56,550 nt of DNA from a virus, in the IMG/VR virus record IMGVR_UViG_3300037493_003812, positions 1 through 56,550 of that record. One strand, written 5' to 3'. Every line of letters begins with the position of its first letter. Position 1 is the stretch's first letter. Below, one piece after another: positions 1 to 56,550 of this stretch. A model generated the notes under the pieces. The model was not told the origin of the DNA, did not search any database, and saw nothing but the letters and a program-made list of their open reading frames with translations. Both the position numbers and the translations under genes were made by a program.

Positions 1-104
1 ATCGATACCGTATCCCGTATCTCATAATCAAGAACATCCCATTCCTTGTTAGTCGCAATAACATCAGCATCAAACCCATATAGCTGCCCAGATGTTAACA
101 TCAT
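1..104 (-). CDS. Family A mini-protein, cut by window edge
   Basis: Only the N-terminal third is present. The ATG at 104 overlaps the TGA of the gene upstream (ATGA), and the product begins MMLTSGQLYGFDAD, the family A N-terminal strand. The remainder lies outside the window. Function unknown. Confidence 0.7.
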   Translation of the reverse strand, partial: MMLTSGQLYGFDADVIATNKEWDVLDYEIRDTVS

Positions 105-397
105 ATCGGTAATAATTTCTGATACGCATAGTATACATCAATAAGAGTATCCTCATACAAGAAGACTTGTATAGGCGTCTGACAACCAATACAAGAACAT
201 GCATCTACCGACCTAACACGCTCCTTTACATACAGAAACATACTGTCAATAGGGCATGCCACTGCACCATCACTATCATGCAGATCCATATAATACATGT
301 TTTCAGCAAGAGCATCAGGTGAAAATTTATAAAGCCGTCCTGACTCAAATTGCCACCCTTTACCACCAATCACTATTCCATGCATCTGTTTACTCAT
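101..397 (-). CDS. Family A mini-protein, 98 aa
   Basis: The N-terminal strand reads ESGRLYKFSPD and the C-terminal strand VFLYEDTLIDVY, matching the family pattern. A central CSCIGC cluster could bind metal. The gene overlaps both neighbours (8 bp upstream, 4 bp downstream), which indicates translational coupling. Function unknown. Confidence 0.85.
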   Translation of the reverse strand: MSKQMHGIVIGGKGWQFESGRLYKFSPDALAENMYYMDLHDSDGAVACPIDSMFLYVKERVRSVDACSCIGCQTPIQVFLYEDTLIDVYYAYQKLLPI

Positions 398-689
398 TTA
401 ATTCTCTTACTCCATAGTCAGGAACAACATATAAAACTTCCTCCACCAATACAAGATAATCCACACGAGCCCCACGCATTCTAACGTTTTTCGTTTTAGT
501 TAGAGCCTTGATAAGAATACCAACAGTCCCAGCTTTAAGGTTATAGGACACAGGAGGTATTGTAAACGTAAGAGGATTTACATAAAAAGGACTTCTCTCG
601 TCGTTCTTGTATAAATGACAATTCACAAAAGAATAGCTGTCATCCCTTATCTCCACTAAACATCCTTCTATCAACAATGTCGATTTCAT
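390..689 (-). CDS. Family A mini-protein, 99 aa
   Basis: First gene of the leftmost array. It has an SD-like GGAG about 7 nt before the ATG at 689. The pattern is diverged: LIEGCLVEIRD at the N-terminus and VDYLVLVEEVLYVV at the C-terminus, with an intervening TVGILIKAL strand. No recognisable catalytic motif. Confidence 0.8.
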   Translation of the reverse strand: MKSTLLIEGCLVEIRDDSYSFVNCHLYKNDERSPFYVNPLTFTIPPVSYNLKAGTVGILIKALTKTKNVRMRGARVDYLVLVEEVLYVVPDYGVRELNE

Positions 690-826
690 ACTCTATCTCC
701 AATACTTCTCAGTGCAACACATCCTAATAAGCCTTTTCAATTCAAAAAAACCAAAAAAAATTTTCTAAAGTAAGTTCTCTGTCACTCAATTATTTCAAAA
801 ATTTGGATTCACTAAGAGCGATGCGT

Positions 827-873
827 GCCTTATAAAGATATCAGAAAATGAAAAAATCCAAAAAAATTTAGTG
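827..873. repeat. A-rich repeat, copy 1
   Basis: Copy 1 runs from CCTTATAAAG through AAAAAATCCAAAAAAATT and ends TTTAGTG. It shares this order of blocks with copy 2 about 65 bp to the right. A shorter AAAAACCAAAAAAAATTTT stretch near 745-763 may be a third, decayed copy. Confidence 0.6.
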
Positions 874-892
874 TCAGGTTAGGTGACAATAT

Positions 893-948
893 AAGCCTTA
901 TAAAAACACGGGGAAATGAAAATGAAAAAATCCAAAAAAAATTTAGTG
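893..948. repeat. A-rich repeat, copy 2
   Basis: Starts with GCCTTATAAAAACAC, contains GAAATGAAAATGAAAAAATC and ends ATTTAGTG. Same block order as copy 1 but with a small internal insertion. Confidence 0.6.
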
Positions 949-999
949 CGTGGGTATAGTCCCACTCCACCACCCCGTCGAGCTACACGGCCTGTAGCC

Positions 1000-1120
1000 C
1001 CCCTATATAGGGGTCGGGTAGGCCGAGGGGTACCCCTATGGGTAGGCCGACAGGGCCAAGTACGGGTATGCTCATGGGGTCTAAAGCACTTAGGCCCCTG
1101 GCCCCTTATATTATAAGGGG
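1000..1120. repeat. Cluster of three perfect palindromes
   Basis: CCCCTATATAGGGG lies at 1000-1013, GGGGTACCCC at 1027-1036, and CCCCTTATA-T-TATAAGGGG at 1102-1120. The last one sits just past the stop of the minus-strand gene at 1128 and could act as a terminator hairpin, although no T-run follows it. Confidence 0.75.
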
Positions 1121-1127
1121 TTGGTAT

Positions 1128-1400
1128 CTATTGATTAGAGTAGAGGGCTGGGTAATCTTCAAAGAAGAAGTGGGTTCTATCTTTGTATATCTCTACGAGG
1201 CACTCGTCTAATAGAAAGATATCGGCTATCATCTCTCCTCGGAGTGATCGACAGGAGGTATCTGTTTTGAGATAGGCGCCTATTGAATGTACGTTAACGT
1301 CTACGACGTTATTAACTGGGTAGCCTGTGAGGTTGGTAACATAGGCCTTAGCGCCATATGTGAATTGAACTAATTGTCCGGGGATGCGAGAGAGGGTCAT
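1128..1400 (-). CDS. Family A mini-protein, 90 aa
   Basis: N-terminus IPGQLVQFTYG, middle strand SIGAYLKTDT, C-terminus IFLLDECLVEIY: a textbook member of the family. It is the last gene of its array, running into the palindromic region on its 3' side. Confidence 0.85.
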   Translation of the reverse strand: MTLSRIPGQLVQFTYGAKAYVTNLTGYPVNNVVDVNVHSIGAYLKTDTSCRSLRGEMIADIFLLDECLVEIYKDRTHFFFEDYPALYSNQ

Positions 1401-1428
1401 ATGGGTTATTTTGGGGAGTGAGTGGTTG

Positions 1429-1938
1429 TTATGAACTGAGTGAATTCATTGCGAGGGATCTGATGTATGCGAGGATGTTCTCTACGTGATGAAGGGCATC
1501 GCTTATTTTGTAGATATCATCTTGTTCGGGGGAATCATGGTCAGCGCTGAGATTATCTATGACATCGATTATTTCTGAGAGCAATGCGTCAGATTCATTG
1601 AGAGACGTGATGAAATACTCCATGTTTCCATTGTCTATTCCTTGGAGCGGAAGGATGCCTAGTCTTCTGAGTTTTTTGCCGGCTTTATTGATATTATCGG
1701 AGTCTGTGGTCCCTGGGCGGAAGTATTTGCTATCTCTGAGTACCATGAGCGCTTTGGCGGCATTAAAGGTTTCTGAGGAGAATTTCTCGAGTCCTTGTCT
1801 TAGGCCTGGCAGATGAACGGTCTCGCCGGTTGTCTCAATGGAGTTTGGGTCTATGATGCCCTCAGGGTTATCTACCATTGTTGCGATAACTTCTCTAATC
1901 AGAGTTCTTAGGTTTGTCAAATTTCTATTAACGGCCAT
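1429..1938 (-). CDS. Unknown alpha-helical protein, 169 aa
   Basis: Not family A. It starts NRNLTNLRTLIREVIATM and is mostly helical, with two long amphipathic helices near residues 105-130 and 140-165. The acidic C-terminal half (ESDALLSEIIDVIDNL) suggests self-association. It sits inside a family A array, so it probably shares that transcript. No recognised domain; function unknown. Confidence 0.75.
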   Translation of the reverse strand: MAVNRNLTNLRTLIREVIATMVDNPEGIIDPNSIETTGETVHLPGLRQGLEKFSSETFNAAKALMVLRDSKYFRPGTTDSDNINKAGKKLRRLGILPLQGIDNGNMEYFITSLNESDALLSEIIDVIDNLSADHDSPEQDDIYKISDALHHVENILAYIRSLAMNSLSS

Positions 1939-1964
1939 GTTATACCTCGACTGATAAGTATGGT

Positions 1965-2261
1965 TCAGCCGACTTGTTTACAGGGGTCGCTCGTGACTAA
2001 TTCCCAGCCTGAGGTAAGGTCAGCTGAGAGCATGATATCTCCATAGAGGATAATGTCTCTATCTTCGAGGGACACGCTTCCTCGCATGAATGAGTCAGTT
2101 CTGAGGTAGACTGCATATTCATCAGGATAGACGGTGACATAGTTTTGGGAGAGGTCATCTCCGTGGGCATTTACTTGCCAGCAATATGAGGCGGTCTGAG
2201 AGGAGCGTCTAATGAGTTGGCCGGCCATAAAAGGTGATGGTGGCTTCAAGATGGTGGTCAT
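1965..2261 (-). CDS. Family A mini-protein, 98 aa
   Basis: I place the start at the ATG at 2261 because it overlaps the upstream TGA as ATGA. A start 12 bp earlier at 2273 is also open. The N-terminal strand is FMAGQLIRRSSQ and the C-terminal strand DIILYGDIMLSAD. Confidence 0.8.
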   Translation of the reverse strand: MTTILKPPSPFMAGQLIRRSSQTASYCWQVNAHGDDLSQNYVTVYPDEYAVYLRTDSFMRGSVSLEDRDIILYGDIMLSADLTSGWELVTSDPCKQVG

Positions 2262-2506
2262 AGGAGTTTGCACCAGTCAGGGGAGACTGAGACCATTACA
2301 TCATCGAAGAGGACGGCGAATAGAGCGGAGTCTGTTTTGATGACTATGCCGACGGCATTGGGTTGAATGAGTATCCGTTTAATTTTAGGGCGAGAGAGGC
2401 CATTTGACAGGTCCATGTCTGGGGTATAGAGCATGAAGTTATAGGGCATATCAAGGGTGTTAGTGATAAGGTCTCCGGCCTTGATTGATTTAGTGTGTTT
2501 ATTCAT
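2258..2506 (-). CDS. Family A mini-protein, 82 aa
   Basis: Motifs are IKAGDLITN, then AVGIVIKTDS, then FAVLFDDVMVSV. It overlaps the upstream gene by 4 bp and the downstream gene by 4 bp. Confidence 0.85.
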   Translation of the reverse strand: MNKHTKSIKAGDLITNTLDMPYNFMLYTPDMDLSNGLSRPKIKRILIQPNAVGIVIKTDSALFAVLFDDVMVSVSPDWCKLL

Positions 2507-2757
2507 ATTGAATGAATCCAGAGAGCGGTGACGGCGAGCAACTGTTCATTGAACAGAACGATATGACAGGCCTCATTGTTAGGGAGCTTTGATATCCAGA
2601 GACAAATTGTATCCGCTGGGATACAGACGGTAGGTTGGTCGAGGTCGGTACCGTTTGGCTTGACGTTCCATCCCCAGCTATCGCTATCGCCTGGGTCTGG
2701 GTCATCGCTTTTAAGACGGACTAATTGGCCTGCGGAGAAGTTCTTAGGCTTTTTCAT
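2503..2757 (-). CDS. Family A mini-protein, 84 aa
   Basis: The frame is open to 2847, but the ATG at 2757 is preceded by AGAGGA at good spacing and gives the canonical N-terminus MKKPKNFSAGQLVRLKS. The C-terminal strand is CHIVLFNEQLLAVT. Confidence 0.8.
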   Translation of the reverse strand: MKKPKNFSAGQLVRLKSDDPDPGDSDSWGWNVKPNGTDLDQPTVCIPADTICLWISKLPNNEACHIVLFNEQLLAVTALWIHSI

Positions 2758-3019
2758 TGAATTCCTCTTGGACGAGTTCGAAGACATTTCTGAATTTGGG
2801 GTGGATTTTCTGGAGTTCTCCATCTGGAGTGACGACGGTCCAGACACGATAGGACTTAGCGGCTGCTGGCGGGTTCTCGGACTTAATGATTAAGAATACG
2901 TCATTTTCGTTAAATTCGACGGTGCTAAAGAAGGCCCACCAAGGAATCTTTCTGCGTCGATGTTTCATATGTGGTTTAAGTCGGATAAGTTTCCCGACAC
3001 GCATAATTGGTTTGTTCAT
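2744..3019 (-). CDS. Family A mini-protein, 91 aa
   Basis: N-terminus MNKPIMRVGKLIRLKPH; middle strand DVFLIIKSEN. The C-terminal strand is VWTVVTPDGELQKI instead of the common LFNE form. Confidence 0.8.
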   Translation of the reverse strand: MNKPIMRVGKLIRLKPHMKHRRRKIPWWAFFSTVEFNENDVFLIIKSENPPAAAKSYRVWTVVTPDGELQKIHPKFRNVFELVQEEFNEKA

Positions 3020-3282
3020 AGTTTGATTAGATTCTCTTCTGGGTCCCAGAGCATTACGATTTTATCTTCGACCAGAAAATTGTGATAAGTAGTGGAGCGG
3101 CACCCGCAGCAATTGCAAGTCTCTCCTGGTTGTTTATCTGGGGAGGACACATACATAGCTACGGTGTCCTTTTTGAATTGTAAATGAACTTCTGGGTTAG
3201 CGGCTAGTTCTGCTTCCAGTTTCCATTTTGCTTTAAAGACTTGACCGGCCATGGCTTTGAATTTGATTTTGATTTTCTTCAT
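3016..3282 (-). CDS. Family A mini-protein, 88 aa
   Basis: N-terminus KAMAGQVFKAKW, middle TVAMYVSSPD, C-terminus NFLVEDKIVML. A CNCCGC motif in the loop could bind zinc. ATGA overlaps on both sides. Confidence 0.8.
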   Translation of the reverse strand: MKKIKIKFKAMAGQVFKAKWKLEAELAANPEVHLQFKKDTVAMYVSSPDKQPGETCNCCGCRSTTYHNFLVEDKIVMLWDPEENLIKL

Positions 3283-3539
3283 ATTGGGTTTAACAGGTTA
3301 AAAGGAATGAGGACTTTCTCATCGCTTACAAGGACGATGGCACGATGTTTAGCGCCTTCTGCACCAGTGGTCACATGAAAGAAGTAATCGCCTAGAAAGA
3401 CTCCCAGGGTGCCAGCATCGATGCGTTTGAGAGCATAGGGGTATGTTGGTAGTCGTCTAGCATAATATACGCTATCTTCTCTGAGGGGAGAGGAGCCTGT
3501 GACGATTAATTGGCCTGGTGATAGGTCACGAGCTTCCAT
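3279..3539 (-). CDS. Family A mini-protein, 86 aa
   Basis: N-terminus LSPGQLIVTGS, middle TLGVFLGDYF, C-terminus AIVLVSDEKVLIPF. GGAG lies about 7 nt before the ATG at 3539. Confidence 0.85.
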   Translation of the reverse strand: MEARDLSPGQLIVTGSSPLREDSVYYARRLPTYPYALKRIDAGTLGVFLGDYFFHVTTGAEGAKHRAIVLVSDEKVLIPFNLLNPI

Positions 3540-3846
3540 TATAGGGCTCCAGGAGATTTCTAGCGATTCTAACTTTTACATCCTTGAAGAGGACAGTGAC
3601 GAGTTGATTAGTGCCGGCAACATTTTGAAGATGGATACCGACCTCCAACGGATTAATTGCGAGATAGTTCCAAGCCATTGGATTTTCGTTATCCACCGGC
3701 TCGATAGCCGCATAATAGGGAGGAGCTATCGATATCATATTCGCTATGCGGAAAGTACGAGTCTCTTCATAGTCATCGACATCATCCCAATGCATACGAA
3801 GCCGCACTAGTTCGCCTGGCGAGAAGAATGGACCTTCACTCTTCAC
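3526..3846 (-). CDS. Family A mini-protein, about 106 aa
   Basis: The frame is open to an ATG at 3945, deep inside the upstream gene. A GTG at 3846 preceded by AAGGA gives a better fit and the expected short N-terminus (FFSPGELVRLRMH). The C-terminal strand is VTVLFKDVKVRIA. The start is uncertain. Confidence 0.75.
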   Translation of the reverse strand: MKSEGPFFSPGELVRLRMHWDDVDDYEETRTFRIANMISIAPPYYAAIEPVDNENPMAWNYLAINPLEVGIHLQNVAGTNQLVTVLFKDVKVRIARNLLEPYNGSS

Positions 3847-4213
3847 GGCGATGGTCCTTAACGGTGATGCGCTTAATCTTCGATTCATACTTTCTTGGAG
3901 AAGAGCGACGAATGCGGCGCTGTTCGAAGGCGACAATCTGTTCACCGACTAGCACCACGTCAACCCACTTCGGTCCATAGTAGGCTGACGACGGTTCTTC
4001 AACGATGACGGTCTTGATAAAGATACCGACTTCATCATTACGAACATAACGAGCGACCTCCTGCTGACCGGTGCCCTCCGGCGTCGGGTATAGTTCTGGA
4101 TGACGGTGATGATTTTGCCAGACGAAATCATTTGTTTCCGAATTCCAAAAATAAGCATGTTCGTTGCGATAGCGGACCTTGAGCTTAACGACTTGACCTG
4201 ACTTGAATTCCAT
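3836..4213 (-). CDS. Family A mini-protein, 125 aa
   Basis: The ATG at 4213 follows GGAGAAGG and overlaps the stop of the upstream frame as TAATG. N-terminus MEFKSGQVVKLKV, middle EVGIFIKTVI, C-terminus VDVVLVGEQIVAFE, followed by a basic tail of about 25 residues not seen in most members. Confidence 0.8.
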   Translation of the reverse strand: MEFKSGQVVKLKVRYRNEHAYFWNSETNDFVWQNHHRHPELYPTPEGTGQQEVARYVRNDEVGIFIKTVIVEEPSSAYYGPKWVDVVLVGEQIVAFEQRRIRRSSPRKYESKIKRITVKDHRREE

Positions 4214-4490
4214 TAGACCTTCTCCATCCATTTTTCTGGGACTTCACACAAAACACCGTTTAGAACAATTACGTCATAAATGCCGTCACGGCAATGAAAT
4301 ATTTAATAAAGAGAACAATGTCGTCTTCGCTGATCGGAGTGCCATGTTCCCAGACGCTAACAGCCGCAGGGTTCCCGTCAGAATCTTCGGCGTATATATA
4401 GCAGGATAGCGCTCCGCCTGCCCCGCTATTAATGCGAAGTAGATCTCCGGGTTTAAACTTTGGTGTTGGAGTCAATACCTTTTTAGCCAT
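4213..4490 (-). pseudogene. Family A gene split by a -1 frameshift
   Basis: From the ATG at 4490 (GAGGT SD) one frame encodes FKPGDLLRINSG through DDIVLFIKYF. The expected C-terminal strand, YDVIVLNGVLCEVPEKW, is in the -1 frame and ends in a TAA that overlaps the next ATG (TAATG at 4213). The crossover lies in about 4271-4300, where a TTT run sits. The total length is one base short of a whole frame. A lost T, a sequencing error or programmed -1 shifting would all explain it; unshifted translation stops at 4269. Confidence 0.75.
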
Positions 4491-4779
4491 TGTAGACCTC
4501 GACGTTTGCCGGACAGATATAACAGCATTGCTCATTAAGCAATATTTTGATATAGCCGCCAAGAGGCATATGCTCTGCGCCTTCTGGTAATGGCAGGACC
4601 ATAGCGATATCCTGACTCTGCATCAAAAGTTTTCGATGTGGAAGCGGCAGACCTCGGCCGAGCAGCCCGGAGAGCGTCGACCCCTCCCAAAATTCTGCTA
4701 GATAAGCGGGATACCACCATTTACCTTCACGATGGGAGAGTTGAACTAGTTGGCCGGGCGTAAAAATTTGCTTAGTCAT
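4483..4779 (-). CDS. Family A mini-protein, 98 aa
   Basis: N-terminus FTPGQLVQLSHREGKWWYPA, C-terminus IKILLNEQCCYICP. Clearly a tandem duplicate of the next gene upstream: both share the WWYPAY.AE.WE block and a central LPLP/LPMP loop. Confidence 0.85.
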   Translation of the reverse strand: MTKQIFTPGQLVQLSHREGKWWYPAYLAEFWEGSTLSGLLGRGLPLPHRKLLMQSQDIAMVLPLPEGAEHMPLGGYIKILLNEQCCYICPANVEVYNG

Positions 4780-5051
4780 TCTACTGGCACCAGGTCGTTA
4801 ATCATATAGACCGCACGGTCATTGAACAAAATCTTAATCCAGTGCTGATTATCAGACGAGCGACGCATATGCCTAGGCATTGGTAGCACCAAAGCAATAT
4901 CAGCTGATGTAAATTGAACCACATGGTTCGCCGTCGGCATTGCGGAGCCGTCGGTCTCCCACCATTCTGCACAATAGGCTGGATACCACCAGACACTATT
5001 TCGGTGCTCTAGGCGGACCAGCTGACCCTCAGTGAATTTATGCTTTGCCAT
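4776..5051 (-). CDS. Family A mini-protein, 91 aa
   Basis: N-terminus FTEGQLVRLEHRNSVWWYPA, C-terminus IKILFNDRAVYMI. First gene after a promoter. The ATG is 8 nt after TATAAT, so its leader is one or two bases at most. Confidence 0.85.
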   Translation of the reverse strand: MAKHKFTEGQLVRLEHRNSVWWYPAYCAEWWETDGSAMPTANHVVQFTSADIALVLPMPRHMRRSSDNQHWIKILFNDRAVYMINDLVPVE

Positions 5052-5059
5052 TATACTTT

Positions 5060-5088
5060 ATTATAGCACGGAAAGAACAAAATTTAAA
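5060..5088 (-). promoter_or_regulatory. Promoter for 4776-5051
   Basis: -35 TTTAAA at 5083-5088, 17-nt spacer, -10 TATAAT at 5060-5065. Confidence 0.75.
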
Positions 5089-5102
5089 GTAATTACTTTA
5101 AA

Positions 5103-5420
5103 TTATTCTATAATTACCGGCACGATAACGTCGAGTGGAATTTCCACGAGATTATCGCCAAAAAGAACCACGTCCACTGGATAATATGGATAATTTAGAA
5201 ATTCATCTCCGCACTCAGCGCTTGACACGGTGAAATCGCTAATGAATTTTATGTAGACGCCGAGGGAGTCTGCTTCTATCAAAACGGCGTTAGGCCAACC
5301 GGTTCTGGGTTCAGTGTGAACGTATCCGATGTAACCGTGCCGCCAGGATGGGTTGAGCTTGACCAGTTGCCCTTGTGAGAAGCTATTGACCTGATCCACT
5401 TGAAAGAATTGGGGGCGCAT
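5103..5420 (-). CDS. Family A mini-protein, 105 aa
   Basis: Strands FSQGQLVKLNPSW, SLGVYIKFIS and VDVVLFGDNLVEIP. The ATG at 5420 overlaps the upstream gene by 38 bp and has no clear SD, so the true start may be inside. Confidence 0.8.
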   Translation of the reverse strand: MRPQFFQVDQVNSFSQGQLVKLNPSWRHGYIGYVHTEPRTGWPNAVLIEADSLGVYIKFISDFTVSSAECGDEFLNYPYYPVDVVLFGDNLVEIPLDVIVPVIIE

Positions 5421-5682
5421 TCGGGTATGACATTAAGTAGTCATTGCTCACCAATAGAACTTCTTCGTTGAATAGAACATGACAGTGACTGTCGCCATAT
5501 TCTGCATCATAACGCAAAAAGACACCGATGAAATCTTCATCGATGTCAATAAGCCCGCATAATTCATTATCCGAGATAGCGTCGATTAGTCTAATCGCTT
5601 GATATAAAATCGGATACATCGATCCGGCTCCATCTGCCGATTCTCCGTCGGTTCTACAAACTAGCTCGCCGGGTAAGAGCAT
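5383..5682 (-). CDS. Family A mini-protein, 99 aa
   Basis: N-terminus MLLPGELVCRTDG, middle FIGVFLRYDA, C-terminus CHVLFNEEVLLVS, with a glycine/serine tail. Start overlaps the stop of the zinc-ribbon gene upstream by one base. Confidence 0.85.
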   Translation of the reverse strand: MLLPGELVCRTDGESADGAGSMYPILYQAIRLIDAISDNELCGLIDIDEDFIGVFLRYDAEYGDSHCHVLFNEEVLLVSNDYLMSYPNAPPILSSGSGQ

Positions 5683-5888
5683 TAACTTTTCTTATCTGAT
5701 TTAGAGGAATATCCATCGGCATACCATCCATCCCCTTTAAGAACGAAATTCGTATTGGAAGAGATTAGACGTTGAACTTCAAGGCCGAGGCAATGTGGGC
5801 AGGAAGTGAGCGGTTCGTCCTTAATGGATTGTTCTGCTTCGAACTCGACTGCGCAGGCTTCATTTTTGCACTTATATTCGTAAATCAT
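5682..5888 (-). CDS. FmdB-type zinc ribbon protein, 68 aa
   Basis: Starts MIYEYKCKNEAC, then EFEAEQSIKDEPLTSCPHC and FVLKGDGWYADGY. This is the order and spacing of the FmdB_1_Regulatory family: four cysteines of a zinc ribbon followed by the GxGWY turn. Family members are small proteins of poorly known role, named after a putative regulator of formamidase genes. It lies within a family A array and presumably shares its transcript. Confidence 0.85.
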   Translation of the reverse strand: MIYEYKCKNEACAVEFEAEQSIKDEPLTSCPHCLGLEVQRLISSNTNFVLKGDGWYADGYSSKSDKKS

Positions 5889-5899
5889 TCTGTATTTCC

Positions 5900-6169
5900 T
5901 TATTCAACGGGGAACGCAATTAAATCATTTTTAGGTACCGACCAGATTTGGTCTTCAATAAGAATATTATGTCGTGGCAGTGGCCCGGCATTGCGCTGCG
6001 CACGAGCTTCATCCTCAGCGGAGGATGAATTTAGATAGACGCCGACGGTACCATTTCGGTGTGCTTGAGATTTTGAGGACTCTCTGGGAACGGTCCAGCA
6101 CCAAACAAAACGAACGTCGGTGAAGGCGTTCTTAAGCATAACAAGTTGGCCGGGCATAAAGTCTGTCAT
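5900..6169 (-). CDS. Family A mini-protein, 89 aa
   Basis: N-terminus FMPGQLVMLKNAF, middle TVGVYLNSSS, C-terminus HNILIEDQIWSVP. Its ATG overlaps the stop of the upstream micro-peptide as ATGA. Confidence 0.85.
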   Translation of the reverse strand: MTDFMPGQLVMLKNAFTDVRFVWCWTVPRESSKSQAHRNGTVGVYLNSSSAEDEARAQRNAGPLPRHNILIEDQIWSVPKNDLIAFPVE

Positions 6170-6249
6170 TTTCGTTTATTAAGCATATAGGCCAAAACAT
6201 GAGCGCCGACAGCTATCACTAGAAGTAGGATACCGACGACTCTCATCAT
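6166..6249 (-). CDS. Single-span micro-peptide, 27 aa
   Basis: MMRVVGILLLVIAVGAHVLA then a short basic tail: one hydrophobic helix with a KRK end, so probably a membrane peptide. Start abuts the TAA of the previous micro-peptide and the stop overlaps the family A ATG, which supports real translation. Function unknown. Confidence 0.65.
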   Translation of the reverse strand: MMRVVGILLLVIAVGAHVLAYMLNKRK

Positions 6250-6339
6250 TTACTTTCTTAAGGTCTTGATATAGTCAGCGACCCATAGACTTATGAACAA
6301 CAGCAATATACTCCCGCCGACGACATTTAGAATACTCAT
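6250..6339 (-). CDS. Single-span micro-peptide, 29 aa
   Basis: MSILNVVGGSILLLFISLWV followed by a charged tail ending LRK. One predicted membrane helix. It lies directly between the intein-bearing gene and the next micro-peptide, in the same transcription direction. Confidence 0.6.
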   Translation of the reverse strand: MSILNVVGGSILLLFISLWVADYIKTLRK

Positions 6340-6342
6340 AAT

Positions 6343-7857
6343 TTACTTTTCCTCTGCGCACGTTGAACAGGAGCACCGAAGCCAGTGATTTTTAGTTATA
6401 ATCTTGCCGGCCTTACCACAACTTTCGCATGTAGTCTCCGACACCTTTTCAGCGGTTCTCGTAAACTGATAAATCATATCGTCTATATCACTTTCACCGT
6501 CTTCGGGATCAATATATGCACGAAGAGAATTTCCACACCAAACTCCCTTACCATTTCTTCTTACAAAGAGAGTATGATTAGGAACCGTAGCGCAGTACAC
6601 TTTTCCACTATACGTGGTCCATTGCTCAACATAAGAATTGGAATCGCGAAATGTCTTACCAGATATATTAAAACTGTTAGAATTCGTCAGCCAATTAATG
6701 CAATGACAATCGTAATTGCCGACAATGTTTCTATCTCCAACTGTTTTCTTTCTTTCCAAATTTCGAACTTGCTGATCTCGGCAAACATGACTAGAAGCAT
6801 ACCCAGCTTTTAAAATAAGCTCTTGAACATCGTCACTAAGACCCTTTGATACGGTATATAAGGTATTGGCGGTTTTACTTTTATGCCCATCGCCTCTATA
6901 AAGCCACTTTAAAAATATTTCTATTTGGTGCGGAGGAAGTTCTTTAATAAAATCGGGAGCCCTTTTGTTTTCTGCTCGGTGCTTTATATTTTTTGCACAC
7001 CATTTAGACAACTGTTGACTATAAATGTTATACACTACGGCCGGCTTATCAAGGCCAGATTTTGCGTATTTATAGCCGCAATCAGTTATAATTTTTTCCC
7101 ACGCCAATTGTTCTAGCCTTGCTTTTTCACTGCCGGAATTATCGGCACAAATTCCAACGGTATCTCCACGTTTATCAATACATCCCTCTGCGACTATAAT
7201 TCCAAGCAACGCTAACCAATTATCCATGTCAATAGTTTTATCACTAATAGTATATGTCCTGTTATATCTAGCAGTATTGGCAGAGTATTTCCAACCATTA
7301 AGAGTATAGGCATTTTCTTTTTTACCAACCCATGTAGCAGACTTTAAAAATCTTTTAGTCTTTTGAAAATATTTTTCCGGAGTGCTAAATTCCATGTCGT
7401 GAATTTTTGTATTTCCGGCTTTGTAAGCGCCCATAGAGTTTCCTTTGGCCCAAAACATATTGTGATTTGGCGTAACAAACAAGTCAACCCCTCTTGCCTG
7501 TAATTGATACATGGGACCAGAGTAATCATACGAAATTAGGTCGCTCGGCGCCTGATATTCCATAATGTGGGTGCTGGGATTTATTGTTGCGAGCAGGTCA
7601 TTCATCCCAACGTCTACAAAATACTTCCAACCATCTTTGGTTAGGACTTCTGTTTCCGTATCATAGCATCCGAACTTCTCCTTAAATTGAGAAGCAGTGA
7701 TTTGCTTTACGTTGTCATTTTCGTCAACATAGGATTGAATCTGAGAGCAAAGGTTGTCTGTTAGGTCATACCAACCGTCGCTATATTCAAACCAGAAATC
7801 TTCTGGGAACATCTTTGGGTATTTGGTAATGAGTCTAGCAGTCTTTTCTGGTGTCAT
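6343..7857 (-). CDS. Conserved phage protein with LAGLIDADG intein
   Basis: Residues 1-63 and 444-504 together form a 124-residue protein of a family common in phages: a DGWYDLTDNLCSQIQ block, a KEKFG.LR motif and a C-terminal CESCG...CSCSTC zinc site. Its function is unknown. Residues 64-443 are an intein (separate entry) inserted exactly at KEKFG/SLR. The ATG at 7857 has AGGA 6-8 nt upstream. Splicing would restore the host protein; without it the product would be cut in the middle of its most conserved stretch. Confidence 0.85.
   Translation of the reverse strand: MTPEKTARLITKYPKMFPEDFWFEYSDGWYDLTDNLCSQIQSYVDENDNVKQITASQFKEKFGCYDTETEVLTKDGWKYFVDVGMNDLLATINPSTHIMEYQAPSDLISYDYSGPMYQLQARGVDLFVTPNHNMFWAKGNSMGAYKAGNTKIHDMEFSTPEKYFQKTKRFLKSATWVGKKENAYTLNGWKYSANTARYNRTYTISDKTIDMDNWLALLGIIVAEGCIDKRGDTVGICADNSGSEKARLEQLAWEKIITDCGYKYAKSGLDKPAVVYNIYSQQLSKWCAKNIKHRAENKRAPDFIKELPPHQIEIFLKWLYRGDGHKSKTANTLYTVSKGLSDDVQELILKAGYASSHVCRDQQVRNLERKKTVGDRNIVGNYDCHCINWLTNSNSFNISGKTFRDSNSYVEQWTTYSGKVYCATVPNHTLFVRRNGKGVWCGNSLRAYIDPEDGESDIDDMIYQFTRTAEKVSETTCESCGKAGKIITKNHWLRCSCSTCAEEK
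6529..7668 (-). mobile_element. Intein with LAGLIDADG endonuclease, 380 aa
   Basis: Begins at a Cys (CYDTETEVLTKDG, block A) and has block B around VDLFVTPNHNMFWAKG. Two LAGLIDADG-like helices are present (LALLGIIVAEGC and IFLKWLYRGDGH). It ends VWCGN before Ser+1. The penultimate residue is Gly where His is usual; inteins lacking this His exist but often splice slowly or need partner changes. Boundaries are set by the flanking extein homology. Confidence 0.85.
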
Positions 7858-7865
7858 TTGTTTTC

Positions 7866-8015
7866 CTATTGTTCGTTAGCAGAAACACCTTGTCGGTATC
7901 CGGCCATATATTCTTCGGAGGCAAAGTAGTCTTGGTCAATAGGTTTGTGATTCATCCCATCGTTCAAGCCGAGGTCATACAGGTCTACATACATTTCATC
8001 ATCATCGTACATCAT
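7866..8015 (-). CDS. Small acidic protein, 49 aa
   Basis: MMYDDDEMYVDLYDLGLNDG..., with YMAGYRQG near the end. Repeated Y/G-x-x-DG patterns resemble small phage proteins of unknown role. It lies between the intein gene and a family A gene, reading in the same direction. No recognised domain. Confidence 0.6.
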   Translation of the reverse strand: MMYDDDEMYVDLYDLGLNDGMNHKPIDQDYFASEEYMAGYRQGVSANEQ

Positions 8016-8058
8016 ATACTCTTATATATTCTCGCCGGCTCAATTTCACATTATAGTC

Positions 8059-8346
8059 TTATTTGAATCGTCGGGGATGCCATTCGTCTTTAATGCCTAA
8101 TGTCTTCCGGCCATCAGGACATTTCAATATCGTTATGTCGTTAACCCAGCAACCAGTCAGGTCCGTATAGGCATTGAAATCAAATTCGTGTTTTTGGTCG
8201 CCAACTAGAACGGTCAAATAAATAGCGAAGCGGTGAGCCAAGACAATACCCTTAGTGTCTCCCGTCCCATTCCACGGAATCAACTCAGGATTTAATTCAA
8301 TAAGCGTTCCAACTGGAATTCTATGTTTTGCGACGTTAACAGTCAT
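8059..8346 (-). CDS. Family A mini-protein, 95 aa
   Basis: N-terminus IPVGTLIELNPEL; C-terminal strand WVNDITILKCPDG. Overlaps the upstream gene by 4 bp. Confidence 0.8.
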   Translation of the reverse strand: MTVNVAKHRIPVGTLIELNPELIPWNGTGDTKGIVLAHRFAIYLTVLVGDQKHEFDFNAYTDLTGCWVNDITILKCPDGRKTLGIKDEWHPRRFK

Positions 8347-8696
8347 TTACGGTCACCTGTCAATTCAGCAATATCATCAAAGCGATAACGTTCCATCGTA
8401 CCTCGACGGTATTCGTGTTCGCTATAAGCGAACGTTCCAACATAGCCTTCTGCCGTCAAGGCCTGACAAGTGTAGAGATCGAGCTTAACAACGAGAAAAG
8501 GCGCTCTCGATGGAAAATAGATGCGGCTGCTACCAGCCCCTTCCGACCAATAAAACGACGTGAGCACACTACGACACCATAGACGCTGATCTCCGACACG
8601 TACCATAAGCTGATAGAGCCGGCCAACCTTAAGGTCAAACGGATTCTTCTTAAAGCTGAATTTGTAATAATCCAGCGGCTGCTCTTCATTGCTCAT
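8343..8696 (-). CDS. Family A mini-protein, 117 aa, leaderless
   Basis: N-terminal 20-residue extension, then DLKVGRLYQLMVR and PFLVVKLDLYT. The ATG is 6 nt after the -10 hexamer. Confidence 0.8.
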   Translation of the reverse strand: MSNEEQPLDYYKFSFKKNPFDLKVGRLYQLMVRVGDQRLWCRSVLTSFYWSEGAGSSRIYFPSRAPFLVVKLDLYTCQALTAEGYVGTFAYSEHEYRRGTMERYRFDDIAELTGDRK

Positions 8697-8702
8697 AGGA
8701 CT

Positions 8703-8731
8703 ATTATACCAGAATTCTTTTGATATTTAAA
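8703..8731 (-). promoter_or_regulatory. Leaderless promoter for 8343-8696
   Basis: -35 TTTAAA, 17-nt spacer, TGGTATAAT; ATG 6 nt downstream. Confidence 0.85.
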
Positions 8732-8735
8732 CTAA

Positions 8736-9031
8736 TTAGTCGTCTTTAACTTCGATGAAATTCTGGCGCCCCAAATATGTCAGGTTAATCCATCCCATAG
8801 TACCATCGTCCATCACTACTTTATAGAAAGAGGCATCTTGTGGACTGTCGTGATTTGAAGCCACGACCATAATCGTGCTCCCCGGAACTTCCACTAAAAT
8901 TGAATGCCTACCGGCCTTCCCGGTCCGAGCCTTGGTGGTCATTTCGCTGTCATCTGTGTGCATGGCATACGGACTGACGCCCCTACGTATTGATAAAGAT
9001 GACCGACCTTAAACCGTGCTCTACTATTCAT
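8736..9031 (-). pseudogene. Family A gene split by a -1 frameshift
   Basis: The ATG at 9031 (another at 9034) opens a frame with the family N-terminus FKVGHLYQYVG, which stops at 8939. The remaining family pattern (SILVEVPGSTIMVVAS, FYKVVMDDGTMGW) is in the -1 frame down to 8736. The two frames overlap at a GGGG run near 8985; one extra G would join them as YQYVGGVSPYAM. The total length is one base short of a whole frame. Read alone, the downstream frame would start at 8963. Confidence 0.7.
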
Positions 9032-9341
9032 CATCGGTATACCATTCCTCTTCGTCAAAGGTTGTCTTGGCCACTGCTCTATCAATCACAGAGGTTTCTG
9101 GGATTGTAGGTTTCTCTGGGTCTTCAAGTTCTAACAGGTCTCTATTTGGAATCCAGTATTTGCGCCCTTCAAGGATGACTTCGCTCTTAAAGCCGCAAAA
9201 GTCTTTATCGACCAAAATCACGATATTGTAAAAATCTAGTGGATGGGTTTCTCTCGTTGGTGCGACGCCTCTCGGCAGCGAAGGGTCAAAGTTGGTTGGA
9301 TACTGCGGGACGTACTTATAGAGTTTTCCAATCGTTGTCAT
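9024..9341 (-). CDS. Family A mini-protein, 105 aa
   Basis: N-terminus MTTIGKLYKYVPQYP, C-terminal strand SEVILEGRKYWIPNRDL, then an acidic 35-residue tail (EEEWYTDDE). Confidence 0.8.
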   Translation of the reverse strand: MTTIGKLYKYVPQYPTNFDPSLPRGVAPTRETHPLDFYNIVILVDKDFCGFKSEVILEGRKYWIPNRDLLELEDPEKPTIPETSVIDRAVAKTTFDEEEWYTDDE

Positions 9342-9592
9342 TTGTTATTCCATTCATCATAAAAGCCTTCATCGAAGGAAGAAGGGCCGATCTCACCCTC
9401 TTCATTGATTTGAAATAAGTCGCTATTGCTAACGAGATACTGTTGCCCATTGATGAGCATCACACTATCGGAATCGTTTCTTTCGAGAATAAGCACTAGA
9501 CATTCATATTGAAGCGGGTCGTTCTCAACCGTTGTATTCCAATTGATGATTGGAAAGGCTGGACTATATTTATAGAGCGTGCCGGGATTCAT
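9338..9592 (-). CDS. Family A mini-protein, 84 aa
   Basis: N-terminus MNPGTLYKYSPAFP, C-terminal strand SVMLINGQQYLVSNSDL and an acidic tail. Close paralogue of the adjacent 9024-9341 gene (LYKY.P, acidic C-terminus). Confidence 0.8.
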   Translation of the reverse strand: MNPGTLYKYSPAFPIINWNTTVENDPLQYECLVLILERNDSDSVMLINGQQYLVSNSDLFQINEEGEIGPSSFDEGFYDEWNNK

Positions 9593-9593
9593 T

Positions 9594-9938
9594 TTATTCC
9601 CCGTCCTTCTTTCTTTGTTTTAAGGCGTGCTCGAATTCAATGGGGCTTGCCCCGGAACAAATATACGTGATTTTATCACCAAGAAGAATTTTGAGGCACA
9701 CGAGGTCATCACCGGGGAAGCACATGCCGCTACGCTCGACGTGGCGCTCTTCCAAAATCACAAAAGGCATATCTGGAAAAACAATTACTTCTCGATTTGC
9801 TTCGTTGTTTGAATAAGACGAATGAGCAAGACCACCGTCCAGCGCATCGAGCGGTGCAGCGAACAACCAGGCGGCCTTGCTTACCACGCAAAGTTTTCCG
9901 ATTAAGTCTTTCAAGTGTTGATGCTTTTCGCTGTTCAT
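9594..9938 (-). CDS. Family A mini-protein, 114 aa, leaderless
   Basis: N-terminus LIGKLCVVSKAA, middle MPFVILEERH, C-terminus KILLGDKITYIC. Start 6 nt after TATACT. Confidence 0.8.
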   Translation of the reverse strand: MNSEKHQHLKDLIGKLCVVSKAAWLFAAPLDALDGGLAHSSYSNNEANREVIVFPDMPFVILEERHVERSGMCFPGDDLVCLKILLGDKITYICSGASPIEFEHALKQRKKDGE

Positions 9939-9944
9939 ATATTC

Positions 9945-9973
9945 AGTATATCTAATTATTGTCGAAATTTAAA
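9945..9973 (-). promoter_or_regulatory. Leaderless promoter for 9594-9938
   Basis: -35 TTTAAA, 17-nt spacer, TATACT; ATG 6 nt downstream. Confidence 0.8.
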
Positions 9974-10058
9974 CTGATAATAGCAGAATGCCCCACTGGC
10001 CGATTTGGCGAGCAGGGCGAATTGTTCGAATTTGTTTTGGAGACGCTATTAGACTGGC

Positions 10059-10421
10059 TTAACCTGTACGATTGTGCGGCGAGCCTTCCACTATTTCATT
10101 TCCATTTGCCAGACTGAGATGAACGGGGCCATGGACTCCGCTTGGCTCTGCTCGTCGGCTGAGTATCCGTATTGGATGACCAGGCTGGTCTTGAATTTCA
10201 TCGCCATACCGGCCAACCTTGACTTCGCACGCCTCGCAGAAGCGATAACCCTTCTTTACCAGAGCGGCACGCTCTTTCACGATGAGAGCCTCCTTAAGGG
10301 CAGACTCCTCGAAAGTCAGGCTGGTCAGCTTCGTTTGAACGCTCTTAAGCGCCTTGGTCAGCTGAACCTTGGTCATTGAGGATGGGGTCATCTGCACCGT
10401 AACGGTCTTCTTCGTCTTCAT
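10059..10421 (-). CDS. Coiled-coil leaderless protein, up to 120 aa
   Basis: Starts MKTKKTVTVQ. Residues 15-55 form a heptad-rich helix, followed by GYRFCEACEVKVG. From about residue 75 on, the composition (HPIRILSRRAEPSG) looks out of frame, while the +1 frame reads AMKFKTSLVIQYGYSADEQS and stops at 10091. A frameshift near 10195-10215 is possible but there is no clear homopolymer. Unknown function. Confidence 0.6.
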   Translation of the reverse strand: MKTKKTVTVQMTPSSMTKVQLTKALKSVQTKLTSLTFEESALKEALIVKERAALVKKGYRFCEACEVKVGRYGDEIQDQPGHPIRILSRRAEPSGVHGPVHLSLANGNEIVEGSPHNRTG

Positions 10422-10427
10422 ATATTC

Positions 10428-10456
10428 ATTATAACAAAATTCTCTCGCCTTTTAAA
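10428..10456 (-). promoter_or_regulatory. Leaderless promoter for 10059-10421
   Basis: -35 TTTAAA, 17-nt spacer, TATAAT; ATG 6 nt downstream. Confidence 0.85.
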
Positions 10457-10468
10457 GTATTTAACCGG

Positions 10469-10660
10469 CCTCCCTGTCGATTTCTTTCACTTATTTTGAG
10501 GCTTCCGGTCCCGGCCGAGCCGCCAGGACCGTTCCAGAGCTCTCAGGCGCACTAGGAGTCGTCCGACGCTCAGAAGAGCTCCAGGACGCTCTGGGAGCGC
10601 CAGAAAAGGCTTAGAACGGTGAAGGTCCTGGCGCACACTTTCAGCGTAGAAAGGTATCAA
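10469..10660. other. GC-rich structured element, copy I
   Basis: Between a terminator and a promoter, with no gene. GCCAGGACC (10522) pairs with GGTCCTGGC (10624), and CGTTC with GAACG just inside, closing a long stem-loop. Two blocks are shared with copy II at 11894: 30 bp at 10469-10498 and 35 bp at 10522-10556. Could be a structured RNA or a DNA element upstream of the promoter. Confidence 0.6.
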
Positions 10661-10667
10661 ATTGATA

Positions 10668-10694
10668 CAAAAAAACCGCCCTGGTCGGGGCGGT
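10668..10694 (-). terminator. Terminator after 10734-10958
   Basis: On the minus strand ACCGCCCC-GACC-AGGGCGGT followed by a run of T. Confidence 0.85.
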
Positions 10695-10733
10695 TCATTT
10701 TACAGCTTTACTGAATTTATAGGGAGAGAAGAA

Positions 10734-10958
10734 TTACAGCGCAGTGCTCGGCCACGGACGATCACGCCGCACTAGACGGGCAAGATGGTCACGAACGTAT
10801 CCCATACGGGAGGCACAATCGCCGCCGAAGAACATCGGACCACGCCGACGCTCCTCATAGGTCGGAATCGTTCCAGCCCAGACGGCCCCAAGGTTCTCCA
10901 AAAATTCGAAATATTCGTTGGTCGAAAGCGTTGCGGTGTTCATCGTCGTCGTCTTCAT
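10734..10958 (-). CDS. Unknown leaderless protein, 74 aa
   Basis: MKTTTMNTATLSTNEYFEFL start, then a basic region ending RRDRPWPSTAL. Own promoter and terminator, so a monocistronic unit. No recognised domain. Confidence 0.7.
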   Translation of the reverse strand: MKTTTMNTATLSTNEYFEFLENLGAVWAGTIPTYEERRRGPMFFGGDCASRMGYVRDHLARLVRRDRPWPSTAL

Positions 10959-10964
10959 AGATTC

Positions 10965-10993
10965 ATTATACCGAATTGAGAGCCGAATTTAAA
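10965..10993 (-). promoter_or_regulatory. Leaderless promoter for 10734-10958
   Basis: -35 TTTAAA, 17-nt spacer, TATAAT; ATG 6 nt downstream. Confidence 0.85.
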
Positions 10994-11006
10994 GTCTTAA
11001 ATCGAT

Positions 11007-11234
11007 TTACTTCTGGCGGCGGCCCTTAGGGAGCGGGAACTTTCCTTGAATCTGTCCGCAATCCATACAGAACGCAATTTCAACGTAATCCATATCCTCG
11101 CCAATTCCCTTGCCAGTGGGAACGTAACCCTCTTGCCACTCGCCGCCTGCGGTACGCCAGGAGCAGAGATCAGAGCACTTCGCACACACTTCCAGAATAC
11201 GACTGGAACCACATTTACACTCGGTCGTTTTCAT
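11007..11234 (-). CDS. Zinc-binding phage protein, 75 aa
   Basis: Leaderless MKTTECKCGSSRILEVCAKC, then SDLC, EGYVPTGKGIGEDMDYVEI and FCMDCGQIQGKFP. The CxCGS, CxxCSDLC and CxxCGQIQG elements match a small conserved phage/bacterial family with two knuckles. Its function is not known to me. Confidence 0.8.
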   Translation of the reverse strand: MKTTECKCGSSRILEVCAKCSDLCSWRTAGGEWQEGYVPTGKGIGEDMDYVEIAFCMDCGQIQGKFPLPKGRRQK

Positions 11235-11240
11235 ATATTC

Positions 11241-11269
11241 ATTATACCAGAATGTTTGCCGATTTTAAA
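11241..11269 (-). promoter_or_regulatory. Leaderless promoter for 11007-11234
   Basis: -35 TTTAAA preceded by TTAC, 17-nt spacer, TGGTATAAT; ATG 6 nt downstream. Close to the consensus of the whole set. Confidence 0.9.
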
Positions 11270-11309
11270 GTAATTAAAGCCAGGGATTTCCTGGCTTTCT
11301 TCGATTACT

Positions 11310-11636
11310 TCAAGCCTTGATCGTGAGCCTCGTGCCACGGACGAAAGAACGCTCGGCCCAGCCGTCTTCGCTCTCTGTCCAGGTCAAATACAATCGTCCC
11401 AGGTAGGCTTCACGTCCGATCACGGTTTTGTAATCTCCCTCACGGAAGATGCGGTCGCCGACCTTGATATCTTCGACCTTGACAACCTTCTTACCCTTCG
11501 CCGCCCTAGACTCGGCGAGCCTCTTCGTGCTTAGCCGCTCCAGGCGCTTTTCGAGCTTGATCTCCTCAGAGCGAAGGTTGCGCTGTTCGGTGCGGATTGC
11601 CGTGAGGCGGGCGTTGATCTCTTTCGTCGTCTTCAT
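11310..11636 (-). CDS. Coiled-coil leaderless protein, 108 aa
   Basis: Residues 3-45 are a charged heptad helix (RTEQRNLRSEEIKLEKRLER). Residues 50-105 read KVEDIKVGDRIF...YKTVIGREAYLGRLYLTW, a beta-rich domain reminiscent of small SH3-like folds. Unknown function. Confidence 0.75.
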   Translation of the reverse strand: MKTTKEINARLTAIRTEQRNLRSEEIKLEKRLERLSTKRLAESRAAKGKKVVKVEDIKVGDRIFREGDYKTVIGREAYLGRLYLTWTESEDGWAERSFVRGTRLTIKA

Positions 11637-11642
11637 ATACTT

Positions 11643-11671
11643 AGTATACCAGGGTTTTACGGGGATTTAAA
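11643..11671 (-). promoter_or_regulatory. Leaderless promoter for 11310-11636
   Basis: -35 TTTAAA, 17-nt spacer, TGGTATACT; ATG 6 nt downstream. Confidence 0.85.
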
Positions 11672-11678
11672 GGGATTA

Positions 11679-11846
11679 TCAGGTAATCGATCCGGCGTAC
11701 TTAATGATCGCATAGCGCTCTGAGTCTGGCATGTCGTTCCATTTCTTGCCAGAAATCCCCAGAAAGAAATTGATCAGGGCATAGCCGATCTTAAGCCGCT
11801 TCTGGATCGGGTCAAACTTCGGATCGAGGATCATCGTCTTGTTCAT
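11679..11846 (-). CDS. Unknown leaderless protein, 55 aa
   Basis: MNKTMILDPKFDPIQKRLKI, then GYALINFFLGISGKKW and a short C-terminal helix. The promoter geometry (ATG 6 nt past TATACT) supports it as a gene. No domain recognised. Confidence 0.7.
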   Translation of the reverse strand: MNKTMILDPKFDPIQKRLKIGYALINFFLGISGKKWNDMPDSERYAIIKYAGSIT

Positions 11847-11852
11847 ACTCTT

Positions 11853-11881
11853 AGTATACCAAAAAGATGCCCGATTTTAAA
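11853..11881 (-). promoter_or_regulatory. Leaderless promoter for 11679-11846
   Basis: -35 TTTAAA, 17-nt spacer, TGGTATACT; ATG 6 nt downstream. Confidence 0.85.
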
Positions 11882-11893
11882 GTAATAAGCCAC

Positions 11894-12135
11894 CCTCCCT
11901 GTCGATTTCTTTCACTTATTTTGCGGGCCCCAGGCGGCGCCAGGACCGTTCCAGAGCTCTCAGGCGCACTAGGGGTCGCCCGTGGGATCCAGGCGCCTCC
12001 TAGAGCCTCCCAGGCCCGTGCTAAGAGCACGGGCGACCCTCTAGGTCGTTCCTGCGTTCCGCAGGAATCTAGGGCAAGAAAAGGCGTATAAAGGCGAGCG
12101 TTTCGGTGCGAGGAACCTATGGGAAAACAGACGCA
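11894..12135. other. GC-rich structured element, copy II
   Basis: No gene. It shares a 30-bp block (11894-11923) and a 35-bp block (11939-11973) with copy I, in the same order and the same place relative to terminator and promoter. GGGTCGCCCGTG (11973) pairs with CACGGGCGACCC (12028). CCTGCGTTCCGCAGG is a further hairpin. Confidence 0.6.
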
Positions 12136-12146
12136 AAAACCCCAAT

Positions 12147-12168
12147 AAAAAAGCCGCCTTTCGGCAGC
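12147..12168 (-). terminator. Terminator after 12233-12616
   Basis: Minus strand GCTGCCGAAAGGCGGC followed by TTTTTT. Confidence 0.8.
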
Positions 12169-12232
12169 TTGTCTCATTCTTAGAATTTACACCAGGAGTG
12201 TATTATGCTGGCATCGTACCAGCGGTCTCGTC

Positions 12233-12616
12233 TCAGGCAGAGACCTTCGTGGTGCGAACACCAACACGCTTACGACCAAGCATCATTTCTACGTTCAAGG
12301 CCGGCTTTCGCTCGGTCATAATCTCACGTTCAAGGTCATGCGCTTCCGTCTTCCCACGGACGACCGCCAGAAGTTCGTGCGTGAAGTTCTCAGGACCATG
12401 CTCACGGATGGCAACCTGTAGCGGGAACGTGCGCCCTTCCACCAGCGCATGATAAGTGTGCTTCTGCCAGCGAGACTTGACGCTCTTAAGGTATGCCCGA
12501 CCAAGGGCGACCGTGATGCCGATGTATTCCTCGCCCGTGATATCGCACACGATTGAATATACGCAATGATTGCGATCAGTCCTGCGCTTCCGACATCCAT
12601 TTCTTCCGGTCTTCAT
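12233..12616 (-). CDS. GIY-YIG nuclease, 127 aa
   Basis: VYSIVCDITGEEYIGIT carries the two GIY-YIG core strands. The catalytic Arg is likely in KSRWQKH, and the metal-binding Glu in EREIMTERKPALNVE. Such single-domain nucleases in phages are usually free-standing homing endonucleases or DNA repair nucleases. No DNA-binding repeat is attached here, unlike the GIY-YIG gene at 47458. Monocistronic, with its own promoter and terminator. Confidence 0.8.
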   Translation of the reverse strand: MKTGRNGCRKRRTDRNHCVYSIVCDITGEEYIGITVALGRAYLKSVKSRWQKHTYHALVEGRTFPLQVAIREHGPENFTHELLAVVRGKTEAHDLEREIMTERKPALNVEMMLGRKRVGVRTTKVSA

Positions 12617-12623
12617 ACTTACT

Positions 12624-12652
12624 AGTATACCAAGATTCAGACCGAATTTAAA
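12624..12652 (-). promoter_or_regulatory. Leaderless promoter for 12233-12616
   Basis: -35 TTTAAA, 17-nt spacer, TGGTATACT; ATG 7 nt downstream. Confidence 0.8.
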
Positions 12653-12673
12653 CCAATTGATTCCTTAATGATT

Positions 12674-13504
12674 TCAAGCACTTAGAGCGGCTCGGTAAGC
12701 CTCCAACGAGGCTCTGCCGTTAGCTAAGTCATCTGGATGGTCAGACCAACGATTCAACTTACGGCGATTTTCGGCAATGAGAAGAGGTTGTAAATTGTCA
12801 AGCGCCCAGCATTCTTTTATTTGTGGGTCTTCTAAGGAAGAAAAACTGAACCAGCTAACCGGTCGCTTGTGATCAATTTCCCACACTTTTCCTAGGCCAT
12901 CCCACGTTAAGCCTTTTTCTGAGAGCAGTTGGTCAAAATGAGCCTTAAGATCTTCCACTGTATAACCCGCCAAGGTTTCCCATTTCCGTTTATTTTTAGA
13001 TACCCGGCTGGTTTTCAACGAACTAGCTATGCTTCCGCTCATCATCGCATATAGATGACGGAGCGTGCTACTGGTGCGATAGTTTCGATGCCAAGCATTG
13101 ATGCGCCCTCGGTTAACGGCTCTGTATACTTTAAGAGTCATTTTGAATTCTTCTGTATTTCGGCACTTATTATTGCAAACTTTACCTTTTTCCGACCGAT
13201 GCCATTTCTTTTTCGTAGAGTCATAAGAGACTGGATTCGCCAATCGGTAATCAAGTATCTTCTGATAGTTGCATTTCTTACACGCCGCACGCACGCCATA
13301 AAGCCCTTTACTGTCTTTATGGTAATCGCAAACAGATTTAAGCTCTTTGCAAATCACGCATATTTTGCTCTTGTCTAATTCAAGAGCGTTGCGTCTCGAC
13401 CGAATGCATAATTTACAGCGCTTCGTGAAACCCGAAGACGTGTATTTGTCTTTATTGAACTCCGTTTCATCTTTTTCTATATGGCATTTCGAGCATGTTT
13501 TCAT
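12674..13504 (-). CDS. HNH homing endonuclease, 276 aa
   Basis: N-terminal zinc knuckles MKTCSKCHIEKDETEF, CKLC, KICVICKEL and CKKCNYQK cover residues 1-85. The C-terminal HNH core reads WEIDHKRPVSWF...CWALDNLQPLLIAENRRK at about 205-255. This arrangement is typical of phage free-standing HNH endonucleases. A TATACT box lies 7 nt before the ATG but without a good -35, so the element may carry its own weak promoter. Confidence 0.9.
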   Translation of the reverse strand: MKTCSKCHIEKDETEFNKDKYTSSGFTKRCKLCIRSRRNALELDKSKICVICKELKSVCDYHKDSKGLYGVRAACKKCNYQKILDYRLANPVSYDSTKKKWHRSEKGKVCNNKCRNTEEFKMTLKVYRAVNRGRINAWHRNYRTSSTLRHLYAMMSGSIASSLKTSRVSKNKRKWETLAGYTVEDLKAHFDQLLSEKGLTWDGLGKVWEIDHKRPVSWFSFSSLEDPQIKECWALDNLQPLLIAENRRKLNRWSDHPDDLANGRASLEAYRAALSA

Positions 13505-13550
13505 ACGGATAAGTATATGATTTGCTTAAATTAATGCCTAAAAAGAACGC

Positions 13551-13579
13551 AAAAAGCCTCCAAAGTTTCCCTTGGAGGC
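13551..13579 (-). terminator. Terminator after 13599
   Basis: Minus strand GCCTCCAA-8 nt loop-TTGGAGGC then TTTTT. Confidence 0.85.
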
Positions 13580-13598
13580 CGACACTTAATTTGTTCGA

Positions 13599-13863
13599 TT
13601 AACGTCTTTCATTGAAAGTATAATCGGCGCCTTCATAGCTTGCGCAGCTTGGATTATTAAATCGCACTTTGGCTGCAATTTGCTCTTTACTTTCACGCAC
13701 GTAGTTCTCTGCGCCAACGTAATCATTGTCGAAGCGCTGGCGCTCGGCATGAGACCTTATTTCAAATCCAAGACCGGAATTAGGACCGTCCATCGCCTCG
13801 TCAAACTCCGCTTGACATTCTAGGCAGAACCCGTCCCTGACAGAAAGGACAGGGGGTGAGCAA
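13599..13863 (-). pseudogene. Zinc-ribbon protein, probably frameshifted
   Basis: An in-frame ATG at 13793 gives 64 aa, but the frame stays open upstream and encodes FCLECQAEFDEAMDG, a zinc-ribbon half. The matching CPFC lies in the next frame (LTPCPFCQGR, from a TTG at 13863). The frames meet at a GGG run near 13817; removing one G gives CPFCQGRFCLEC. Either a one-base insertion, or the gene simply starts at 13793. Downstream of it is a terminator. Confidence 0.5.
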
Positions 13864-13885
13864 TTCCAGTCTCTTGCTGAGAAAT

Positions 13886-14446
13886 CTACTCGCCCCGGTC
13901 TCTTGGTACCGGAAATGATTTATAAGCCGGAGAGATAATTGTTTTAATGGGCTCAATCTCAATAGGCGCTTGTTGAATAGTAAATCCAGGAACGCTAGCA
14001 GAAGGATACGTGAGGGGGCCAACGAAATCATTCGGTGCATGAATCGTCGCCAAACAGAGCGCATCCCAAGCGGCAAGCTCAATCGCATCGGCTTCCTGCC
14101 GCTTAATTTCCAGAGCACGCTCCTCAATTTCATCCATAATAGCGAATTGATTGCTAGGAGGAATGCTCAATGGAACATATGGAATTCTCGCCCCATCATC
14201 CTCAGAGGAGTTAGCCTCTTTGAAATCCATTGGATTCAGAACGGGTTTAGCAAGCGCCTTTTGAAAACGTGCAAGGTCCTCACTGAGTTCCAGCAAGCTC
14301 TCACCTATCGGTTCGACAGGAGACTCGGTATAAACTTGAAGACTTCCATCCTCGTTATAGTAGACCTCGTGAATAGAGAACCAGGTCTCTTCCTCACCGT
14401 CCGACATTAGTTGACTATGCTTGATTACTCGATGATTCCAGGACAT
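13886..14446 (-). CDS. Unknown protein with MSWNHRV domain, 186 aa
   Basis: MSWNHRVIKHSQ..WFSIHEVYYNEDGSLQVYTESPV, then a helix LLELSEDLARFQKALAKPVL. This N-terminal 75-residue module occurs widely as a small stand-alone hypothetical protein in bacteria and phages. The rest (residues 80-186) is proline-rich and unrecognised. Confidence 0.75.
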   Translation of the reverse strand: MSWNHRVIKHSQLMSDGEEETWFSIHEVYYNEDGSLQVYTESPVEPIGESLLELSEDLARFQKALAKPVLNPMDFKEANSSEDDGARIPYVPLSIPPSNQFAIMDEIEERALEIKRQEADAIELAAWDALCLATIHAPNDFVGPLTYPSASVPGFTIQQAPIEIEPIKTIISPAYKSFPVPRDRGE

Positions 14447-14462
14447 ATCTTAATTTCCTTAC

Positions 14463-14693
14463 TTAGTCGCTTGCGCCAGACTCCACATTAATTACCTTAC
14501 AGAATTCTTCGATGTACGATTCTGCAAGCTCAAAGTATTCACCATTTCGAATAGAGCCCCACCACCTGTAGGTGTAGACGCCCTCCCAATTATCGTGCCA
14601 CGCAAGCAGAAGCATAAGGGATTCACGTCCCTTGTCTCGATAAGGGTCCCAGATTAAATCGCCTGCTTTATACTTCGGTCCCATCAGACTCAT
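14463..14693 (-). CDS. Family A mini-protein, 76 aa
   Basis: N-terminus KYKAGDLIWDPYRD; the C-terminal half is aromatic (YRWWGS) and ends FCKVINVE. It overlaps the upstream phosphatase gene by 26 bp. Confidence 0.75.
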   Translation of the reverse strand: MSLMGPKYKAGDLIWDPYRDKGRESLMLLLAWHDNWEGVYTYRWWGSIRNGEYFELAESYIEEFCKVINVESGASD

Positions 14694-15450
14694 ACTTTCC
14701 CATCGGCTGGCAATATTCCCGTAGCGCTTGCACCTGAACGATTTCCCGACTCTTCGGCTTTTCGGTATCCAGAATCATTGCCGTGAGATAGCCGCCGAAA
14801 CAAACGCCCGTATCGATTCCATAAGTTCGTCCGGTGCTCAACCCATCCCAAGCGCCAATGCTTCCATTCAGCGAAACAACAGAGTGTCCGATAACTACAT
14901 CAGCCGTTCCATCATACGTCTCCGCCCAGAAAACAGAATTCTCCGGCTGAGAAAAATCTGGATACTTCAACGACAGCATCTTTCGTCCATCAATATCGAT
15001 GAATCTAACCATCGTCAGAATTTCCTTGGTCTGATTCGCAAGCGGAATACACGGAAGCATTCCCGCATGCATCGCTACCACGTTAACTTCTGGAAACGTC
15101 AAGTAATGCGGCAGGTCTGCAATCCATTGCAGATCTTCATCGCTCAGGGCAGCGATGGTATCCATCTGGTCCTGCGAATAATGCATCGGAATACGATACG
15201 AAGGCTCCTCACGCTTGCGAACAACGTGGCGCCAGCGTCGCACCAGCTTAGCATCATGGTTGCCCATAACAGACTTAATGCCGTTCGCTCGACAGAACTT
15301 GACGACACCAGGCGAATCCGGTCCTCGATCCGTCAAATCCCCAAGCGTATAAGCTTCATCCGTTCCTTGAACGTAGTCGACCTTATCCAAGAGAAGCTTA
15401 AGCTCCTCGGAGGCGCCGTGAACATCACCGATTAATATCTTCCTAGTCAT
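14668..15450 (-). CDS. PPP-family metallophosphatase, 260 aa, leaderless
   Basis: All metal-site motifs are present: GDVHG (residues 8-12), GDLTDRGPDS (about 37-46), GNHDA (about 63-67), MHAG (about 128) and GHS (about 188). This order is that of the PPP superfamily, which includes the lambda-type Ser/Thr phosphatase and ApaH. GIDTGVCFGGYLTAM near the C-terminus is also typical. Substrate is not decidable from sequence. Confidence 0.9.
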   Translation of the reverse strand: MTRKILIGDVHGASEELKLLLDKVDYVQGTDEAYTLGDLTDRGPDSPGVVKFCRANGIKSVMGNHDAKLVRRWRHVVRKREEPSYRIPMHYSQDQMDTIAALSDEDLQWIADLPHYLTFPEVNVVAMHAGMLPCIPLANQTKEILTMVRFIDIDGRKMLSLKYPDFSQPENSVFWAETYDGTADVVIGHSVVSLNGSIGAWDGLSTGRTYGIDTGVCFGGYLTAMILDTEKPKSREIVQVQALREYCQPMGKYESDGTEV

Positions 15451-15456
15451 GCTATA

Positions 15457-15485
15457 ATTATAACATAATAGGTTTAAAATTTAAA
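15457..15485 (-). promoter_or_regulatory. Leaderless promoter for 14668-15450
   Basis: -35 TTTAAA at 15480-15485 (a second TTTAAA lies at 15473), 17-nt spacer, TATAAT; ATG 6 nt downstream. Confidence 0.8.
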
Positions 15486-15494
15486 CCAATTAAA

Positions 15495-15749
15495 TTAAGG
15501 GGTTTCTTCAAGAAGAGCGAGGTGCGTCTTATAAATCATACGCTTGGTTTCCTGATGTAGCACGACGTAAAAATCATCCTCGGCTTCTGCGAGAATGAGC
15601 ACGACCTCCCCATCTGGAAGGAACGTTCGTTTCTGAGACATGACAATGCCTCCCAGCCTACCATCGCTTGGAGCGAGACTATAACTGAAACAGCCTTCGC
15701 CCCGGGAGTCGGCGCCTTCGACTTGATAGAGTTTACCGATGATTATCAT
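15495..15749 (-). CDS. Family A mini-protein, 84 aa
   Basis: The ATG at 15749 is chosen over 15773 because it overlaps the upstream TGA (ATGA). N-terminus MIIIGKLYQVEGAD, middle EVVLILAEAE, C-terminus FYVVLHQETKRMIY. Confidence 0.8.
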   Translation of the reverse strand: MIIIGKLYQVEGADSRGEGCFSYSLAPSDGRLGGIVMSQKRTFLPDGEVVLILAEAEDDFYVVLHQETKRMIYKTHLALLEETP

Positions 15750-15979
15750 ATGACAATTTCCCAAGCCCAGCAAGCCGAATAAGGCACTTCGATGAGGGTG
15801 CCATCTTCTCTAAGAAGCTTGATATAGCGAATCCTTTCAAAAATGGTTTTTGGGGAATAGTAGTCTTCTACTATGAGACAGACTCCATTGCTTATATCAT
15901 CAGGTTGCCGGTTAATTGGCATATAGTCGGGTTTAAAACGTATTAGCATCCCGACTATGAACTTTCGGTCGATGCTCAT
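15746..15979 (-). CDS. Family A mini-protein, 77 aa
   Basis: N-terminus FIVGMLIRFKPDY, C-terminal part IKLLREDGTLIEVPY then WAWEIVI. Confidence 0.85.
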   Translation of the reverse strand: MSIDRKFIVGMLIRFKPDYMPINRQPDDISNGVCLIVEDYYSPKTIFERIRYIKLLREDGTLIEVPYSACWAWEIVI

Positions 15980-16212
15980 TCTTGACCTTTGGCGATTACT
16001 TTGAAATAACGTTCGGACTCAGGAGTAGCAAGGCATAACTCAACGGTGCCGTCTTCTCTAAGAAATTCCCAGTAGAACAATTCTTCCATTATGGACCAAC
16101 CTTCTCCGCAGAGTCCTCCAGCCTGCTCATAAGAGATTTTATTGAGCACCAAATAGTTTGTCTTTGGACCCAATATACCTTTCTTACGTTGAACTAAATC
16201 TCCAATTTTCAT
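15976..16212 (-). CDS. Family A mini-protein, 78 aa
   Basis: MKIGDLVQRKKGI start; WEFLREDGTVELCL and a final FKVIAKG. Belongs to the compact MKIGDLV subgroup spanning 15976-17108. Confidence 0.85.
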   Translation of the reverse strand: MKIGDLVQRKKGILGPKTNYLVLNKISYEQAGGLCGEGWSIMEELFYWEFLREDGTVELCLATPESERYFKVIAKGQE

Positions 16213-16424
16213 TCGTTAATTACTTCCCAGTATTGCTCATTAACTACCATAATCATACCATCGTTGGTTTCATTACATAGAAGCTTCCAACCACCTGGGA
16301 TTCCTGACAATGAAATTGTGTGGTCATAACCAATGATAAGAGCAATATGATCCCAGGGGACGGCCTCATATCTATACCATTTTTGGCCGGCCTCATTCAA
16401 CCGAACTAAATCACCTATCTTCAT
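16209..16424 (-). CDS. Family A mini-protein, 71 aa
   Basis: MKIGDLVRLNEAGQKW start, HIALIIGYD middle strand, then WKLLCNETNDGMIMV and WEVINE. Confidence 0.85.
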   Translation of the reverse strand: MKIGDLVRLNEAGQKWYRYEAVPWDHIALIIGYDHTISLSGIPGGWKLLCNETNDGMIMVVNEQYWEVINE

Positions 16425-16642
16425 GCTATCACCTCAAACATACCATGAGCTATATCAGCATAGTCAATTTCACCAAAATCATTTAAATCATCATTGATTA
16501 AGACCTTCCAGCCTCTATCCCCAATATCAATTATGAGAGCATTCCACTCATAACCTAAGGAACTAACGGCCCAAAAGCATTCATGTCCTTTTGCTGTTAA
16601 GCGAATAAGAGCGCCTATTCTAAACTTAGGTTCTGAACTCAT
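16421..16642 (-). CDS. Family A mini-protein, 73 aa
   Basis: FRIGALIRLTAKG start, NALIIDIGD middle, GWKVLINDDLND then FEVIA. The INDD/MNDE variant is also seen in 17839-18045. Confidence 0.85.
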   Translation of the reverse strand: MSSEPKFRIGALIRLTAKGHECFWAVSSLGYEWNALIIDIGDRGWKVLINDDLNDFGEIDYADIAHGMFEVIA

Positions 16643-16872
16643 GCTATCACCTCCCAGTCGTTCACTTCATCCTCTTTGATGACATAATGATTCCAGGCGA
16701 CATTATTGAGAGAAATAACAAGATAATCTTTTGAAGGATTATACCCATCAATTGGCATTCCTTCATAGGCAGGTTTATAGATAGCCGGCTCTATTGGCGA
16801 ACCAATCACCAAATACTTCGCCGCTCCCTCATATGGAACGTTCGCATAAATAACTATATTTCCAGTTCTCAT
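16639..16872 (-). CDS. Family A mini-protein, 77 aa
   Basis: MRTGNIVIYANVPYEG start and a final WEVIA. The inner strands are more diverged than in its neighbours. Confidence 0.8.
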   Translation of the reverse strand: MRTGNIVIYANVPYEGAAKYLVIGSPIEPAIYKPAYEGMPIDGYNPSKDYLVISLNNVAWNHYVIKEDEVNDWEVIA

Positions 16873-17108
16873 TATCTATTCAGTCTTCCAATCCCGTCAT
16901 TCAAACAATTGCGAGCCTCGCTCACCACATCGAATACATATTCCGACTCCGTAGAGACTTTAATCACAATTCCATCATTATCCATCAATGTCCAATAATC
17001 ATTGGAACGTAATGGGCATGGCGTGATAATCAAATATGCCATCCCAGGCTTAAGCTTTAAAGCATAAGCGTATTCTTTCTTAATGCGAACCAGGTCCCCT
17101 ATCTTCAT
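16872..17108 (-). CDS. Family A mini-protein, 78 aa
   Basis: MKIGDLVRIKKEYA start, AYLIITPCP middle, WTLMDNDGIVIKV then FDVVSEA. First gene of its run. Upstream there is only a weak promoter-like box (TATGTT about 11 nt before the ATG). Confidence 0.85.
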   Translation of the reverse strand: MKIGDLVRIKKEYAYALKLKPGMAYLIITPCPLRSNDYWTLMDNDGIVIKVSTESEYVFDVVSEARNCLNDGIGRLNR

Positions 17109-17159
17109 ATATCAAGCCTAACATAGTTGAATTAAAAGATATTCAAATATTGTCGAACT

Positions 17160-17381
17160 TTATTCTGTGAATTCTTCATAAAACTTGTCAACGTAGATGA
17201 CCTTCCAATATTCAACGTGTTCATTCCACAATATAAGATAATGAGGCATTTCACCAAGCTCGACGAGCCGCCAGTGTTCGCTCTCTACTATATCAAGAAC
17301 AAGGAACGTGTCGGCATGCGCCAGCTGAGGCGCCCCGGTCGCATTTCGATATCTGATGAGCGTTCCAGGTTTAAACTTCAT
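17160..17381 (-). CDS. Family A mini-protein, 73 aa
   Basis: MKFKPGTLIRYRNATG start, TFLVLDIVE middle, YLILWNEHVEYWKVI end. Confidence 0.85.
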   Translation of the reverse strand: MKFKPGTLIRYRNATGAPQLAHADTFLVLDIVESEHWRLVELGEMPHYLILWNEHVEYWKVIYVDKFYEEFTE

Positions 17382-17580
17382 TTTCTCTCAATTCGTGAAA
17401 CATACGCTCGACATAGACCGCCGGCAAAGTAAGAATTTCTTCATTACAAAACAACAATCGATATATATGCTGATAGCCAGGCCGAAATTTCTTCTCATCC
17501 TCTATACACTCAATAACCAAAACAGGCCCGCCTCCAAATTGTCCTTCGTCAGCTAATAGCATCCCAGGACTAAATTTCAT
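17371..17580 (-). CDS. Family A mini-protein, 69 aa
   Basis: MKFSPGMLLADEGQ start, GPVLVIECIE middle, RLLFCNEEILTLPAVYVER end. The PAVYVER/AAYVESR ending is shared with 17570-17842. Confidence 0.85.
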   Translation of the reverse strand: MKFSPGMLLADEGQFGGGPVLVIECIEDEKKFRPGYQHIYRLLFCNEEILTLPAVYVERMFHELRENEV

Positions 17581-17842
17581 CGAAAGCCTCCAATAGTCTA
17601 TAACGACTTTCTACATAAGCGGCACTCCATTGCTTAACCTCGTCCACTACCAATACCGTATAATACGGTCGATTTCCCAGACTCTCCATAGATATGGTTA
17701 GTCCAATATAGCCAAGAATCAAAATCGTTTCTTGCTCGCAGCGGACCGAACGAAAGGCGGCGTCCTCGAAGCTGTTGCCCCTATACTTCAATAGATTGCC
17801 GGTTGAAAACATAGGCTCGGCCTTGTCATCCCTATATGTCAT
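17570..17842 (-). CDS. Family A mini-protein, 90 aa
   Basis: The ATG at 17842 overlaps the upstream TGA; MFSTGNLLKYRGN follows after ten extra residues. Middle TILILGYIG, C-terminus YTVLVVDEVKQWSAAYVES. Confidence 0.8.
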   Translation of the reverse strand: MTYRDDKAEPMFSTGNLLKYRGNSFEDAAFRSVRCEQETILILGYIGLTISMESLGNRPYYTVLVVDEVKQWSAAYVESRYRLLEAFDEI

Positions 17843-18045
17843 TGAAGCACCTTATAGCTGCCTTCATTGCTCCGATCAATCCATCCAATTTGTTCATCAT
17901 TCATAAGCAATTTCCAGGCTTCCTGAAAAGAATCCCAACCAATGATTATCGCCCTCCAACTCTCTTCATCGTCAGGATAATAGCGCCCCCCCTTCTCACT
18001 CAAACAAACAAGAGCGCCAATCCTAAAAATTTGCTTAGCACTCAT
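17839..18045 (-). CDS. Family A mini-protein, 68 aa
   Basis: FRIGALVCLSEKGGRYY start, RAIIIGWDS middle, WKLLMNDEQIGWID end. Close to 16421-16642 (FRIGAL.....KG). Confidence 0.85.
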   Translation of the reverse strand: MSAKQIFRIGALVCLSEKGGRYYPDDEESWRAIIIGWDSFQEAWKLLMNDEQIGWIDRSNEGSYKVLQ

Positions 18046-18148
18046 TGAATAACCTCATAGTATTCCTTTTAGTCGAATTAAGTTTCCCGGCTTCATAAAT
18101 TTTCCAATACAAAAAGACCCCCAACACCCATAAGATGCCGAAGGCCAT
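18035..18148 (-). CDS. Possible single-span peptide, 37 aa
   Basis: MAFGILWVLGVFLYWKIYEA starts a peptide with one hydrophobic helix and a basic tail. It overlaps the family A relic in another frame and the start of the next gene. No good SD, so this is tentative. Confidence 0.4.
   Translation of the reverse strand: MAFGILWVLGVFLYWKIYEAGKLNSTKRNTMRLFNEC
18055..18096 (-). pseudogene. Family A relic, 13 codons
   Basis: ATG-initiated MKPGNLIRLKGIL then TGA: exactly the family A N-terminal signature and nothing else. It sits next to intact copies. A truncated duplicate is the simplest reading; it is short enough to be chance. Confidence 0.45.
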
Positions 18149-18175
18149 ATAACTCAGTCAAATCATTTCCGCTAC

Positions 18176-18530
18176 TTAATATTTCGCCACAAAAATGCCA
18201 CCCTCCATGTCCCGATAACAGACATGAGGAAATTGACAAGCATGACAAGAATAGTAGCCAGTCTTAGTATAAGAACATAAGACTCCACATTGAAGACAGT
18301 TGGCATTCACCGTCACAGAAGAATCAAACGGTCGAACTGAGAATGGACGCCCACCCCATACACAAAAGACATTTCCCTGACCCTTACGCCTCGGCGGGGG
18401 GATCCGGACGATAATAGCGAACGGGCTCCTCTTCATCTGGAAGACAATCAGCGACAGAACGCAATCCAGCAGCCGCTAGACGAGCTCCAATCGCTGCCGC
18501 CATCAATTTGCCTGCAAATGAAAGTCTCAT
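18176..18530 (-). pseudogene. Hydrophobic/zinc-ribbon gene with +1 frameshift
   Basis: From the ATG at 18530 (AGGAG SD), MRLSFAGKLMAAAIGARLAA parallels the N-terminus of the neighbour at 18540, but this frame stops at 18384. The paralogous zinc ribbon (NCLQCGVLC...SCHAC) is in the next frame down to 18176. The frames meet at a six-C run (18396-18401); five C would join them. The total is one base over a whole frame. +1 slippage on CCC CCC is a formal alternative. Confidence 0.7.
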
Positions 18531-18539
18531 ATGTTTCTC

Positions 18540-18743
18540 CTAGGTCACGTTGATAGCGTGACCGCAGTCACAGCACGAAGTCCGTCCCAGATGGGGAACA
18601 CGCAATCGTACCCCGCAATTAGGACAATTAATCTCAAAAGGTCCGCCATCAGGAATGGCCTCGGCAACCTTCCGTAGTCCCGCTGCCGCCAATCGTGTTC
18701 CAATTGCGGCAATCAATAACTTACCTGCCCATGAAAGTCTCAT
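18540..18743 (-). CDS. Hydrophobic N-terminus plus zinc ribbon, 67 aa
   Basis: The frame is open to 18806, but the ATG at 18743 has a strong GGAGGGG SD and starts MRLSWAGKLLIAAIGTRLAA, shared with the 18530 gene. The C-terminal half holds a zinc ribbon, INCPNCGVRLRV..TSCCDCGHAI. Intact sister of the frameshifted neighbour. Role unknown; possibly membrane-associated. Confidence 0.75.
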   Translation of the reverse strand: MRLSWAGKLLIAAIGTRLAAAGLRKVAEAIPDGGPFEINCPNCGVRLRVPHLGRTSCCDCGHAINVT

Positions 18744-18760
18744 AAACCCCTCCCCGCTTT

Positions 18761-18814
18761 CTACCGTCTTCCGACGAGACTCAGTACCACAATCAATATA
18801 AACCAATAAGCCAT
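18761..18814 (-). CDS. Single-span micro-peptide, 17 aa
   Basis: MAYWFILIVVLSLVGRR: a hydrophobic helix closed by two arginines, with GGAG about 14 nt upstream. It fills the gap between two genes and is similar in style to the other micro-peptides. Tentative. Confidence 0.45.
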   Translation of the reverse strand: MAYWFILIVVLSLVGRR

Positions 18815-18828
18815 TTTTGGCTCACTCC

Positions 18829-19128
18829 TCAGTCCGGATAAGACTTCGAATTCCAGCGAACAGTCTTCCAGCGACCCTTAGACTTCTCTGCAACATAGGC
18901 GTTCACAAAATCGTAGACCGTGTAAAACGTTGCGCCATGGTCGCCCCCCTCGCAGTACGGATTACATTCCACAAACGCTCGGAGACCATCCAGCGCAAAC
19001 TTCTGCACCGTCTTAGGATTCTTGGAACAAATCAGGTGGGAGTCATACGTCTGGCCATACGGGCCCGGATAAATCTCTCGGACAGACCCACCATACTGAA
19101 ATTCGATGCGGAGCTTGGAATTAGACAT
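18829..19128 (-). CDS. WYL-like small protein, 99 aa
   Basis: LRIEFQYGGSVREIYPGPYG, then HLICSKNP and VQKFALDGLRAF: the spacing resembles the core of WYL domains (Y.gG..R.veP...G...l.......r.F.ldri). WYL domains bind ligands or nucleic acid and occur in regulators of defence and in phages. The Trp-Tyr-Leu triplet itself is absent, so this is a suggestion only. Confidence 0.6.
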   Translation of the reverse strand: MSNSKLRIEFQYGGSVREIYPGPYGQTYDSHLICSKNPKTVQKFALDGLRAFVECNPYCEGGDHGATFYTVYDFVNAYVAEKSKGRWKTVRWNSKSYPD

Positions 19129-19145
19129 TTTCTTTTATCTCTTAC

Positions 19146-19346
19146 TTAGTTCTGATACTTGAATTGACGAACGATGACATTGGTGACCCACTTAACGTCC
19201 TCAGGACTGTCCGAAAACGAAAGCAGATACCGCCGCTCGTATTCGCTGATATCCGTGTCCTGAACCGTGACCTCAAATGGTGTGCCCATGACATACATCG
19301 TCACGACCTGACCCTTGACCAAAAGCTTTTCGATATCACCGATCAT
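19146..19346 (-). CDS. SH3-like small protein, 66 aa
   Basis: The ATG at 19346 overlaps the family B stop (ATGA). MIGDIEKLLVKGQVVTMYVM, then GTPFEVTVQDTD and WVTNVIVRQFKY suggest a small beta barrel. Same position after a family B gene as 19779-19961. Confidence 0.7.
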   Translation of the reverse strand: MIGDIEKLLVKGQVVTMYVMGTPFEVTVQDTDISEYERRYLLSFSDSPEDVKWVTNVIVRQFKYQN

Positions 19347-19531
19347 GGCGCACTCCCGTCCACACGCACAATGCGCTCCGCCGTCCAACGAATCACTTCC
19401 ACAAGATTCACAGAATCCGGAAATTCCCGGTCCATGACATTGGACTGTACCTCGTCAAGATTCTCAGCCTCGGTCGTCCAGTTGTAAAGCTGGCCCTGGC
19501 ACTCATACTGCACGGTGTAAACGTTTCGCAT
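19343..19531 (-). CDS. Family B protein, 62 aa
   Basis: MRNVYTVQYECQGQLYNWTT with a helix around NLDEVQSNVM and a closing strand NLVEVIRW. It has its own leadered promoter. Confidence 0.75.
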   Translation of the reverse strand: MRNVYTVQYECQGQLYNWTTEAENLDEVQSNVMDREFPDSVNLVEVIRWTAERIVRVDGSAP

Positions 19532-19557
19532 CTTCTTCGCTTCGTCTTTCTATACTC

Positions 19558-19586
19558 AGTATACCAAATAATTAGTCTAATTTAAA
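19558..19586 (-). promoter_or_regulatory. Promoter for 19343-19531
   Basis: -35 TTTAAA, 17-nt spacer, TGGTATACT. A leader of roughly 20 nt with a GAAAG SD precedes the ATG. Confidence 0.85.
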
Positions 19587-19595
19587 CCAATTAAT

Positions 19596-19778
19596 TCAAA
19601 AAGAATCGACAGGCGGACGCTTACGCTTCGGAGGCTTCACGGTAGCAATCGTGATACGCTTACTGAACCCTTGAAGTTCTGCGAGAAAGGTTGCCTTGGC
19701 CGCATCAGCGTCGATACCACGCCGGGCCACGGTGAAGGTCTGACCATCATAGGTATACGTAATCGTGTAAAACTTCAT
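19596..19778 (-). CDS. Family B protein, 60 aa
   Basis: MKFYTITYTYDGQTFTVARR, helix DADAAKATFLAEL, strand RITIATV, then a basic PPKRKRPP tail. It directly abuts the SH3-like gene upstream. Confidence 0.75.
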   Translation of the reverse strand: MKFYTITYTYDGQTFTVARRGIDADAAKATFLAELQGFSKRITIATVKPPKRKRPPVDSF

Positions 19779-19961
19779 TTATCGAACATCCGTGTGACGA
19801 ACATCACCAATAAAACCATAATCGTGCGTGGTTACATCGAAGTATACGCCATCCTTGGTCACCCATGGGTCCGTCAAAATGACGGCAGGGACCCAACCCG
19901 CATCAGTGCGAACTTCGACCTGATCCCTTGAATGTAGCTTCGCCGCATCACGCTTACGCAT
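19779..19961 (-). CDS. SH3-like small protein, 60 aa
   Basis: The ATG at 19961 overlaps the upstream family B stop. MRKRDAAKLHSRDQVEVRTD, then GWVPAVILTDPW and a short beta-rich end. Probably a small barrel; function unknown. Confidence 0.7.
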   Translation of the reverse strand: MRKRDAAKLHSRDQVEVRTDAGWVPAVILTDPWVTKDGVYFDVTTHDYGFIGDVRHTDVR

Positions 19962-20166
19962 ACTCAGACTCCCTGAAAATCCCGACCACACCCGACGTGC
20001 GGGGCTTACCCATTCGATCCGACTGCCAGATACAGATGATCGGACCAGAGGAACCAAGGCCACGCTGACGACCAGCAATCTCAGCCTCACTAATGGAGGA
20101 AGCCTGCAAAGTGTGCGTACCGTAATGTCCGGTATCCGTGCGGAATGTAATCGTGTAGTGGTTCAT
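19954..20166 (-). CDS. Family B protein, 70 aa
   Basis: MNHYTITFRTDTGHYGTHTL, helix SISEAEIAGRQRG, strand GPIICIWQS, then a longer tail than the other copies. SD AAAGAAAG. Confidence 0.75.
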   Translation of the reverse strand: MNHYTITFRTDTGHYGTHTLQASSISEAEIAGRQRGLGSSGPIICIWQSDRMGKPRTSGVVGIFRESEYA

Positions 20167-20185
20167 CGTTTCGCTTTCTTTATAC

Positions 20186-20214
20186 AGTATATCGGGTTTT
20201 GAGCAGAATTTAAA
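20186..20214 (-). promoter_or_regulatory. Promoter for 19954-20166
   Basis: -35 TTTAAA, 17-nt spacer, TATACT; short leader containing GAAAG. Confidence 0.85.
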
Positions 20215-20234
20215 GTAATAAGCCGGCGATTATT

Positions 20235-20399
20235 TCAGAGAAATACGGTCACGGCCTCCAGGAAAACATCGAGGATTTCGACGTTCTGCCCGGTGCTGGC
20301 GTAAGCAAACAGCTTCCGTGCCTCAGTCAGCGAGGTTGCCCGAACATCGCCCCAATACTTCCGTCCATCGAAAGAATACAGCACCGTGTAGGTCTTCAT
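20235..20399 (-). CDS. Family B protein, 54 aa
   Basis: MKTYTVLYSFDGRKYWGDVR, helix SLTEARKLFAYAS, strand QNVEILDV. Nearly the same as the next copy (DG.KYWGDV, GQNV.ILDV), so a recent duplication. Confidence 0.8.
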   Translation of the reverse strand: MKTYTVLYSFDGRKYWGDVRATSLTEARKLFAYASTGQNVEILDVFLEAVTVFL

Positions 20400-20424
20400 C
20401 GTCGTCGTTTCGCTTTCTTTACTT

Positions 20425-20453
20425 AGTATACCAGGTTTTGAACTGAATTTAAA
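20425..20453 (-). promoter_or_regulatory. Promoter for 20235-20399
   Basis: -35 TTTAAA, 17-nt spacer, TGGTATACT; leader with GAAAG. Confidence 0.85.
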
Positions 20454-20469
20454 GTGATTAAAATTTAAT

Positions 20470-20646
20470 TCAGCGAGCTACCGTGAGCACGGTCTCCACG
20501 GATACGTCCAAAATCTGGACGTTCTGACCACGGTGGGCGGCAAGAAATGCACGGCGGGCTTCAATGTGCGTCTTAGCGTCAACGTCACCCCAATACTTCT
20601 GTCCATCAAACGTGTAAAGGACCGAGAAATATTTCATCATCGTCAT
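20470..20646 (-). CDS. Family B protein, 58 aa
   Basis: MTMMKYFSVLYTFDGQKYWG start, helix THIEARRAFLAAH, strand QNVQILDV. The ATG at 20646 is chosen because its spacing from GAAAG matches the 19954 copy; ATGs at 20640 and 20637 are also in frame. Confidence 0.75.
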   Translation of the reverse strand: MTMMKYFSVLYTFDGQKYWGDVDAKTHIEARRAFLAAHRGQNVQILDVSVETVLTVAR

Positions 20647-20665
20647 CGTCTCGCTTTCTTTACTT

Positions 20666-20694
20666 AGTATATCAAAGAAATAGACCTTTTTAAC
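20666..20694 (-). promoter_or_regulatory. Promoter for 20470-20646
   Basis: -35 GTTAAA (one change from TTTAAA), 17-nt spacer, TATACT. Confidence 0.7.
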
Positions 20695-20744
20695 CCAATA
20701 TTATCAAAATATTCACAATCTTCTAAGTGCTTGATATTACAAGC

Positions 20745-20777
20745 AAAAACCCCAGACTATTTCTAGCTGGGGTTTTC
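20745..20777 (-). terminator. Terminator after 20810-21982
   Basis: ACCCCAG...CTGGGGT with a T-run on the minus strand. Confidence 0.85.
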
Positions 20778-20809
20778 GTCTAGCAGGTGGAAAGTGTGCG
20801 TCGAGGTGC

Positions 20810-21133
20810 TCAGGCGTCAAGCTGAATAGGGGCAGCGCCCTCGGGCCCACCAGCGAGATTCTGCTCGGCTAACTTCATTTGTGCCTCCGCTTGCTCATTG
20901 AGCGATGCTACCATACGGTTGTAGCTCTCTACAAAGCCGGGACTGAGCGTAAGGAAACGAGAGTCCTCAGGGTGAGGCTCTACTACCATTGTTCGCATGT
21001 GGTCAACTAAATTAGTTCCCGTGAGAAGCGAAAGTTGAACGAGCTCCCTGACCATTCCGATTACATTGTCATCTAACTTATATAGTTTTGGTTTAAACTC
21101 AGTCGTTTCTGTTTTTACTTGTTCGTCAGTCAT
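20810..21133 (-). CDS. Phage protein downstream of HNH, internal start
   Basis: Likely original gene, 107 aa: MTDEQVKTETTEFKPKLYKL, helix MVRELVQLSLLTGTNLVDHM, then EDSRFLTLSPGFVESYNRMV and a Gln/Ala-rich tail. A similar helical domain recurs in phage hypotheticals. Separate translation depends on the weak AGGGAAAAGAAA site. Confidence 0.55.
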   Translation of the reverse strand: MTDEQVKTETTEFKPKLYKLDDNVIGMVRELVQLSLLTGTNLVDHMRTMVVEPHPEDSRFLTLSPGFVESYNRMVASLNEQAEAQMKLAEQNLAGGPEGAAPIQLDA

Positions 21134-21982
21134 TTTCTTTTCCCTAGTAAGTTTATGAGAGGCTTTATGACAGTCCGTGCAAAGGGTAATTCCATTGCTT
21201 GTGTCCCATAATAAAGAACATTGTATTGCATCTTCAATTGTTTGTATATGATATTCTTCTTTTATGATAGCAAAATGCTTAATATGATGACAGTGCAGAT
21301 CGTTACGTTTTAGTTGACACATTTGACAACGATAACTGTCTCGTTTAAAACACTCATTTCTCCATAAGTCATATTCACTGCAATGTCGGATTAACAAATT
21401 TAATGAAGTTACGCCACCCTTCCAAGCGTGATTATCTTCCCCACGTTTGGCATTAGCTCTTATTTTAGCTTTATGTTCTTCGCTAAGTGGTTTTCCTCTG
21501 TGGGAATCCCCTATTTTCTTTTTTATTTTTTCTGTTCGAACATAAGTTACTCTACCAACTAGAGTCGCAGAAATTTTATCTCTCACATCTTGTGATACAG
21601 TTTTACCTTCATGTCCTTTTGATATAGCCGCTCTAGTTTCAGCAGAAAGATGCTTACCATAATTTGGATGGTTTTCACCACGTCGAAGATCAGAAAGTTT
21701 CTGTTTAAGCTCTGGAGAAGCTTTGCATCCTCGATGCTTGGCCGCTATTTTTTCTTTCGTCTCGTCAGAACAGTGACGACCATAATTTGGGCTATCTTGT
21801 CCGCTCTTGCCATACATAGCATTATTTTCACCAGAGCTTGCACAGGACCTGCAACTTTTCCCACTTTTATTAGCGTTATATAATGCTTTTTTGCAAGAGT
21901 ATGACATGACTTTATCGCATGTAGGGCAATTGCGAATAAACGCAATTGTTTGCTCTGTTAGTGCAGGTTGCTCGTCAATCAT
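20810..21982 (-). CDS. HNH/NUMOD3 endonuclease fused to phage protein
   Basis: Residues 50-190 are NUMOD3-type DNA-binding repeats (GENNAMYGK, GQDSPNYGR, GENHPNYGK). Residues 215-278 are an HNH core (YRCQMCQ, HCHHIKHF, NGITLCTDCHKASH). From residue 284 the reading frame continues into a 107-residue helical phage protein (MTDEQVKTETTEFKPKLYKL...). The 390-residue ORF starts MIDEQPALTEQ, resembling that protein's own start. The endonuclease seems inserted at the 5' end of a host gene. An internal ATG at 21133 with AGGG upstream could express the host part alone. Confidence 0.85.
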   Translation of the reverse strand: MIDEQPALTEQTIAFIRNCPTCDKVMSYSCKKALYNANKSGKSCRSCASSGENNAMYGKSGQDSPNYGRHCSDETKEKIAAKHRGCKASPELKQKLSDLRRGENHPNYGKHLSAETRAAISKGHEGKTVSQDVRDKISATLVGRVTYVRTEKIKKKIGDSHRGKPLSEEHKAKIRANAKRGEDNHAWKGGVTSLNLLIRHCSEYDLWRNECFKRDSYRCQMCQLKRNDLHCHHIKHFAIIKEEYHIQTIEDAIQCSLLWDTSNGITLCTDCHKASHKLTREKKMTDEQVKTETTEFKPKLYKLDDNVIGMVRELVQLSLLTGTNLVDHMRTMVVEPHPEDSRFLTLSPGFVESYNRMVASLNEQAEAQMKLAEQNLAGGPEGAAPIQLDA

Positions 21983-21989
21983 ATCACGT

Positions 21990-22076
21990 CTATTGCATAC
22001 AATGAACTGTATAAATTATAACAGCGTAGATAAATATAATTACGCCCCAGACCGGGTCTTTTTCATCTGAATCCAT
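21990..22076 (-). CDS. Single-span micro-peptide, 28 aa
   Basis: MDSDEKDPVWGVIIFIYAVI plus a short end: acidic N-terminus, one hydrophobic helix. Lies just before the HNH gene. No clear SD. Confidence 0.45.
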   Translation of the reverse strand: MDSDEKDPVWGVIIFIYAVIIYTVHCMQ

Positions 22077-22091
22077 ATGATTAACTATTAT

Positions 22092-22247
22092 TCAATTAAA
22101 GACGCTGATATAGATTATGCCGGCCAATGCAACAACAGCATAGACAATCCCTTGCATAACCATATAATTAATATTATCTTGCTGATTCTCTTGAACTGAG
22201 GCCGCATGTGAATTGAAACGTTTTTGAGCCAGCGTTAGTTTTCTCAT
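22092..22247 (-). CDS. Small membrane protein, 51 aa
   Basis: MRKLTLAQKRFNSHAASVQE is a basic/amphipathic start; residues 30-50 form a membrane helix (GIVYAVVALAGIIYISV). AAGGA 7 nt before the ATG. Follows the actin-like gene at some distance. Confidence 0.65.
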   Translation of the reverse strand: MRKLTLAQKRFNSHAASVQENQQDNINYMVMQGIVYAVVALAGIIYISVFN

Positions 22248-22386
22248 AATTTATTCCTTTTCCAGGGCAAAAAACGATGCCGATATCTATTCTATCAATC
22301 GGCACGTCCTTTTATAATTAGCCGGCTACATTTAAATATTCCTATAATATTTTAATGCTATCATAAAGCCCTAGCAAAATAAGGGT

Positions 22387-23415
22387 TTACAGATGGGCAG
22401 CGATGAAGCAACCTCTGGCTACTGCATGCAACGGATCAGCGGCATGACGAACTTCCTTGATATCACAAGGGAACTCATTCTCTTCAAGCTTCTTAGCAAA
22501 AGTCTCGACAAAGCCCTTGGCCTGCGAAGTGCCTCCACCAACTACAATCGGTAGAGCATTCTTGAACTTTGGGAGGTCCTTATGATTAGTAAGAGCCGCC
22601 GCTAGCTGTTTAGTCGTATAATCAATCAATCGCTCATAGTAAGCTGAAACAGCCGCAAGAATTTGATTGTCATTCGGTTGACCAATGACAAACTCGCCTG
22701 ACTCCTTCTCAGATTGAACCACGCTATCCGTTTGGCCAGTGGCGACCGCTGACATTCTATCAATCCAGTCGCCGCTCTTTGTTGTAGAGAACGTCAGGAC
22801 TGGTTCGCCTGTAAGCATAACACAAACGTTAACCATTCCAGCTCCCCAAGAGAGAGCAACACCTGTATAGTCATCCTTCTCTAACTCAGAGTAGCAAAGT
22901 GCTTCTGCTTCGTTAATAGACTTAGGTTCATAGCCCAGTTCCGCCAGGACCTTCTTTACTACGTCCTCATGATAGCCAACGTCAAACTCTTCATCCTCTT
23001 GATCGATGGGCTGTGCGGGGATACAGAAGACAATTTTCTCACCAGGTTCAGCCGCTGGTGTAGTGACCTCTTTAAGAATATAGGTGAGGATTTTACGAGC
23101 ATCCTTTTCTTTACTGGAAACTACACCACGAAACATAGGACGCTTAACGCTATCATTACGTTCTACGGCTTTCTCGATGGCATCTTTACCGAGGATAATG
23201 AAAGAACCATCGGAGTCTTTAACGAAGGTCTTACCTGCGAGACCTTTTTCAATCATTTTGGCAGCGATTGGAGTGGCCGGCTTAATGATGTAAAATGCGT
23301 CTCTAAAATCCTTATATTGAACGGTGCCGTCATCCTGCTCACTGGCTAAGACCACGAAACTAGTTCCTACGTCTAGACCTTTTCCTAATTTAGTCATTGG
23401 TGTTTTCTTTCTCAT
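22387..23415 (-). CDS. Actin-like ATPase, 342 aa
   Basis: Phosphate-1 loop GKGLDVGTSFVVLA (about 12-25), a phosphate-2-like GVALSWGAGMVNVCVM (about 195-210) and adenosine-site VVGGGTSQAKGF (about 290-301) are the three landmarks of the actin/Hsp70 fold. Length fits ParM/Alp/MreB-type proteins. It could polymerise to segregate or position phage DNA, but filament formation is inference. The next gene upstream encodes a membrane-anchored protein, a possible partner. An alternative start is the ATG at 23397. Confidence 0.8.
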   Translation of the reverse strand: MRKKTPMTKLGKGLDVGTSFVVLASEQDDGTVQYKDFRDAFYIIKPATPIAAKMIEKGLAGKTFVKDSDGSFIILGKDAIEKAVERNDSVKRPMFRGVVSSKEKDARKILTYILKEVTTPAAEPGEKIVFCIPAQPIDQEDEEFDVGYHEDVVKKVLAELGYEPKSINEAEALCYSELEKDDYTGVALSWGAGMVNVCVMLTGEPVLTFSTTKSGDWIDRMSAVATGQTDSVVQSEKESGEFVIGQPNDNQILAAVSAYYERLIDYTTKQLAAALTNHKDLPKFKNALPIVVGGGTSQAKGFVETFAKKLEENEFPCDIKEVRHAADPLHAVARGCFIAAHL

Positions 23416-23428
23416 TGATTACTTTCTG

Positions 23429-23842
23429 CTATCTATTCTTTAACATTGACAGTTTAGAGACATTCGCACTTAATTCGTTATCCGTGACGGTCGTTGTTGT
23501 TCCTAGTTCGGTAGCAAACTTCTTCTCTAGACTATCAGTTTTTAGTTCAGATATAAACTTTCTATCGTCAATTTCTATTTTGGGTTTACTGAAAACTGCC
23601 GGATCACCATAACGAGGCATTGATTGATAACTTATCTGCTCAATAGGAGCATTTTTAGATTTAGTCGTTAGATAGTCGGCAAGAGCATCTATTACTAAAT
23701 GAAGGTCCTGTGAAGACTTCATTGGTGGTCTTACAGAAAAGTCTTGTTTAGCCGGCAATAACTTCTTCGCTATATCATTCAGCCGGGCTATAATATAACC
23801 CAAACTAAACACAACGAAATAACTAGAAATTAACAATGCCAT
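23429..23842 (-). CDS. Membrane-anchored protein, 137 aa
   Basis: MALLISSYFVVFSLGYIIAR forms an N-terminal membrane helix. The rest is a charged cytoplasmic-type domain with helix DLHLVIDALADYLTTK and a Lys/Thr-rich C-terminus. Lies 13 bp upstream of the actin-like gene, so probably co-transcribed. Function unknown. Confidence 0.75.
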   Translation of the reverse strand: MALLISSYFVVFSLGYIIARLNDIAKKLLPAKQDFSVRPPMKSSQDLHLVIDALADYLTTKSKNAPIEQISYQSMPRYGDPAVFSKPKIEIDDRKFISELKTDSLEKKFATELGTTTTVTDNELSANVSKLSMLKNR

Positions 23843-23857
23843 TTATTTATATATTGC

Positions 23858-24343
23858 TCACTCAGTAGATTTAGCAAAACGCTCTCTATAACAACTTTCA
23901 TGCACTACCGGATTCCCAGATTCCAATACTTCTTTCGTTACTGGCATATCCAGTGGCTTATTACAGATAGCACATGATACAACGCTGTCATGCTGTTCTT
24001 TAGCCGCCGCAATTCGCCGAGCTAGCATCTCAGCGTGCCCTAATCCGCTTTCTACTGGTTCACTATCTTTCTGGAGTCCTAGAAGACCATAGCCAATGAT
24101 ATCCGACCAGGCATCAATCTTTCCTTCATTAACAGGAAGATTACTGGCATTACCTATTCGCTTAAGTTTATCGAAGATACGAACAATGCAAAGCGCATCC
24201 GTATAAGCATCAGCTGGAATTCCATTAGGATAAATCAGTTTAAGAAACTCTCCGCTGACGTTAAAGGAATTACCATATTGCTTGTTTTTGCTATCAACAA
24301 GTTTCCCGATTTTGGTTGCTAATTTCTCATACTTGTCGCTCAT
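23858..24343 (-). CDS. DUF1599-like nucleotide-associated protein, 161 aa
   Basis: IGKLVDSKNKQYGNSFNVSG, then FLKLIYPNGIP, VRIFDKLKRIG and DAWSDIIGYGLLGL follow the DUF1599 pattern (also called nucleotide modification associated domain 1), an all-helical MazG-like domain found in phages with unusual DNA bases. A CAIC...HESC pair near the C-terminus may bind zinc. The role is inferred from the family only. Confidence 0.75.
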   Translation of the reverse strand: MSDKYEKLATKIGKLVDSKNKQYGNSFNVSGEFLKLIYPNGIPADAYTDALCIVRIFDKLKRIGNASNLPVNEGKIDAWSDIIGYGLLGLQKDSEPVESGLGHAEMLARRIAAAKEQHDSVVSCAICNKPLDMPVTKEVLESGNPVVHESCYRERFAKSTE

Positions 24344-24345
24344 AT

Positions 24346-24561
24346 TCAGTCTTCTTTCTTCTTGTTTTTAGCTTTCAGCTTATCTTCAATGGCAAGAGTT
24401 CGTTCTACACACGTCATCTCATCCTTACAAGCCCAAATATCAATATAACCCTCTTCCCTGTCAATCAGTGCAGTTCCTCGTTGAAGCTTATTCTCTTCTC
24501 CGACCGTCTTGCACCATTGACATGGATGCTTCGCTTTTGTGTTCTTTTTAATTGCCGGCAT
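24346..24561 (-). CDS. Small Cys-containing protein, 71 aa
   Basis: Lys-rich start MPAIKKNTKAKHPCQWCKTV, then ALIDREEGYIDIWACKDEMT and a basic helix to the end. CxxC...C...C suggests a zinc knuckle. Two bases from its neighbour at 24343. Unknown function. Confidence 0.7.
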   Translation of the reverse strand: MPAIKKNTKAKHPCQWCKTVGEENKLQRGTALIDREEGYIDIWACKDEMTCVERTLAIEDKLKAKNKKKED

Positions 24562-24566
24562 AATAG

Positions 24567-26357
24567 CTATTCCCTTGGACTCGTAATATTACCATTTTCA
24601 TCCACAAAACCAAATGCTCTAAGCGTATGCTCAAATGGCTTTCCTTCAATCGAAGCAACCTGCTTAAGCATTTCTCCCGCTATCTCCCTAATTTCCAGCT
24701 GAGCATGCTTCGAATACCTGAGATTAAGGAAATGAGCAAAACTTCTAAAATTAAACATAACATCAATCGTTAGCTGATTCCCATAGGGTAGATATAGTCG
24801 AGCACTTTCCTTCGCTCGCTTTCTGTCCATACCACTAGCCACTAACCGTCCTAGACATTCGTGATAAGCTTTTAGACTATTCTCCATATGCTCGACGTAT
24901 CTAGCAACCTCTACGTTGTTCCAGTCCTGTGGAACGTAATACTTGTCATCCTTAAGTTCCTTATATCGAGCACTATTATGAACGACAACCCCGTTTGCTA
25001 CAAAATTTTTCCATTTACCAGCTATTTCAATATCAAAAGTTTTTTCCTCTTTTAACTCTTCAATTGACACAATTTTAGAATAATTCGCAGACAGTTTTTT
25101 CCCAATTCTTTTTTTTCTAGGCTTCCAGCAAGGCTTGAATTCTTCACTCAATACTTTATCTGCGAAAGATTTTTCTATCTCTTCTGTTTTGTGTATAGAG
25201 TGATGACAATTTTCACAAACAGTTATTAAGTTGTTAAATTCATATGCCAAATTTTCATCGGCGCCGACAGGAACAATGTGATGGGCGTGTAATGTAGAAC
25301 TTCCATTACCACACTCTTGGCATGTCCAATTAAACTTTTCATGAACACGCCGGGCATTTCTAGTTGTCCAAACTCCTATCAAGGATCTCTCCTTTGTTAT
25401 TCCACCCCTCCAAAAATGTGATTTGGATCCGGAGCTTGCTTTCCCTTGTGCTCGGCGTATTTGTAAACTCTCTTCGCTTAAATTTAAGGTGTATCCTTTG
25501 ATATTTTTATTCCAAGGGATACCCTCCTTTTTAAAATCCTTATTTAAATCAAGCTTAAAAAGAGCTTTGTGTATGTACCCCCACTTCTTACAAAGTTCAT
25601 ATTTTATTCCAGACTTTAACGCAAATTCTTTCATTGTAAATTCGTGAGACTGTGCAAAGTATTCAGGAAACGTCCAAGGACGGGAAGGAACATGTGTTTT
25701 AATGCCGTTTGTGGCGACCTCGACACCTACCCGAAGTGTTTTATCGGAAATAGTTGACCACCCATTTCGTGTATATACCCTATGATCTTTTGAGCACTTT
25801 AACACTTTTCCATCTGATAGCGTTATTTTATAAACCAATTTTTGGCCAGAGCAAGTAATGTCCTTAACGTGCGAATATTCGAAAACATTTGTTTCTTCAT
25901 TTAAGACACGAATTTTCATTCGTTGTAATCTTTTTCTTTGATAATCAATCTCTGCCTTAGATGTTGAATTGTTGCGACCAGTATTCCATTTCTGGTATAA
26001 ATCTTCAATTTTAAAACGAAGCTTCGGAGTGGCCTGATCGTTGGTGTTAACGAATGTTATTTCGCTTGAACCATCCAAACATTCACTATTGATAGAGACC
26101 CCAATTCTATGTTTTAGCAAATGAATATGGGAATCCAAAGAGGTGGTGGCTAGAAAATGAAGGCTACTCTTCTCAAAGGGAGAGTGATGATTATTTTCAG
26201 CCAGCATCTTTAGAAGAGCTGGAATACGAGCTACTTTTTCTGGCGTAAGTTCTCTTGAAGTGGAGGTCCACGCAGAACACGCATGTTCACTATCGCCACC
26301 GTAGGTTCCAAGAATTTCGACAGTATTTTGATGTGCTAATTTAATTGCTGTAGTCAT
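24567..26357 (-). CDS. thyX: ThyX, FAD-dependent thymidylate synthase, with intein
   Basis: The exteins (about 92 + 135 residues, 227 aa) form a full ThyX: STSRELTPEKVARIPALLKM, HSPFEKSSLHFLA, and the ThyX motif KHRIGVSINSE/SARYKEL. It methylates dUMP to dTMP using FAD and methylene-tetrahydrofolate. The intein (separate entry) splits the signature motif, so no active enzyme forms without splicing. I prefer the ATG at 26357, 6 nt after TATAAT, over the in-frame ATG at 26381, which would start upstream of that box. Confidence 0.95.
   Translation of the reverse strand: MTTAIKLAHQNTVEILGTYGGDSEHACSAWTSTSRELTPEKVARIPALLKMLAENNHHSPFEKSSLHFLATTSLDSHIHLLKHRIGVSINSECLDGSSEITFVNTNDQATPKLRFKIEDLYQKWNTGRNNSTSKAEIDYQRKRLQRMKIRVLNEETNVFEYSHVKDITCSGQKLVYKITLSDGKVLKCSKDHRVYTRNGWSTISDKTLRVGVEVATNGIKTHVPSRPWTFPEYFAQSHEFTMKEFALKSGIKYELCKKWGYIHKALFKLDLNKDFKKEGIPWNKNIKGYTLNLSEESLQIRRAQGKASSGSKSHFWRGGITKERSLIGVWTTRNARRVHEKFNWTCQECGNGSSTLHAHHIVPVGADENLAYEFNNLITVCENCHHSIHKTEEIEKSFADKVLSEEFKPCWKPRKKRIGKKLSANYSKIVSIEELKEEKTFDIEIAGKWKNFVANGVVVHNSARYKELKDDKYYVPQDWNNVEVARYVEHMENSLKAYHECLGRLVASGMDRKRAKESARLYLPYGNQLTIDVMFNFRSFAHFLNLRYSKHAQLEIREIAGEMLKQVASIEGKPFEHTLRAFGFVDENGNITSPRE
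24975..26081 (-). mobile_element. Intein with HNH endonuclease, 369 aa
   Basis: Starts CLDGSSEITFVNTND, block B VLKCSKDHRVYTRNG, ends FVANGVVVHN before Ser+1: all splicing residues are standard. The endonuclease is HNH (CQECGNGSSTLHAHHIVPVG, ITVCENCHHSIH) rather than LAGLIDADG, an uncommon intein type. Confidence 0.9.
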
Positions 26358-26363
26358 TGGTCT

Positions 26364-26369
26364 ATTATA
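26364..26369 (-). promoter_or_regulatory. -10 box of thyX
   Basis: TATAAT with the ATG 6 nt downstream as in the leaderless set, but no TTTAAA at 17 nt. Confidence 0.55.
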
Positions 26370-26396
26370 GAATGCCGGCATTAAAAGATATACCGA

Positions 26397-26744
26397 CTAG
26401 ACAACTTCTATTGTTTCAATTTCCTCAGCTAATAAAGTATAAACCCGCTCACGTCTCTCCCCATTACGAACCTTAAAACAACCAATTTCTAATAATAATA
26501 AACCATTAAGATTTTTCTTCAAGAGGATGGTACCAATAAGTTGCCGGCTTTCTAAATCATCCTCATCAAATCTTAAACTCATCGAACCACTCGGATCAAT
26601 AAATCCACTCTTCTTTGGATCCCTAAACTTCAATCTAGCCGTTGAACCAATCTGTAACTTAGCTAACTGCTCCCTCATGGAAACTGTCTTCTTTGGTGTC
26701 TTCTTAAAGAAGCTCAGAAAATTGTTCATAACTAATGATGGCAT
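26397..26744 (-). CDS. Unknown protein, about 115 aa
   Basis: A basic N-terminus (NNFLSFFKKTPKKT), then GSTARLKFRDPKKSGFI and beta strands to the end (VYTLLAEEIETIEVV). An ATG at 26729 would remove the first five residues. Divergent from the exonuclease gene at 26773. No domain recognised. Confidence 0.65.
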   Translation of the reverse strand: MPSLVMNNFLSFFKKTPKKTVSMREQLAKLQIGSTARLKFRDPKKSGFIDPSGSMSLRFDEDDLESRQLIGTILLKKNLNGLLLLEIGCFKVRNGERRERVYTLLAEEIETIEVV

Positions 26745-26772
26745 AAGAATATTCTACAGCATACTTATCATC

Positions 26773-27573
26773 ATGAAAAATTTATTAGAGCATTTTATCA
26801 ATCTTGAAATTAAAAAGTTATTAGCCGAAGGCCAAGTAGAAAAACGTAAGCTAAATCTTGGTGAAATCGTAACTAAATTCAAAAACAAGACATTCATCTT
26901 TTTTGATACAGAAACAACCGGACTTGATCCAAAAAGAGATTTCGCTCTAATCACTGAAATAGCAGGCATCGCCTATAATAGCAATACCGGCGAATGTCTC
27001 GGTGAATACAATGCTAAATCTAGATTGACAGAACCAGTCTACTCAAGAATGAAACACGAAAAAGAAGAGCAGGTCGCCGGAAACTGGCCGCCAACTAAAC
27101 CAACAATCGAAGATATCTTCAAAATGACCAACTACTACGAACAGTCAGCCCCATATGTTCACGAAGAACAATTACTAACAGAATTCGTTGACTTCGTAAA
27201 TGACTTCGCTGATAAATCTCCAATATTAGTCGCTCATAATGCCCGCTTTGATATGTATTATATCGGTAAAGCCTTAAGCCGCCACAAACTTCCAAGAATG
27301 TATCGCTACCCTGTTCTAGACACCAAAGCTCTCACACAGAATTACCTCTTTCCACTCCTCACTAAACTACAAAATAGCAAAGACCCAGAAGTTCAAAAAC
27401 TCTTAGTCTCACTTAGACCAGCCAAAAAATTCATGAACCGACTCGGCAATCTAGGCGACGGCTTTGAAATCTCTACTGAACATTGGCACTCAGCTATAGC
27501 CGATACTGAACAATTGGCCGGTATTCTCGCCGCTATTATCAGCTTCATGGATAGACATCAAGACTCAGTTTGA
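26773..27573 (+). CDS. DEDDh 3'-5' exonuclease, 266 aa
   Basis: Exo I FFDTETTGLDP (about 40-50), Exo II HNARFDMYYIG (about 157-167) and Exo III HSAIADTEQLAG (about 239-250) define a DnaQ/RNase T-like nuclease with catalytic Asp, Glu, Asp and His. It may proofread, trim or degrade host DNA. The frame is open further upstream, but the ATG at 26773 gives the compact protein. One of the few plus-strand genes. Confidence 0.9.
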   Translation: MKNLLEHFINLEIKKLLAEGQVEKRKLNLGEIVTKFKNKTFIFFDTETTGLDPKRDFALITEIAGIAYNSNTGECLGEYNAKSRLTEPVYSRMKHEKEEQVAGNWPPTKPTIEDIFKMTNYYEQSAPYVHEEQLLTEFVDFVNDFADKSPILVAHNARFDMYYIGKALSRHKLPRMYRYPVLDTKALTQNYLFPLLTKLQNSKDPEVQKLLVSLRPAKKFMNRLGNLGDGFEISTEHWHSAIADTEQLAGILAAIISFMDRHQDSV

Positions 27574-27716
27574 TTAGCCTCTAACTCAGCTATTTTCTTT
27601 CTTAATTCGTCAATTTCGTCAAAAAGAAGATTAATAGCTATATCGGCAGGCCCAGATTTATATCTTGCCGTCTTTCGAATCCTGGCTTCCCACTTGTCAT
27701 CAAACGTAATACCCAT
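27558..27716 (-). CDS. Small coiled-coil protein, 52 aa
   Basis: The ATG at 27716 follows GGAGAAATA, an ideal SD; a TTG at 27782 is less likely. MGITFDDKWEARIRKTARYK, then INLLFDEIDELRKKIAELEA, a heptad helix. Overlaps the end of the convergent exonuclease gene by 16 bp. Confidence 0.65.
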   Translation of the reverse strand: MGITFDDKWEARIRKTARYKSGPADIAINLLFDEIDELRKKIAELEANQTES

Positions 27717-27796
27717 TATTTCTCCGTTATAAGTGTGTTGTTCATCTCGTAATACGTATGGCACTCCCGGGATATTTCGCAACCCAAATACAAAAA

Positions 27797-27822
27797 GGCC
27801 CGGTCATTTTACTGACCGGGCC
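27797..27822. terminator. Bidirectional terminator
   Basis: GGCCCGGTCA-loop-TGACCGGGCC with A-run before and T-run after; serves the DNA ligase gene on the minus strand. Confidence 0.9.
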
Positions 27823-27853
27823 TTTTATTCTTTCTGGATGCGCCTAGCTTAAA

Positions 27854-29005
27854 TCATTCGTAATTGCGGACTACAATTCCTACGCAAAAGCGTGGCAATG
27901 GCGGCGTGCTGTTAGTCATCCCCTGGTACCGAACAGTCAGCATCTGCCCAATGTAGTTTGCAGGGTTCTTGAGAATCGGCTTAAGCGTTTCAAGACTTCC
28001 CTCCATCTTACAGTCAAAGCGTCCACCCTGCTTCGTCTGACAAACGAAGATAGCACACTCAGCCATACGTCCCCGGCCAGGACGAACACCGACAATCTCA
28101 AACTCTGCATCATCGAAGCTCTTGATCTTTTGAAGATTATAGGACCGCTTCGTCTCATAGACGCTGTTCGTATTGCGAACCATCGTGCCCTCATATCCAG
28201 CCGCACGGTCGTCCGTAAAGTATTGCATAAGCTCTTCAATGCCCGCAACCTCACGAGTCGTCACGTAGACCAAAGGCTCGCCACAGAGCGCTACAACGCC
28301 CGCTAGAATGGTAGAGCGCTCAGCGAAATACGTCCCAATCTTCGTGTTGCTCAGCGAGTCTGCCACAATGTCATAGCAATGATACTGCACGACCTCATGG
28401 CCAGCCTTCGCCGTCACTTGCCGAACAAAGGAAACAATCTGCTCAAAATTCGTCTTGAACGCATGATTGTAAAGCTCACCGTCCAGAATCATATTGCGAT
28501 TCGGGAACGCCGCTTCAATTGCACGGTTGATATGCGGAACGCCCGTGATAAGCTTACGGGTACGAGTCCAAAGCTTACAGACGCCATTGGCGAGCATAGC
28601 GATACAACGAATACCATCCAGCTTCGGCTGGCAATAAGCGGGAAACGTGATCTTCTTGGCCTGCTCGGCATACTTATGGGCGAGCATTGGCTCAATTCCA
28701 CCCGCAACGAATTGAGCATCGCTCTCGCCAGCGTTAGCAGAGGCGAGGGTCTTACAATAACCAGTCTTAAGCTTCTTCTCCCACTGGGACTGAGCCTCAA
28801 AGACGGCCTGCTCGGCTGCGGTAGTTGCGTTCTTACGCCCGGCGTTCTTACCGGAGGCGATGGTTTCCTGAATGGACTGCATCTTGCCGCCCATCTTACC
28901 ATAGGTCTTATGGATGACGTTGCTAACGACGGAAATGGCCCAGGTCTGGATGGTACCGTTGGAATTCTGCGAATAGAGGGGAGCGAACTGCGTGGTGTTT
29001 GACAT
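27854..29005 (-). CDS. ATP-dependent DNA ligase with WGR domain, 383 aa
   Basis: Residues 15-85 form a WGR-like domain (TWAISVVSNVIHKTYGKMGG). The ligase core has motif I CQPKLDGIRC (Lys128), DGELYNH (III), YEGTMVRN (IV) and NLQKIKSF (V), followed by an OB-fold end. It seals nicks in phage replication or repair. Leaderless: ATG 6 nt from the -10. A complete gene of normal phage length. Confidence 0.95.
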   Translation of the reverse strand: MSNTTQFAPLYSQNSNGTIQTWAISVVSNVIHKTYGKMGGKMQSIQETIASGKNAGRKNATTAAEQAVFEAQSQWEKKLKTGYCKTLASANAGESDAQFVAGGIEPMLAHKYAEQAKKITFPAYCQPKLDGIRCIAMLANGVCKLWTRTRKLITGVPHINRAIEAAFPNRNMILDGELYNHAFKTNFEQIVSFVRQVTAKAGHEVVQYHCYDIVADSLSNTKIGTYFAERSTILAGVVALCGEPLVYVTTREVAGIEELMQYFTDDRAAGYEGTMVRNTNSVYETKRSYNLQKIKSFDDAEFEIVGVRPGRGRMAECAIFVCQTKQGGRFDCKMEGSLETLKPILKNPANYIGQMLTVRYQGMTNSTPPLPRFCVGIVVRNYE

Positions 29006-29011
29006 GCTTAT

Positions 29012-29040
29012 ATTATACCAGGATTATTCCATAATTTCAA
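29012..29040 (-). promoter_or_regulatory. Leaderless promoter for DNA ligase
   Basis: -35 TTGAAA, 17-nt spacer, TGGTATAAT; ATG 6 nt downstream. Confidence 0.85.
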
Positions 29041-29051
29041 CCAATTAAAAA

Positions 29052-29092
29052 ATAAAAAAGCCGCTCTCTTTCTTGAAGAAAACGGCTCATTT
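29052..29092 (-). terminator. Terminator after 29113-29862
   Basis: AGCCG...CGGCT stem followed on the minus strand by TTTTTT. Confidence 0.8.
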
Positions 29093-29112
29093 TATAGGGG
29101 TTTTAGTGAAAT

Positions 29113-29862
29113 CTAGGAGCGGCGTGCGAGGTCTGCGAGGCGTCGGCGGCGGAGAGCTTCTTGAAAGCTTCTGGTTCCAGCGACGTTAGAGAACGCTGGA
29201 CGCTCTGGGGGTGGTGGGGCGCCTTGTCTAGTTCTTCTGGCAGAATTTGCCTCGCCTGGGTTACTGCCCATTGCTACTGTGGAGTTAGACGGAACACCTG
29301 ACTTAAGTAAACCATCAGCTGTAGAGGCTGCATCAGCGAGATCTTGAATAAGTTTTTTCGCTGTCTTAAATGAAGACGTAACTGCATTAGCAATTTGTGT
29401 AACTACCTCAGAGCCGTGCGTCTCGTCAGCTTCTACGTTTTCTGTAACATCTTTGAAAGCTTCAAACATATTAATTAAGCTGGTAACATAGCCATCTAAT
29501 GCGGCTTCCATTGCTCCAATATCTGATAATTTGATATTGATTAATGTTTTATATTGACCGTCAACTTTTGATTTAAAAGACTTGAGCTTTTGTAAAGCTG
29601 AGCCAGCTTGAAGATTCTGTGCTGTGGCACCCCCATATTGCTCATGCTCTGGAGCGAAGGTGCTTAGGGAAGCAGTATCGGCGGCTTGTGCCTTTATACC
29701 TTGTCCTAAAGAGCGCCCGAAGTCTTTAACTTTATCAAAGAAGCCTTCATTGAGAACAAGCTTATGATAGGTGTTAACTTTCTCAGTGAAAAGATGATGT
29801 GCGCCTATATAAGCTTGACGACGGGCTTCTTGTAAAATTCTTTTTTGTTGTCTGATAGTCAT
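29113..29862 (-). CDS. Putative head/internal virion protein, 249 aa
   Basis: MTIRQQKRILQEARRQAYIG, then VLNEGFFDKVKDFGRSLGQG, a helical Ala/Lys-rich middle and a Pro/Arg-rich end (APPPPERP). LNE/G resembles prohead protease sites of T4-like phages (hydrophobic-x-Glu/), which suggests a processed capsid-internal protein; this is inference. AGGAG SD. Divergent from the peptidase gene at 29944. Confidence 0.55.
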   Translation of the reverse strand: MTIRQQKRILQEARRQAYIGAHHLFTEKVNTYHKLVLNEGFFDKVKDFGRSLGQGIKAQAADTASLSTFAPEHEQYGGATAQNLQAGSALQKLKSFKSKVDGQYKTLINIKLSDIGAMEAALDGYVTSLINMFEAFKDVTENVEADETHGSEVVTQIANAVTSSFKTAKKLIQDLADAASTADGLLKSGVPSNSTVAMGSNPGEANSARRTRQGAPPPPERPAFSNVAGTRSFQEALRRRRLADLARRS

Positions 29863-29943
29863 AAATTCTCCTAATGGGATTAATTAGTGTGCCGATCTTG
29901 AATATTCACATTTAGTGTTTCAAATAATTCATGACGCATAATT

Positions 29944-30606
29944 ATGTGTATGCATTCTAATTTAGATAAATTACTGGAAGAACTTCTTGAAGAGGAGGAT
30001 GGACTAGAAGAACAAGTGGCTTTAGCCGGCGGAGGAGTCGGAGCTACATCAACTGGTCTTGGTTTCAATACAGATGAGTTTAGTCCCCCATCGAAACATC
30101 GCCGACTCAACGAACAAATTGCTATCACTATAGCGCCGGCGTCAAAAGTAAAACGCACACTAAAAGTAGTCTGCGATAAAGAACTTAATCCAACCTCATT
30201 GCAAACAGTCGTTGACTTCATTAAGTTCTCAAATGGCGTGCTTAAGATAGAAACTCTTCCAGTGATACATCTTCACACTATTAAGAAACCAGATATGACC
30301 ACTGGCGCCTATGATAGAAATACAAATCATATTCATGCTTTAGTAGGTAAACGTCTAATTGTTGACGTTCTAAGAACTTTAGCACATGAGCTAACTCATC
30401 GAAGACAAGACGAGACTGGTTCCTTGGATGCGCAGTTAGCTAATGCTGACCATATGGATGAAATGGGAGATATCAATACCGGTTATGAGAATGAAGCTTA
30501 TACTTTAGCCGGCAATCTTGTGAAAATCTTCTGTCGTAAATATCCAAATGACAAAAGAATCTCCAAAGAACAACTCTATCAATTACAAGAAAATAAGAAA
30601 TTTTAA
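29944..30606 (+). CDS. HExxH metallopeptidase, 220 aa
   Basis: LRTLAHELTHRRQDETGSLD holds the HExxH zinc site (about residues 144-148), and YENEAYTLAGNLV supplies the downstream Glu typical of gluzincins. The first 60 residues are low-complexity acidic (LEELLEEEDGLEEQ) and may be a targeting or cleaved region. Similar single-domain peptidases occur near phage structural genes. An ATG at 29950 is an alternative start. Confidence 0.8.
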   Translation: MCMHSNLDKLLEELLEEEDGLEEQVALAGGGVGATSTGLGFNTDEFSPPSKHRRLNEQIAITIAPASKVKRTLKVVCDKELNPTSLQTVVDFIKFSNGVLKIETLPVIHLHTIKKPDMTTGAYDRNTNHIHALVGKRLIVDVLRTLAHELTHRRQDETGSLDAQLANADHMDEMGDINTGYENEAYTLAGNLVKIFCRKYPNDKRISKEQLYQLQENKKF

Positions 30607-30654
30607 ATTATCGAAATATTTTGTCCGGTGACGATATATTTATTGAGTGAGCAA

Positions 30655-30680
30655 ATCTACTCACACTCACTATAGAAAAG
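30655..30680 (+). promoter_or_regulatory. Possible promoter or leader of 30692 gene
   Basis: ACTCACTATAGAAAAGG lies just before the gene; its ACTCACTATAG equals the T7 promoter core from -10 to +1, but the -12/-11 specificity bases differ. A GTGAG/CTCAC hairpin overlaps it. Probably chance, though this is the best candidate signal upstream of this gene. Confidence 0.3.
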
Positions 30681-30691
30681 GATGAATCATT

Positions 30692-31108
30692 ATGGGAATT
30701 AGAAACAAAGTAGTTAAAGATGGTTTTATTGAATCAGGCGTCGATGGAGATACAGGCCTTTTTGGCTTTGAACAGCAATTAATTATTCGCAACGTGCCCG
30801 CAACTCCGCAGGCAATTACCACTGGGCTTACAGTGCTCTCTGGTGCATTAGTAACAGCATCACTTCCAACTATTTCAACTACCGTTCATGCTGATGGAAC
30901 AATTGCTAACGGACTCGTTTGCACAGTTCTACTTGGCTCAGCAGACACATTCTTACTTTCTGCCAGCGTGCCAATCAATGGTAACTCATGGACAAAAAAC
31001 ACCGTCGGAGCATCTTCTTCATACAAGATTCTCACTTGCGTCGGCGTTACCGGGCAAGATGTTGCGGCTCCAATCCAATGGTTCGTGACCTCAGGTAGCG
31101 TAGTCTGA
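30692..31108 (+). CDS. Putative virion decoration protein, 138 aa
   Basis: MGIRNKVVKDGFIESGVDGD followed by Ala/Thr/Ser/Val-rich beta strands (TLLSGALVTASLPTISTT-like pattern). The composition resembles small capsid or baseplate beta proteins. Strong AAAAGGA SD, and a monocistronic unit with its own terminator, as expected for a highly expressed structural protein. No direct family match. Confidence 0.6.
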   Translation: MGIRNKVVKDGFIESGVDGDTGLFGFEQQLIIRNVPATPQAITTGLTVLSGALVTASLPTISTTVHADGTIANGLVCTVLLGSADTFLLSASVPINGNSWTKNTVGASSSYKILTCVGVTGQDVAAPIQWFVTSGSVV

Positions 31109-31148
31109 TTAGTATCTTAATCTAGATTTGCTAGACACTAAATAGAAA

Positions 31149-31177
31149 AGGGAGCCAAAGCAATTTGGCTCCCTTTC
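31149..31177 (+). terminator. Terminator after 30692-31108
   Basis: GGGAGCCAAA-loop-TTTGGCTCCC then TTT. Confidence 0.9.
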
Positions 31178-31206
31178 CTTTTGCTAGACGACTTCCGTCT
31201 TATCTG

Positions 31207-31854
31207 CTACAAAAGCTTTTTGCCGTCGGCTAGACGGAATTCATGCTTAAGAGAAATGTCCACATTGAATGATGGAATTCCAACGTGATTAACAAGATTG
31301 TGCTTAGCACACTCGGCTGAGTCTAGAAACCAATCGGCATGCTTCTTCTGGTGCACCAGGTCGAGGAAATACTCTTCTGATTTCCCACAGTTCTTTGCCA
31401 TCATACGGAAGATGATTTCGTTTAGACGATCCGTTTCAGCGGCATTTGACTTAATCTCTTCATTTTTGCCCCAGCCCATACTGGATACTTCATGAATCAT
31501 TACAGTCGAAGATGGAGCCGCAAAACGATAGCCTTCTGTGCCACATGTTAGAAGAACAGCTCCACATGACATTGCCTTACCTTCTACAATTGTAGCCAGC
31601 TTGACTTTACAAGCCTTCATCATATCCACAATGCTAAGAAGCGAATAGACTTCGCCGCCATATGAGTCAATGACAATTGGCAGAATTTCTTGCTTAGACT
31701 TGAGACAATGGTCTTCTGCCGCTTCTAGCTCTTCACAGAACTTATTGGCACTCTCCTCATTGAAAGCTCCAGTGAACTTGATATAAGTGGGAAGATAACA
31801 GGTGCTATCAATCTCGTCCTTAAATCGCTCATCAACATTAACGGTATATCTCAT
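31207..31854 (-). CDS. clpP: ClpP-like serine protease, 215 aa
   Basis: IDSYGGEVYSLLSIVDMM, nucleophile GKAMSCGAVLL (Ser96) and catalytic His TVMIHEVSS (His121) follow ClpP order; an Asp near 177 completes a triad. ClpP forms barrel proteases that need an AAA+ unfoldase. Phage copies act either in prohead processing (capsid-maturation clans) or in regulated proteolysis. The spacing fits ClpP proper. AAGGAAG SD. Confidence 0.9.
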   Translation of the reverse strand: MRYTVNVDERFKDEIDSTCYLPTYIKFTGAFNEESANKFCEELEAAEDHCLKSKQEILPIVIDSYGGEVYSLLSIVDMMKACKVKLATIVEGKAMSCGAVLLTCGTEGYRFAAPSSTVMIHEVSSMGWGKNEEIKSNAAETDRLNEIIFRMMAKNCGKSEEYFLDLVHQKKHADWFLDSAECAKHNLVNHVGIPSFNVDISLKHEFRLADGKKLL

Positions 31855-31878
31855 ATTCTTTTCTTCCTTATTGCTTTG

Positions 31879-32451
31879 TTATTGGATACGAACTAGTTCT
31901 TTGAACTTGTGTAATACTGAAAGTGTTAAGTCTACGTCACCTTTGGCTGTATGCAGCTTTTCATCTGCAATAGGGATACCGAGTGATTTAGCGATATCGC
32001 TTAGACTATAGTTTTTGAGATTTGGAAGAACGCCGGCTAAAAATAGAAACTTTGCTATCGATGCTGTATCAATATGACGCCGGTCAAAATACATATCCCA
32101 TTCCGGCATAATATGCGTTTTCATAAACTTTACGTCAAATCGAACATTATGTCCAATTGGAGTAATCTTCTCTTTACTCGCTCCAAAATTCCATTTACAA
32201 ATAGCATTCTTAAATCCCAGCTTAACTTCATCAATAGGCGTCGCCGTCCTATCATGTTCCACTAGATTGATTTTATTGACTTCCAGTGCTTTGGCTTCTA
32301 TGATATAGACACCCATAGGGGCTTTAACAGAATAACTTATCTCATCGACAATCTTGAGTTCTTCGTTCAGTTTATAACCAAAGACGGTCAACAGACTTGA
32401 CTCTTTCTTTAAGCCACCAGTTTCAGTATCGAACAGGAAGTAATTCGTCAT
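31879..32451 (-). CDS. DnaQ-like 3'-5' exonuclease, 190 aa
   Basis: Exo I FLFDTETGGL (4-13), Exo II HNVRFDVKFMKTH (about 101-113) and Exo III HTAKGDVDLTLSVL (about 168-181). Second such nuclease in the window and not closely similar to the one at 26773. TATATT lies 6 nt before the ATG, as in the leaderless genes, although its -35 is poor. Confidence 0.9.
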   Translation of the reverse strand: MTNYFLFDTETGGLKKESSLLTVFGYKLNEELKIVDEISYSVKAPMGVYIIEAKALEVNKINLVEHDRTATPIDEVKLGFKNAICKWNFGASKEKITPIGHNVRFDVKFMKTHIMPEWDMYFDRRHIDTASIAKFLFLAGVLPNLKNYSLSDIAKSLGIPIADEKLHTAKGDVDLTLSVLHKFKELVRIQ

Positions 32452-32646
32452 TCTCTTAATATAACAGACCCGAATTAAAAGATAAACTGATTGAATTAAT
32501 AAATAAGGAATTATTAGTTTTGATGGTATAGTTATAAGTAGCTACACTAGAGATAGGAGGAGCAGGCAGCAAAAATATATTAAGAAGCATATTCTCTAAA
32601 TTGAGAAAAATGTTAGTCTATTATAATACAAATTAAGGAGAAATTT

Positions 32647-32943
32647 ATGAAAAATGAAACTTCGACTTCTGCAAAACAAATCAACAAAGTAGATGAGAGT
32701 ATTGAGAAATATGACCACTTCTGGCATCCTAGTCCTGGTATCACGAAAATTGATAGATTAGAGTGCTATATTTCTAAACACATATTGATGTGGATGATTG
32801 CAACCATAACAGGCGGTCTTGGAATCGGCTGGGCATTGGGTAGCTTCGCTGGATCAATGATAGGAGCATCAATCGGTTCTATTCTAGGCGGCGTCATCGG
32901 GACCGCTCACGCTAAACATAATTGTCCTAAAGAATTAAGATAA
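32647..32943 (+). CDS. Glycine-zipper membrane protein, 98 aa
   Basis: A polar N-terminus of about 45 residues, then ILMWMIATITGGLGIGWALG and SFAGSMIGASIGSILGGVIG: a hairpin of two glycine-zipper helices. AAGGAG SD. Could insert in the inner membrane (holin-like or superinfection-related); no evidence decides. Confidence 0.7.
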   Translation: MKNETSTSAKQINKVDESIEKYDHFWHPSPGITKIDRLECYISKHILMWMIATITGGLGIGWALGSFAGSMIGASIGSILGGVIGTAHAKHNCPKELR

Positions 32944-33090
32944 TTAATTTCTATCGTAAATCATCGTCACGCCGGCCATTATTCGGTCGGCGTTCTCGTT
33001 TCTAGATAATGTTGCGTGGAACGCTACCAATAGAAGGGAATAGAGAGCATGACTAGACTATTTATTTATAATAGACATAGGAGGCTGAAT

Positions 33091-33975
33091 ATGGTTAAAC
33101 GTGCATTAGTTCTTTCCGGAGGAGCGAGCCGTGGCGCCTATCAAGTCGGTGCTCTTAAAGCTCTAATAGAAACTGGACACACCTGGACCAGCATTCATGG
33201 CATCTCTGTGGGCTCTCTTAACGCAGCCTGGCTCACTTCTCATTCTGTGTGTAAAGACTATGATATTGCCGGCTTAATTCAACTTTGGTCAAATATCTCG
33301 CAATCCGAAGATATGATTAAACCTTGGAGCAATATCCGATTCTTCAATTACCTAATGTCAATCTGGAAAGGTTCTCTTAATTCTCATAAGAATCTTAAAG
33401 CAATCATCGAATGCAATATAAAAGCCGAATCCATTCATTCCAGTAATATCAAGTTAACCGTTGGATGTTGTTCGATGAACGATGGACATTATCTCGCCGT
33501 TGCCGGCAATAATCCTCATATTATTGACTTCGTTCTCGCCTCGTCTATGCTCCCAGTAGTCTTTAACCCCATAATCATCAAAAACGAGAAGTGGGTGGAC
33601 GGAGGCATTAGACACCAGATACCTATTGTTGAAGCTTTGGCAGAACGTCCCGCTGAGATTGATATCATTTTAACTCGTAATCCTATTGCCTCATATGACA
33701 TTAAGATTGAAGCTGATATGACTAAACTCCGCAGTGCTCCCAGGATGGCTTTAAGAGCGTCCGAGATAATGAACGACCAGATATATCAGGCGGACTTCAA
33801 CACAGCTTTAAGAGCCGCCAGGACAGTGCAGAACGTTAATTTCAGCCTCTATCTTCCTGAGGGAGTATCGAGCATAAAAGACAGTTTAGTTTTTAACCCG
33901 GCTCTCATTAAAGAGACAATTCAGTTGGGTTATGAAGAAACAATGAAGGTCCTAGCAAAAGCAAAAGGCCAATGA
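33091..33975 (+). CDS. Patatin-like phospholipase, 294 aa
   Basis: Oxyanion loop LSGGASRGAYQVGAL (8-22), nucleophile elbow GISVGSLNAA (Ser39) and catalytic Asp in WVDGGIRH (about residue 170) form the Ser-Asp dyad of the patatin/RssA family. Complete length. The ATG at 33091 follows GGAGG; the longer frame from 33049 lacks an SD. It may hydrolyse membrane phospholipids during lysis or act on host lipids. Confidence 0.9.
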   Translation: MVKRALVLSGGASRGAYQVGALKALIETGHTWTSIHGISVGSLNAAWLTSHSVCKDYDIAGLIQLWSNISQSEDMIKPWSNIRFFNYLMSIWKGSLNSHKNLKAIIECNIKAESIHSSNIKLTVGCCSMNDGHYLAVAGNNPHIIDFVLASSMLPVVFNPIIIKNEKWVDGGIRHQIPIVEALAERPAEIDIILTRNPIASYDIKIEADMTKLRSAPRMALRASEIMNDQIYQADFNTALRAARTVQNVNFSLYLPEGVSSIKDSLVFNPALIKETIQLGYEETMKVLAKAKGQ

Positions 33976-33992
33976 CTTTCGCCATTGACCTC
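33966..33992 (+). terminator. Possible terminator between convergent genes
   Basis: GGCCAATGA-loop-CATTGACC hairpin; no strong T-run. Confidence 0.45.
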
Positions 33993-34016
33993 ATTACCGA
34001 CTTATTTGTTAATTGA

Positions 34017-34181
34017 TTAACCTTCTCGTTGAACTCTGTTAGGATGACGCTTTCCGCACTTGACGCAATATTGCTCATAGGTCTTATGACCGAACACACG
34101 CTCAAGGGTGTAGAAATCAATCGCCCAATTATGGCGACACACCAGTTCCTTCAACTTATCAAACATTTTCTTTAAATCCAT
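34017..34181 (-). CDS. Small zinc-finger protein, 54 aa
   Basis: MDLKKMFDKLKELVCRHNWA, then EQYCVKCGKRHPNRV. CRH...CVKCGK resembles a short phage zinc-ribbon family. An ATG at 34166 overlapping the upstream stop is an alternative start. Confidence 0.65.
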   Translation of the reverse strand: MDLKKMFDKLKELVCRHNWAIDFYTLERVFGHKTYEQYCVKCGKRHPNRVQREG

Positions 34182-34455
34182 TTGCAGGGTACCTAATCAA
34201 ATAGGGACTATAAACAGTTACTAGTTCGTCATCTACCAATACAACAGTGCGCCAATCATAGCCATTATTTCGCCGCTCTTCCGGGCTGCCCCATATCGGT
34301 GCTTCCTTTATAAGGAGCAACGGTTGGTCCCAGGCGATATCCCGCTGGTTCTGAACGATAAACGCCCCAGCGGCGTACCCCCACGGAATAGTCGCCAAAT
34401 CCCCTGGCGGGCCGTGCTTTGCCAAACAAACTAGATCACCAGGTTTAAAGCTCAT
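34159..34455 (-). CDS. Family A mini-protein, 98 aa
   Basis: MSFKPGDLVCLAKHGPPG start; C-terminal strand WRTVVLVDDELVTVYSPYLI. A GTG at 34479 overlapping the upstream TGA would add eight residues. Confidence 0.8.
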   Translation of the reverse strand: MSFKPGDLVCLAKHGPPGDLATIPWGYAAGAFIVQNQRDIAWDQPLLLIKEAPIWGSPEERRNNGYDWRTVVLVDDELVTVYSPYLIRYPANGFKENV

Positions 34456-34479
34456 TTTGTATTTCCCAGGCTTAATCAC

Positions 34480-35646
34480 TCACCGGAACCGAAGATAATT
34501 GGCCTTCGTACGACCGACCCAAGGCTGAAAAGGCTGCGCCGCACCACGGTACCCAGACTTACTCGCTCCATACAGTCCCGGCGGCGTAAGCTCACGGGCA
34601 CGATCCAGGTCCTTCTCAGGCGTCACTACCCGAGGCGTACCAAAGATTTCCTGCTCCTCAATGACTTCAATCAGGCGGGGAAGATGGGCGAGAAGAAAAC
34701 TCCACTCCTTAGTTGCCGGATTATACGACCGCTCCTTTGGAGCACACACGCCCTTAAGCGCTGCCATAAAGCCAAACATGTTAGCGCCCTTAACCCAATT
34801 GAAACGCAACACGGCGTCCTCAGAGCGAAGCGTAATAACTGCACCGCTGGTGTTCGGCTTAGGCTGCACGAGCGTTCCATCGGCCCTTACAGTGAAGCTG
34901 GCGGTATAGACAGGCGCAGGCTGGGCGAGCTTCCAGGCGGTTGCTTCGGCCGTGATAGTCGCAATATCTCCCTCATACATCGGCCAATGGACCTGGACTG
35001 CATCCAGAAACGCAGTCATGCTCGCCACTGGCGCAGAGTAGGGACTACGGTCGCCACGGAACTTCGGCGTCGTGATACCGGCAATCTTCTTCATCGTCTG
35101 CCAACCGGACGTGTTTCCAAGGCCGGTCATATAGACTCGACCATTCTCAAACCAAATCTTACTGGCGGACGTAGAAGCCTGACCAGAGATAACGCCAGCG
35201 AGACCAACATAGCCCAGCGCTCGAATAACCTGCACCATTGCCGACTTCACCTCGACATAATTTCCACCCTTTACGGAGCGGGGATGATCGAAGGAGCAAA
35301 GAAAATCACACGCACGGATAACTTCACGAAGGTCATTACCGGCCCGAGCCATCACGGTCATATCATCGCAGGAATTTGCGGCACGTTCGGAACACTTCAA
35401 GAGGCTCTTATAAGCCTTATGCCAAACATCGATGGTCTCAGGAATGAGCATATCATCGGTAATTGACATGGCGAAAATCAGAGCGGCCGAATAGTTCGCT
35501 GGGAGATTTTTTGCCATAAGGTGCGAATCCTTCTTACGGCAAATCGGTCCGACGCCCACTTCCCTAGAAATTGGATCCGTTAGAGCGTCATTACAACGTG
35601 AGCAATGGCGGTGGGTATTGTCGGTGGCGAGCTTACGTCGAGTCAT
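34480..35646 (-). CDS. DUF6011-like zinc protein, 388 aa
   Basis: The N-terminus CSRCNDALTDPISREVGVGP then C resembles DUF6011-type zinc sites. Residues 40-200 are helical. FVWKG-type residues followed by ERSYNPATKEWSFLLAHL near 300-325 recall HARP-like domains of DNA-annealing helicases. No nuclease or helicase motor is present. Possibly a nucleic-acid-binding protein. GAGGAACACAG precedes the ATG. Confidence 0.65.
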   Translation of the reverse strand: MTRRKLATDNTHRHCSRCNDALTDPISREVGVGPICRKKDSHLMAKNLPANYSAALIFAMSITDDMLIPETIDVWHKAYKSLLKCSERAANSCDDMTVMARAGNDLREVIRACDFLCSFDHPRSVKGGNYVEVKSAMVQVIRALGYVGLAGVISGQASTSASKIWFENGRVYMTGLGNTSGWQTMKKIAGITTPKFRGDRSPYSAPVASMTAFLDAVQVHWPMYEGDIATITAEATAWKLAQPAPVYTASFTVRADGTLVQPKPNTSGAVITLRSEDAVLRFNWVKGANMFGFMAALKGVCAPKERSYNPATKEWSFLLAHLPRLIEVIEEQEIFGTPRVVTPEKDLDRARELTPPGLYGASKSGYRGAAQPFQPWVGRTKANYLRFR

Positions 35647-35671
35647 CTGTGTTCCTCTTCTTTCTACTTAC

Positions 35672-35700
35672 AGAATATCAAAATTATGCCGGATTTTAAA
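35672..35700 (-). promoter_or_regulatory. Promoter for 34480-35646
   Basis: -35 TTTAAA, 17-nt spacer, -10 TATTCT (weak); leader of about 25 nt. Confidence 0.65.
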
Positions 35701-35738
35701 GTAATTAGAAAATATATTTTTACCGACCTCCCAACAGC

Positions 35739-35763
35739 AAAAACCCCAGATTTCTCCGGGGTC
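35739..35763 (-). terminator. Terminator after 35766-35891
   Basis: ACCCC-loop-GGGGT followed by T-run on the minus strand. Confidence 0.8.
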
Positions 35764-35765
35764 TG

Positions 35766-35891
35766 CTACGTTCTGCTAATTTCGCTCTTTACTGGATAAC
35801 ACCCACACGGATCGGCGTGTCCTGGTCTCACTGCTTTTCCGCAGTCAGCGCATCGCCAGGGAAGCTGGTCATTAGCAACCACTCCTCCCAT
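35766..35891 (-). CDS. Small zinc-ribbon protein, 41 aa
   Basis: MGGVVANDQLPWRCADCGKA, then HADPCGCYPV. CxxC...CxC suggests one zinc. GGAAG 6 nt upstream. Same transcript as the two acidic paralogues to its right. Confidence 0.6.
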   Translation of the reverse strand: MGGVVANDQLPWRCADCGKAVRPGHADPCGCYPVKSEISRT

Positions 35892-35935
35892 ATAAATCTT
35901 CCAGTCTAGACTTCGTGAATAGTTCCAGGAAAACT

Positions 35936-36145
35936 TCACTTTCCTTCTCGCTTCGCCTTCGCCAGTTCTCGGAGAAAAGACATAGCGAGCCTATATCCAT
36001 CAGATAGACCCTGACCATGATCATTACCCTCGGTCGCCCCATACGGGTCGGCATCCTTATCGGCTTCCCATTGAGCCTCTAGGAGCGCTTCGGCCGCTTC
36101 AAGTTCGTCAGCTACACAGCCATCATATATTCGGTTCAGCGACAT
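35936..36145 (-). CDS. Small acidic helical protein, 69 aa
   Basis: An acidic start (ADELEAAEALLEAQWEADKD) and a conserved end DGYRLAMSFLRELAKAKREG, matching the 36164 gene, so a duplicated pair. AGAAAG SD. Unknown function. Confidence 0.7.
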   Translation of the reverse strand: MSLNRIYDGCVADELEAAEALLEAQWEADKDADPYGATEGNDHGQGLSDGYRLAMSFLRELAKAKREGK

Positions 36146-36163
36146 TTCTGTAATTCTTTCTAT

Positions 36164-36403
36164 TTAAGCGGACCGACGTGCGGCAGCGAGGCCACGGATG
36201 AATTCGATGGCGAGGCCATACCCGGCTGCAATACCCGCATCATACGAATCATGCGAGATTGCGCCATCGAGCGTTCCACATTCACGCTCTGCCTTCTCTG
36301 TCAACTGGTCCGCAATCGAGTCAATGCCGGAGGCAAGGCTCTCATTGATGTTGCTCTTAAGAGCGTTGAGGTCTAGGAAACCATTCGTCATCGTCGTCTT
36401 CAT
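36164..36403 (-). CDS. Small acidic helical protein, 79 aa, leaderless
   Basis: MKTTMTNGFLDLNALKSNIN start; the end AAGYGLAIEFIRGLAAARRS parallels the 35936 gene. First gene of the unit. Unknown function. Confidence 0.75.
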   Translation of the reverse strand: MKTTMTNGFLDLNALKSNINESLASGIDSIADQLTEKAERECGTLDGAISHDSYDAGIAAGYGLAIEFIRGLAAARRSA

Positions 36404-36409
36404 ATATTC

Positions 36410-36438
36410 ATTATATCAAAAAGAAGTCCGATTTTAAA
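36410..36438 (-). promoter_or_regulatory. Leaderless promoter for 36164-36403
   Basis: -35 TTTAAA, 17-nt spacer, TATAAT; ATG 6 nt downstream. Confidence 0.85.
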
Positions 36439-36464
36439 GTAATTAGGGAACTTATTTCCTCGGG

Positions 36465-36725
36465 CTAAATTCTGCTGTAATTTCCATCAGTTACGACCTC
36501 TCGGAGATAGTAGGCATTTATGCTCACGATTCGCTCGTCAAGCAATATATGATATGGACCGTCCTCAGAGTTAGAAACACTACGCAAAATTAAAACAATT
36601 GAATGGGCGGGGATTTGTATCCACCCAGTGTCCTCCGCAATCGTTCGCAGGTCCCAGGCGCACGTCTTAACCAATTCTCCTGGATAATACGTATGGTCAA
36701 TCGTAGGTGACATTAAATTCTTCAT
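36465..36725 (-). CDS. Family A mini-protein, 86 aa
   Basis: The ATG at 36725 overlaps the previous stop (TAATG). N-terminus YYPGELVKTCAWD, middle SIVLILRSVS, C-terminus YHILLDERIVSINAYYL. Confidence 0.8.
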   Translation of the reverse strand: MKNLMSPTIDHTYYPGELVKTCAWDLRTIAEDTGWIQIPAHSIVLILRSVSNSEDGPYHILLDERIVSINAYYLREVVTDGNYSRI

Positions 36726-36981
36726 TAGACTGCCTTCAAGGAATTCTCTACTACCATTGCCAATTGGTCGCCAATCAAAACAACAGCACACCGAATGTTC
36801 GCATATTCGGCAGCACCTATATAGACCATCACAGGATTGTTTCCAGCTGGAACTTGAACATTGTTGTTTAGTTGCCAATTTCCATGGTCAAGACGAGCTC
36901 CTGGCATATATGCGCCCTCGCTCCTGCAACACGCGGGCACGACACGTCAAATCGATATAGATTTCCGATTTTAAGTTTCAT
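36725..36981 (-). pseudogene. Family A gene split by a -1 frameshift
   Basis: The ATG at 36981 gives MKLKIGNLYRFDVSCP, a perfect family start, but that frame soon stops. The rest (ARLDHGNWQLNNNVQVPAGN, then AVVLIGDQLAMVV) is in the -1 frame. A CCC run (36935-36937) lies at the junction; one more C gives RFDVSCPACCRSEG. Total length is one base short of a whole frame. Confidence 0.75.
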
Positions 36982-37327
36982 TGGCGTTTGCCGGCCCTTC
37001 ATACTTCTTAAACCAGATATCGTCAACCCAAACTTTGCGGTCATTCACAATTGCGTGATAAACTACGTGGTCTGCCAATCCATCCTTAAACGCAGGCTTC
37101 GCATATGCCACAACTATCAAAATAGTGTCGTGTTCGATATAGACAATATGGCGGTCGTCACTACTACACCGATCTGCCTTCGCCACACCAACAATGAGCG
37201 CCTCGTAATTATCCGACTCGTCCGGCTCTGCCAGACGAATCAAATCTCCAGGCTGGAACTTATATCCAGAGCGCTTATAGTCGATTCCATTTGGTCCAAA
37301 ATATGTAGATTGCCCTGGCTTAGGCAT
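36971..37327 (-). CDS. Family A mini-protein, 118 aa
   Basis: A 20-residue extension precedes YKFQPGDLIRLAEPDES. Middle TILIVVAYAK, C-terminus YHAIVNDRKVWVDDIW. Confidence 0.85.
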   Translation of the reverse strand: MPKPGQSTYFGPNGIDYKRSGYKFQPGDLIRLAEPDESDNYEALIVGVAKADRCSSDDRHIVYIEHDTILIVVAYAKPAFKDGLADHVVYHAIVNDRKVWVDDIWFKKYEGPANANET

Positions 37328-37330
37328 TGC

Positions 37331-37618
37331 TCACTCCTGCAAATTTAGCACGGCTTCTAGCACACGGATATCCTCGCTAGGCAGCCGCTTAAACATCTTG
37401 TCATTAACACTTCGAGCACGAAACTTACCAAGTTCCGGACGAAGCGCATAACCCACCTGGGACGTAGAAGACTCGCACCGCCTTCTCGCTCCTGCTCCAG
37501 CTAACACTTTACGCTGGACATTGTATTGAGCGCCAGGCCCATAGAAACGAATCAAGTAACCTTCGCTGTCAGTAACCCAGCCAATCCACTTATCCATCAG
37601 ATTCTTTTTAGTGCTCAT
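37331..37618 (-). CDS. Unknown basic protein, 95 aa
   Basis: MSTKKNLMDKWIGWVTDSEG, YLIRFYGPGAQYNVQRKV, then a basic loop and an acidic C-terminal helix (SEDIRVLEAVLNLQ). Not family A despite its position inside an A array. Confidence 0.65.
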   Translation of the reverse strand: MSTKKNLMDKWIGWVTDSEGYLIRFYGPGAQYNVQRKVLAGAGARRRCESSTSQVGYALRPELGKFRARSVNDKMFKRLPSEDIRVLEAVLNLQE

Positions 37619-37620
37619 TT

Positions 37621-37899
37621 TTACTGTACCGCTTCCATATTCGCCGGAAAAAGAAAATTCAATTGCGTTTCAAGAATAACAAAACTTTTATGCATATTCA
37701 CATTCATACGTTGCAAATTCTGCACACTCTCACGGGCGTCAACTAGCCGACTGAATACACCAACAACATCCTTGCCCACTAGCATTGCCTGAGGATGGAT
37801 ATCAGTCCGCTCCTTCAAAATTTCGTGGTGCCAAACTTCGGTCGTCTGGCAGCAAATGACATAGATGAATTGATTTTCGATTAGAGCTCCCGTCTTCAT
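37621..37899 (-). CDS. Family A-like protein, 92 aa, leaderless
   Basis: MKTGALIENQFIYVICCQTT start (G-x-LI pattern), DVVGVFSRLVD middle, SFVILETQLNFLFP end. Diverged but recognisable. Confidence 0.7.
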   Translation of the reverse strand: MKTGALIENQFIYVICCQTTEVWHHEILKERTDIHPQAMLVGKDVVGVFSRLVDARESVQNLQRMNVNMHKSFVILETQLNFLFPANMEAVQ

Positions 37900-37905
37900 A
37901 TATCC

Positions 37906-37934
37906 ATTATAACAAATTTTACCCAGAATTTAAA
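37906..37934 (-). promoter_or_regulatory. Leaderless promoter for 37621-37899
   Basis: -35 TTTAAA, 17-nt spacer, TATAAT; ATG 6 nt downstream. Confidence 0.85.
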
Positions 37935-37946
37935 CCAATAAAAGAA

Positions 37947-37968
37947 CACAAAAAGCCCAGGTTTTGTG
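37947..37968 (-). terminator. Terminator after RNA ligase gene
   Basis: CACAAAA-8 nt-TTTTGTG hairpin; T-rich on the minus strand. Confidence 0.65.
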
Positions 37969-37991
37969 CTTGAAATTTCGGCTATCCGGCC

Positions 37992-39197
37992 TTACGACCG
38001 CTTCGCCAGCGAGAGGATGGAGTCCAAGAAGGAAGCCGTCCACTCTCCAGAGACGCCCCGCTTCGCCTCGATATACCCAGCGATATCCGAACACTTGCCC
38101 GCATACTGCATCATCGCCGGATCGAACCAGATTCCAGATTGGTGTGCCGACCGAGCAAAAGTCTTCCGATGCGCCGCAGACCCCCACGGCTCAGACGTTG
38201 CCTCTGCTACCAGAGCCGACACTTCATCATACTTCACTCGATAATCCTTAAGCATTGCCCGAACGCCGCCTTGCATCTTCGTCGCAGACACCTTCATATC
38301 ATCCGACATTACCACGAACGCATCATCCAGCTTCTCACCAAGAATAAGCGTCATGACGTTCCGAGGAGACGCCACTGCATCCTTAAGCCGAGAATATGTC
38401 ATATATTGCGCAGACTTGATCTTCACACGGTTGAAGACGCCCGGCGAAACTTCCTGACAAGCCACGATTCCCTCAAACTGACGAGGATCACGGCCCTGAA
38501 CGAACTCCGTGATTTCTGCTACAGAACCGAGGCGATACGTCTCTATAGACTTCACGCCAAGGATAGAAGACGTTGCCGGCCAATATTCACGCCCCGTAAG
38601 CGTCTCACGCACACCGAGAAGAACGATATAGTCCGTCTTGTGCTGAACAACCACTTGGTTCGCTCCCGCACAAAGCTCGAAAACATACGTCATGGACCGA
38701 TCAAGCTTCTCCGACCAGAGTGCAAAATCACACGCCAGCGTCTTCTCAAAGAGATCACGGAACGTCATATCCCAGCCATTAAGCGGGAGATCTGCCTCGC
38801 AAACTGCCCGAGTCGCCACATGCCACGCAGACTGAATATCATCGAAATAGACGATGCAACAAGTTCCGTCATACTTGTTCTCAAGCACGGTATCATTTGC
38901 CATGAGATCGATCGAAGCTGCTGCTCCCATGCCGCAATTAAAAAACCTGCGGAAAGGCTTAGCGAGCACGACCGTCTCACCTACTGCGGCATCCACAGGA
39001 AGCGGCGAACCGTCAACCGTGCGCAATACAAGCCCTCGGCATTCTTGCGAAAGCTCATCGCTATCAACTGCTTCCAGTTGATCATAATTTAGCGACATTT
39101 TGTAATTTCGCTCAGACGCAATGCGGCACTTAACGCCGTGATCCCGATAGAGATCAGCGATTGAGTGCGTAAGCAGATATTCTTGGACAGGGAGCAT
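37992..39197 (-). CDS. T4 Rnl1-type RNA ligase, 401 aa
   Basis: LSQECRGLVLRTVDG and LAKPFRRFFNCGMG precede motif I ENKYDGTCC, whose Lys becomes adenylated. FEGIVACQE (IV) and VKIKSAQYMTYS (V) follow. Rnl1 ligases reseal tRNA cut by host anticodon nucleases. The in-frame ATG at 39218 lies inside the -10 box and cannot be used; the ATG at 39197 follows AGAAAG. The tRNA array at 54224-55816 and the HAD phosphatase at 50915 fit an RNA-repair role. Confidence 0.95.
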   Translation of the reverse strand: MLPVQEYLLTHSIADLYRDHGVKCRIASERNYKMSLNYDQLEAVDSDELSQECRGLVLRTVDGSPLPVDAAVGETVVLAKPFRRFFNCGMGAAASIDLMANDTVLENKYDGTCCIVYFDDIQSAWHVATRAVCEADLPLNGWDMTFRDLFEKTLACDFALWSEKLDRSMTYVFELCAGANQVVVQHKTDYIVLLGVRETLTGREYWPATSSILGVKSIETYRLGSVAEITEFVQGRDPRQFEGIVACQEVSPGVFNRVKIKSAQYMTYSRLKDAVASPRNVMTLILGEKLDDAFVVMSDDMKVSATKMQGGVRAMLKDYRVKYDEVSALVAEATSEPWGSAAHRKTFARSAHQSGIWFDPAMMQYAGKCSDIAGYIEAKRGVSGEWTASFLDSILSLAKRS

Positions 39198-39216
39198 AGC
39201 GTTTCTTTCTATATAC

Positions 39217-39245
39217 ATTATACCAGATTTTTGGTCAAATTTAAA
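39217..39245 (-). promoter_or_regulatory. Promoter for RNA ligase
   Basis: -35 TTTAAA, 17-nt spacer, TGGTATAAT; leader of about 13-14 nt with an SD. Confidence 0.9.
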
Positions 39246-39270
39246 CCAATAATATGCTTTTGCACAAAAG

Positions 39271-39297
39271 AAAAAGCCCCAGTTTCCCAGGGCTTTT
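39271..39297 (-). terminator. Terminator after 39325-39522
   Basis: AGCCC...GGGCT stem, T-run on the minus strand. Confidence 0.8.
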
Positions 39298-39324
39298 CAC
39301 GCATTAATTCTTTTGCCGGCTTAA

Positions 39325-39522
39325 TTACACTTCGGCTCTTGAAACATCATAGCGAACCCAATCCAAAGTTTCAATCTGAGCCGTAACTACCTCGACTTTA
39401 ACCAGATCACCGCAAAGCTTCGCAATCGAAAGCTCAGCCCTCAGTTTCTCTAGCATCCCGTCAATGATGCCATAAACATCACCGATCCGAAGATCGCACG
39501 GTCCGTCGTTCGCCTTGTTCAT
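39325..39522 (-). CDS. Unknown leaderless protein, 65 aa
   Basis: MNKANDGPCDLRIGDVYGII, then a long helix (GMLEKLRAELSIAKL...VEVVTAQIETL). Monocistronic with own promoter and terminator. Confidence 0.75.
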   Translation of the reverse strand: MNKANDGPCDLRIGDVYGIIDGMLEKLRAELSIAKLCGDLVKVEVVTAQIETLDWVRYDVSRAEV

Positions 39523-39528
39523 ACTCCT

Positions 39529-39557
39529 AGTATACCAGATTTCTACCCGATTTTAAA
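39529..39557 (-). promoter_or_regulatory. Leaderless promoter for 39325-39522
   Basis: -35 TTTAAA, 17-nt spacer, TGGTATACT; ATG 6 nt downstream. Confidence 0.9.
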
Positions 39558-39574
39558 GTAATTAAGAAAATTAT

Positions 39575-39850
39575 TTATAGAGCCGGCATTTCTCCCGTAT
39601 AAACCTGCACTTCTGGTAAGAGGGTCCAGACGTAAAGCTTCTCACCATCCAGAAGAATGATATCGTATGGGTCGCCATATATCTGGCAACTACCTAAATA
39701 AAACATAACTTCGTTCGACCATATCACTCTATCGTTTATACCGGTAAGTCCGCCCCTTTTATCTAAATGATGGCCGACTTTTTGCTGAGTAGGCGTCGGC
39801 GGCTGATACGAAAATACTAGTAAATCGCCGGGCTTACAGCCTTCGCTCAC
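39575..39850 (-). CDS. Family A mini-protein, 91 aa
   Basis: GCKPGDLLVFSYQ start, EVMFYLGSCQ middle, YDIILLDGEKLYVWT end. Its ATG overlaps the stop of the NMNAT gene, placing a family A protein in the NAD-salvage transcript. Confidence 0.8.
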   Translation of the reverse strand: MSEGCKPGDLLVFSYQPPTPTQQKVGHHLDKRGGLTGINDRVIWSNEVMFYLGSCQIYGDPYDIILLDGEKLYVWTLLPEVQVYTGEMPAL

Positions 39851-40896
39851 TTGCCAGTTCCATTCCGTAGAGCCGTGCTCGACATCTTATAGTGCTCCGC
39901 CGGATTATTGATCCGCTTACAAAGATCTAGCGGTGCGCCGGCAATATGGAACAATGTCTCCACCTGCCCATTAACCTCACGATCCGCCACAAGAAACTTC
40001 GTTCCAAGTGCTCGAAATTCATTCAATAGAGGCGTAATTTCCACTCCCCACTTAGGGTCCAGCATCCGGATAAGAGCGTCTACTCCAACAATAATCTTCG
40101 CACCAGGAAACTTTCTCGCCTTATCTAGATAAAGCGGGTCATCCTGCGTAAAGATTCTCGCATAACCATCCAGAAGCTTTGCACGCTCCACTAGTTCAAT
40201 AACGTTCAATGCCGGCTTATGAGGAGGATTAGTCGTGATATGAAAGATTCCTCGACTCGCTCTCGCCAACCACATATGTCCCTCATGCGGAGGATTGAAC
40301 GCTCCTGGAAACAGAACCAGTCCGTTGCCAGTCTTAGGCACTTCTCCTCGCTCCCCATTTTCAAGAAAATAAGGATGCTCAAAAAAGAGCTTAGTCGCCT
40401 TGTCCGTCGCATCAGTCATAACCAATGCTTCCGGCTCTGCCAATGCCGTCAGGGCCAACGCATCGCACTTGTCGCCATCCTGAATCCTCGCCGCCATACC
40501 GACACCCTTTACCAGGATTTCGCTATAAGCCTTTACGCCGTTCTTAGTTGCCACAGCAATAAAGACCCGATGGGCGCCACGATGCGCAACGGTGCTCGCC
40601 ACAGAAGCCGTAAGGCCCAACCCAACGGCCGCCGCTCCATTCAACACAAACGCTCTGCTATATGCTTCAAGCGCCAACGAGATTGCGGTATCTTCCGAAC
40701 AATACTTTGCCGGCTTAAACCCAAGAAACTTATCAGTTGCCTCAGGCTCATAAGGAAACTCTGCTCCAACAAGAACCGCACTGATTCCAGGCACCTGCCA
40801 AAGAATATTTTGAAGACCAGCACCCGCTCCACTTGCCACAATATAAATGCGGTTCTTAGCGGTAAGGAGCGTGTTCAGCTTTTCGCAGTTGTTCAT
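39847..40896 (-). CDS. CinA-like/NMN adenylyltransferase fusion, 349 aa
   Basis: Residues 15-160 resemble the CinA C-terminal (NMN deamidase-fold) domain: VASGAGAGLQNILWQVPG, GLGLTASVAS, HRVFIAVAT. Residues 190-345 are a nucleotidyltransferase: FPGAFNPPHEGHMWLA carries the HxGH-type site and MSSTALR the ISSTxxR-type motif. The second domain should make NAD+ from NMN and ATP. With the NAMPT gene upstream this gives nicotinamide to NMN to NAD+, as in phage NAD+ reconstitution pathway 2 (NARP2). Deamidase activity of the N-domain is unproven. Confidence 0.85.
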   Translation of the reverse strand: MNNCEKLNTLLTAKNRIYIVASGAGAGLQNILWQVPGISAVLVGAEFPYEPEATDKFLGFKPAKYCSEDTAISLALEAYSRAFVLNGAAAVGLGLTASVASTVAHRGAHRVFIAVATKNGVKAYSEILVKGVGMAARIQDGDKCDALALTALAEPEALVMTDATDKATKLFFEHPYFLENGERGEVPKTGNGLVLFPGAFNPPHEGHMWLARASRGIFHITTNPPHKPALNVIELVERAKLLDGYARIFTQDDPLYLDKARKFPGAKIIVGVDALIRMLDPKWGVEITPLLNEFRALGTKFLVADREVNGQVETLFHIAGAPLDLCKRINNPAEHYKMSSTALRNGTGK

Positions 40897-40919
40897 CTTC
40901 GTTGCCTCTTTATACTTAC

Positions 40920-40948
40920 AGTATACCAGGATTCTAGAATAATTTCAA
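40920..40948 (-). promoter_or_regulatory. Promoter for NMNAT gene
   Basis: -35 TTGAAA, 17-nt spacer, TGGTATACT; leader of about 20 nt. Confidence 0.85.
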
Positions 40949-40972
40949 GGGATTAAACTAAGTAAAAATCGT

Positions 40973-41725
40973 TTAAAATCGGGCACTTATGCGCTTCGCC
41001 ATGGCAATAAAGTCATCGTAAGATAGTTTCCTCTTCGCATAGTTGCAAGTAGAACAACAAGAGACACAGTTATCGGTTTGGTAAGCTAATGAACTGTCCT
41101 TCCTGTCTATGCCGTTATAACGAAATTCTCTTTCTACGGTGGTAAGACTTTTGATTTGCCTAATGTTAGAGTATTCTACACCGCAATAATGACAAGGCGC
41201 CTTGATTAGCACCTCAAACTCTTCCTGCGTAAGAAGGTAGTCCAGCTTAAGCTTCTTAGCATGTGCTCGATATTGGTTGCGGATTTCGTTTAATAGAGCT
41301 TGATTGTTTGGCAATGTAGTTTTTCTGGAATATATTAATCCAGTTTGACAACCGCAACTAGTTGTATAGCCGACCAAAAGAGAATGAGAAACTACGTTAT
41401 GTGTTTTCCCGCAATCGCAAAGACATTCCCACAGCGTCCCGTATCGGTGCTCCGATTTTCCAATAAGAAACTTAATAACAAGGAGTGAGCCAAAACGCTG
41501 TCCTGTTAAATCTTTTGTAGCTGGATGGCATATGCCTTTTCCGCAAGAGGTTGTTTCGCCGGCCATAAGACTAGATTTGTCAACTTCATATTGTTTTCCG
41601 CAATCACATTGAACTTTAACGCGCCGCTTTGGCAACGAGCAGTCAAGTGCTACTAGCTTCCCAAAACGTTTTCCGTCAATGTCAATGAACTTTGGATTAT
41701 CTCTTATTGAGGCAAATCTTCCCAT
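40973..41725 (-). CDS. HNH homing endonuclease, 250 aa
   Basis: Two zinc-type repeats (RFGKLVALDC...VQCDCGKQY...SCGKG and RFGSLLVIKF...CLCDCGKTH...SCGC) are followed by an HNH core: CHYCGVEY, NGIDRKDSSLAYQTDN, CCSTCNYAK. Typical phage free-standing endonuclease. It sits between the NMNAT and NAMPT genes, so it has split the NAD-salvage pair. TATACT lies 9 nt before the ATG, overlapping the NAMPT terminator region. Confidence 0.9.
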   Translation of the reverse strand: MGRFASIRDNPKFIDIDGKRFGKLVALDCSLPKRRVKVQCDCGKQYEVDKSSLMAGETTSCGKGICHPATKDLTGQRFGSLLVIKFLIGKSEHRYGTLWECLCDCGKTHNVVSHSLLVGYTTSCGCQTGLIYSRKTTLPNNQALLNEIRNQYRAHAKKLKLDYLLTQEEFEVLIKAPCHYCGVEYSNIRQIKSLTTVEREFRYNGIDRKDSSLAYQTDNCVSCCSTCNYAKRKLSYDDFIAMAKRISARF

Positions 41726-41748
41726 AGTTCATACAGTATAATAGAAAA

Positions 41749-41770
41749 CGGCGGGTATAAATACCCGCCG
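41749..41770 (-). terminator. Terminator after NAMPT gene
   Basis: CGGCGGGTA-TAAA-TACCCGCCG, T-run on the minus strand. Confidence 0.9.
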
Positions 41771-41804
41771 CCCTTAAAATTCAATCTTTATTTGGAGTCT
41801 GCGT

Positions 41805-43250
41805 TCAGTGCCCTGCCTTGGCTGCGTTAGCTCGAACTTCGTCCAGCGTATAGGTCTTCTTGATTTCGCCATTCTCAAAGACGACTTGGAGAAGATCGTT
41901 GGTAACCGGTCCGTTCACCGTGAGCACACGCCCCAGGTCCCCGCTGCGCAGACCTCGGACAAGAGCCTGATGGCCCTTCTTCGACCGCTTACCAGTATCA
42001 GTAATCGGGTCCTTCGATACGTCCCGCCACTCCCCATTCACAAGAGCCGAGGCGCACTTAAAAGCGAAGCGCATTGTGTCCCTGTTGCAGAGTTGCAGCA
42101 AGCCACCTCCCATACCAAATCCAATGCAGCTGGCCGAATAACCTGCTGCCATCACTGCCCGAAGAATCTTAGGAATCGACTCATCGTTAATTCCATCGCC
42201 CTGAATAAGACCGAAGTAAGCAGGGAGCACCTTGAACCCCTTAAGGTTCCGCTTCATCCCAATCTTACGGTCGATAATGTCAAGAATCTTGATAAGAACG
42301 GTCGCCGGGTCACCCGAGTCAGGACGAATAACCAGCTTACCGCCCGAGGAGCTCACAAGGTCCAGAAGCTCCTCGCACCAGATATTCTCTACGGCGTTGT
42401 AAATGTCATACGAATCCGAGACACAAGCCGCAATCTTCTGCATCCCCGCCGGTACCTCACGCTCCACAAGATACTTCTGCACGAAGTTTCTGTAAGCCTT
42501 TGCTTCGTTCTCACGGCCCCACATCGTGATCGTGCTATGTTCAGCCGCAGGAATCGAGAAAGCGCTCATTCGACCCTCGACACCATAATAGTGATTGGCT
42601 GCCCGAATGCCTTCCACAGTGTCCGAACCAAGGAAATTGACAAGGTGCGCCGCTCCACCGATACGAGCCGACTCCTGGCTCGACACGCCTCGTGCGCCAA
42701 AGTCGTGAAGCTTGAAAGCAATCTCGCCTGCCGGATCGTCCGACGACTTTTCAAGTGCTTCAAGAATCGACTGCTTACAGAAATAGCTGATCGTACAAAC
42801 TGTAGTGGCGTACCAAACTTGGACTAGCATCGTTTCAAGATAGCTCACGCACCAAAAGACTTCCGGGTCCGGGACGGTCAATTCGATATCAAAGAGAACA
42901 TTCGACACCGGCACGACAGTTCCCTCAGGGACCGCCCGAATACGGACGGGGAACTTACCATCGTACTTATTGACGAGACACTCCCAGCCCTGCCGATTGA
43001 ACGGCTCGCCATGTGCCTCAAAGAAAGCGGCCGCCTCTTCCACGTGAGCCTGCGTGACAGGCTGCGAGAGGTACTGCTGGAGGTAATACTGGAGACCGAA
43101 GAAAACGGTCGAATGATACCGACCACCACGACTCTCAAAATACGAATACATATTCGTAACGTCGGGCGGATACTGGACCCAGTGCGAAGCCTTATAGCTG
43201 TCCGTGGCGGTAATGGGATTATATGCGAGGGGAGCGATGGTCTTAGTCAT
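41805..43250 (-). CDS. nadV: Nicotinamide phosphoribosyltransferase, 481 aa
   Basis: Full-length NAMPT: NPITATDSYKASHWVQYP start, LHDFGARGVSS (Asp183), IPAAEHSTITMWG with the catalytic His238, VIRPDSGDP, and FGMGGGLLQ. It condenses nicotinamide and PRPP to NMN. Phages use it with NMNAT to rebuild NAD+ after host NADase defences or for their own needs. Leadered promoter with a 5' hairpin and no clear SD. Confidence 0.97.
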   Translation of the reverse strand: MTKTIAPLAYNPITATDSYKASHWVQYPPDVTNMYSYFESRGGRYHSTVFFGLQYYLQQYLSQPVTQAHVEEAAAFFEAHGEPFNRQGWECLVNKYDGKFPVRIRAVPEGTVVPVSNVLFDIELTVPDPEVFWCVSYLETMLVQVWYATTVCTISYFCKQSILEALEKSSDDPAGEIAFKLHDFGARGVSSQESARIGGAAHLVNFLGSDTVEGIRAANHYYGVEGRMSAFSIPAAEHSTITMWGRENEAKAYRNFVQKYLVEREVPAGMQKIAACVSDSYDIYNAVENIWCEELLDLVSSSGGKLVIRPDSGDPATVLIKILDIIDRKIGMKRNLKGFKVLPAYFGLIQGDGINDESIPKILRAVMAAGYSASCIGFGMGGGLLQLCNRDTMRFAFKCASALVNGEWRDVSKDPITDTGKRSKKGHQALVRGLRSGDLGRVLTVNGPVTNDLLQVVFENGEIKKTYTLDEVRANAAKAGH

Positions 43251-43273
43251 TGTGATATTTTGCAGAGGCTTGG

Positions 43274-43294
43274 AGAAGAGCGTCGTTGCTCTCT
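43274..43294 (-). promoter_or_regulatory. Leader hairpin of NAMPT mRNA
   Basis: AGAGAGC-loop-GCTCT (with one bulge) lies in the 5' leader between TSS and ATG. May stabilise the mRNA. Confidence 0.5.
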
Positions 43295-43311
43295 GTCCTG
43301 CTTACACTCTT

Positions 43312-43340
43312 AGTATACCAGCCCGGCGTCCGATTTTAAA
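43312..43340 (-). promoter_or_regulatory. Promoter for NAMPT gene
   Basis: -35 TTTAAA, 17-nt spacer, TGGTATACT; leader about 55-60 nt. Confidence 0.9.
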
Positions 43341-43382
43341 CCAATAAAAAGTCGAATGATTTCGCTAAGTTAGCAGATGTTT

Positions 43383-43616
43383 TCATTCCAAGGCTTCAAA
43401 ATTCTTTTCTATCCAGGGCCCGTACCATAGCGTATCTATGTCCTCGTCGCTCATATCGGATTCCTCAGGACACAATAGACAATAAGTGTTTTTATTTTTG
43501 TCTACTGATAGAACCAAGAGCGCTCTGACGGCGAGGTCATGTTCTGGGGAGTGAGCCCGTTTAGAATGGATGGAGCCTAGAAGCTGACCGACCTTAAACT
43601 TCATGCTGGAATCCAA
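43383..43616 (-). CDS. Family A mini-protein, 77 aa
   Basis: MKFKVGQLLGSIHSKR after four residues; ALLVLSVDK middle; diverged end with an acidic loop. Confidence 0.8.
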   Translation of the reverse strand: MDSSMKFKVGQLLGSIHSKRAHSPEHDLAVRALLVLSVDKNKNTYCLLCPEESDMSDEDIDTLWYGPWIEKNFEALE

Positions 43617-43882
43617 TCACCTTCTGCGGAGAATTCAATTATGACCATATCTTCTAAAAGACCGTGATCGCACGGGTCCTCAAATAAAGAAGATTGCGTC
43701 TTAATCCATTTTAGATGATCTTCTGCTCTAGCTTGATCGATACTGGTAATGGGATATTCATATTGGTCCCGGCCTTCTTCTAGTCCCCATATCTCATAAC
43801 CACCACCTAAGATTGCCGGCATCTTAACCAAAAACTTCCAGCCGTCCTCTTCGCAATCAACGCCAAATAAATATAGCTTCAT
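43601..43882 (-). CDS. Family A mini-protein, 93 aa
   Basis: The ATG at 43882 with AAGAG is preferred to the GTG at 43888. MKLYLFGVDCEEDGWKFLVK, C-terminus DMVIIEFSAEGDW. N-terminal GxL motif degenerate, so membership is by position and C-terminal strand. Confidence 0.65.
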   Translation of the reverse strand: MKLYLFGVDCEEDGWKFLVKMPAILGGGYEIWGLEEGRDQYEYPITSIDQARAEDHLKWIKTQSSLFEDPCDHGLLEDMVIIEFSAEGDWIPA

Positions 43883-43884
43883 AT

Positions 43885-44106
43885 TCACTCTTTTATAATT
43901 TTAAAATATTTATCCGCTGCGGTCCAGGACCAAGACTCTACTCCACTATTTTCCAAAATGCCATATCGACCAAAACCGCCAGTAGAAGAACCTACCGTCC
44001 TTGCCACAACTATAAAGGCTTTTGTTTCCTCGGGAACCCACTCAGGAAAATTATCTATCTTCATCAGCAAATCACCGACTTCGAATTTAGGTTCATATGA
44101 TTTCAT
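43885..44106 (-). CDS. Family A mini-protein, 73 aa
   Basis: PKFEVGDLLMKIDNFPEW start, AFIVVARTVG middle, YFKIIKE end. Confidence 0.85.
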   Translation of the reverse strand: MKSYEPKFEVGDLLMKIDNFPEWVPEETKAFIVVARTVGSSTGGFGRYGILENSGVESWSWTAADKYFKIIKE

Positions 44107-44279
44107 TGAATTAACTCGAAATCTTCATCGACAGTTGATTGATGCCACATCTGCGGCTTATCATCCTCCAATATCTCATAATAGTCCCGAAGAGTTCTAA
44201 TAACGAGAAATGTTGTAGCTTCAACCATTGGTCCGTGAATTAAGGTTAACAAAGAGCCGACTTTAAATTTATGATACAT
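44103..44279 (-). CDS. Family A mini-protein, 58 aa
   Basis: MYHKFKVGSLLTLIHGP start, TTFLVIRTLRDYYEIL middle, FELIQ end. ATGA overlap with the next gene and 11-bp overlap with the one before. Shortest apparently complete member. Confidence 0.8.
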   Translation of the reverse strand: MYHKFKVGSLLTLIHGPMVEATTFLVIRTLRDYYEILEDDKPQMWHQSTVDEDFELIQ

Positions 44280-44484
44280 TTAGCACCTTATAATATAATT
44301 CGACCACATGCGTCCATCGCTTTACAGTTCGTTCATCTCCATAGAGACAAGTATAATATTCTCCCAGAGAATTTGTGCTCTTCTCAATTAGAAGGTTAAC
44401 TGCTTCGATACCGTCGTCCTCGACGGTCGTGCAGTCGATACCCCATTTAGCCGTATCCCAAATAACTAAATCGCCAACTTTCAT
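44269..44484 (-). CDS. Family A mini-protein, 71 aa
   Basis: MKVGDLVIWDTAKWG start, AVNLLIEKST middle, YYKVLNV end. Its ATG overlaps the phosphatase stop. Confidence 0.85.
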   Translation of the reverse strand: MKVGDLVIWDTAKWGIDCTTVEDDGIEAVNLLIEKSTNSLGEYYTCLYGDERTVKRWTHVVELYYKVLNVS

Positions 44485-45320
44485 ATATTAAACTCATTAG
44501 CGATACTGGGATCTCCATATTCAGCCGCACCACAAAGTACCGTAAGGTTCTTCAAGGCGAAGTAAGTGGATGCTCCGTGTGTATGGCCACAAAGAACAAT
44601 TGCTTGATTATCTGGATTTGCTAGACACACCTGCGTCAAGGCTTCGCCCATCTTCTTGGAAGAGAAATGGGGGAGCCAAGTATCATCGGAGACTTTACCT
44701 CGATAGACGCTACTCTCTTTGAATGGAGGAACGTGTGTAGCGACGTATACGGTCTTATAGCCGGCATCAAACGCCGCTTGAAGCTGAGTCCGAACATAGT
44801 CTGCGGACGCACCAGAGAGCACTTGGAGAGCATCAAAGCGCTCCTGACGTGACTTGATGCGGGGACCTGACAATTCTCTAATGAGATAATAATCATTCAT
44901 ATCCAATTGGCTCTTAAACCAATCAGCATAGCCGCCATCATACCAGCCGTCACTTCCCACAAGAGCATGAGTATCCGTAAGATGAATGACGCCAGAACAA
45001 CCTAGCCACCAAGCACCTTCACCAGATGGAAGAGTTTTAGCTGGACCTTCATAGACACAAAGACCTCCAGAGAACTTCGCACGAATTTCGTCAATGCTTC
45101 CGTGGTAATAGTCGTGGTTCCCTGCGACGAAGAAAACAGGACAAGGAGCTAGTTCCTTCCTGAGAACCAGAAGGTGTTCAAAGAGAAGATTAGCGTTAGA
45201 GATATCGCCGGTAATAACGACAATATCAGGATTGGCTCTTTTAAGCTTTCTACAATAGGATTGGACCGCCTTGATATGAAGGTGGTCCAGGTGCGTATCG
45301 GTTAGATGTAATAGTTTCAT
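44481..45320 (-). CDS. Calcineurin-like phosphoesterase, 279 aa
   Basis: Motifs LTDTHLD (6-12), VITGDIS, AGNHDYYHG, YVATHVPP and LCGHTHGAS lie in the order of the metallophosphoesterase superfamily, in the group with Cpd and bacterial cAMP/UDP-sugar hydrolases. Substrate unknown: 2',3'-cyclic phosphates (RNA repair) or cyclic nucleotides (immune signals) are possible but not shown. Distinct from the PPP enzyme at 14668. Confidence 0.9.
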   Translation of the reverse strand: MKLLHLTDTHLDHLHIKAVQSYCRKLKRANPDIVVITGDISNANLLFEHLLVLRKELAPCPVFFVAGNHDYYHGSIDEIRAKFSGGLCVYEGPAKTLPSGEGAWWLGCSGVIHLTDTHALVGSDGWYDGGYADWFKSQLDMNDYYLIRELSGPRIKSRQERFDALQVLSGASADYVRTQLQAAFDAGYKTVYVATHVPPFKESSVYRGKVSDDTWLPHFSSKKMGEALTQVCLANPDNQAIVLCGHTHGASTYFALKNLTVLCGAAEYGDPSIANEFNI

Positions 45321-45324
45321 AAGT

Positions 45325-45573
45325 CTAAGTCTTAGTTATTCGCTGTTGAATAGAAATTCCAAAATTGGCTGCTTCCAGCACAATATTTTGGATAAGCTTA
45401 ATGTTCGCCGGCTTTTCAAGAACAGTCTTTTTACGGCCGGCAATAAACCACTGATCCGAAATATGATTAAACAGATGCGTCGCATAACTCCTTTCAATGA
45501 ATAGACCAGAAGCCATATAATCCATTGTATAGCGAAATGCGATAATCCGTGCGAACTGTTCTACGTTAATCAT
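45325..45573 (-). CDS. Unknown protein, 82 aa
   Basis: MINVEQFARIIAFRYTMDYM and a second helix (IKLIQNIVLEAANFGI). Four bases from the phosphoesterase start, so same transcript. No domain recognised. Confidence 0.7.
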   Translation of the reverse strand: MINVEQFARIIAFRYTMDYMASGLFIERSYATHLFNHISDQWFIAGRKKTVLEKPANIKLIQNIVLEAANFGISIQQRITKT

Positions 45574-45592
45574 TGTGTTCGTTCCTGTATCT

Positions 45593-45621
45593 AGTATAAC
45601 AGATTATTTCTAGAATTTCAA
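45593..45621 (-). promoter_or_regulatory. Promoter for 45325-45573
   Basis: -35 TTGAAA, 17-nt spacer, TATACT; leader about 13 nt. Overlaps the end of the upstream gene. Confidence 0.8.
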
Positions 45622-45884
45622 CCATTTAGGAAATACCAATCTTCATCCATTTCATCGCTCCTAGCCGACGGCGTGTTCCAAATTATAGAATATTCAATAT
45701 TTCCATTTGGAGACAACAATTTCAAATAATCTGATTCTTGGTCAGGATTACGATTTAGAGCATAATCTTTGTGAAGACCAACGGGAGCGTTATAGCGCTC
45801 ATAAAGCCTGCAACGTTCTAGTATGACATAAAGTTCGCCAGTGGCACGAAGCTGGATAATAGAGCCGGGCTTATACCTATCCAT
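45618..45884 (-). CDS. Family A mini-protein, 88 aa
   Basis: DRYKPGSIIQLRATG start, LYVILERCR middle, LKLLSPNGNIEYSI end. Confidence 0.8.
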   Translation of the reverse strand: MDRYKPGSIIQLRATGELYVILERCRLYERYNAPVGLHKDYALNRNPDQESDYLKLLSPNGNIEYSIIWNTPSARSDEMDEDWYFLNG

Positions 45885-46152
45885 TCTTCATTTCCTCAGT
45901 CTCAACCTCGTTAGGCTCCGACTCTGCTTCTGTCTTCATTTCCGCCTCGATAAGGTCAACAGCCTCTTCAAGGTCATTCCAGCTAGAACGATAGCGAGGC
46001 GCACGAACCTTGCTCTTAGAGATGCGACGGGCTGCCTTAGACACCAGACGCTTATTCAGCTTCTTATTCGAGTAAGGAACACAGCACCTACAGTTAAGAC
46101 CACCAGGTCCGATGCCGGCACACTTCAATGCTTCTTTCTTTTCATCACTCAT
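45877..46152 (-). CDS. Unknown Cys-containing protein, 91 aa
   Basis: MSDEKKEALKCAGIGPGGLN then CRCC, a basic helix (NKRLVSKAARRISKSK) and an acidic C-terminal tail. Charge-segregated; unknown function. Confidence 0.7.
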   Translation of the reverse strand: MSDEKKEALKCAGIGPGGLNCRCCVPYSNKKLNKRLVSKAARRISKSKVRAPRYRSSWNDLEEAVDLIEAEMKTEAESEPNEVETEEMKNG

Positions 46153-46153
46153 T

Positions 46154-46363
46154 TTAGATTACCTCAAATTCTAATCGGAAAAGACGAAGAGTGTATTCTC
46201 CCACCAGAACAGTATACATATCGGCTCTAATAGGCAAAAGCTCCTCAGAAAGCGAATCGACTTCTTCCTGCCGAATAATCATTCCTACTTCTTCTCCGAT
46301 TCTTGCAAAGCGTCGGAACGTGAATTGATTTGGCTTAATAAGACTTCCAATCAAATTAATCAT
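46154..46363 (-). CDS. Family A mini-protein, 69 aa
   Basis: The ATG at 46363 (ATGA overlap) is chosen over 46462. MINLIGSLIKPNQFTF, GMIIRQEE middle, MYTVLVGEYTLRLF end. Confidence 0.75.
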   Translation of the reverse strand: MINLIGSLIKPNQFTFRRFARIGEEVGMIIRQEEVDSLSEELLPIRADMYTVLVGEYTLRLFRLEFEVI

Positions 46364-46605
46364 TCTGCGTAAAATTCTGCATAAGGATTGCGGGCGAGGA
46401 AATCTCGCATCCGGAATAGAAACTGTTGAAAGTGAAGAGCGCCATACTCTTCTGTAAGCCAATCGCTATATGCCCGAGCAATTCCAGCGGTATCCGAATA
46501 TGAAAGAATGAAGTAAATTCGCTCTTGCGAAGGCTGTTGGAGGCGCTCAAACATTGCTCCACGCCCCAGGTTGCTTCCATCTGAAAGATATAGCGTTCTG
46601 CTCAT
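46360..46605 (-). CDS. Unknown protein, 81 aa
   Basis: MSRTLYLSDGSNLGRGAMFE, aromatic helices FQQFLFRMRDFLARN. First gene of its transcript, leadered promoter. No domain recognised. Confidence 0.7.
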   Translation of the reverse strand: MSRTLYLSDGSNLGRGAMFERLQQPSQERIYFILSYSDTAGIARAYSDWLTEEYGALHFQQFLFRMRDFLARNPYAEFYAE

Positions 46606-46625
46606 TGTCTTTTCCTTCTACTTAC

Positions 46626-46654
46626 ATTATAACAAATTCTTGCCAGATTTTAAA
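46626..46654 (-). promoter_or_regulatory. Promoter for 46360-46605
   Basis: -35 TTTAAA, 17-nt spacer, TATAAT. Confidence 0.85.
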
Positions 46655-46718
46655 GTAATTACTTTAAATACTTTTGCCGGCTAAATACTTAGCCTTAGAA
46701 CACAAGGAGAAATTTTAT

Positions 46719-47372
46719 ATGACCACACAAGTAACCTGGCAAGAAAAAGTAAGCACCTTCATCAAATCAAAAACCTTCAATGTCGGTATTGTAGCCGCTC
46801 TTACCGTTGCCGTCCTCATTCTCATCGCTTACGGTATCAGTTCCCATAAGGAACCAGGCTATATGGCCACTACTCCACAATGGGAACGCTCAGACTTTCC
46901 TCTTCAAGTTTGCGCTGTAGCCTATGCCGATAGATTAGTCTGCGATCCAGCCTCAATGGTCTGTGATGACGCCGGCAATAACTTATCCTGCGATGCCTAT
47001 GCCACCGTCACCGATGCCATCAATACTACCAATTCACGTCTTGGATTTAAAGCACTGGAAATCGCCTCAACCTCCTGCGATATCACAGCTACAGTCGGAG
47101 TCCCCGTTGAACATGGCTTCACTGAACCAGGCGGCAATGCTCTCATTTCCGCTCACTCCTGCCAAATTCAAACCGCAAACGTTCACGGCGAAGTAAGAGA
47201 CTTGGTTATGGAACACGAACTGGGTCACTGCATCGGGCTCGACCATGACTTTTATCAGCAAAGCATTATGCGTCGGGCTCAAATAGAGACTCCAATGGGA
47301 GAGTTGCCACCGTGGATTTCTGACAGCGACCGAGCGCTCCTCAGGCAAGACTTCGGACCACTTTCCGAATAA
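46719..47372 (+). CDS. Membrane-anchored metzincin peptidase, 217 aa
   Basis: Residues 18-40 form a membrane helix (VGIVAALTVAVLILIAYGIS), so the peptidase probably faces the periplasm. The zinc site MEHELGHCIGLDHD is HExxHxxGxxH, and the Met-turn is SIMRRA. Several cysteines may form disulfides. AAGGAG SD at the ATG 46719. The last codons lie inside a 17-bp repeat shared with the end of the next gene. Confidence 0.85.
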   Translation: MTTQVTWQEKVSTFIKSKTFNVGIVAALTVAVLILIAYGISSHKEPGYMATTPQWERSDFPLQVCAVAYADRLVCDPASMVCDDAGNNLSCDAYATVTDAINTTNSRLGFKALEIASTSCDITATVGVPVEHGFTEPGGNALISAHSCQIQTANVHGEVRDLVMEHELGHCIGLDHDFYQQSIMRRAQIETPMGELPPWISDSDRALLRQDFGPLSE

Positions 47373-47381
47373 ACTGCGATT
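47365..47381 (+). repeat. 17-bp direct repeat, left copy
   Basis: CCGAATAAACTGCGATT, covering the stop of the metzincin gene. Confidence 0.9.
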
Positions 47382-47457
47382 TGAAATTAATTTAGCCTTT
47401 TAGTGGTCTCGCTATATACTTATGTATATGGTATCTTAGCAAGACCCAAAGGTGAAT

Positions 47458-48210
47458 ATGAAATATAAGCTTTATGTTTTAGTGGATCCAAATACACGAA
47501 AGATTCGATATGTAGGGCAAACGGTTCAGAGTGTTCGGGCACGTCTTAATCAACATATATGGCACACGACTAGCCCTAGTCAAAGGAAGCTTCATGTAAA
47601 TTACTGGATAAAGCAATTGCTTGACGCCGGCCAGAAACCACTTCTTCGTTTAGTCTGTTTACGGGAAACTGTTGAAGAAATGGACGCCGCCGAAATTGCC
47701 GCTATAGCAAAACTTCGAGCAAAGGGTTATAAGCTTTGTAATATTACCTTCGGCGGGGACGGACACTTTCTTATGTCCGAAGAAACCAAGGAGAAAATTA
47801 GTCAAGCACAGCGAGGCGAAAACAATCATTTCTTTGGTAAGAAGCATACGGAAGAAACGAAAGAACTTATTCGTCAAGCCGGTCTAGGAAGAGCATGCTC
47901 TCCGGAAACCCGAGCGAAGCTTTCAACGACTTTTACCGGGCCTTCGTCTCCTAATTGGGGAAGAAAACACACTTCCGAAACAAGAGCTAAACTTTTAGCG
48001 GCAAAAGCAAAGCTGGCTAAGACATGGACGTTCATAAATCCGGAGGGATTAGAAATCACTTTCACAAACATAAAACAGTTTTGCCGTGAAAATGGTCTTT
48101 GTCATGGAAACATGCTCAGCTTAATTAGAGGTTACACCGCTCGACCAGGCGGAAAACGTGCCGCTGCTATATCCCATAGGGGTTGGACGTATTCCAAACG
48201 AACCGAATAA
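47458..48210 (+). CDS. GIY-YIG/NUMOD3 homing endonuclease, 250 aa
   Basis: YKLYVLVDPNTRKIRYVGQT is the GIY-YIG core (1-90, with R in VRARLNQHI and E in EIAAIAKLRAKG). Residues 110-190 are NUMOD3 repeats (GENNHFFGKKHTEETKE, SPNWGRKHTSETRAK). The end carries a further DNA-binding helix (NIKQFCRENGL). The ATG at 47458 follows AAAGGTG. The gene is bracketed by exact 17-bp repeats. Confidence 0.92.
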   Translation: MKYKLYVLVDPNTRKIRYVGQTVQSVRARLNQHIWHTTSPSQRKLHVNYWIKQLLDAGQKPLLRLVCLRETVEEMDAAEIAAIAKLRAKGYKLCNITFGGDGHFLMSEETKEKISQAQRGENNHFFGKKHTEETKELIRQAGLGRACSPETRAKLSTTFTGPSSPNWGRKHTSETRAKLLAAKAKLAKTWTFINPEGLEITFTNIKQFCRENGLCHGNMLSLIRGYTARPGGKRAAAISHRGWTYSKRTE

Positions 48211-48219
48211 ACTGCGATT
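48203..48219 (+). repeat. 17-bp direct repeat, right copy
   Basis: CCGAATAAACTGCGATT again, now covering the stop of the endonuclease gene. Confidence 0.9.
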
Positions 48220-48232
48220 GTTCCCCAGAACG

Positions 48233-48261
48233 CAAAAATGCCCGGCCGAGAAGCCGGGCAT
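48233..48261 (-). terminator. Terminator after RadA-like gene
   Basis: ATGCCCGGC-loop-GCCGGGCAT then TTTTT on the minus strand. Confidence 0.9.
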
Positions 48262-48301
48262 CGTTATTTGCTCACCTAGCGAGGCGTTGCCGCCTCTGCT
48301 C

Positions 48302-49051
48302 TCAGGTCTCGAAAGCGACGCCTGCCGACGAGATATCATAAGTATAAACCATCTGCGCCTGGCCGGTGCGATTCTTTTCCATGCAGGCGGTACGCTTCCC
48401 ATACGTGTCCGACTTGCGGTCCGTATCGACGGCGAGGTGCAGGTGGGCATCGACAACGTGCCGGATCGCCTGCTTACCAGCGAAGGTGCCATCCTTCGTA
48501 ACCATGCCAATCAGGACGAGAACGCCATACGTCTCCTTACACCATTGCGTGAGAGCGATGGCGACCTGGACTTCCTTGTTTCCGGCAGCGGGCGCACGGC
48601 CACGCTTGCCCTTCTCACGCTCCATTTCGACACATTGAAGCGAATCGACAAAGAGGAAAACTTGCTTACCCTTATTCGCCTTCTGCACGGCCTTCGCCTT
48701 GGCGACGATACCCTGCACGCTAGACTCGTAAGACGGGATAAAACCGTTCTTAAGGTCGAGCCGACGGACAACCTTGCGAAGCTGGTAAAGCGACTCCTCG
48801 CCGGTGTTATAGATTGCGATATGGCCTGCGCCAGTCACGGCGTCGGCCAGCTGTAGCGCCAGCGTGGTCTTACCTGCGCCGGGAATTCCCGTGAGAATAG
48901 AAGCGGTTGAAGGCATGATACCGTCGCCGGCGTAAAGCGCATCGATATGCGGCATCCCCGTGCCAACGTTCACTTCAAGTTGCTTAGGCACCTCGATATC
49001 GAGGATGTTGGACTTATTGGTGACGGTGGGCTGGCCGAGATTAATCATCAT
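48302..49051 (-). CDS. RadA/RecA-like ATPase, 249 aa
   Basis: Walker A GIPGAGKTT (55-63), YNTGEESLYQLRKVVRRL, Walker B QVFLFVDSLQ, FAGKQAIRHVVDAHLHL and a KNR.G-like MEKNRTGQA. These follow RadA/Sms (recombination branch-migration ATPase) without its zinc finger and Lon-like domain. Likely acts in phage recombination or repair. Leadered promoter with a hairpin. Confidence 0.85.
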   Translation of the reverse strand: MMINLGQPTVTNKSNILDIEVPKQLEVNVGTGMPHIDALYAGDGIMPSTASILTGIPGAGKTTLALQLADAVTGAGHIAIYNTGEESLYQLRKVVRRLDLKNGFIPSYESSVQGIVAKAKAVQKANKGKQVFLFVDSLQCVEMEREKGKRGRAPAAGNKEVQVAIALTQWCKETYGVLVLIGMVTKDGTFAGKQAIRHVVDAHLHLAVDTDRKSDTYGKRTACMEKNRTGQAQMVYTYDISSAGVAFET

Positions 49052-49084
49052 ATGTTCTGGTCTGTTCTTTCGGAGAGAGAATTC

Positions 49085-49108
49085 GACGGGCGTTTCGTTT
49101 CGCCCGTC
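49085..49108 (-). promoter_or_regulatory. Leader hairpin of RadA-like mRNA
   Basis: GACGGGCG-8 nt-CGCCCGTC, perfect 8-bp stem, close to the predicted mRNA 5' end. Confidence 0.65.
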
Positions 49109-49119
49109 TTGATATACTC

Positions 49120-49148
49120 AGTATAACAAAAAAAAGCGTTCTTTTAAA
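49120..49148 (-). promoter_or_regulatory. Promoter for RadA-like gene
   Basis: -35 TTTAAA, 17-nt spacer, TATACT. Confidence 0.85.
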
Positions 49149-49216
49149 CCAATTAAATTTTATTTTTTGCCCTTATTTTATAAGGGGAAAACGTGTGTCC
49201 TGGCTTACAAAAACGT

Positions 49217-49747
49217 CTAGTCTTCTCCGTGGCTGGTTCGGTCGCACGAGCAGAGCGTCGGAAACACGGCTGGAAGCGGGCTTCCACACCCCGGACACCA
49301 GTCCTCGCTACGATGCTGAGAGGTAGCACAACAATTTCCGCACGTCCATCCAGTAGGGGTCAGCGTGCAACCGGAAGCATTTATTGTGCCCGGCGCAATC
49401 ACGTCTCCACAATGGTCACAATCCTGATCGTCCTCAATTTCCAGAGTATCATCTTCTCTAGAGTCAAGGCGGTCAGCCCGATAATCTTCTGCGGTCTGAC
49501 AACGATTCCTAGTCGCTACATGTCGAGCCGTAGCAAGATCCAGTTCTCGCCCGACAATCTCAAAGCTCCCGCTCCTGAGATCCAGGCGGATTACTTCAAA
49601 CTTCCGATCACCACCAGATACGTGATTCGGATAGATGATTGACTGATACTGGACCCGTGCATCCTCATCCAGCGACTTTTCGATATATATCTCCGTGACG
49701 GACGTAATCGGTTCTGTGAGAATGCTCTCGTTTCGATGCTTAGACAT
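49217..49747 (-). CDS. Unknown zinc-finger protein, 176 aa
   Basis: The N-terminal half is beta-rich (EIYIEKSLDEDARVQYQSII). The C-terminal half has three Cys pairs, CDHCG, CGNCC and CPGCGSPLP, plus LCSCDR. Follows the 49750 gene by two bases, so same transcript. Unknown function. Confidence 0.7.
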   Translation of the reverse strand: MSKHRNESILTEPITSVTEIYIEKSLDEDARVQYQSIIYPNHVSGGDRKFEVIRLDLRSGSFEIVGRELDLATARHVATRNRCQTAEDYRADRLDSREDDTLEIEDDQDCDHCGDVIAPGTINASGCTLTPTGWTCGNCCATSQHRSEDWCPGCGSPLPAVFPTLCSCDRTSHGED

Positions 49748-49749
49748 AA

Positions 49750-50064
49750 TTAAGCCTGTTTAACAGCGTATTTCACGACCTGCACGATCTGTGCAGAAAC
49801 CTTAAAGAATTCAAGATCCCACCGCTCAACGCCGACGAGCGTCCACAGAGCGAGCCCGGCCTTCTTAGCTTCAAGCAACGAAGGGAAACGAGCGCTGTCC
49901 TCGACCTCGCCAACACACTGAGCCAATTCCCGTACTCCGACGCTGATCCAGCGTTCTTGGAGATGCTCAGGCTCATTGCTCCATGCTGTGAGCACCTCGC
50001 TGCGCCACCCCTTGTCGAAAACAATGAAGAATTCTGAGGAGACGTTTTTATCTTGCTTAGACAT
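49750..50064 (-). CDS. Unknown leaderless protein, 104 aa
   Basis: MSKQDKNVSSEFFIVFDKGW, then SLLEAKKAGLALWTLVGVER, with SAQIVQVVKYAVK at the end. Mixed alpha/beta; no domain recognised. Confidence 0.75.
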   Translation of the reverse strand: MSKQDKNVSSEFFIVFDKGWRSEVLTAWSNEPEHLQERWISVGVRELAQCVGEVEDSARFPSLLEAKKAGLALWTLVGVERWDLEFFKVSAQIVQVVKYAVKQA

Positions 50065-50070
50065 AGACTT

Positions 50071-50099
50071 ATTATACCAGAATGAAAGCCGAATTTAAA
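50071..50099 (-). promoter_or_regulatory. Leaderless promoter for 49750-50064
   Basis: -35 TTTAAA, 17-nt spacer, TGGTATAAT; ATG 6 nt downstream. Confidence 0.9.
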
Positions 50100-50280
50100 G
50101 TGATTTAATCAAGTCAGCGGTATCGCAGAGGCAATTATCCTCGTGGCGACCACACCCGTCGCAACGTGCGGCAACAAACTTCACGGGATGACCAAGGAAA
50201 TCCACACGCCTAGCAGAACGCAGACGGTTCTGGCGAGGGCGACTATCTTCCGAGACTTCGAGGCGGTTCGTCTTGCTCAT
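50095..50280 (-). CDS. Small zinc-binding protein, 61 aa, leaderless
   Basis: A basic first half (RPRQNRLRSARRVDFLG), then AARCDGCGRHEDNCLCDTA, a CxxC/CxC knuckle. Confidence 0.75.
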   Translation of the reverse strand: MSKTNRLEVSEDSRPRQNRLRSARRVDFLGHPVKFVAARCDGCGRHEDNCLCDTADLIKSL

Positions 50281-50286
50281 ACTCTT

Positions 50287-50315
50287 ATTATACCGGGTAA
50301 TTGACCGAATTTAAA
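50287..50315 (-). promoter_or_regulatory. Leaderless promoter for 50095-50280
   Basis: -35 TTTAAA, 17-nt spacer, TATAAT; ATG 6 nt downstream. Confidence 0.9.
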
Positions 50316-50330
50316 GGAATAAACCGAATT

Positions 50331-50576
50331 TCAGTCGTTTTCGAAATTGCGGAAGAAACGGGTGGCATCCAGCGATTGCTCATAAGCAACCGCATCAAAG
50401 GTATCAAGGGTCTGCTTGATACTGTCATAGTTTGCTGCCAGGACAAGATAGTTCTCACTGGGAGATTCCATCATCTGGTCGAAGGCCGTTTGAAGGCATC
50501 GGCGAAGGTATCGCTCTTGCTTCTCTGCGGTATTGAAGGTGACGGCCAGCTTGAAATTGAGATCGTTGTTGAACAT
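50331..50576 (-). CDS. Unknown helical protein, 81 aa, leaderless
   Basis: MFNNDLNFKLAVTFNTAEKQ then ERYLRRCLQTAFDQMM and SIKQTLDTFDAVAY. No domain recognised. Confidence 0.75.
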   Translation of the reverse strand: MFNNDLNFKLAVTFNTAEKQERYLRRCLQTAFDQMMESPSENYLVLAANYDSIKQTLDTFDAVAYEQSLDATRFFRNFEND

Positions 50577-50582
50577 AGACTT

Positions 50583-50611
50583 ATTATACCTTAATAGTTG
50601 CCGAATTTAAA
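50583..50611 (-). promoter_or_regulatory. Leaderless promoter for 50331-50576
   Basis: -35 TTTAAA, 17-nt spacer, TATAAT; ATG 6 nt downstream. Confidence 0.9.
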
Positions 50612-50623
50612 GTGATTAATCCT

Positions 50624-50776
50624 TCAAAATTCCTGAGTGGCCCGGATCGTGCGTTCCCGCCGTGTCCCCTGACGCTTCTGGCGCTTGTCCACCATAGGGC
50701 CGGCGGAGGGACGGTGCGCAGACTGAGCCGCCCAAGATCGCCTGGAATGTTCCCGTTGTTTTGCGTTCGTCTTCAT
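50624..50776 (-). CDS. Very basic leaderless protein, 50 aa
   Basis: MKTNAKQREHSRRSWAAQSA, then KRQKRQGTRRERTIRATQEF: strongly basic, likely nucleic-acid binding or targeting a host factor. Called on promoter geometry and the MKT start. Confidence 0.65.
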   Translation of the reverse strand: MKTNAKQREHSRRSWAAQSAHRPSAGPMVDKRQKRQGTRRERTIRATQEF

Positions 50777-50782
50777 ATACAC

Positions 50783-50811
50783 AGTATATCAAAGTTTTAG
50801 CCGATTTTAAA
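50783..50811 (-). promoter_or_regulatory. Leaderless promoter for 50624-50776
   Basis: -35 TTTAAA, 17-nt spacer, TATACT; ATG 6 nt downstream. Confidence 0.85.
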
Positions 50812-50819
50812 GTAATTAA

Positions 50820-50914
50820 TTTGAGTAGGGCACGCCGCCGACCATTGGTCCGTCCAAGCTCTTAGGACGTGCCAGAACGCATCCTGGCGCAAGGGGATAG
50901 CGTTCTGACAGCTT
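50820..50914. other. GC-rich structured element, copy III
   Basis: GGCACG pairs with CGTGCC, and AGAACGC (50874) with GCGTTCT (50900). It shares the CCTGGCGCA...CTTTCAGCG order with copy I but is otherwise diverged. Same site type: just upstream of a leaderless promoter. Confidence 0.45.
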
Positions 50915-51457
50915 TCAGCGGGGAGCCTTCATTGCCGGCTCAAACTTCTCTAACAACAGATTAACAGCAAATTGAACATGACGCTTAAGGAGCCCGCCAG
51001 CAAACATATCCGTCTTCACAAGCCAAGGGAGAAACGGACCCATATCGTCCTCATCATCCAAAATACAAATTCCATCAACATTATCCCAATTAGCAAGCAA
51101 CCAACGTTGGATCTGCTTTCCTCGAATTCCAGGTCCGGTGTCCGTCATTCCAACAATACGGTCAGGGAACTTGAATCCCTTCTCAGCCAACACAGAAGCA
51201 ATCTCGGCCTGAGTATGAAGCACTCGCCAAGTAGAAGAAATAACAACATGACAATCTGCTTGCTCTACAATATCATTCAACACAGAAACATTATCAGAAT
51301 TAATATGCGATAGATCGAAAGCCCGTAGAGTCTCCGCCTCGCTGAGGCTATTTAGCAACGACGAGATCTTGCGCTTCTCATTACGTGCGAAATTCGCTTG
51401 CTGTAGGAAGCTGGAATCATTTAGAACCCCATCAATATCTAAAAACAGTATACGCAT
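50915..51457 (-). CDS. HAD phosphatase, RNA-repair type, 180 aa
   Basis: Motif I LFLDIDGVLND (4-14), motif II VVISSTWR (about 70-77) and acidic motif ICILDDEDDM (about 130). This spacing matches the small HAD family found in 'Swiss army knife' RNA-repair proteins. It could remove phosphate from RNA ends before Rnl1 sealing; this is inference. The upstream TTTAAA/TATA boxes are irregularly spaced. Confidence 0.8.
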   Translation of the reverse strand: MRILFLDIDGVLNDSSFLQQANFARNEKRKISSLLNSLSEAETLRAFDLSHINSDNVSVLNDIVEQADCHVVISSTWRVLHTQAEIASVLAEKGFKFPDRIVGMTDTGPGIRGKQIQRWLLANWDNVDGICILDDEDDMGPFLPWLVKTDMFAGGLLKRHVQFAVNLLLEKFEPAMKAPR

Positions 51458-51519
51458 AATATTATATAGTCAGCTTAAAATCGTTCTTGTGATTTTAAAG
51501 TAATGATAGCGCTTGGGAA

Positions 51520-51822
51520 TTAGAGGTTTACCGGCTTAAAATCAATTTCACGTCCGACCACAAACTGTTCACCAATCATAAACACTGACCACGCAAGCAT
51601 AACGTTCCCGGTGTGTTCTGGAAACGTTCCAAACTCTCTCACAACCATAAAGATTTCATCATTGTCCGGAATGTAATATTGTCCAACGGGCGAGACTGTG
51701 GCGGTGTCCGAAGACCAACCATCGTGCTCGCACACCATCAAGCGCCGCCGCGACCCTAATGGATCGGCACTCCAACGTACCAATTGACCAGGGCTAAAGG
51801 TAGAAACGCTTGGGGAATTCAT
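51520..51822 (-). CDS. Family A mini-protein, 100 aa
   Basis: FSPGQLVRWSADPLG start, EIFMVVREFG middle, SVFMIGEQFVVGREIDF end. Confidence 0.85.
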   Translation of the reverse strand: MNSPSVSTFSPGQLVRWSADPLGSRRRLMVCEHDGWSSDTATVSPVGQYYIPDNDEIFMVVREFGTFPEHTGNVMLAWSVFMIGEQFVVGREIDFKPVNL

Positions 51823-52112
51823 ACATTTAGCGGTGTGAAAAGGGATACTCGACCAACAAACAATTGGTCACCAACCAGAACAGTAAGCTCGCCGCCAAAA
51901 TAATTCTGTTCAACAAACAAGAAAATAGTCTCTTCATTAAACAACACGCTCTGCTTCGTCCCAGGAAGATTATTTTCCCCTACAGGGCTAAGCCAACACC
52001 CGCCACGAGGAAGGTTATGAAAAGTAAGCAAGGCTCCTGGCTGCAAGCCCCGAGCCATATTATTGACTTCGAGAATGTTGCGTCCCCTGCTGCTTGGTTT
52101 ATTCTCTGACAT
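51819..52112 (-). CDS. Family A mini-protein, 97 aa, leaderless
   Basis: An 18-residue extension, then LQPGALLTFHNLP. TIFLFVEQNY middle, TVLVGDQLFVGRVSLF end. Close to 51520-51822 (GDQ/GEQ.FVGR). Confidence 0.85.
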   Translation of the reverse strand: MSENKPSSRGRNILEVNNMARGLQPGALLTFHNLPRGGCWLSPVGENNLPGTKQSVLFNEETIFLFVEQNYFGGELTVLVGDQLFVGRVSLFTPLNV

Positions 52113-52118
52113 ACTTCT

Positions 52119-52147
52119 ATTATACCAGAAAGATGCTGGAATTTAAA
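52119..52147 (-). promoter_or_regulatory. Leaderless promoter for 51819-52112
   Basis: -35 TTTAAA, 17-nt spacer, TGGTATAAT; ATG 6 nt downstream. Confidence 0.9.
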
Positions 52148-52191
52148 CCAATATTATGCGAAAAGATAATATCGATAAAACGCTTGGGAAT

Positions 52192-52485
52192 TCAGATGTT
52201 AGCCGGCACCAACCACTTTCCATGCATTCCCCATTCCCGGGTATCATCTGGGATTATTACAATAATATCATCAAACATAACTAACCAAGCTTCGTCATTA
52301 TCTCTCTGCTTCAATATCATTCCAACGCTATCGCTAGCAATAGAATGAAATTTTATGGCATAAAAGAAGCCGGGTTCACCAGCTAGGCGCTCTCTATATA
52401 CAGAAAATTCAAGAGCGTTCTTCCTCGCCGCCATATATTGATGATGACTAATTCGAACCAAATCTCCGGCCTTATACGTTTCCAT
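52192..52485 (-). CDS. Family A mini-protein, 97 aa
   Basis: METYKAGDLVRISHHQY start, SVGMILKQRD middle, WLVMFDDIIVIIPDDT end. Confidence 0.85.
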   Translation of the reverse strand: METYKAGDLVRISHHQYMAARKNALEFSVYRERLAGEPGFFYAIKFHSIASDSVGMILKQRDNDEAWLVMFDDIIVIIPDDTREWGMHGKWLVPANI

Positions 52486-52759
52486 TCCGAATCTCCTTAA
52501 TATCGTACTGCCACACTGCTACCATTCTATCCTCATATAGACACTTATCATAATTCGTATATGGGTCTGTCGTATACTCTATAATCATTTTAGCATTATC
52601 AGTCTGCTCTATAATCATTTTATGAGAACCAATCCAGAGTAGTATTGTGCCGGCTTTCAGCCAATGCCCCTCTAAGAGAGTTCGACCATCAGCACTTATA
52701 GTATAAGCATCCGTACCCTGCTCGGGGCCCACTTCTACCAAGCATCCAGAAGACTTCAT
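52472..52759 (-). CDS. Family A mini-protein, 95 aa
   Basis: Weak N-terminal signature (SSGCLVEVGPEQG). TILLWIGSHK middle, KCLYEDRMVAVWQYDI end. Confidence 0.8.
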   Translation of the reverse strand: MKSSGCLVEVGPEQGTDAYTISADGRTLLEGHWLKAGTILLWIGSHKMIIEQTDNAKMIIEYTTDPYTNYDKCLYEDRMVAVWQYDIKEIRNGNV

Positions 52760-53010
52760 TGTTCTTTTTCAATCAGCATTAATTCAAGCTTGTTTGCTAC
52801 TACCAATTCGTCTTCATAAAGAAATATACCCCAATGTTCTTCGTGCAGGGAGCCAGGCTTGTAATCCTTAATGAACATAAAGAGATTTTGTTCAGTATTG
52901 GTGCACAATGTTGCATCTATACACTTACCAGCTTCCGAGTTATATCGCCAATAAGCACCATTCCGTTCGCAAGCAAATAGAACACCTGGCTGAAATTTAG
53001 AAAATCTCAT
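52756..53010 (-). CDS. Family A mini-protein, 84 aa
   Basis: FQPGVLFACERNGAYWRY start, NLFMFIKDYKPGSLHEEHWG, IFLYEDELVVANKL end. Forms a tight subgroup with the next two genes (YKPGS/YEGNPSS...WG.FLYED.L.V). Confidence 0.85.
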   Translation of the reverse strand: MRFSKFQPGVLFACERNGAYWRYNSEAGKCIDATLCTNTEQNLFMFIKDYKPGSLHEEHWGIFLYEDELVVANKLELMLIEKEQ

Positions 53011-53294
53011 TCGTTTCGCTCCTTCTCTATCGGTCGAGCGTGATTCACAGCCCCAACTATTAACCGGTCTTCATAGAGAAAAACACCCCACTGCACACGG
53101 CTTGACGGGTTTCCCTCATAAGGCTTAATAAATATTGCATTAACCTTCTCTGAGATATAATCCTTTTCAATATCCTCATTACACTTTCCAGTGCTTGGGT
53201 CATAGTGCCAATAACTGGCGCCTTGATGCAAGCTGTATAGTGCACCGACTTGAAGTGCGGGATATTGTTCTAGCCAATTCATACTTTTGCTCAC
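53007..53294 (-). CDS. Family A mini-protein, 95 aa
   Basis: LQVGALYSLHQGASYWHY start, AIFIKPYEGN middle, WGVFLYEDRLIVGAV end. Confidence 0.85.
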   Translation of the reverse strand: MSKSMNWLEQYPALQVGALYSLHQGASYWHYDPSTGKCNEDIEKDYISEKVNAIFIKPYEGNPSSRVQWGVFLYEDRLIVGAVNHARPIEKERNE

Positions 53295-53551
53295 TTAGAC
53301 CTCGGTACAGGTTTGAAATACTTTTTAAGTGCTACACCTAGTCTATCATCCACTAGATATACTCCCCACTCCAGGAGAGGTTGATGATTTTTATAATCAC
53401 GAATATATACTACAATAGAGTCGGACTCCACTATAAATTCTTCGATGGAACAATCGCCTGCTGAATTTAAATACCAGAATCGATTGTCAACATTACGGAC
53501 ACCCTCCCGAAAACAATATAATTGTCCCGGCAAAAACTTGATCTGGCTCAC
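53291..53551 (-). CDS. Family A mini-protein, 86 aa
   Basis: FLPGQLYCFREGVRN start, SIVVYIRDYKN middle, WGVYLVDDRLGVAL end. Confidence 0.85.
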   Translation of the reverse strand: MSQIKFLPGQLYCFREGVRNVDNRFWYLNSAGDCSIEEFIVESDSIVVYIRDYKNHQPLLEWGVYLVDDRLGVALKKYFKPVPRSK

Positions 53552-53817
53552 TTGACTCTCCTAAGTGTCCGACAGTCCGCTCTCACAATCTGCTCATTGA
53601 ACATCACAAGCAAATAGTATTCCTCTTCCTCCTCAATCAAATCATCTACCACCAACCCAATATCCAAAGGTTCAACCCTTACAATACTGTTCGATGTAAT
53701 GTGAATCCCCTCAGTATCGTGCCAGCTTTCTTCCGTACAAAAGTTATGATTGCGCAGATTGCTCGCCAAGCGAACTAACGTGCCAGTCTTCATTGTATGC
53801 TTGCTTGACATATCCAT
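53548..53817 (-). CDS. Family A mini-protein, 89 aa, leaderless
   Basis: MKTGTLVRLASNLRN after eight residues. DIGLVVDDLIEEEEEYY middle, LLVMFNEQIVRADCRTL end. The first ATG (MDMSSK) is 6 nt after TATACT. Head of the rightmost array. Confidence 0.85.
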   Translation of the reverse strand: MDMSSKHTMKTGTLVRLASNLRNHNFCTEESWHDTEGIHITSNSIVRVEPLDIGLVVDDLIEEEEEYYLLVMFNEQIVRADCRTLRRVK

Positions 53818-53823
53818 ACGTCC

Positions 53824-53852
53824 AGTATATCATACAATTCTTAGATTTTAAA
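53824..53852 (-). promoter_or_regulatory. Leaderless promoter for 53548-53817
   Basis: -35 TTTAAA, 17-nt spacer, TATACT; ATG 6 nt downstream. Confidence 0.85.
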
Positions 53853-54082
53853 GTAATAAAAAAGCCGGCTAACTATTTGATATCACAAAGAAATTCTCGT
53901 CGTTACTCTGGCACTCATTCTACGGTCAAGGCAGATTAGGGATTGAACCTAATAAATGAGCCGGACATCTAAACCTGACTGATGCAATATCGTGGCCACG
54001 TAATTACACTCGTCGCTATCACTCATACCCAAGCGCTTGGATAAGCAATAAACAAGAACTTCTTTCTAATGTCAAATCAAAC
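53853..54082. other. Intergenic region with tRNA-like relic
   Basis: On the minus strand near 53933-53985 a D-arm (CATC-AGTCAGGTTTA-GATG) and a T-arm (TTAGG-TTCAATC-CCTAA) with TCAT between them resemble a tRNA lacking part of its anticodon stem, variable loop and a matching acceptor. Probably a decayed tRNA-Met. No promoter or gene is evident in the rest. Confidence 0.35.
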
Positions 54083-54219
54083 GTTATTTGCTTTGTTCTG
54101 TGGATATGAACACACGCCGTTTCGAATGGGCCTTCCATTGTTAGCATCGATTCTAACACATCCGTATCCAGACACGGGCCAACCGTTAGCTTCCTTACCC
54201 ATAGAACAAAACAAATAAC
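54083..54219 (-). ncRNA. Long stem-loop next to tRNA-Asn
   Basis: A 21-bp inverted repeat with two mismatches (arms 54083-54103 and 54199-54219) encloses 95 nt with inner TGGATA/TATCCA and TGTTAG/CTAACA stems. It starts 5 nt after the tRNA-Asn 3' end on the same strand, so probably co-transcribed. Two short frames (41 aa from 54202, 42 aa from 54147) are open here but lack SDs, so RNA is preferred. Confidence 0.5.
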
Positions 54220-54223
54220 AAAG

Positions 54224-54295
54224 CTCCAAGACTAGGGATCGGACCTAGGACTTATCGGTTAACAGCCGAGCGTTCTACCACTGAACTATCTTGGA
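54224..54295 (-). tRNA. tRNA-Asn (GTT)
   Basis: Acceptor TCCAAGA/TCTTGGA; anticodon loop TGTTAAC with GTT. The T-loop is TCCGATC, so the near-universal T55 is C. No encoded CCA. Confidence 0.85.
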
Positions 54296-54303
54296 ATATA
54301 CAA

Positions 54304-55146
54304 CTACATCTTACTGTAAGATCGAATCCATTTTCTAATGGCATTATCACTCACACCGTATTTTTTACCGACAGACACATAACTAGTCGTCTTCAACTCA
54401 TTCATCAATACTTCTAACGAAGGTCGTTCGACTTTTCTATTTCGTCTCGCCTGACACGGCGCACACCGCTTGGCTCCAATTACTATTTCTGTTTGACATT
54501 CTAAACAGAAACAGTTTTTTCTTTCCGGCTTAATTGGTTTTTCATATTCAACAATAGGTAAAGCCAACTTCTCTAATACAAGATTTACGCAAGCCATAAC
54601 ATCTTCACGAACGGCCTTTGCGGGTATTCTTACCACTTCCCAACCGTGTCCAACAGCAACAGCATCCCGCCGGGCGTCAATCTTTTTGACTTTATCTTGT
54701 CTGTGTGTATCACCGTCGATTTCAACATCTAAACGACACTCTGGCCAAGCAAAGTCAAAACTATACATACCGAAAGCGTATTCAGTTTCCCAGCCCACTA
54801 CACCGTTTTCTTTCAAAGCTTTTTCAAAGGCTTGCTCAGGATAAGAGCGCTTGCTAGAATGATACAGCCGATACGGTATTTTGCTCGGATTTGCTTCATA
54901 ATATCTAATTTGAGATTCGGATATCTTTCGTCTTGTTTCCTCGCTTGGAGCAGGTCGTTTATGATTTAACTGATGCAGCCTCTGCGCTTCACTCGGAGTC
55001 CTAAATGAAATTTCACCTCGACTCTTTGCTTTATACAAAGCAGCAACACACACGCCGTATTTAACACACAAATCTTTTTGACTCATGCCAGAGTCATATT
55101 CCGCTTGCAATAACTTCCAATCGTATCGTTTATGATATTTACTCAT
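54304..55146 (-). CDS. Vsr/DUF559-like homing endonuclease, 280 aa
   Basis: N-terminal HTH (residues 8-45, MSQKDLCVKYGVCVAALYKA), NUMOD-like SEETRRKISESQ, then a PD-(D/E)xK-type core: YPEQAFEKAL, YSFDFAWPECRLDVEIDGDTH, IDARRDAVAVGHGWEVVRIP. A zinc knuckle (CFCLEC...CAPCQ) and a second HTH (VGKKYGVSDNAIRKWI) end the protein. This EDxHD-like layout is typical of very-short-patch-repair-related homing endonucleases. It sits between tRNA genes. Confidence 0.85.
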   Translation of the reverse strand: MSKYHKRYDWKLLQAEYDSGMSQKDLCVKYGVCVAALYKAKSRGEISFRTPSEAQRLHQLNHKRPAPSEETRRKISESQIRYYEANPSKIPYRLYHSSKRSYPEQAFEKALKENGVVGWETEYAFGMYSFDFAWPECRLDVEIDGDTHRQDKVKKIDARRDAVAVGHGWEVVRIPAKAVREDVMACVNLVLEKLALPIVEYEKPIKPERKNCFCLECQTEIVIGAKRCAPCQARRNRKVERPSLEVLMNELKTTSYVSVGKKYGVSDNAIRKWIRSYSKM

Positions 55147-55153
55147 ACAATTA

Positions 55154-55182
55154 AGTATAGCACTAGACTCATAAATTTTATA
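55154..55182 (-). promoter_or_regulatory. Promoter for 54304-55146
   Basis: -35 TATAAA, 17-nt spacer, TATACT; ATG 7 nt downstream, so near leaderless. Confidence 0.65.
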
Positions 55183-55212
55183 CTATTTTCGTGTTCAAAG
55201 TGCTTTTATTTG

Positions 55213-55290
55213 TAGGGCCGGCGGGAGTCGAACCCACATTGCTTTCGCTCGGATTAAGAATCCGCTACATAGCCGCTCTGTCACGACCCT
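55213..55290 (-). tRNA. tRNA with CTT (Lys) anticodon, long variable arm
   Basis: Acceptor AGGGTCG/CGGCCCT, anticodon loop TTCTTAA (CTT), T-loop TTCGACT. The variable region is about 11-12 nt with a GC-GAAA-GC mini-hairpin, unlike the 4-5 nt of normal tRNA-Lys. 78 nt. Confidence 0.8.
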
Positions 55291-55308
55291 AAATCTTCAA
55301 CTACTTTG

Positions 55309-55381
55309 TGGAACCAGAGGGGAACGATCCCTCGACTGTCGCCTTAAAAGGGCGCTACTCTACCAACTGAGTTATGGTTCC
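55309..55381 (-). tRNA. tRNA-Lys (TTT)
   Basis: Acceptor GGAACCA/TGGTTCC, D-stem ACTC/GAGT, anticodon loop CTTTTAA. The T-loop ATCGTTC has A54 and T58 in place of T54 and A58. Confidence 0.9.
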
Positions 55382-55447
55382 ATTTACTTACTACTTCTAC
55401 AGTCTATCACACTTCACAAACAATTTATACTGATTAATTATTTTTCT

Positions 55448-55523
55448 TGGTGACCCCAACGGGGTACGATCCCGTGTACCCGCCGTGAAAGGGCGGTATC
55501 CTTAACCACTAGATGATAGGGCC
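55448..55523 (-). tRNA. tRNA-Glu (TTC)
   Basis: Acceptor GGCCCTA/TGGGGTC, anticodon stem CCGCC/GGCGG with loop CTTTCAC. The CCA end is encoded. The T-loop ATCGTAC again has A54/T58. Confidence 0.9.
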
Positions 55524-55727
55524 ATCGCAAAGCCAATGCCTTGCATTAAGATAAGGCGTTATAGAAATGAGTCATAATGAAAGACACGAAACCGTAATGG
55601 GTTGGCCTTCAAATGATGCTCGGCAATCATTTCTAATAACACCGGTGATGAGCATACGTATAGCGGAACACAGGTTACCTATGCACGCACGCCCCTTGCG
55701 GGACTCTTAATATGTTCTCACTCTCAG
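55524..55727 (-). other. Spacer element related to 54083-54219
   Basis: On the minus strand GTGTTA..GAA, then TGAAGGCC..CCATT, ACGG and CGTGT.TTCAT occur in the same order as in the stem-loop beside tRNA-Asn. A 27-codon frame is open but unconvincing. May be a second, decayed copy of the same element, lying between tRNAs. Confidence 0.4.
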
Positions 55728-55816
55728 TCCACCTATGGGGTGTCGATCCCCATCCGTTCGCCGATCTGGCGATTAAAGATTATAAGTCTTCCCGCACTGC
55801 CGAGTGCTTTAGGTGG
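55728..55816 (-). tRNA. Class II-type tRNA with TAT anticodon
   Basis: Acceptor CCACCTA/TAGGTGG, D-stem GCAC/GTGC, anticodon stem GAAGA/TCTTT around CTTATAA (TAT, reads AUA). A long variable arm TCGCC-AGAT-CGGCGA is present. 89 nt. A long arm normally marks Leu, Ser or Tyr tRNAs, yet the anticodon is for Ile. Confidence 0.8.
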
Positions 55817-55848
55817 TAATATATTAATTAGTAGTAGACTTGAAATAG

Positions 55849-55916
55849 AGTCGAAACGATTTAGAGGGTACCATCTTCGCCGAGCATACCCAGCCAAGCT
55901 CTTCATCGCCTCGACT
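55849..55916 (-). ncRNA. Structured RNA at transcript 5' end, 68 nt
   Basis: AGTCGAGGCGAT pairs with ATCGTTTCGACT (12 bp, two G-T), with inner GAGC/GCTC and GGGTA/TACCC pairings. Its first base lies where the promoter at 55922-55950 should start transcription. It precedes the tRNA array. Confidence 0.6.
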
Positions 55917-55921
55917 TACTC

Positions 55922-55950
55922 AGTATACCAGAACCTTACCCGAATTTAAA
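55922..55950 (-). promoter_or_regulatory. Promoter of tRNA array
   Basis: -35 TTTAAA, 17-nt spacer, TGGTATACT. Confidence 0.85.
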
Positions 55951-56009
55951 CCCTTTTAAGAAAGATTTTTATTTTATTTTGCCGGCCTTAATAACCAGCT
56001 GAAATTTAG

Positions 56010-56083
56010 AAGTCAAAGGACCGGTGCACAGAGGCAACACAACGGTTAAGAGAGAAACCCTCGGTGTCGTGTCTCTTTGACTT
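56010..56083 (-). ncRNA. Structured RNA at transcript 5' end, 74 nt
   Basis: AAGTCAAAG pairs with CTTTGACTT (9 bp) closing a loop with further short pairings. The 5' base coincides with the start site predicted from the -10 at 56090-56095. No gene follows before the next promoter. Confidence 0.6.
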
Positions 56084-56089
56084 ACTTTC

Positions 56090-56118
56090 AGTATAACAGA
56101 GCCGGCTCTCTTTTTAAA
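56090..56118 (-). promoter_or_regulatory. Promoter of 56010-56083 RNA
   Basis: -35 TTTAAA, 17-nt spacer, TATACT. Confidence 0.85.
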
Positions 56119-56141
56119 CCAATTAAAAGAAAATATATTTG

Positions 56142-56550
56142 TCAGCCGCATTTGCTGTAAGAACAATTTCTGCAAAGCATGCAGCCTTCTTGATACACCA
56201 GGTCTGGTGCGCCACAAGTAGGACACTTTTTATCAGCACTAACCTTAGTGCCATCCTTGATGTAAGGTTTAAGCACTCTGGATAGCGCCTTGGAGAATGA
56301 AAACAAATCATCCTCAACCTCAGAGCCCTTCTGTATTTGTTCAACAACAAATTGAACCGGCGTTCCGTGTCTAAGAGATAAAGATGTAACTCTCGTAAAT
56401 GCTGAATGAACAGCATTCTCAAATAGACTAGTAATATCCTTAATCACCGCTTCATCTTCCGGTCCCTTTTCAAAATCATAATGAAGGTCATAGCGAGCAA
56501 TAGGATTTGAAGGTCCATTATGTTTTAAGATTTTGCCGGACTTCACACGC
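56142..56550 (-). CDS. nrdJ: Class II ribonucleotide reductase, C-terminal end
   Basis: YDLHYDFEKGPEDEAVIKDI, then LSLRHGTPVQFVVEQIQKG, DDLFSFSKALSRVLKPYI and the terminal zinc site CPTCGAPDL...GCMLCRNCSYSKC. This is the TSCPD-type end of adenosylcobalamin-dependent NrdJ. The frame is open to the window edge (a GTG lies at 56546), so the catalytic part should lie outside. It may be one gene or a split one. It would supply dNTPs alongside ThyX. Confidence 0.85.
   Translation of the reverse strand, partial: RVKSGKILKHNGPSNPIARYDLHYDFEKGPEDEAVIKDITSLFENAVHSAFTRVTSLSLRHGTPVQFVVEQIQKGSEVEDDLFSFSKALSRVLKPYIKDGTKVSADKKCPTCGAPDLVYQEGCMLCRNCSYSKCG

Follow-up and report, generated by a model that had tools for sequence, protein, structure and literature searches.

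What do promoters at the head of a phage tRNA cluster transcribe when no credible gene follows them? This question is raised by two promoters, P1 and P2, and by the putative transcripts that begin there, RNA1 and RNA2, near the right end of a 56.5-kb linear fragment (56,550 nt, hereafter 'the window') of the IMG/VR virus record IMGVR_UViG_3300037493_003812. The majority of genes in the window lie on the minus strand and their functions fit a large tailed phage, including nicotinamide phosphoribosyltransferase, DNA ligase, a T4-type RNA ligase, an intein-bearing ThyX and a head maturation protease. The right end of the window is the C-terminus of a ribonucleotide reductase, which we take to be of the NrdJ type, judging by its tail sequence. 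Reading along the minus strand, the 3' end of this gene is succeeded by P1 and RNA1, P2 and RNA2, tRNA-Ile (UAU), a 200-nt gap and tRNA-Glu, and thereafter by two tRNA-Lys genes, an endonuclease-like gene and tRNA-Asn (Table 1).

Several other features of the window deserve record. The ThyX gene (24567-26381, minus strand) is split by its intein, which bears an HNH endonuclease domain, and positions 6343-7857 give LAGLIDADG and thymidylate-synthase-family matches. An actin-like protein encoded at 22387-23415 (minus strand) matches the Pfam Volactin family at 4e-62, here in a phage fragment. Finally, a GC-rich stretch at 11930-12180 (minus strand), located 3' of a terminator-like hairpin and 5' of a leaderless gene, is strongly structured, with stacked stems scoring up to 36 and a window z of -4.5; it has no match in Rfam.

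Table 1. Features at the head of the tRNA cluster, with positions in the window.
Feature	Position	Strand	Remarks
Promoter P1	56090..56118	-	TTTAAA (56118-56113), N17, TATACT (56095-56090); motif common to 30 other promoters in the window
RNA1 (putative)	56010..56083	-	74 nt; 9-bp closing stem AAGUCAAAG/CUUUGACUU from the predicted first base; no ORF
Promoter P2	55922..55950	-	TTTAAA (55950-55945), N17, TATACT (55927-55922)
RNA2 (putative)	55849..55916	-	68 nt; 12-bp closing stem AGUCGAGGCGAU/AUCGUUUCGACU; fold z -4.4
57-aa ATG ORF in RNA2	55736..55906	-	Runs into tRNA-Ile; judged non-coding
tRNA-Ile (UAU)	55727..55816	-	Cluster's first tRNA, about 100 nt past the predicted RNA2 start
Candidate element A	55645..55726	-	Weakly closed hairpin; fold z -2.05
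Candidate element B	55550..55648	-	Closed by GGUGUUAU and UAGAAAUGA / UCAUUUCUA and AUAACGCC; fold z -4.0
tRNA-Glu	55448..55523	-	
tRNA-Lys (two)	55308-55381, 55212-55290	-	
DUF559/MTES_1575 endonuclease-like gene	54304..55146	-	Free-standing, with helix-turn-helix; within the tRNA cluster
tRNA-Asn	54223..54295	-	

A scan of the minus strand of the window with the pattern TT[T/G]AAA-N17-TATA[A/C]T returned 31 promoters of the phage's own type. At 29 of these the predicted start lies 1 to 63 nt from an ATG that opens an ORF of no fewer than 50 codons, and most of the genes so driven are leaderless, the A of the ATG being the seventh base after the -10 box. (Leaderless ATGs at these promoters are often followed by ATGAAGACGA.) The two promoters that lack a credible gene are P1 and P2; they are also the two with a long stem at the start, a feature found at none of the 29 gene-driving promoters. 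A preliminary description of the locus had placed both stems 6 to 7 nt after their -10 boxes, at the same distance as the leaderless ATGs. Its coordinates are correct and refer to the minus strand, and the spacing agrees with ours, the stem of RNA1 beginning on the seventh base and that of RNA2 on the sixth. Its further description of both promoters as near-consensus is right with respect to the phage's own consensus and to the -10 box, but the -35 box, TTTAAA, shares only four of six bases with TTGACA.

For both RNA1 and RNA2, the stem is predicted to begin at the first transcribed base. Measured against shuffled sequence, the fold energy of RNA2 is good and that of RNA1 modest (z -2.1), while 80-nt windows over the two fall at approximately the 6th to 7th percentile of folds on the minus strand, which is not extreme. 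Beyond the stem their interiors are not alike (p 0.62), so the two are not demonstrably members of one family. No intrinsic terminator was found between or after them, and RNA1 is followed by the second promoter, P2, and not by a tRNA. Furthermore, a search for base-paired targets of RNA1 and RNA2 among the starts of the phage's promoter-driven transcripts returned none above shuffles or chance.

The reading that we favour, and consider probable by a slim balance from the arrangement of these elements, is that RNA1 and RNA2 are two small, end-sealed, non-coding phage RNAs at the head of the tRNA cluster transcript. By their motifs, P1 and P2 would be start sites for a sigma70-type RNA polymerase, and each predicted start coincides with the first pair of a long stem closing a domain of about 70 nt, such that the 5' end would pair with a stretch ending at +74 (RNA1) or +68 (RNA2). 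If the transcript starts on the first pair of the stem, its 5' triphosphate would therefore never be single-stranded. An unpaired 5' end is, in E. coli and B. subtilis, favoured by RppH and required for the 5'-end-dependent activity of RNase E, and transcripts are stabilised by 5' hairpins (PMC3997798); RNA1 and RNA2 should likewise resist 5'-end-dependent decay. Since no terminator lies downstream, the 3' ends would arise when a read-through tRNA precursor is processed by the same kind of RNases as free the tRNAs. Each resulting RNA would be stable, tRNA-sized and active in trans, most likely through binding to a protein or an RNase. The preliminary description had seen here small phage RNAs with protected 5' ends. 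Promoter, predicted start, closing stem and the want of a credible gene, a combination that outperforms the control promoters, bear out the anatomical part of that suggestion, which is also the best reading; transcription, processing, stability and action in trans are inferred, and no terminator was found that would define a discrete 3' end.

Precisely because no terminator occurs between or after them, RNA1 and RNA2 may instead be the 5' parts of a longer tRNA precursor. Tandem promoters would then drive the tRNA cluster, the stems would protect or pause the nascent precursor, and the hairpins would be discarded as by-products with no function in trans. We regard this as unlikely overall, while recognising that it has real merits: RNA1, RNA2 and tRNA-Ile follow one another with no intervening terminator, RNA2 lies only about 30 nt upstream of tRNA-Ile, and stabilisation of transcripts by 5' stems is an established phenomenon (PMC3997798). 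Against it, a second tRNA operon, probably belonging to the same phage (L093, 16752), has the same type of promoter and proceeds through approximately 24 nt with no hairpin to tRNA-Leu, so that this phage's tRNA operons do not generally require a hairpin leader. Nor does a tRNA follow RNA1, the next element being P2, and the stems enclose an entire tRNA-sized domain of 68 to 74 nt where a leader might have carried a small terminal hairpin. It is these three features, the hairpin-free operon, the position of P2 and the size of the closed domains, that lead us to favour a trans-acting small RNA over a mere leader. The presence of similar closed elements inside the tRNA cluster, described below, likewise runs counter to the leader interpretation.

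An improbable alternative is that P1 and P2 are working promoters of the tRNA cluster that happen to precede complementary stretches. Stems of comparable length are indeed not rare, since the minus strand of the window has 142 that score at least 20, and when the 312-nt region was shuffled and stems were scored without anchoring, 29% of shuffles reached the score of RNA1 and 3% that of RNA2. Without a promoter anchor, stems of such length are common enough to mean little. We also anchored the comparison, taking the best stem starting on the sixth to eighth base after each -10 box and comparing it with those in dinucleotide shuffles of the downstream sequence. An equally good anchored stem arose in 0.3% of shuffles for RNA1 and in none of 300 for RNA2, against 9% to 96% for the other 29 promoters; over the minus strand as a whole, a stem scoring as high as RNA1's starts at 0.95% of positions and one scoring as high as RNA2's at 0.13%. 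If the two starts are specified beforehand, these rates combine to a joint chance of approximately 1.2e-5, although the probability that at least two of 31 promoters reach RNA1's score by chance is a less forbidding 0.035. Both stems, moreover, fall at exactly the two promoters that lack a credible gene. The weight of the evidence is in this conjunction: a promoter whose predicted first base opens a stem and which leads into no credible gene.

That no good gene follows either promoter, as the preliminary description maintained, is correct for RNA1, which contains no ATG ORF and no ORF of over 23 codons; RNA2 does contain a 57-codon ORF, and we rejected it on codon use. We consider it highly improbable that RNA2 comprises the short leader and opening codons of a 57-aa gene, on the pattern of the phage's other short-leader genes, with RNA1 an unrelated promoter region: the ATG, 10 nt past the predicted start, opens a frame matched in length by just 1.2% of shuffles, but the codon score of its first 30 codons (-0.22) is below that of all 29 promoter-driven genes (-0.01 to 0.42) and is exceeded by 84% of non-coding open shuffles, its second half lies within tRNA-Ile, half of its start codon lies inside the 12-bp stem, whereas none of the 29 gene-driving promoters has a long stem at its start, and it has no match in Pfam.

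The small-RNA reading may extend further into the cluster. Compared with its shuffles, the sequence separating tRNA-Ile from tRNA-Glu folds more stably (z -3.2), and it accommodates two candidate elements, A and B, the latter comprising two helices with a bulge between them. Positions 55550-55726 of the window, which cover both, contain neither a credible ORF nor a tRNA. A and B could be two further RNAs of the RNA1/RNA2 kind; the case for them is weaker, because the pattern scan found no phage-type promoter in front. A bolder extension, that the cluster yields four tRNA-sized, end-sealed non-tRNA RNAs (RNA1, RNA2, A and B) that are processed alongside the tRNAs and act, as decoys or as inhibitors, on host enzymes attacking tRNA or RNA ends, is in our opinion a long shot. 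If true, the set would define a novel class of RNA by which phages counter host defence.

Relatives of these RNAs were sought by several routes. Rfam 15, searched with gathering thresholds and again permissively to E = 5, has no family for RNA1 or RNA2 and no match to the GOLLD or ROOL covariance models, and only the tRNAs reach gathering score. A reading of RNA1, RNA2, A and B as degenerate or derived tRNAs was tried and rejected, with no match by ARAGORN and none in Rfam even at E up to 5. In a blastn comparison with 50,697 phage records, T4 included, tRNA-Glu was the sole match and there was none to rnaC or rnaD. IMG/VR searches for relatives by way of the endonuclease, the NrdJ C-terminus, the RNA ligase, a PHROG 1818 protein and an ATPase-like protein, and searches with the promoter and stem patterns, returned either nothing or contigs lacking the RNA1/RNA2 region; folding the matches from one promoter-pattern search revealed a comparable closed domain at the start in none. 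Relatives of the NrdJ gene, 67-77% identical, are followed by ordinary coding genes and no tRNAs, and an NrdJ scan of GTDB genomes returned none. A relative of the ATPase-like gene, 76% identical, lies on G016, a contig with no tRNAs and no RNA1 or RNA2. Neither IMG/VR nor the GenBank phages yielded a relative with the region, in searches that may skip the records nearest the window's own.

Sequence that probably continues this phage was nevertheless recovered. One end of an IMG/VR contig (L052, record G001) matches the last 166 bp of the window at 99.4% identity, and for this reason the contig probably continues the same phage or one nearly identical to it. ARAGORN finds ten tRNAs on it, and it has a tRNA operon with the same promoter type and no hairpin, but it lacks the RNA1/RNA2 region. 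On L093, in the probable continuation of the phage, a tRNA-like gene at 17771-17849 (plus strand) scores 36 bits with the Rfam model and was missed by ARAGORN. A 64-bp block of promoter plus leader recurs with 90% identity at 49157-49095 in the window and 8273-8335 in L093, and the leader of the window copy has a GACGGGCG/CGCCCGTC hairpin upstream of a 249-aa ATPase-like gene.

T4 has long been known to encode small non-tRNA RNAs next to its tRNAs, and such RNAs are reported near the tRNA genes of other phages. The T4 tRNA region encodes two of them (PMC3014915), RNAC and RNAD, the species 1 and 2 stable RNAs (AF158101, 70908-71046 and 71053-71171), and by analogy of placement, with no sequence homology, these are the nearest known kind to RNA1 and RNA2. 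In both phages two adjacent small non-tRNA RNAs, putative in ours, adjoin a tRNA cluster that also has an endonuclease gene, homing in T4 and endonuclease-like here. The T4 RNAs are larger, however (119-139 nt against 68-74 nt), and share no sequence match with ours; RNAC ends in a tRNA-like T-arm stem and the predicted fold of RNAD has no end-joining stem, unlike RNA1 and RNA2. Furthermore, they are at the far end of their tRNA cluster and are classed as late (PMC9697503), whereas RNA1 and RNA2 are at the promoters heading theirs. GOLLD and ROOL are also structured non-coding phage RNAs often found near tRNA islands (PMC12286853), but they are multi-domain and far larger, many GOLLD RNAs exceeding 800 nt, and Rfam assigns RNA1 and RNA2 to neither. 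Phage K lnc001 and lnc002 resemble our candidates in being non-coding phage transcripts beside tRNA genes, one having its own early promoter (PMC9241854); they differ in extending over hundreds of nucleotides in a staphylococcal phage, and the phage-wide DNA search detected no homology. The papA-type 5' stabilising stem-loops of bacterial mRNAs offer a parallel of another sort, since in them the transcript opens directly with a stem that shields its 5' end from RppH and RNase E (PMC3997798), as is predicted for RNA1 and RNA2; those stem-loops precede coding regions, whereas the stems of RNA1 and RNA2 close a 70-nt domain with no credible gene after it. In the present case promoter, start site and closing stem can all be read from the sequence, with 29 coding promoters as internal controls, and their coincidence provides a simple rule for finding more such RNAs, together with precise predictions for 5'-end mapping and Northern blot.
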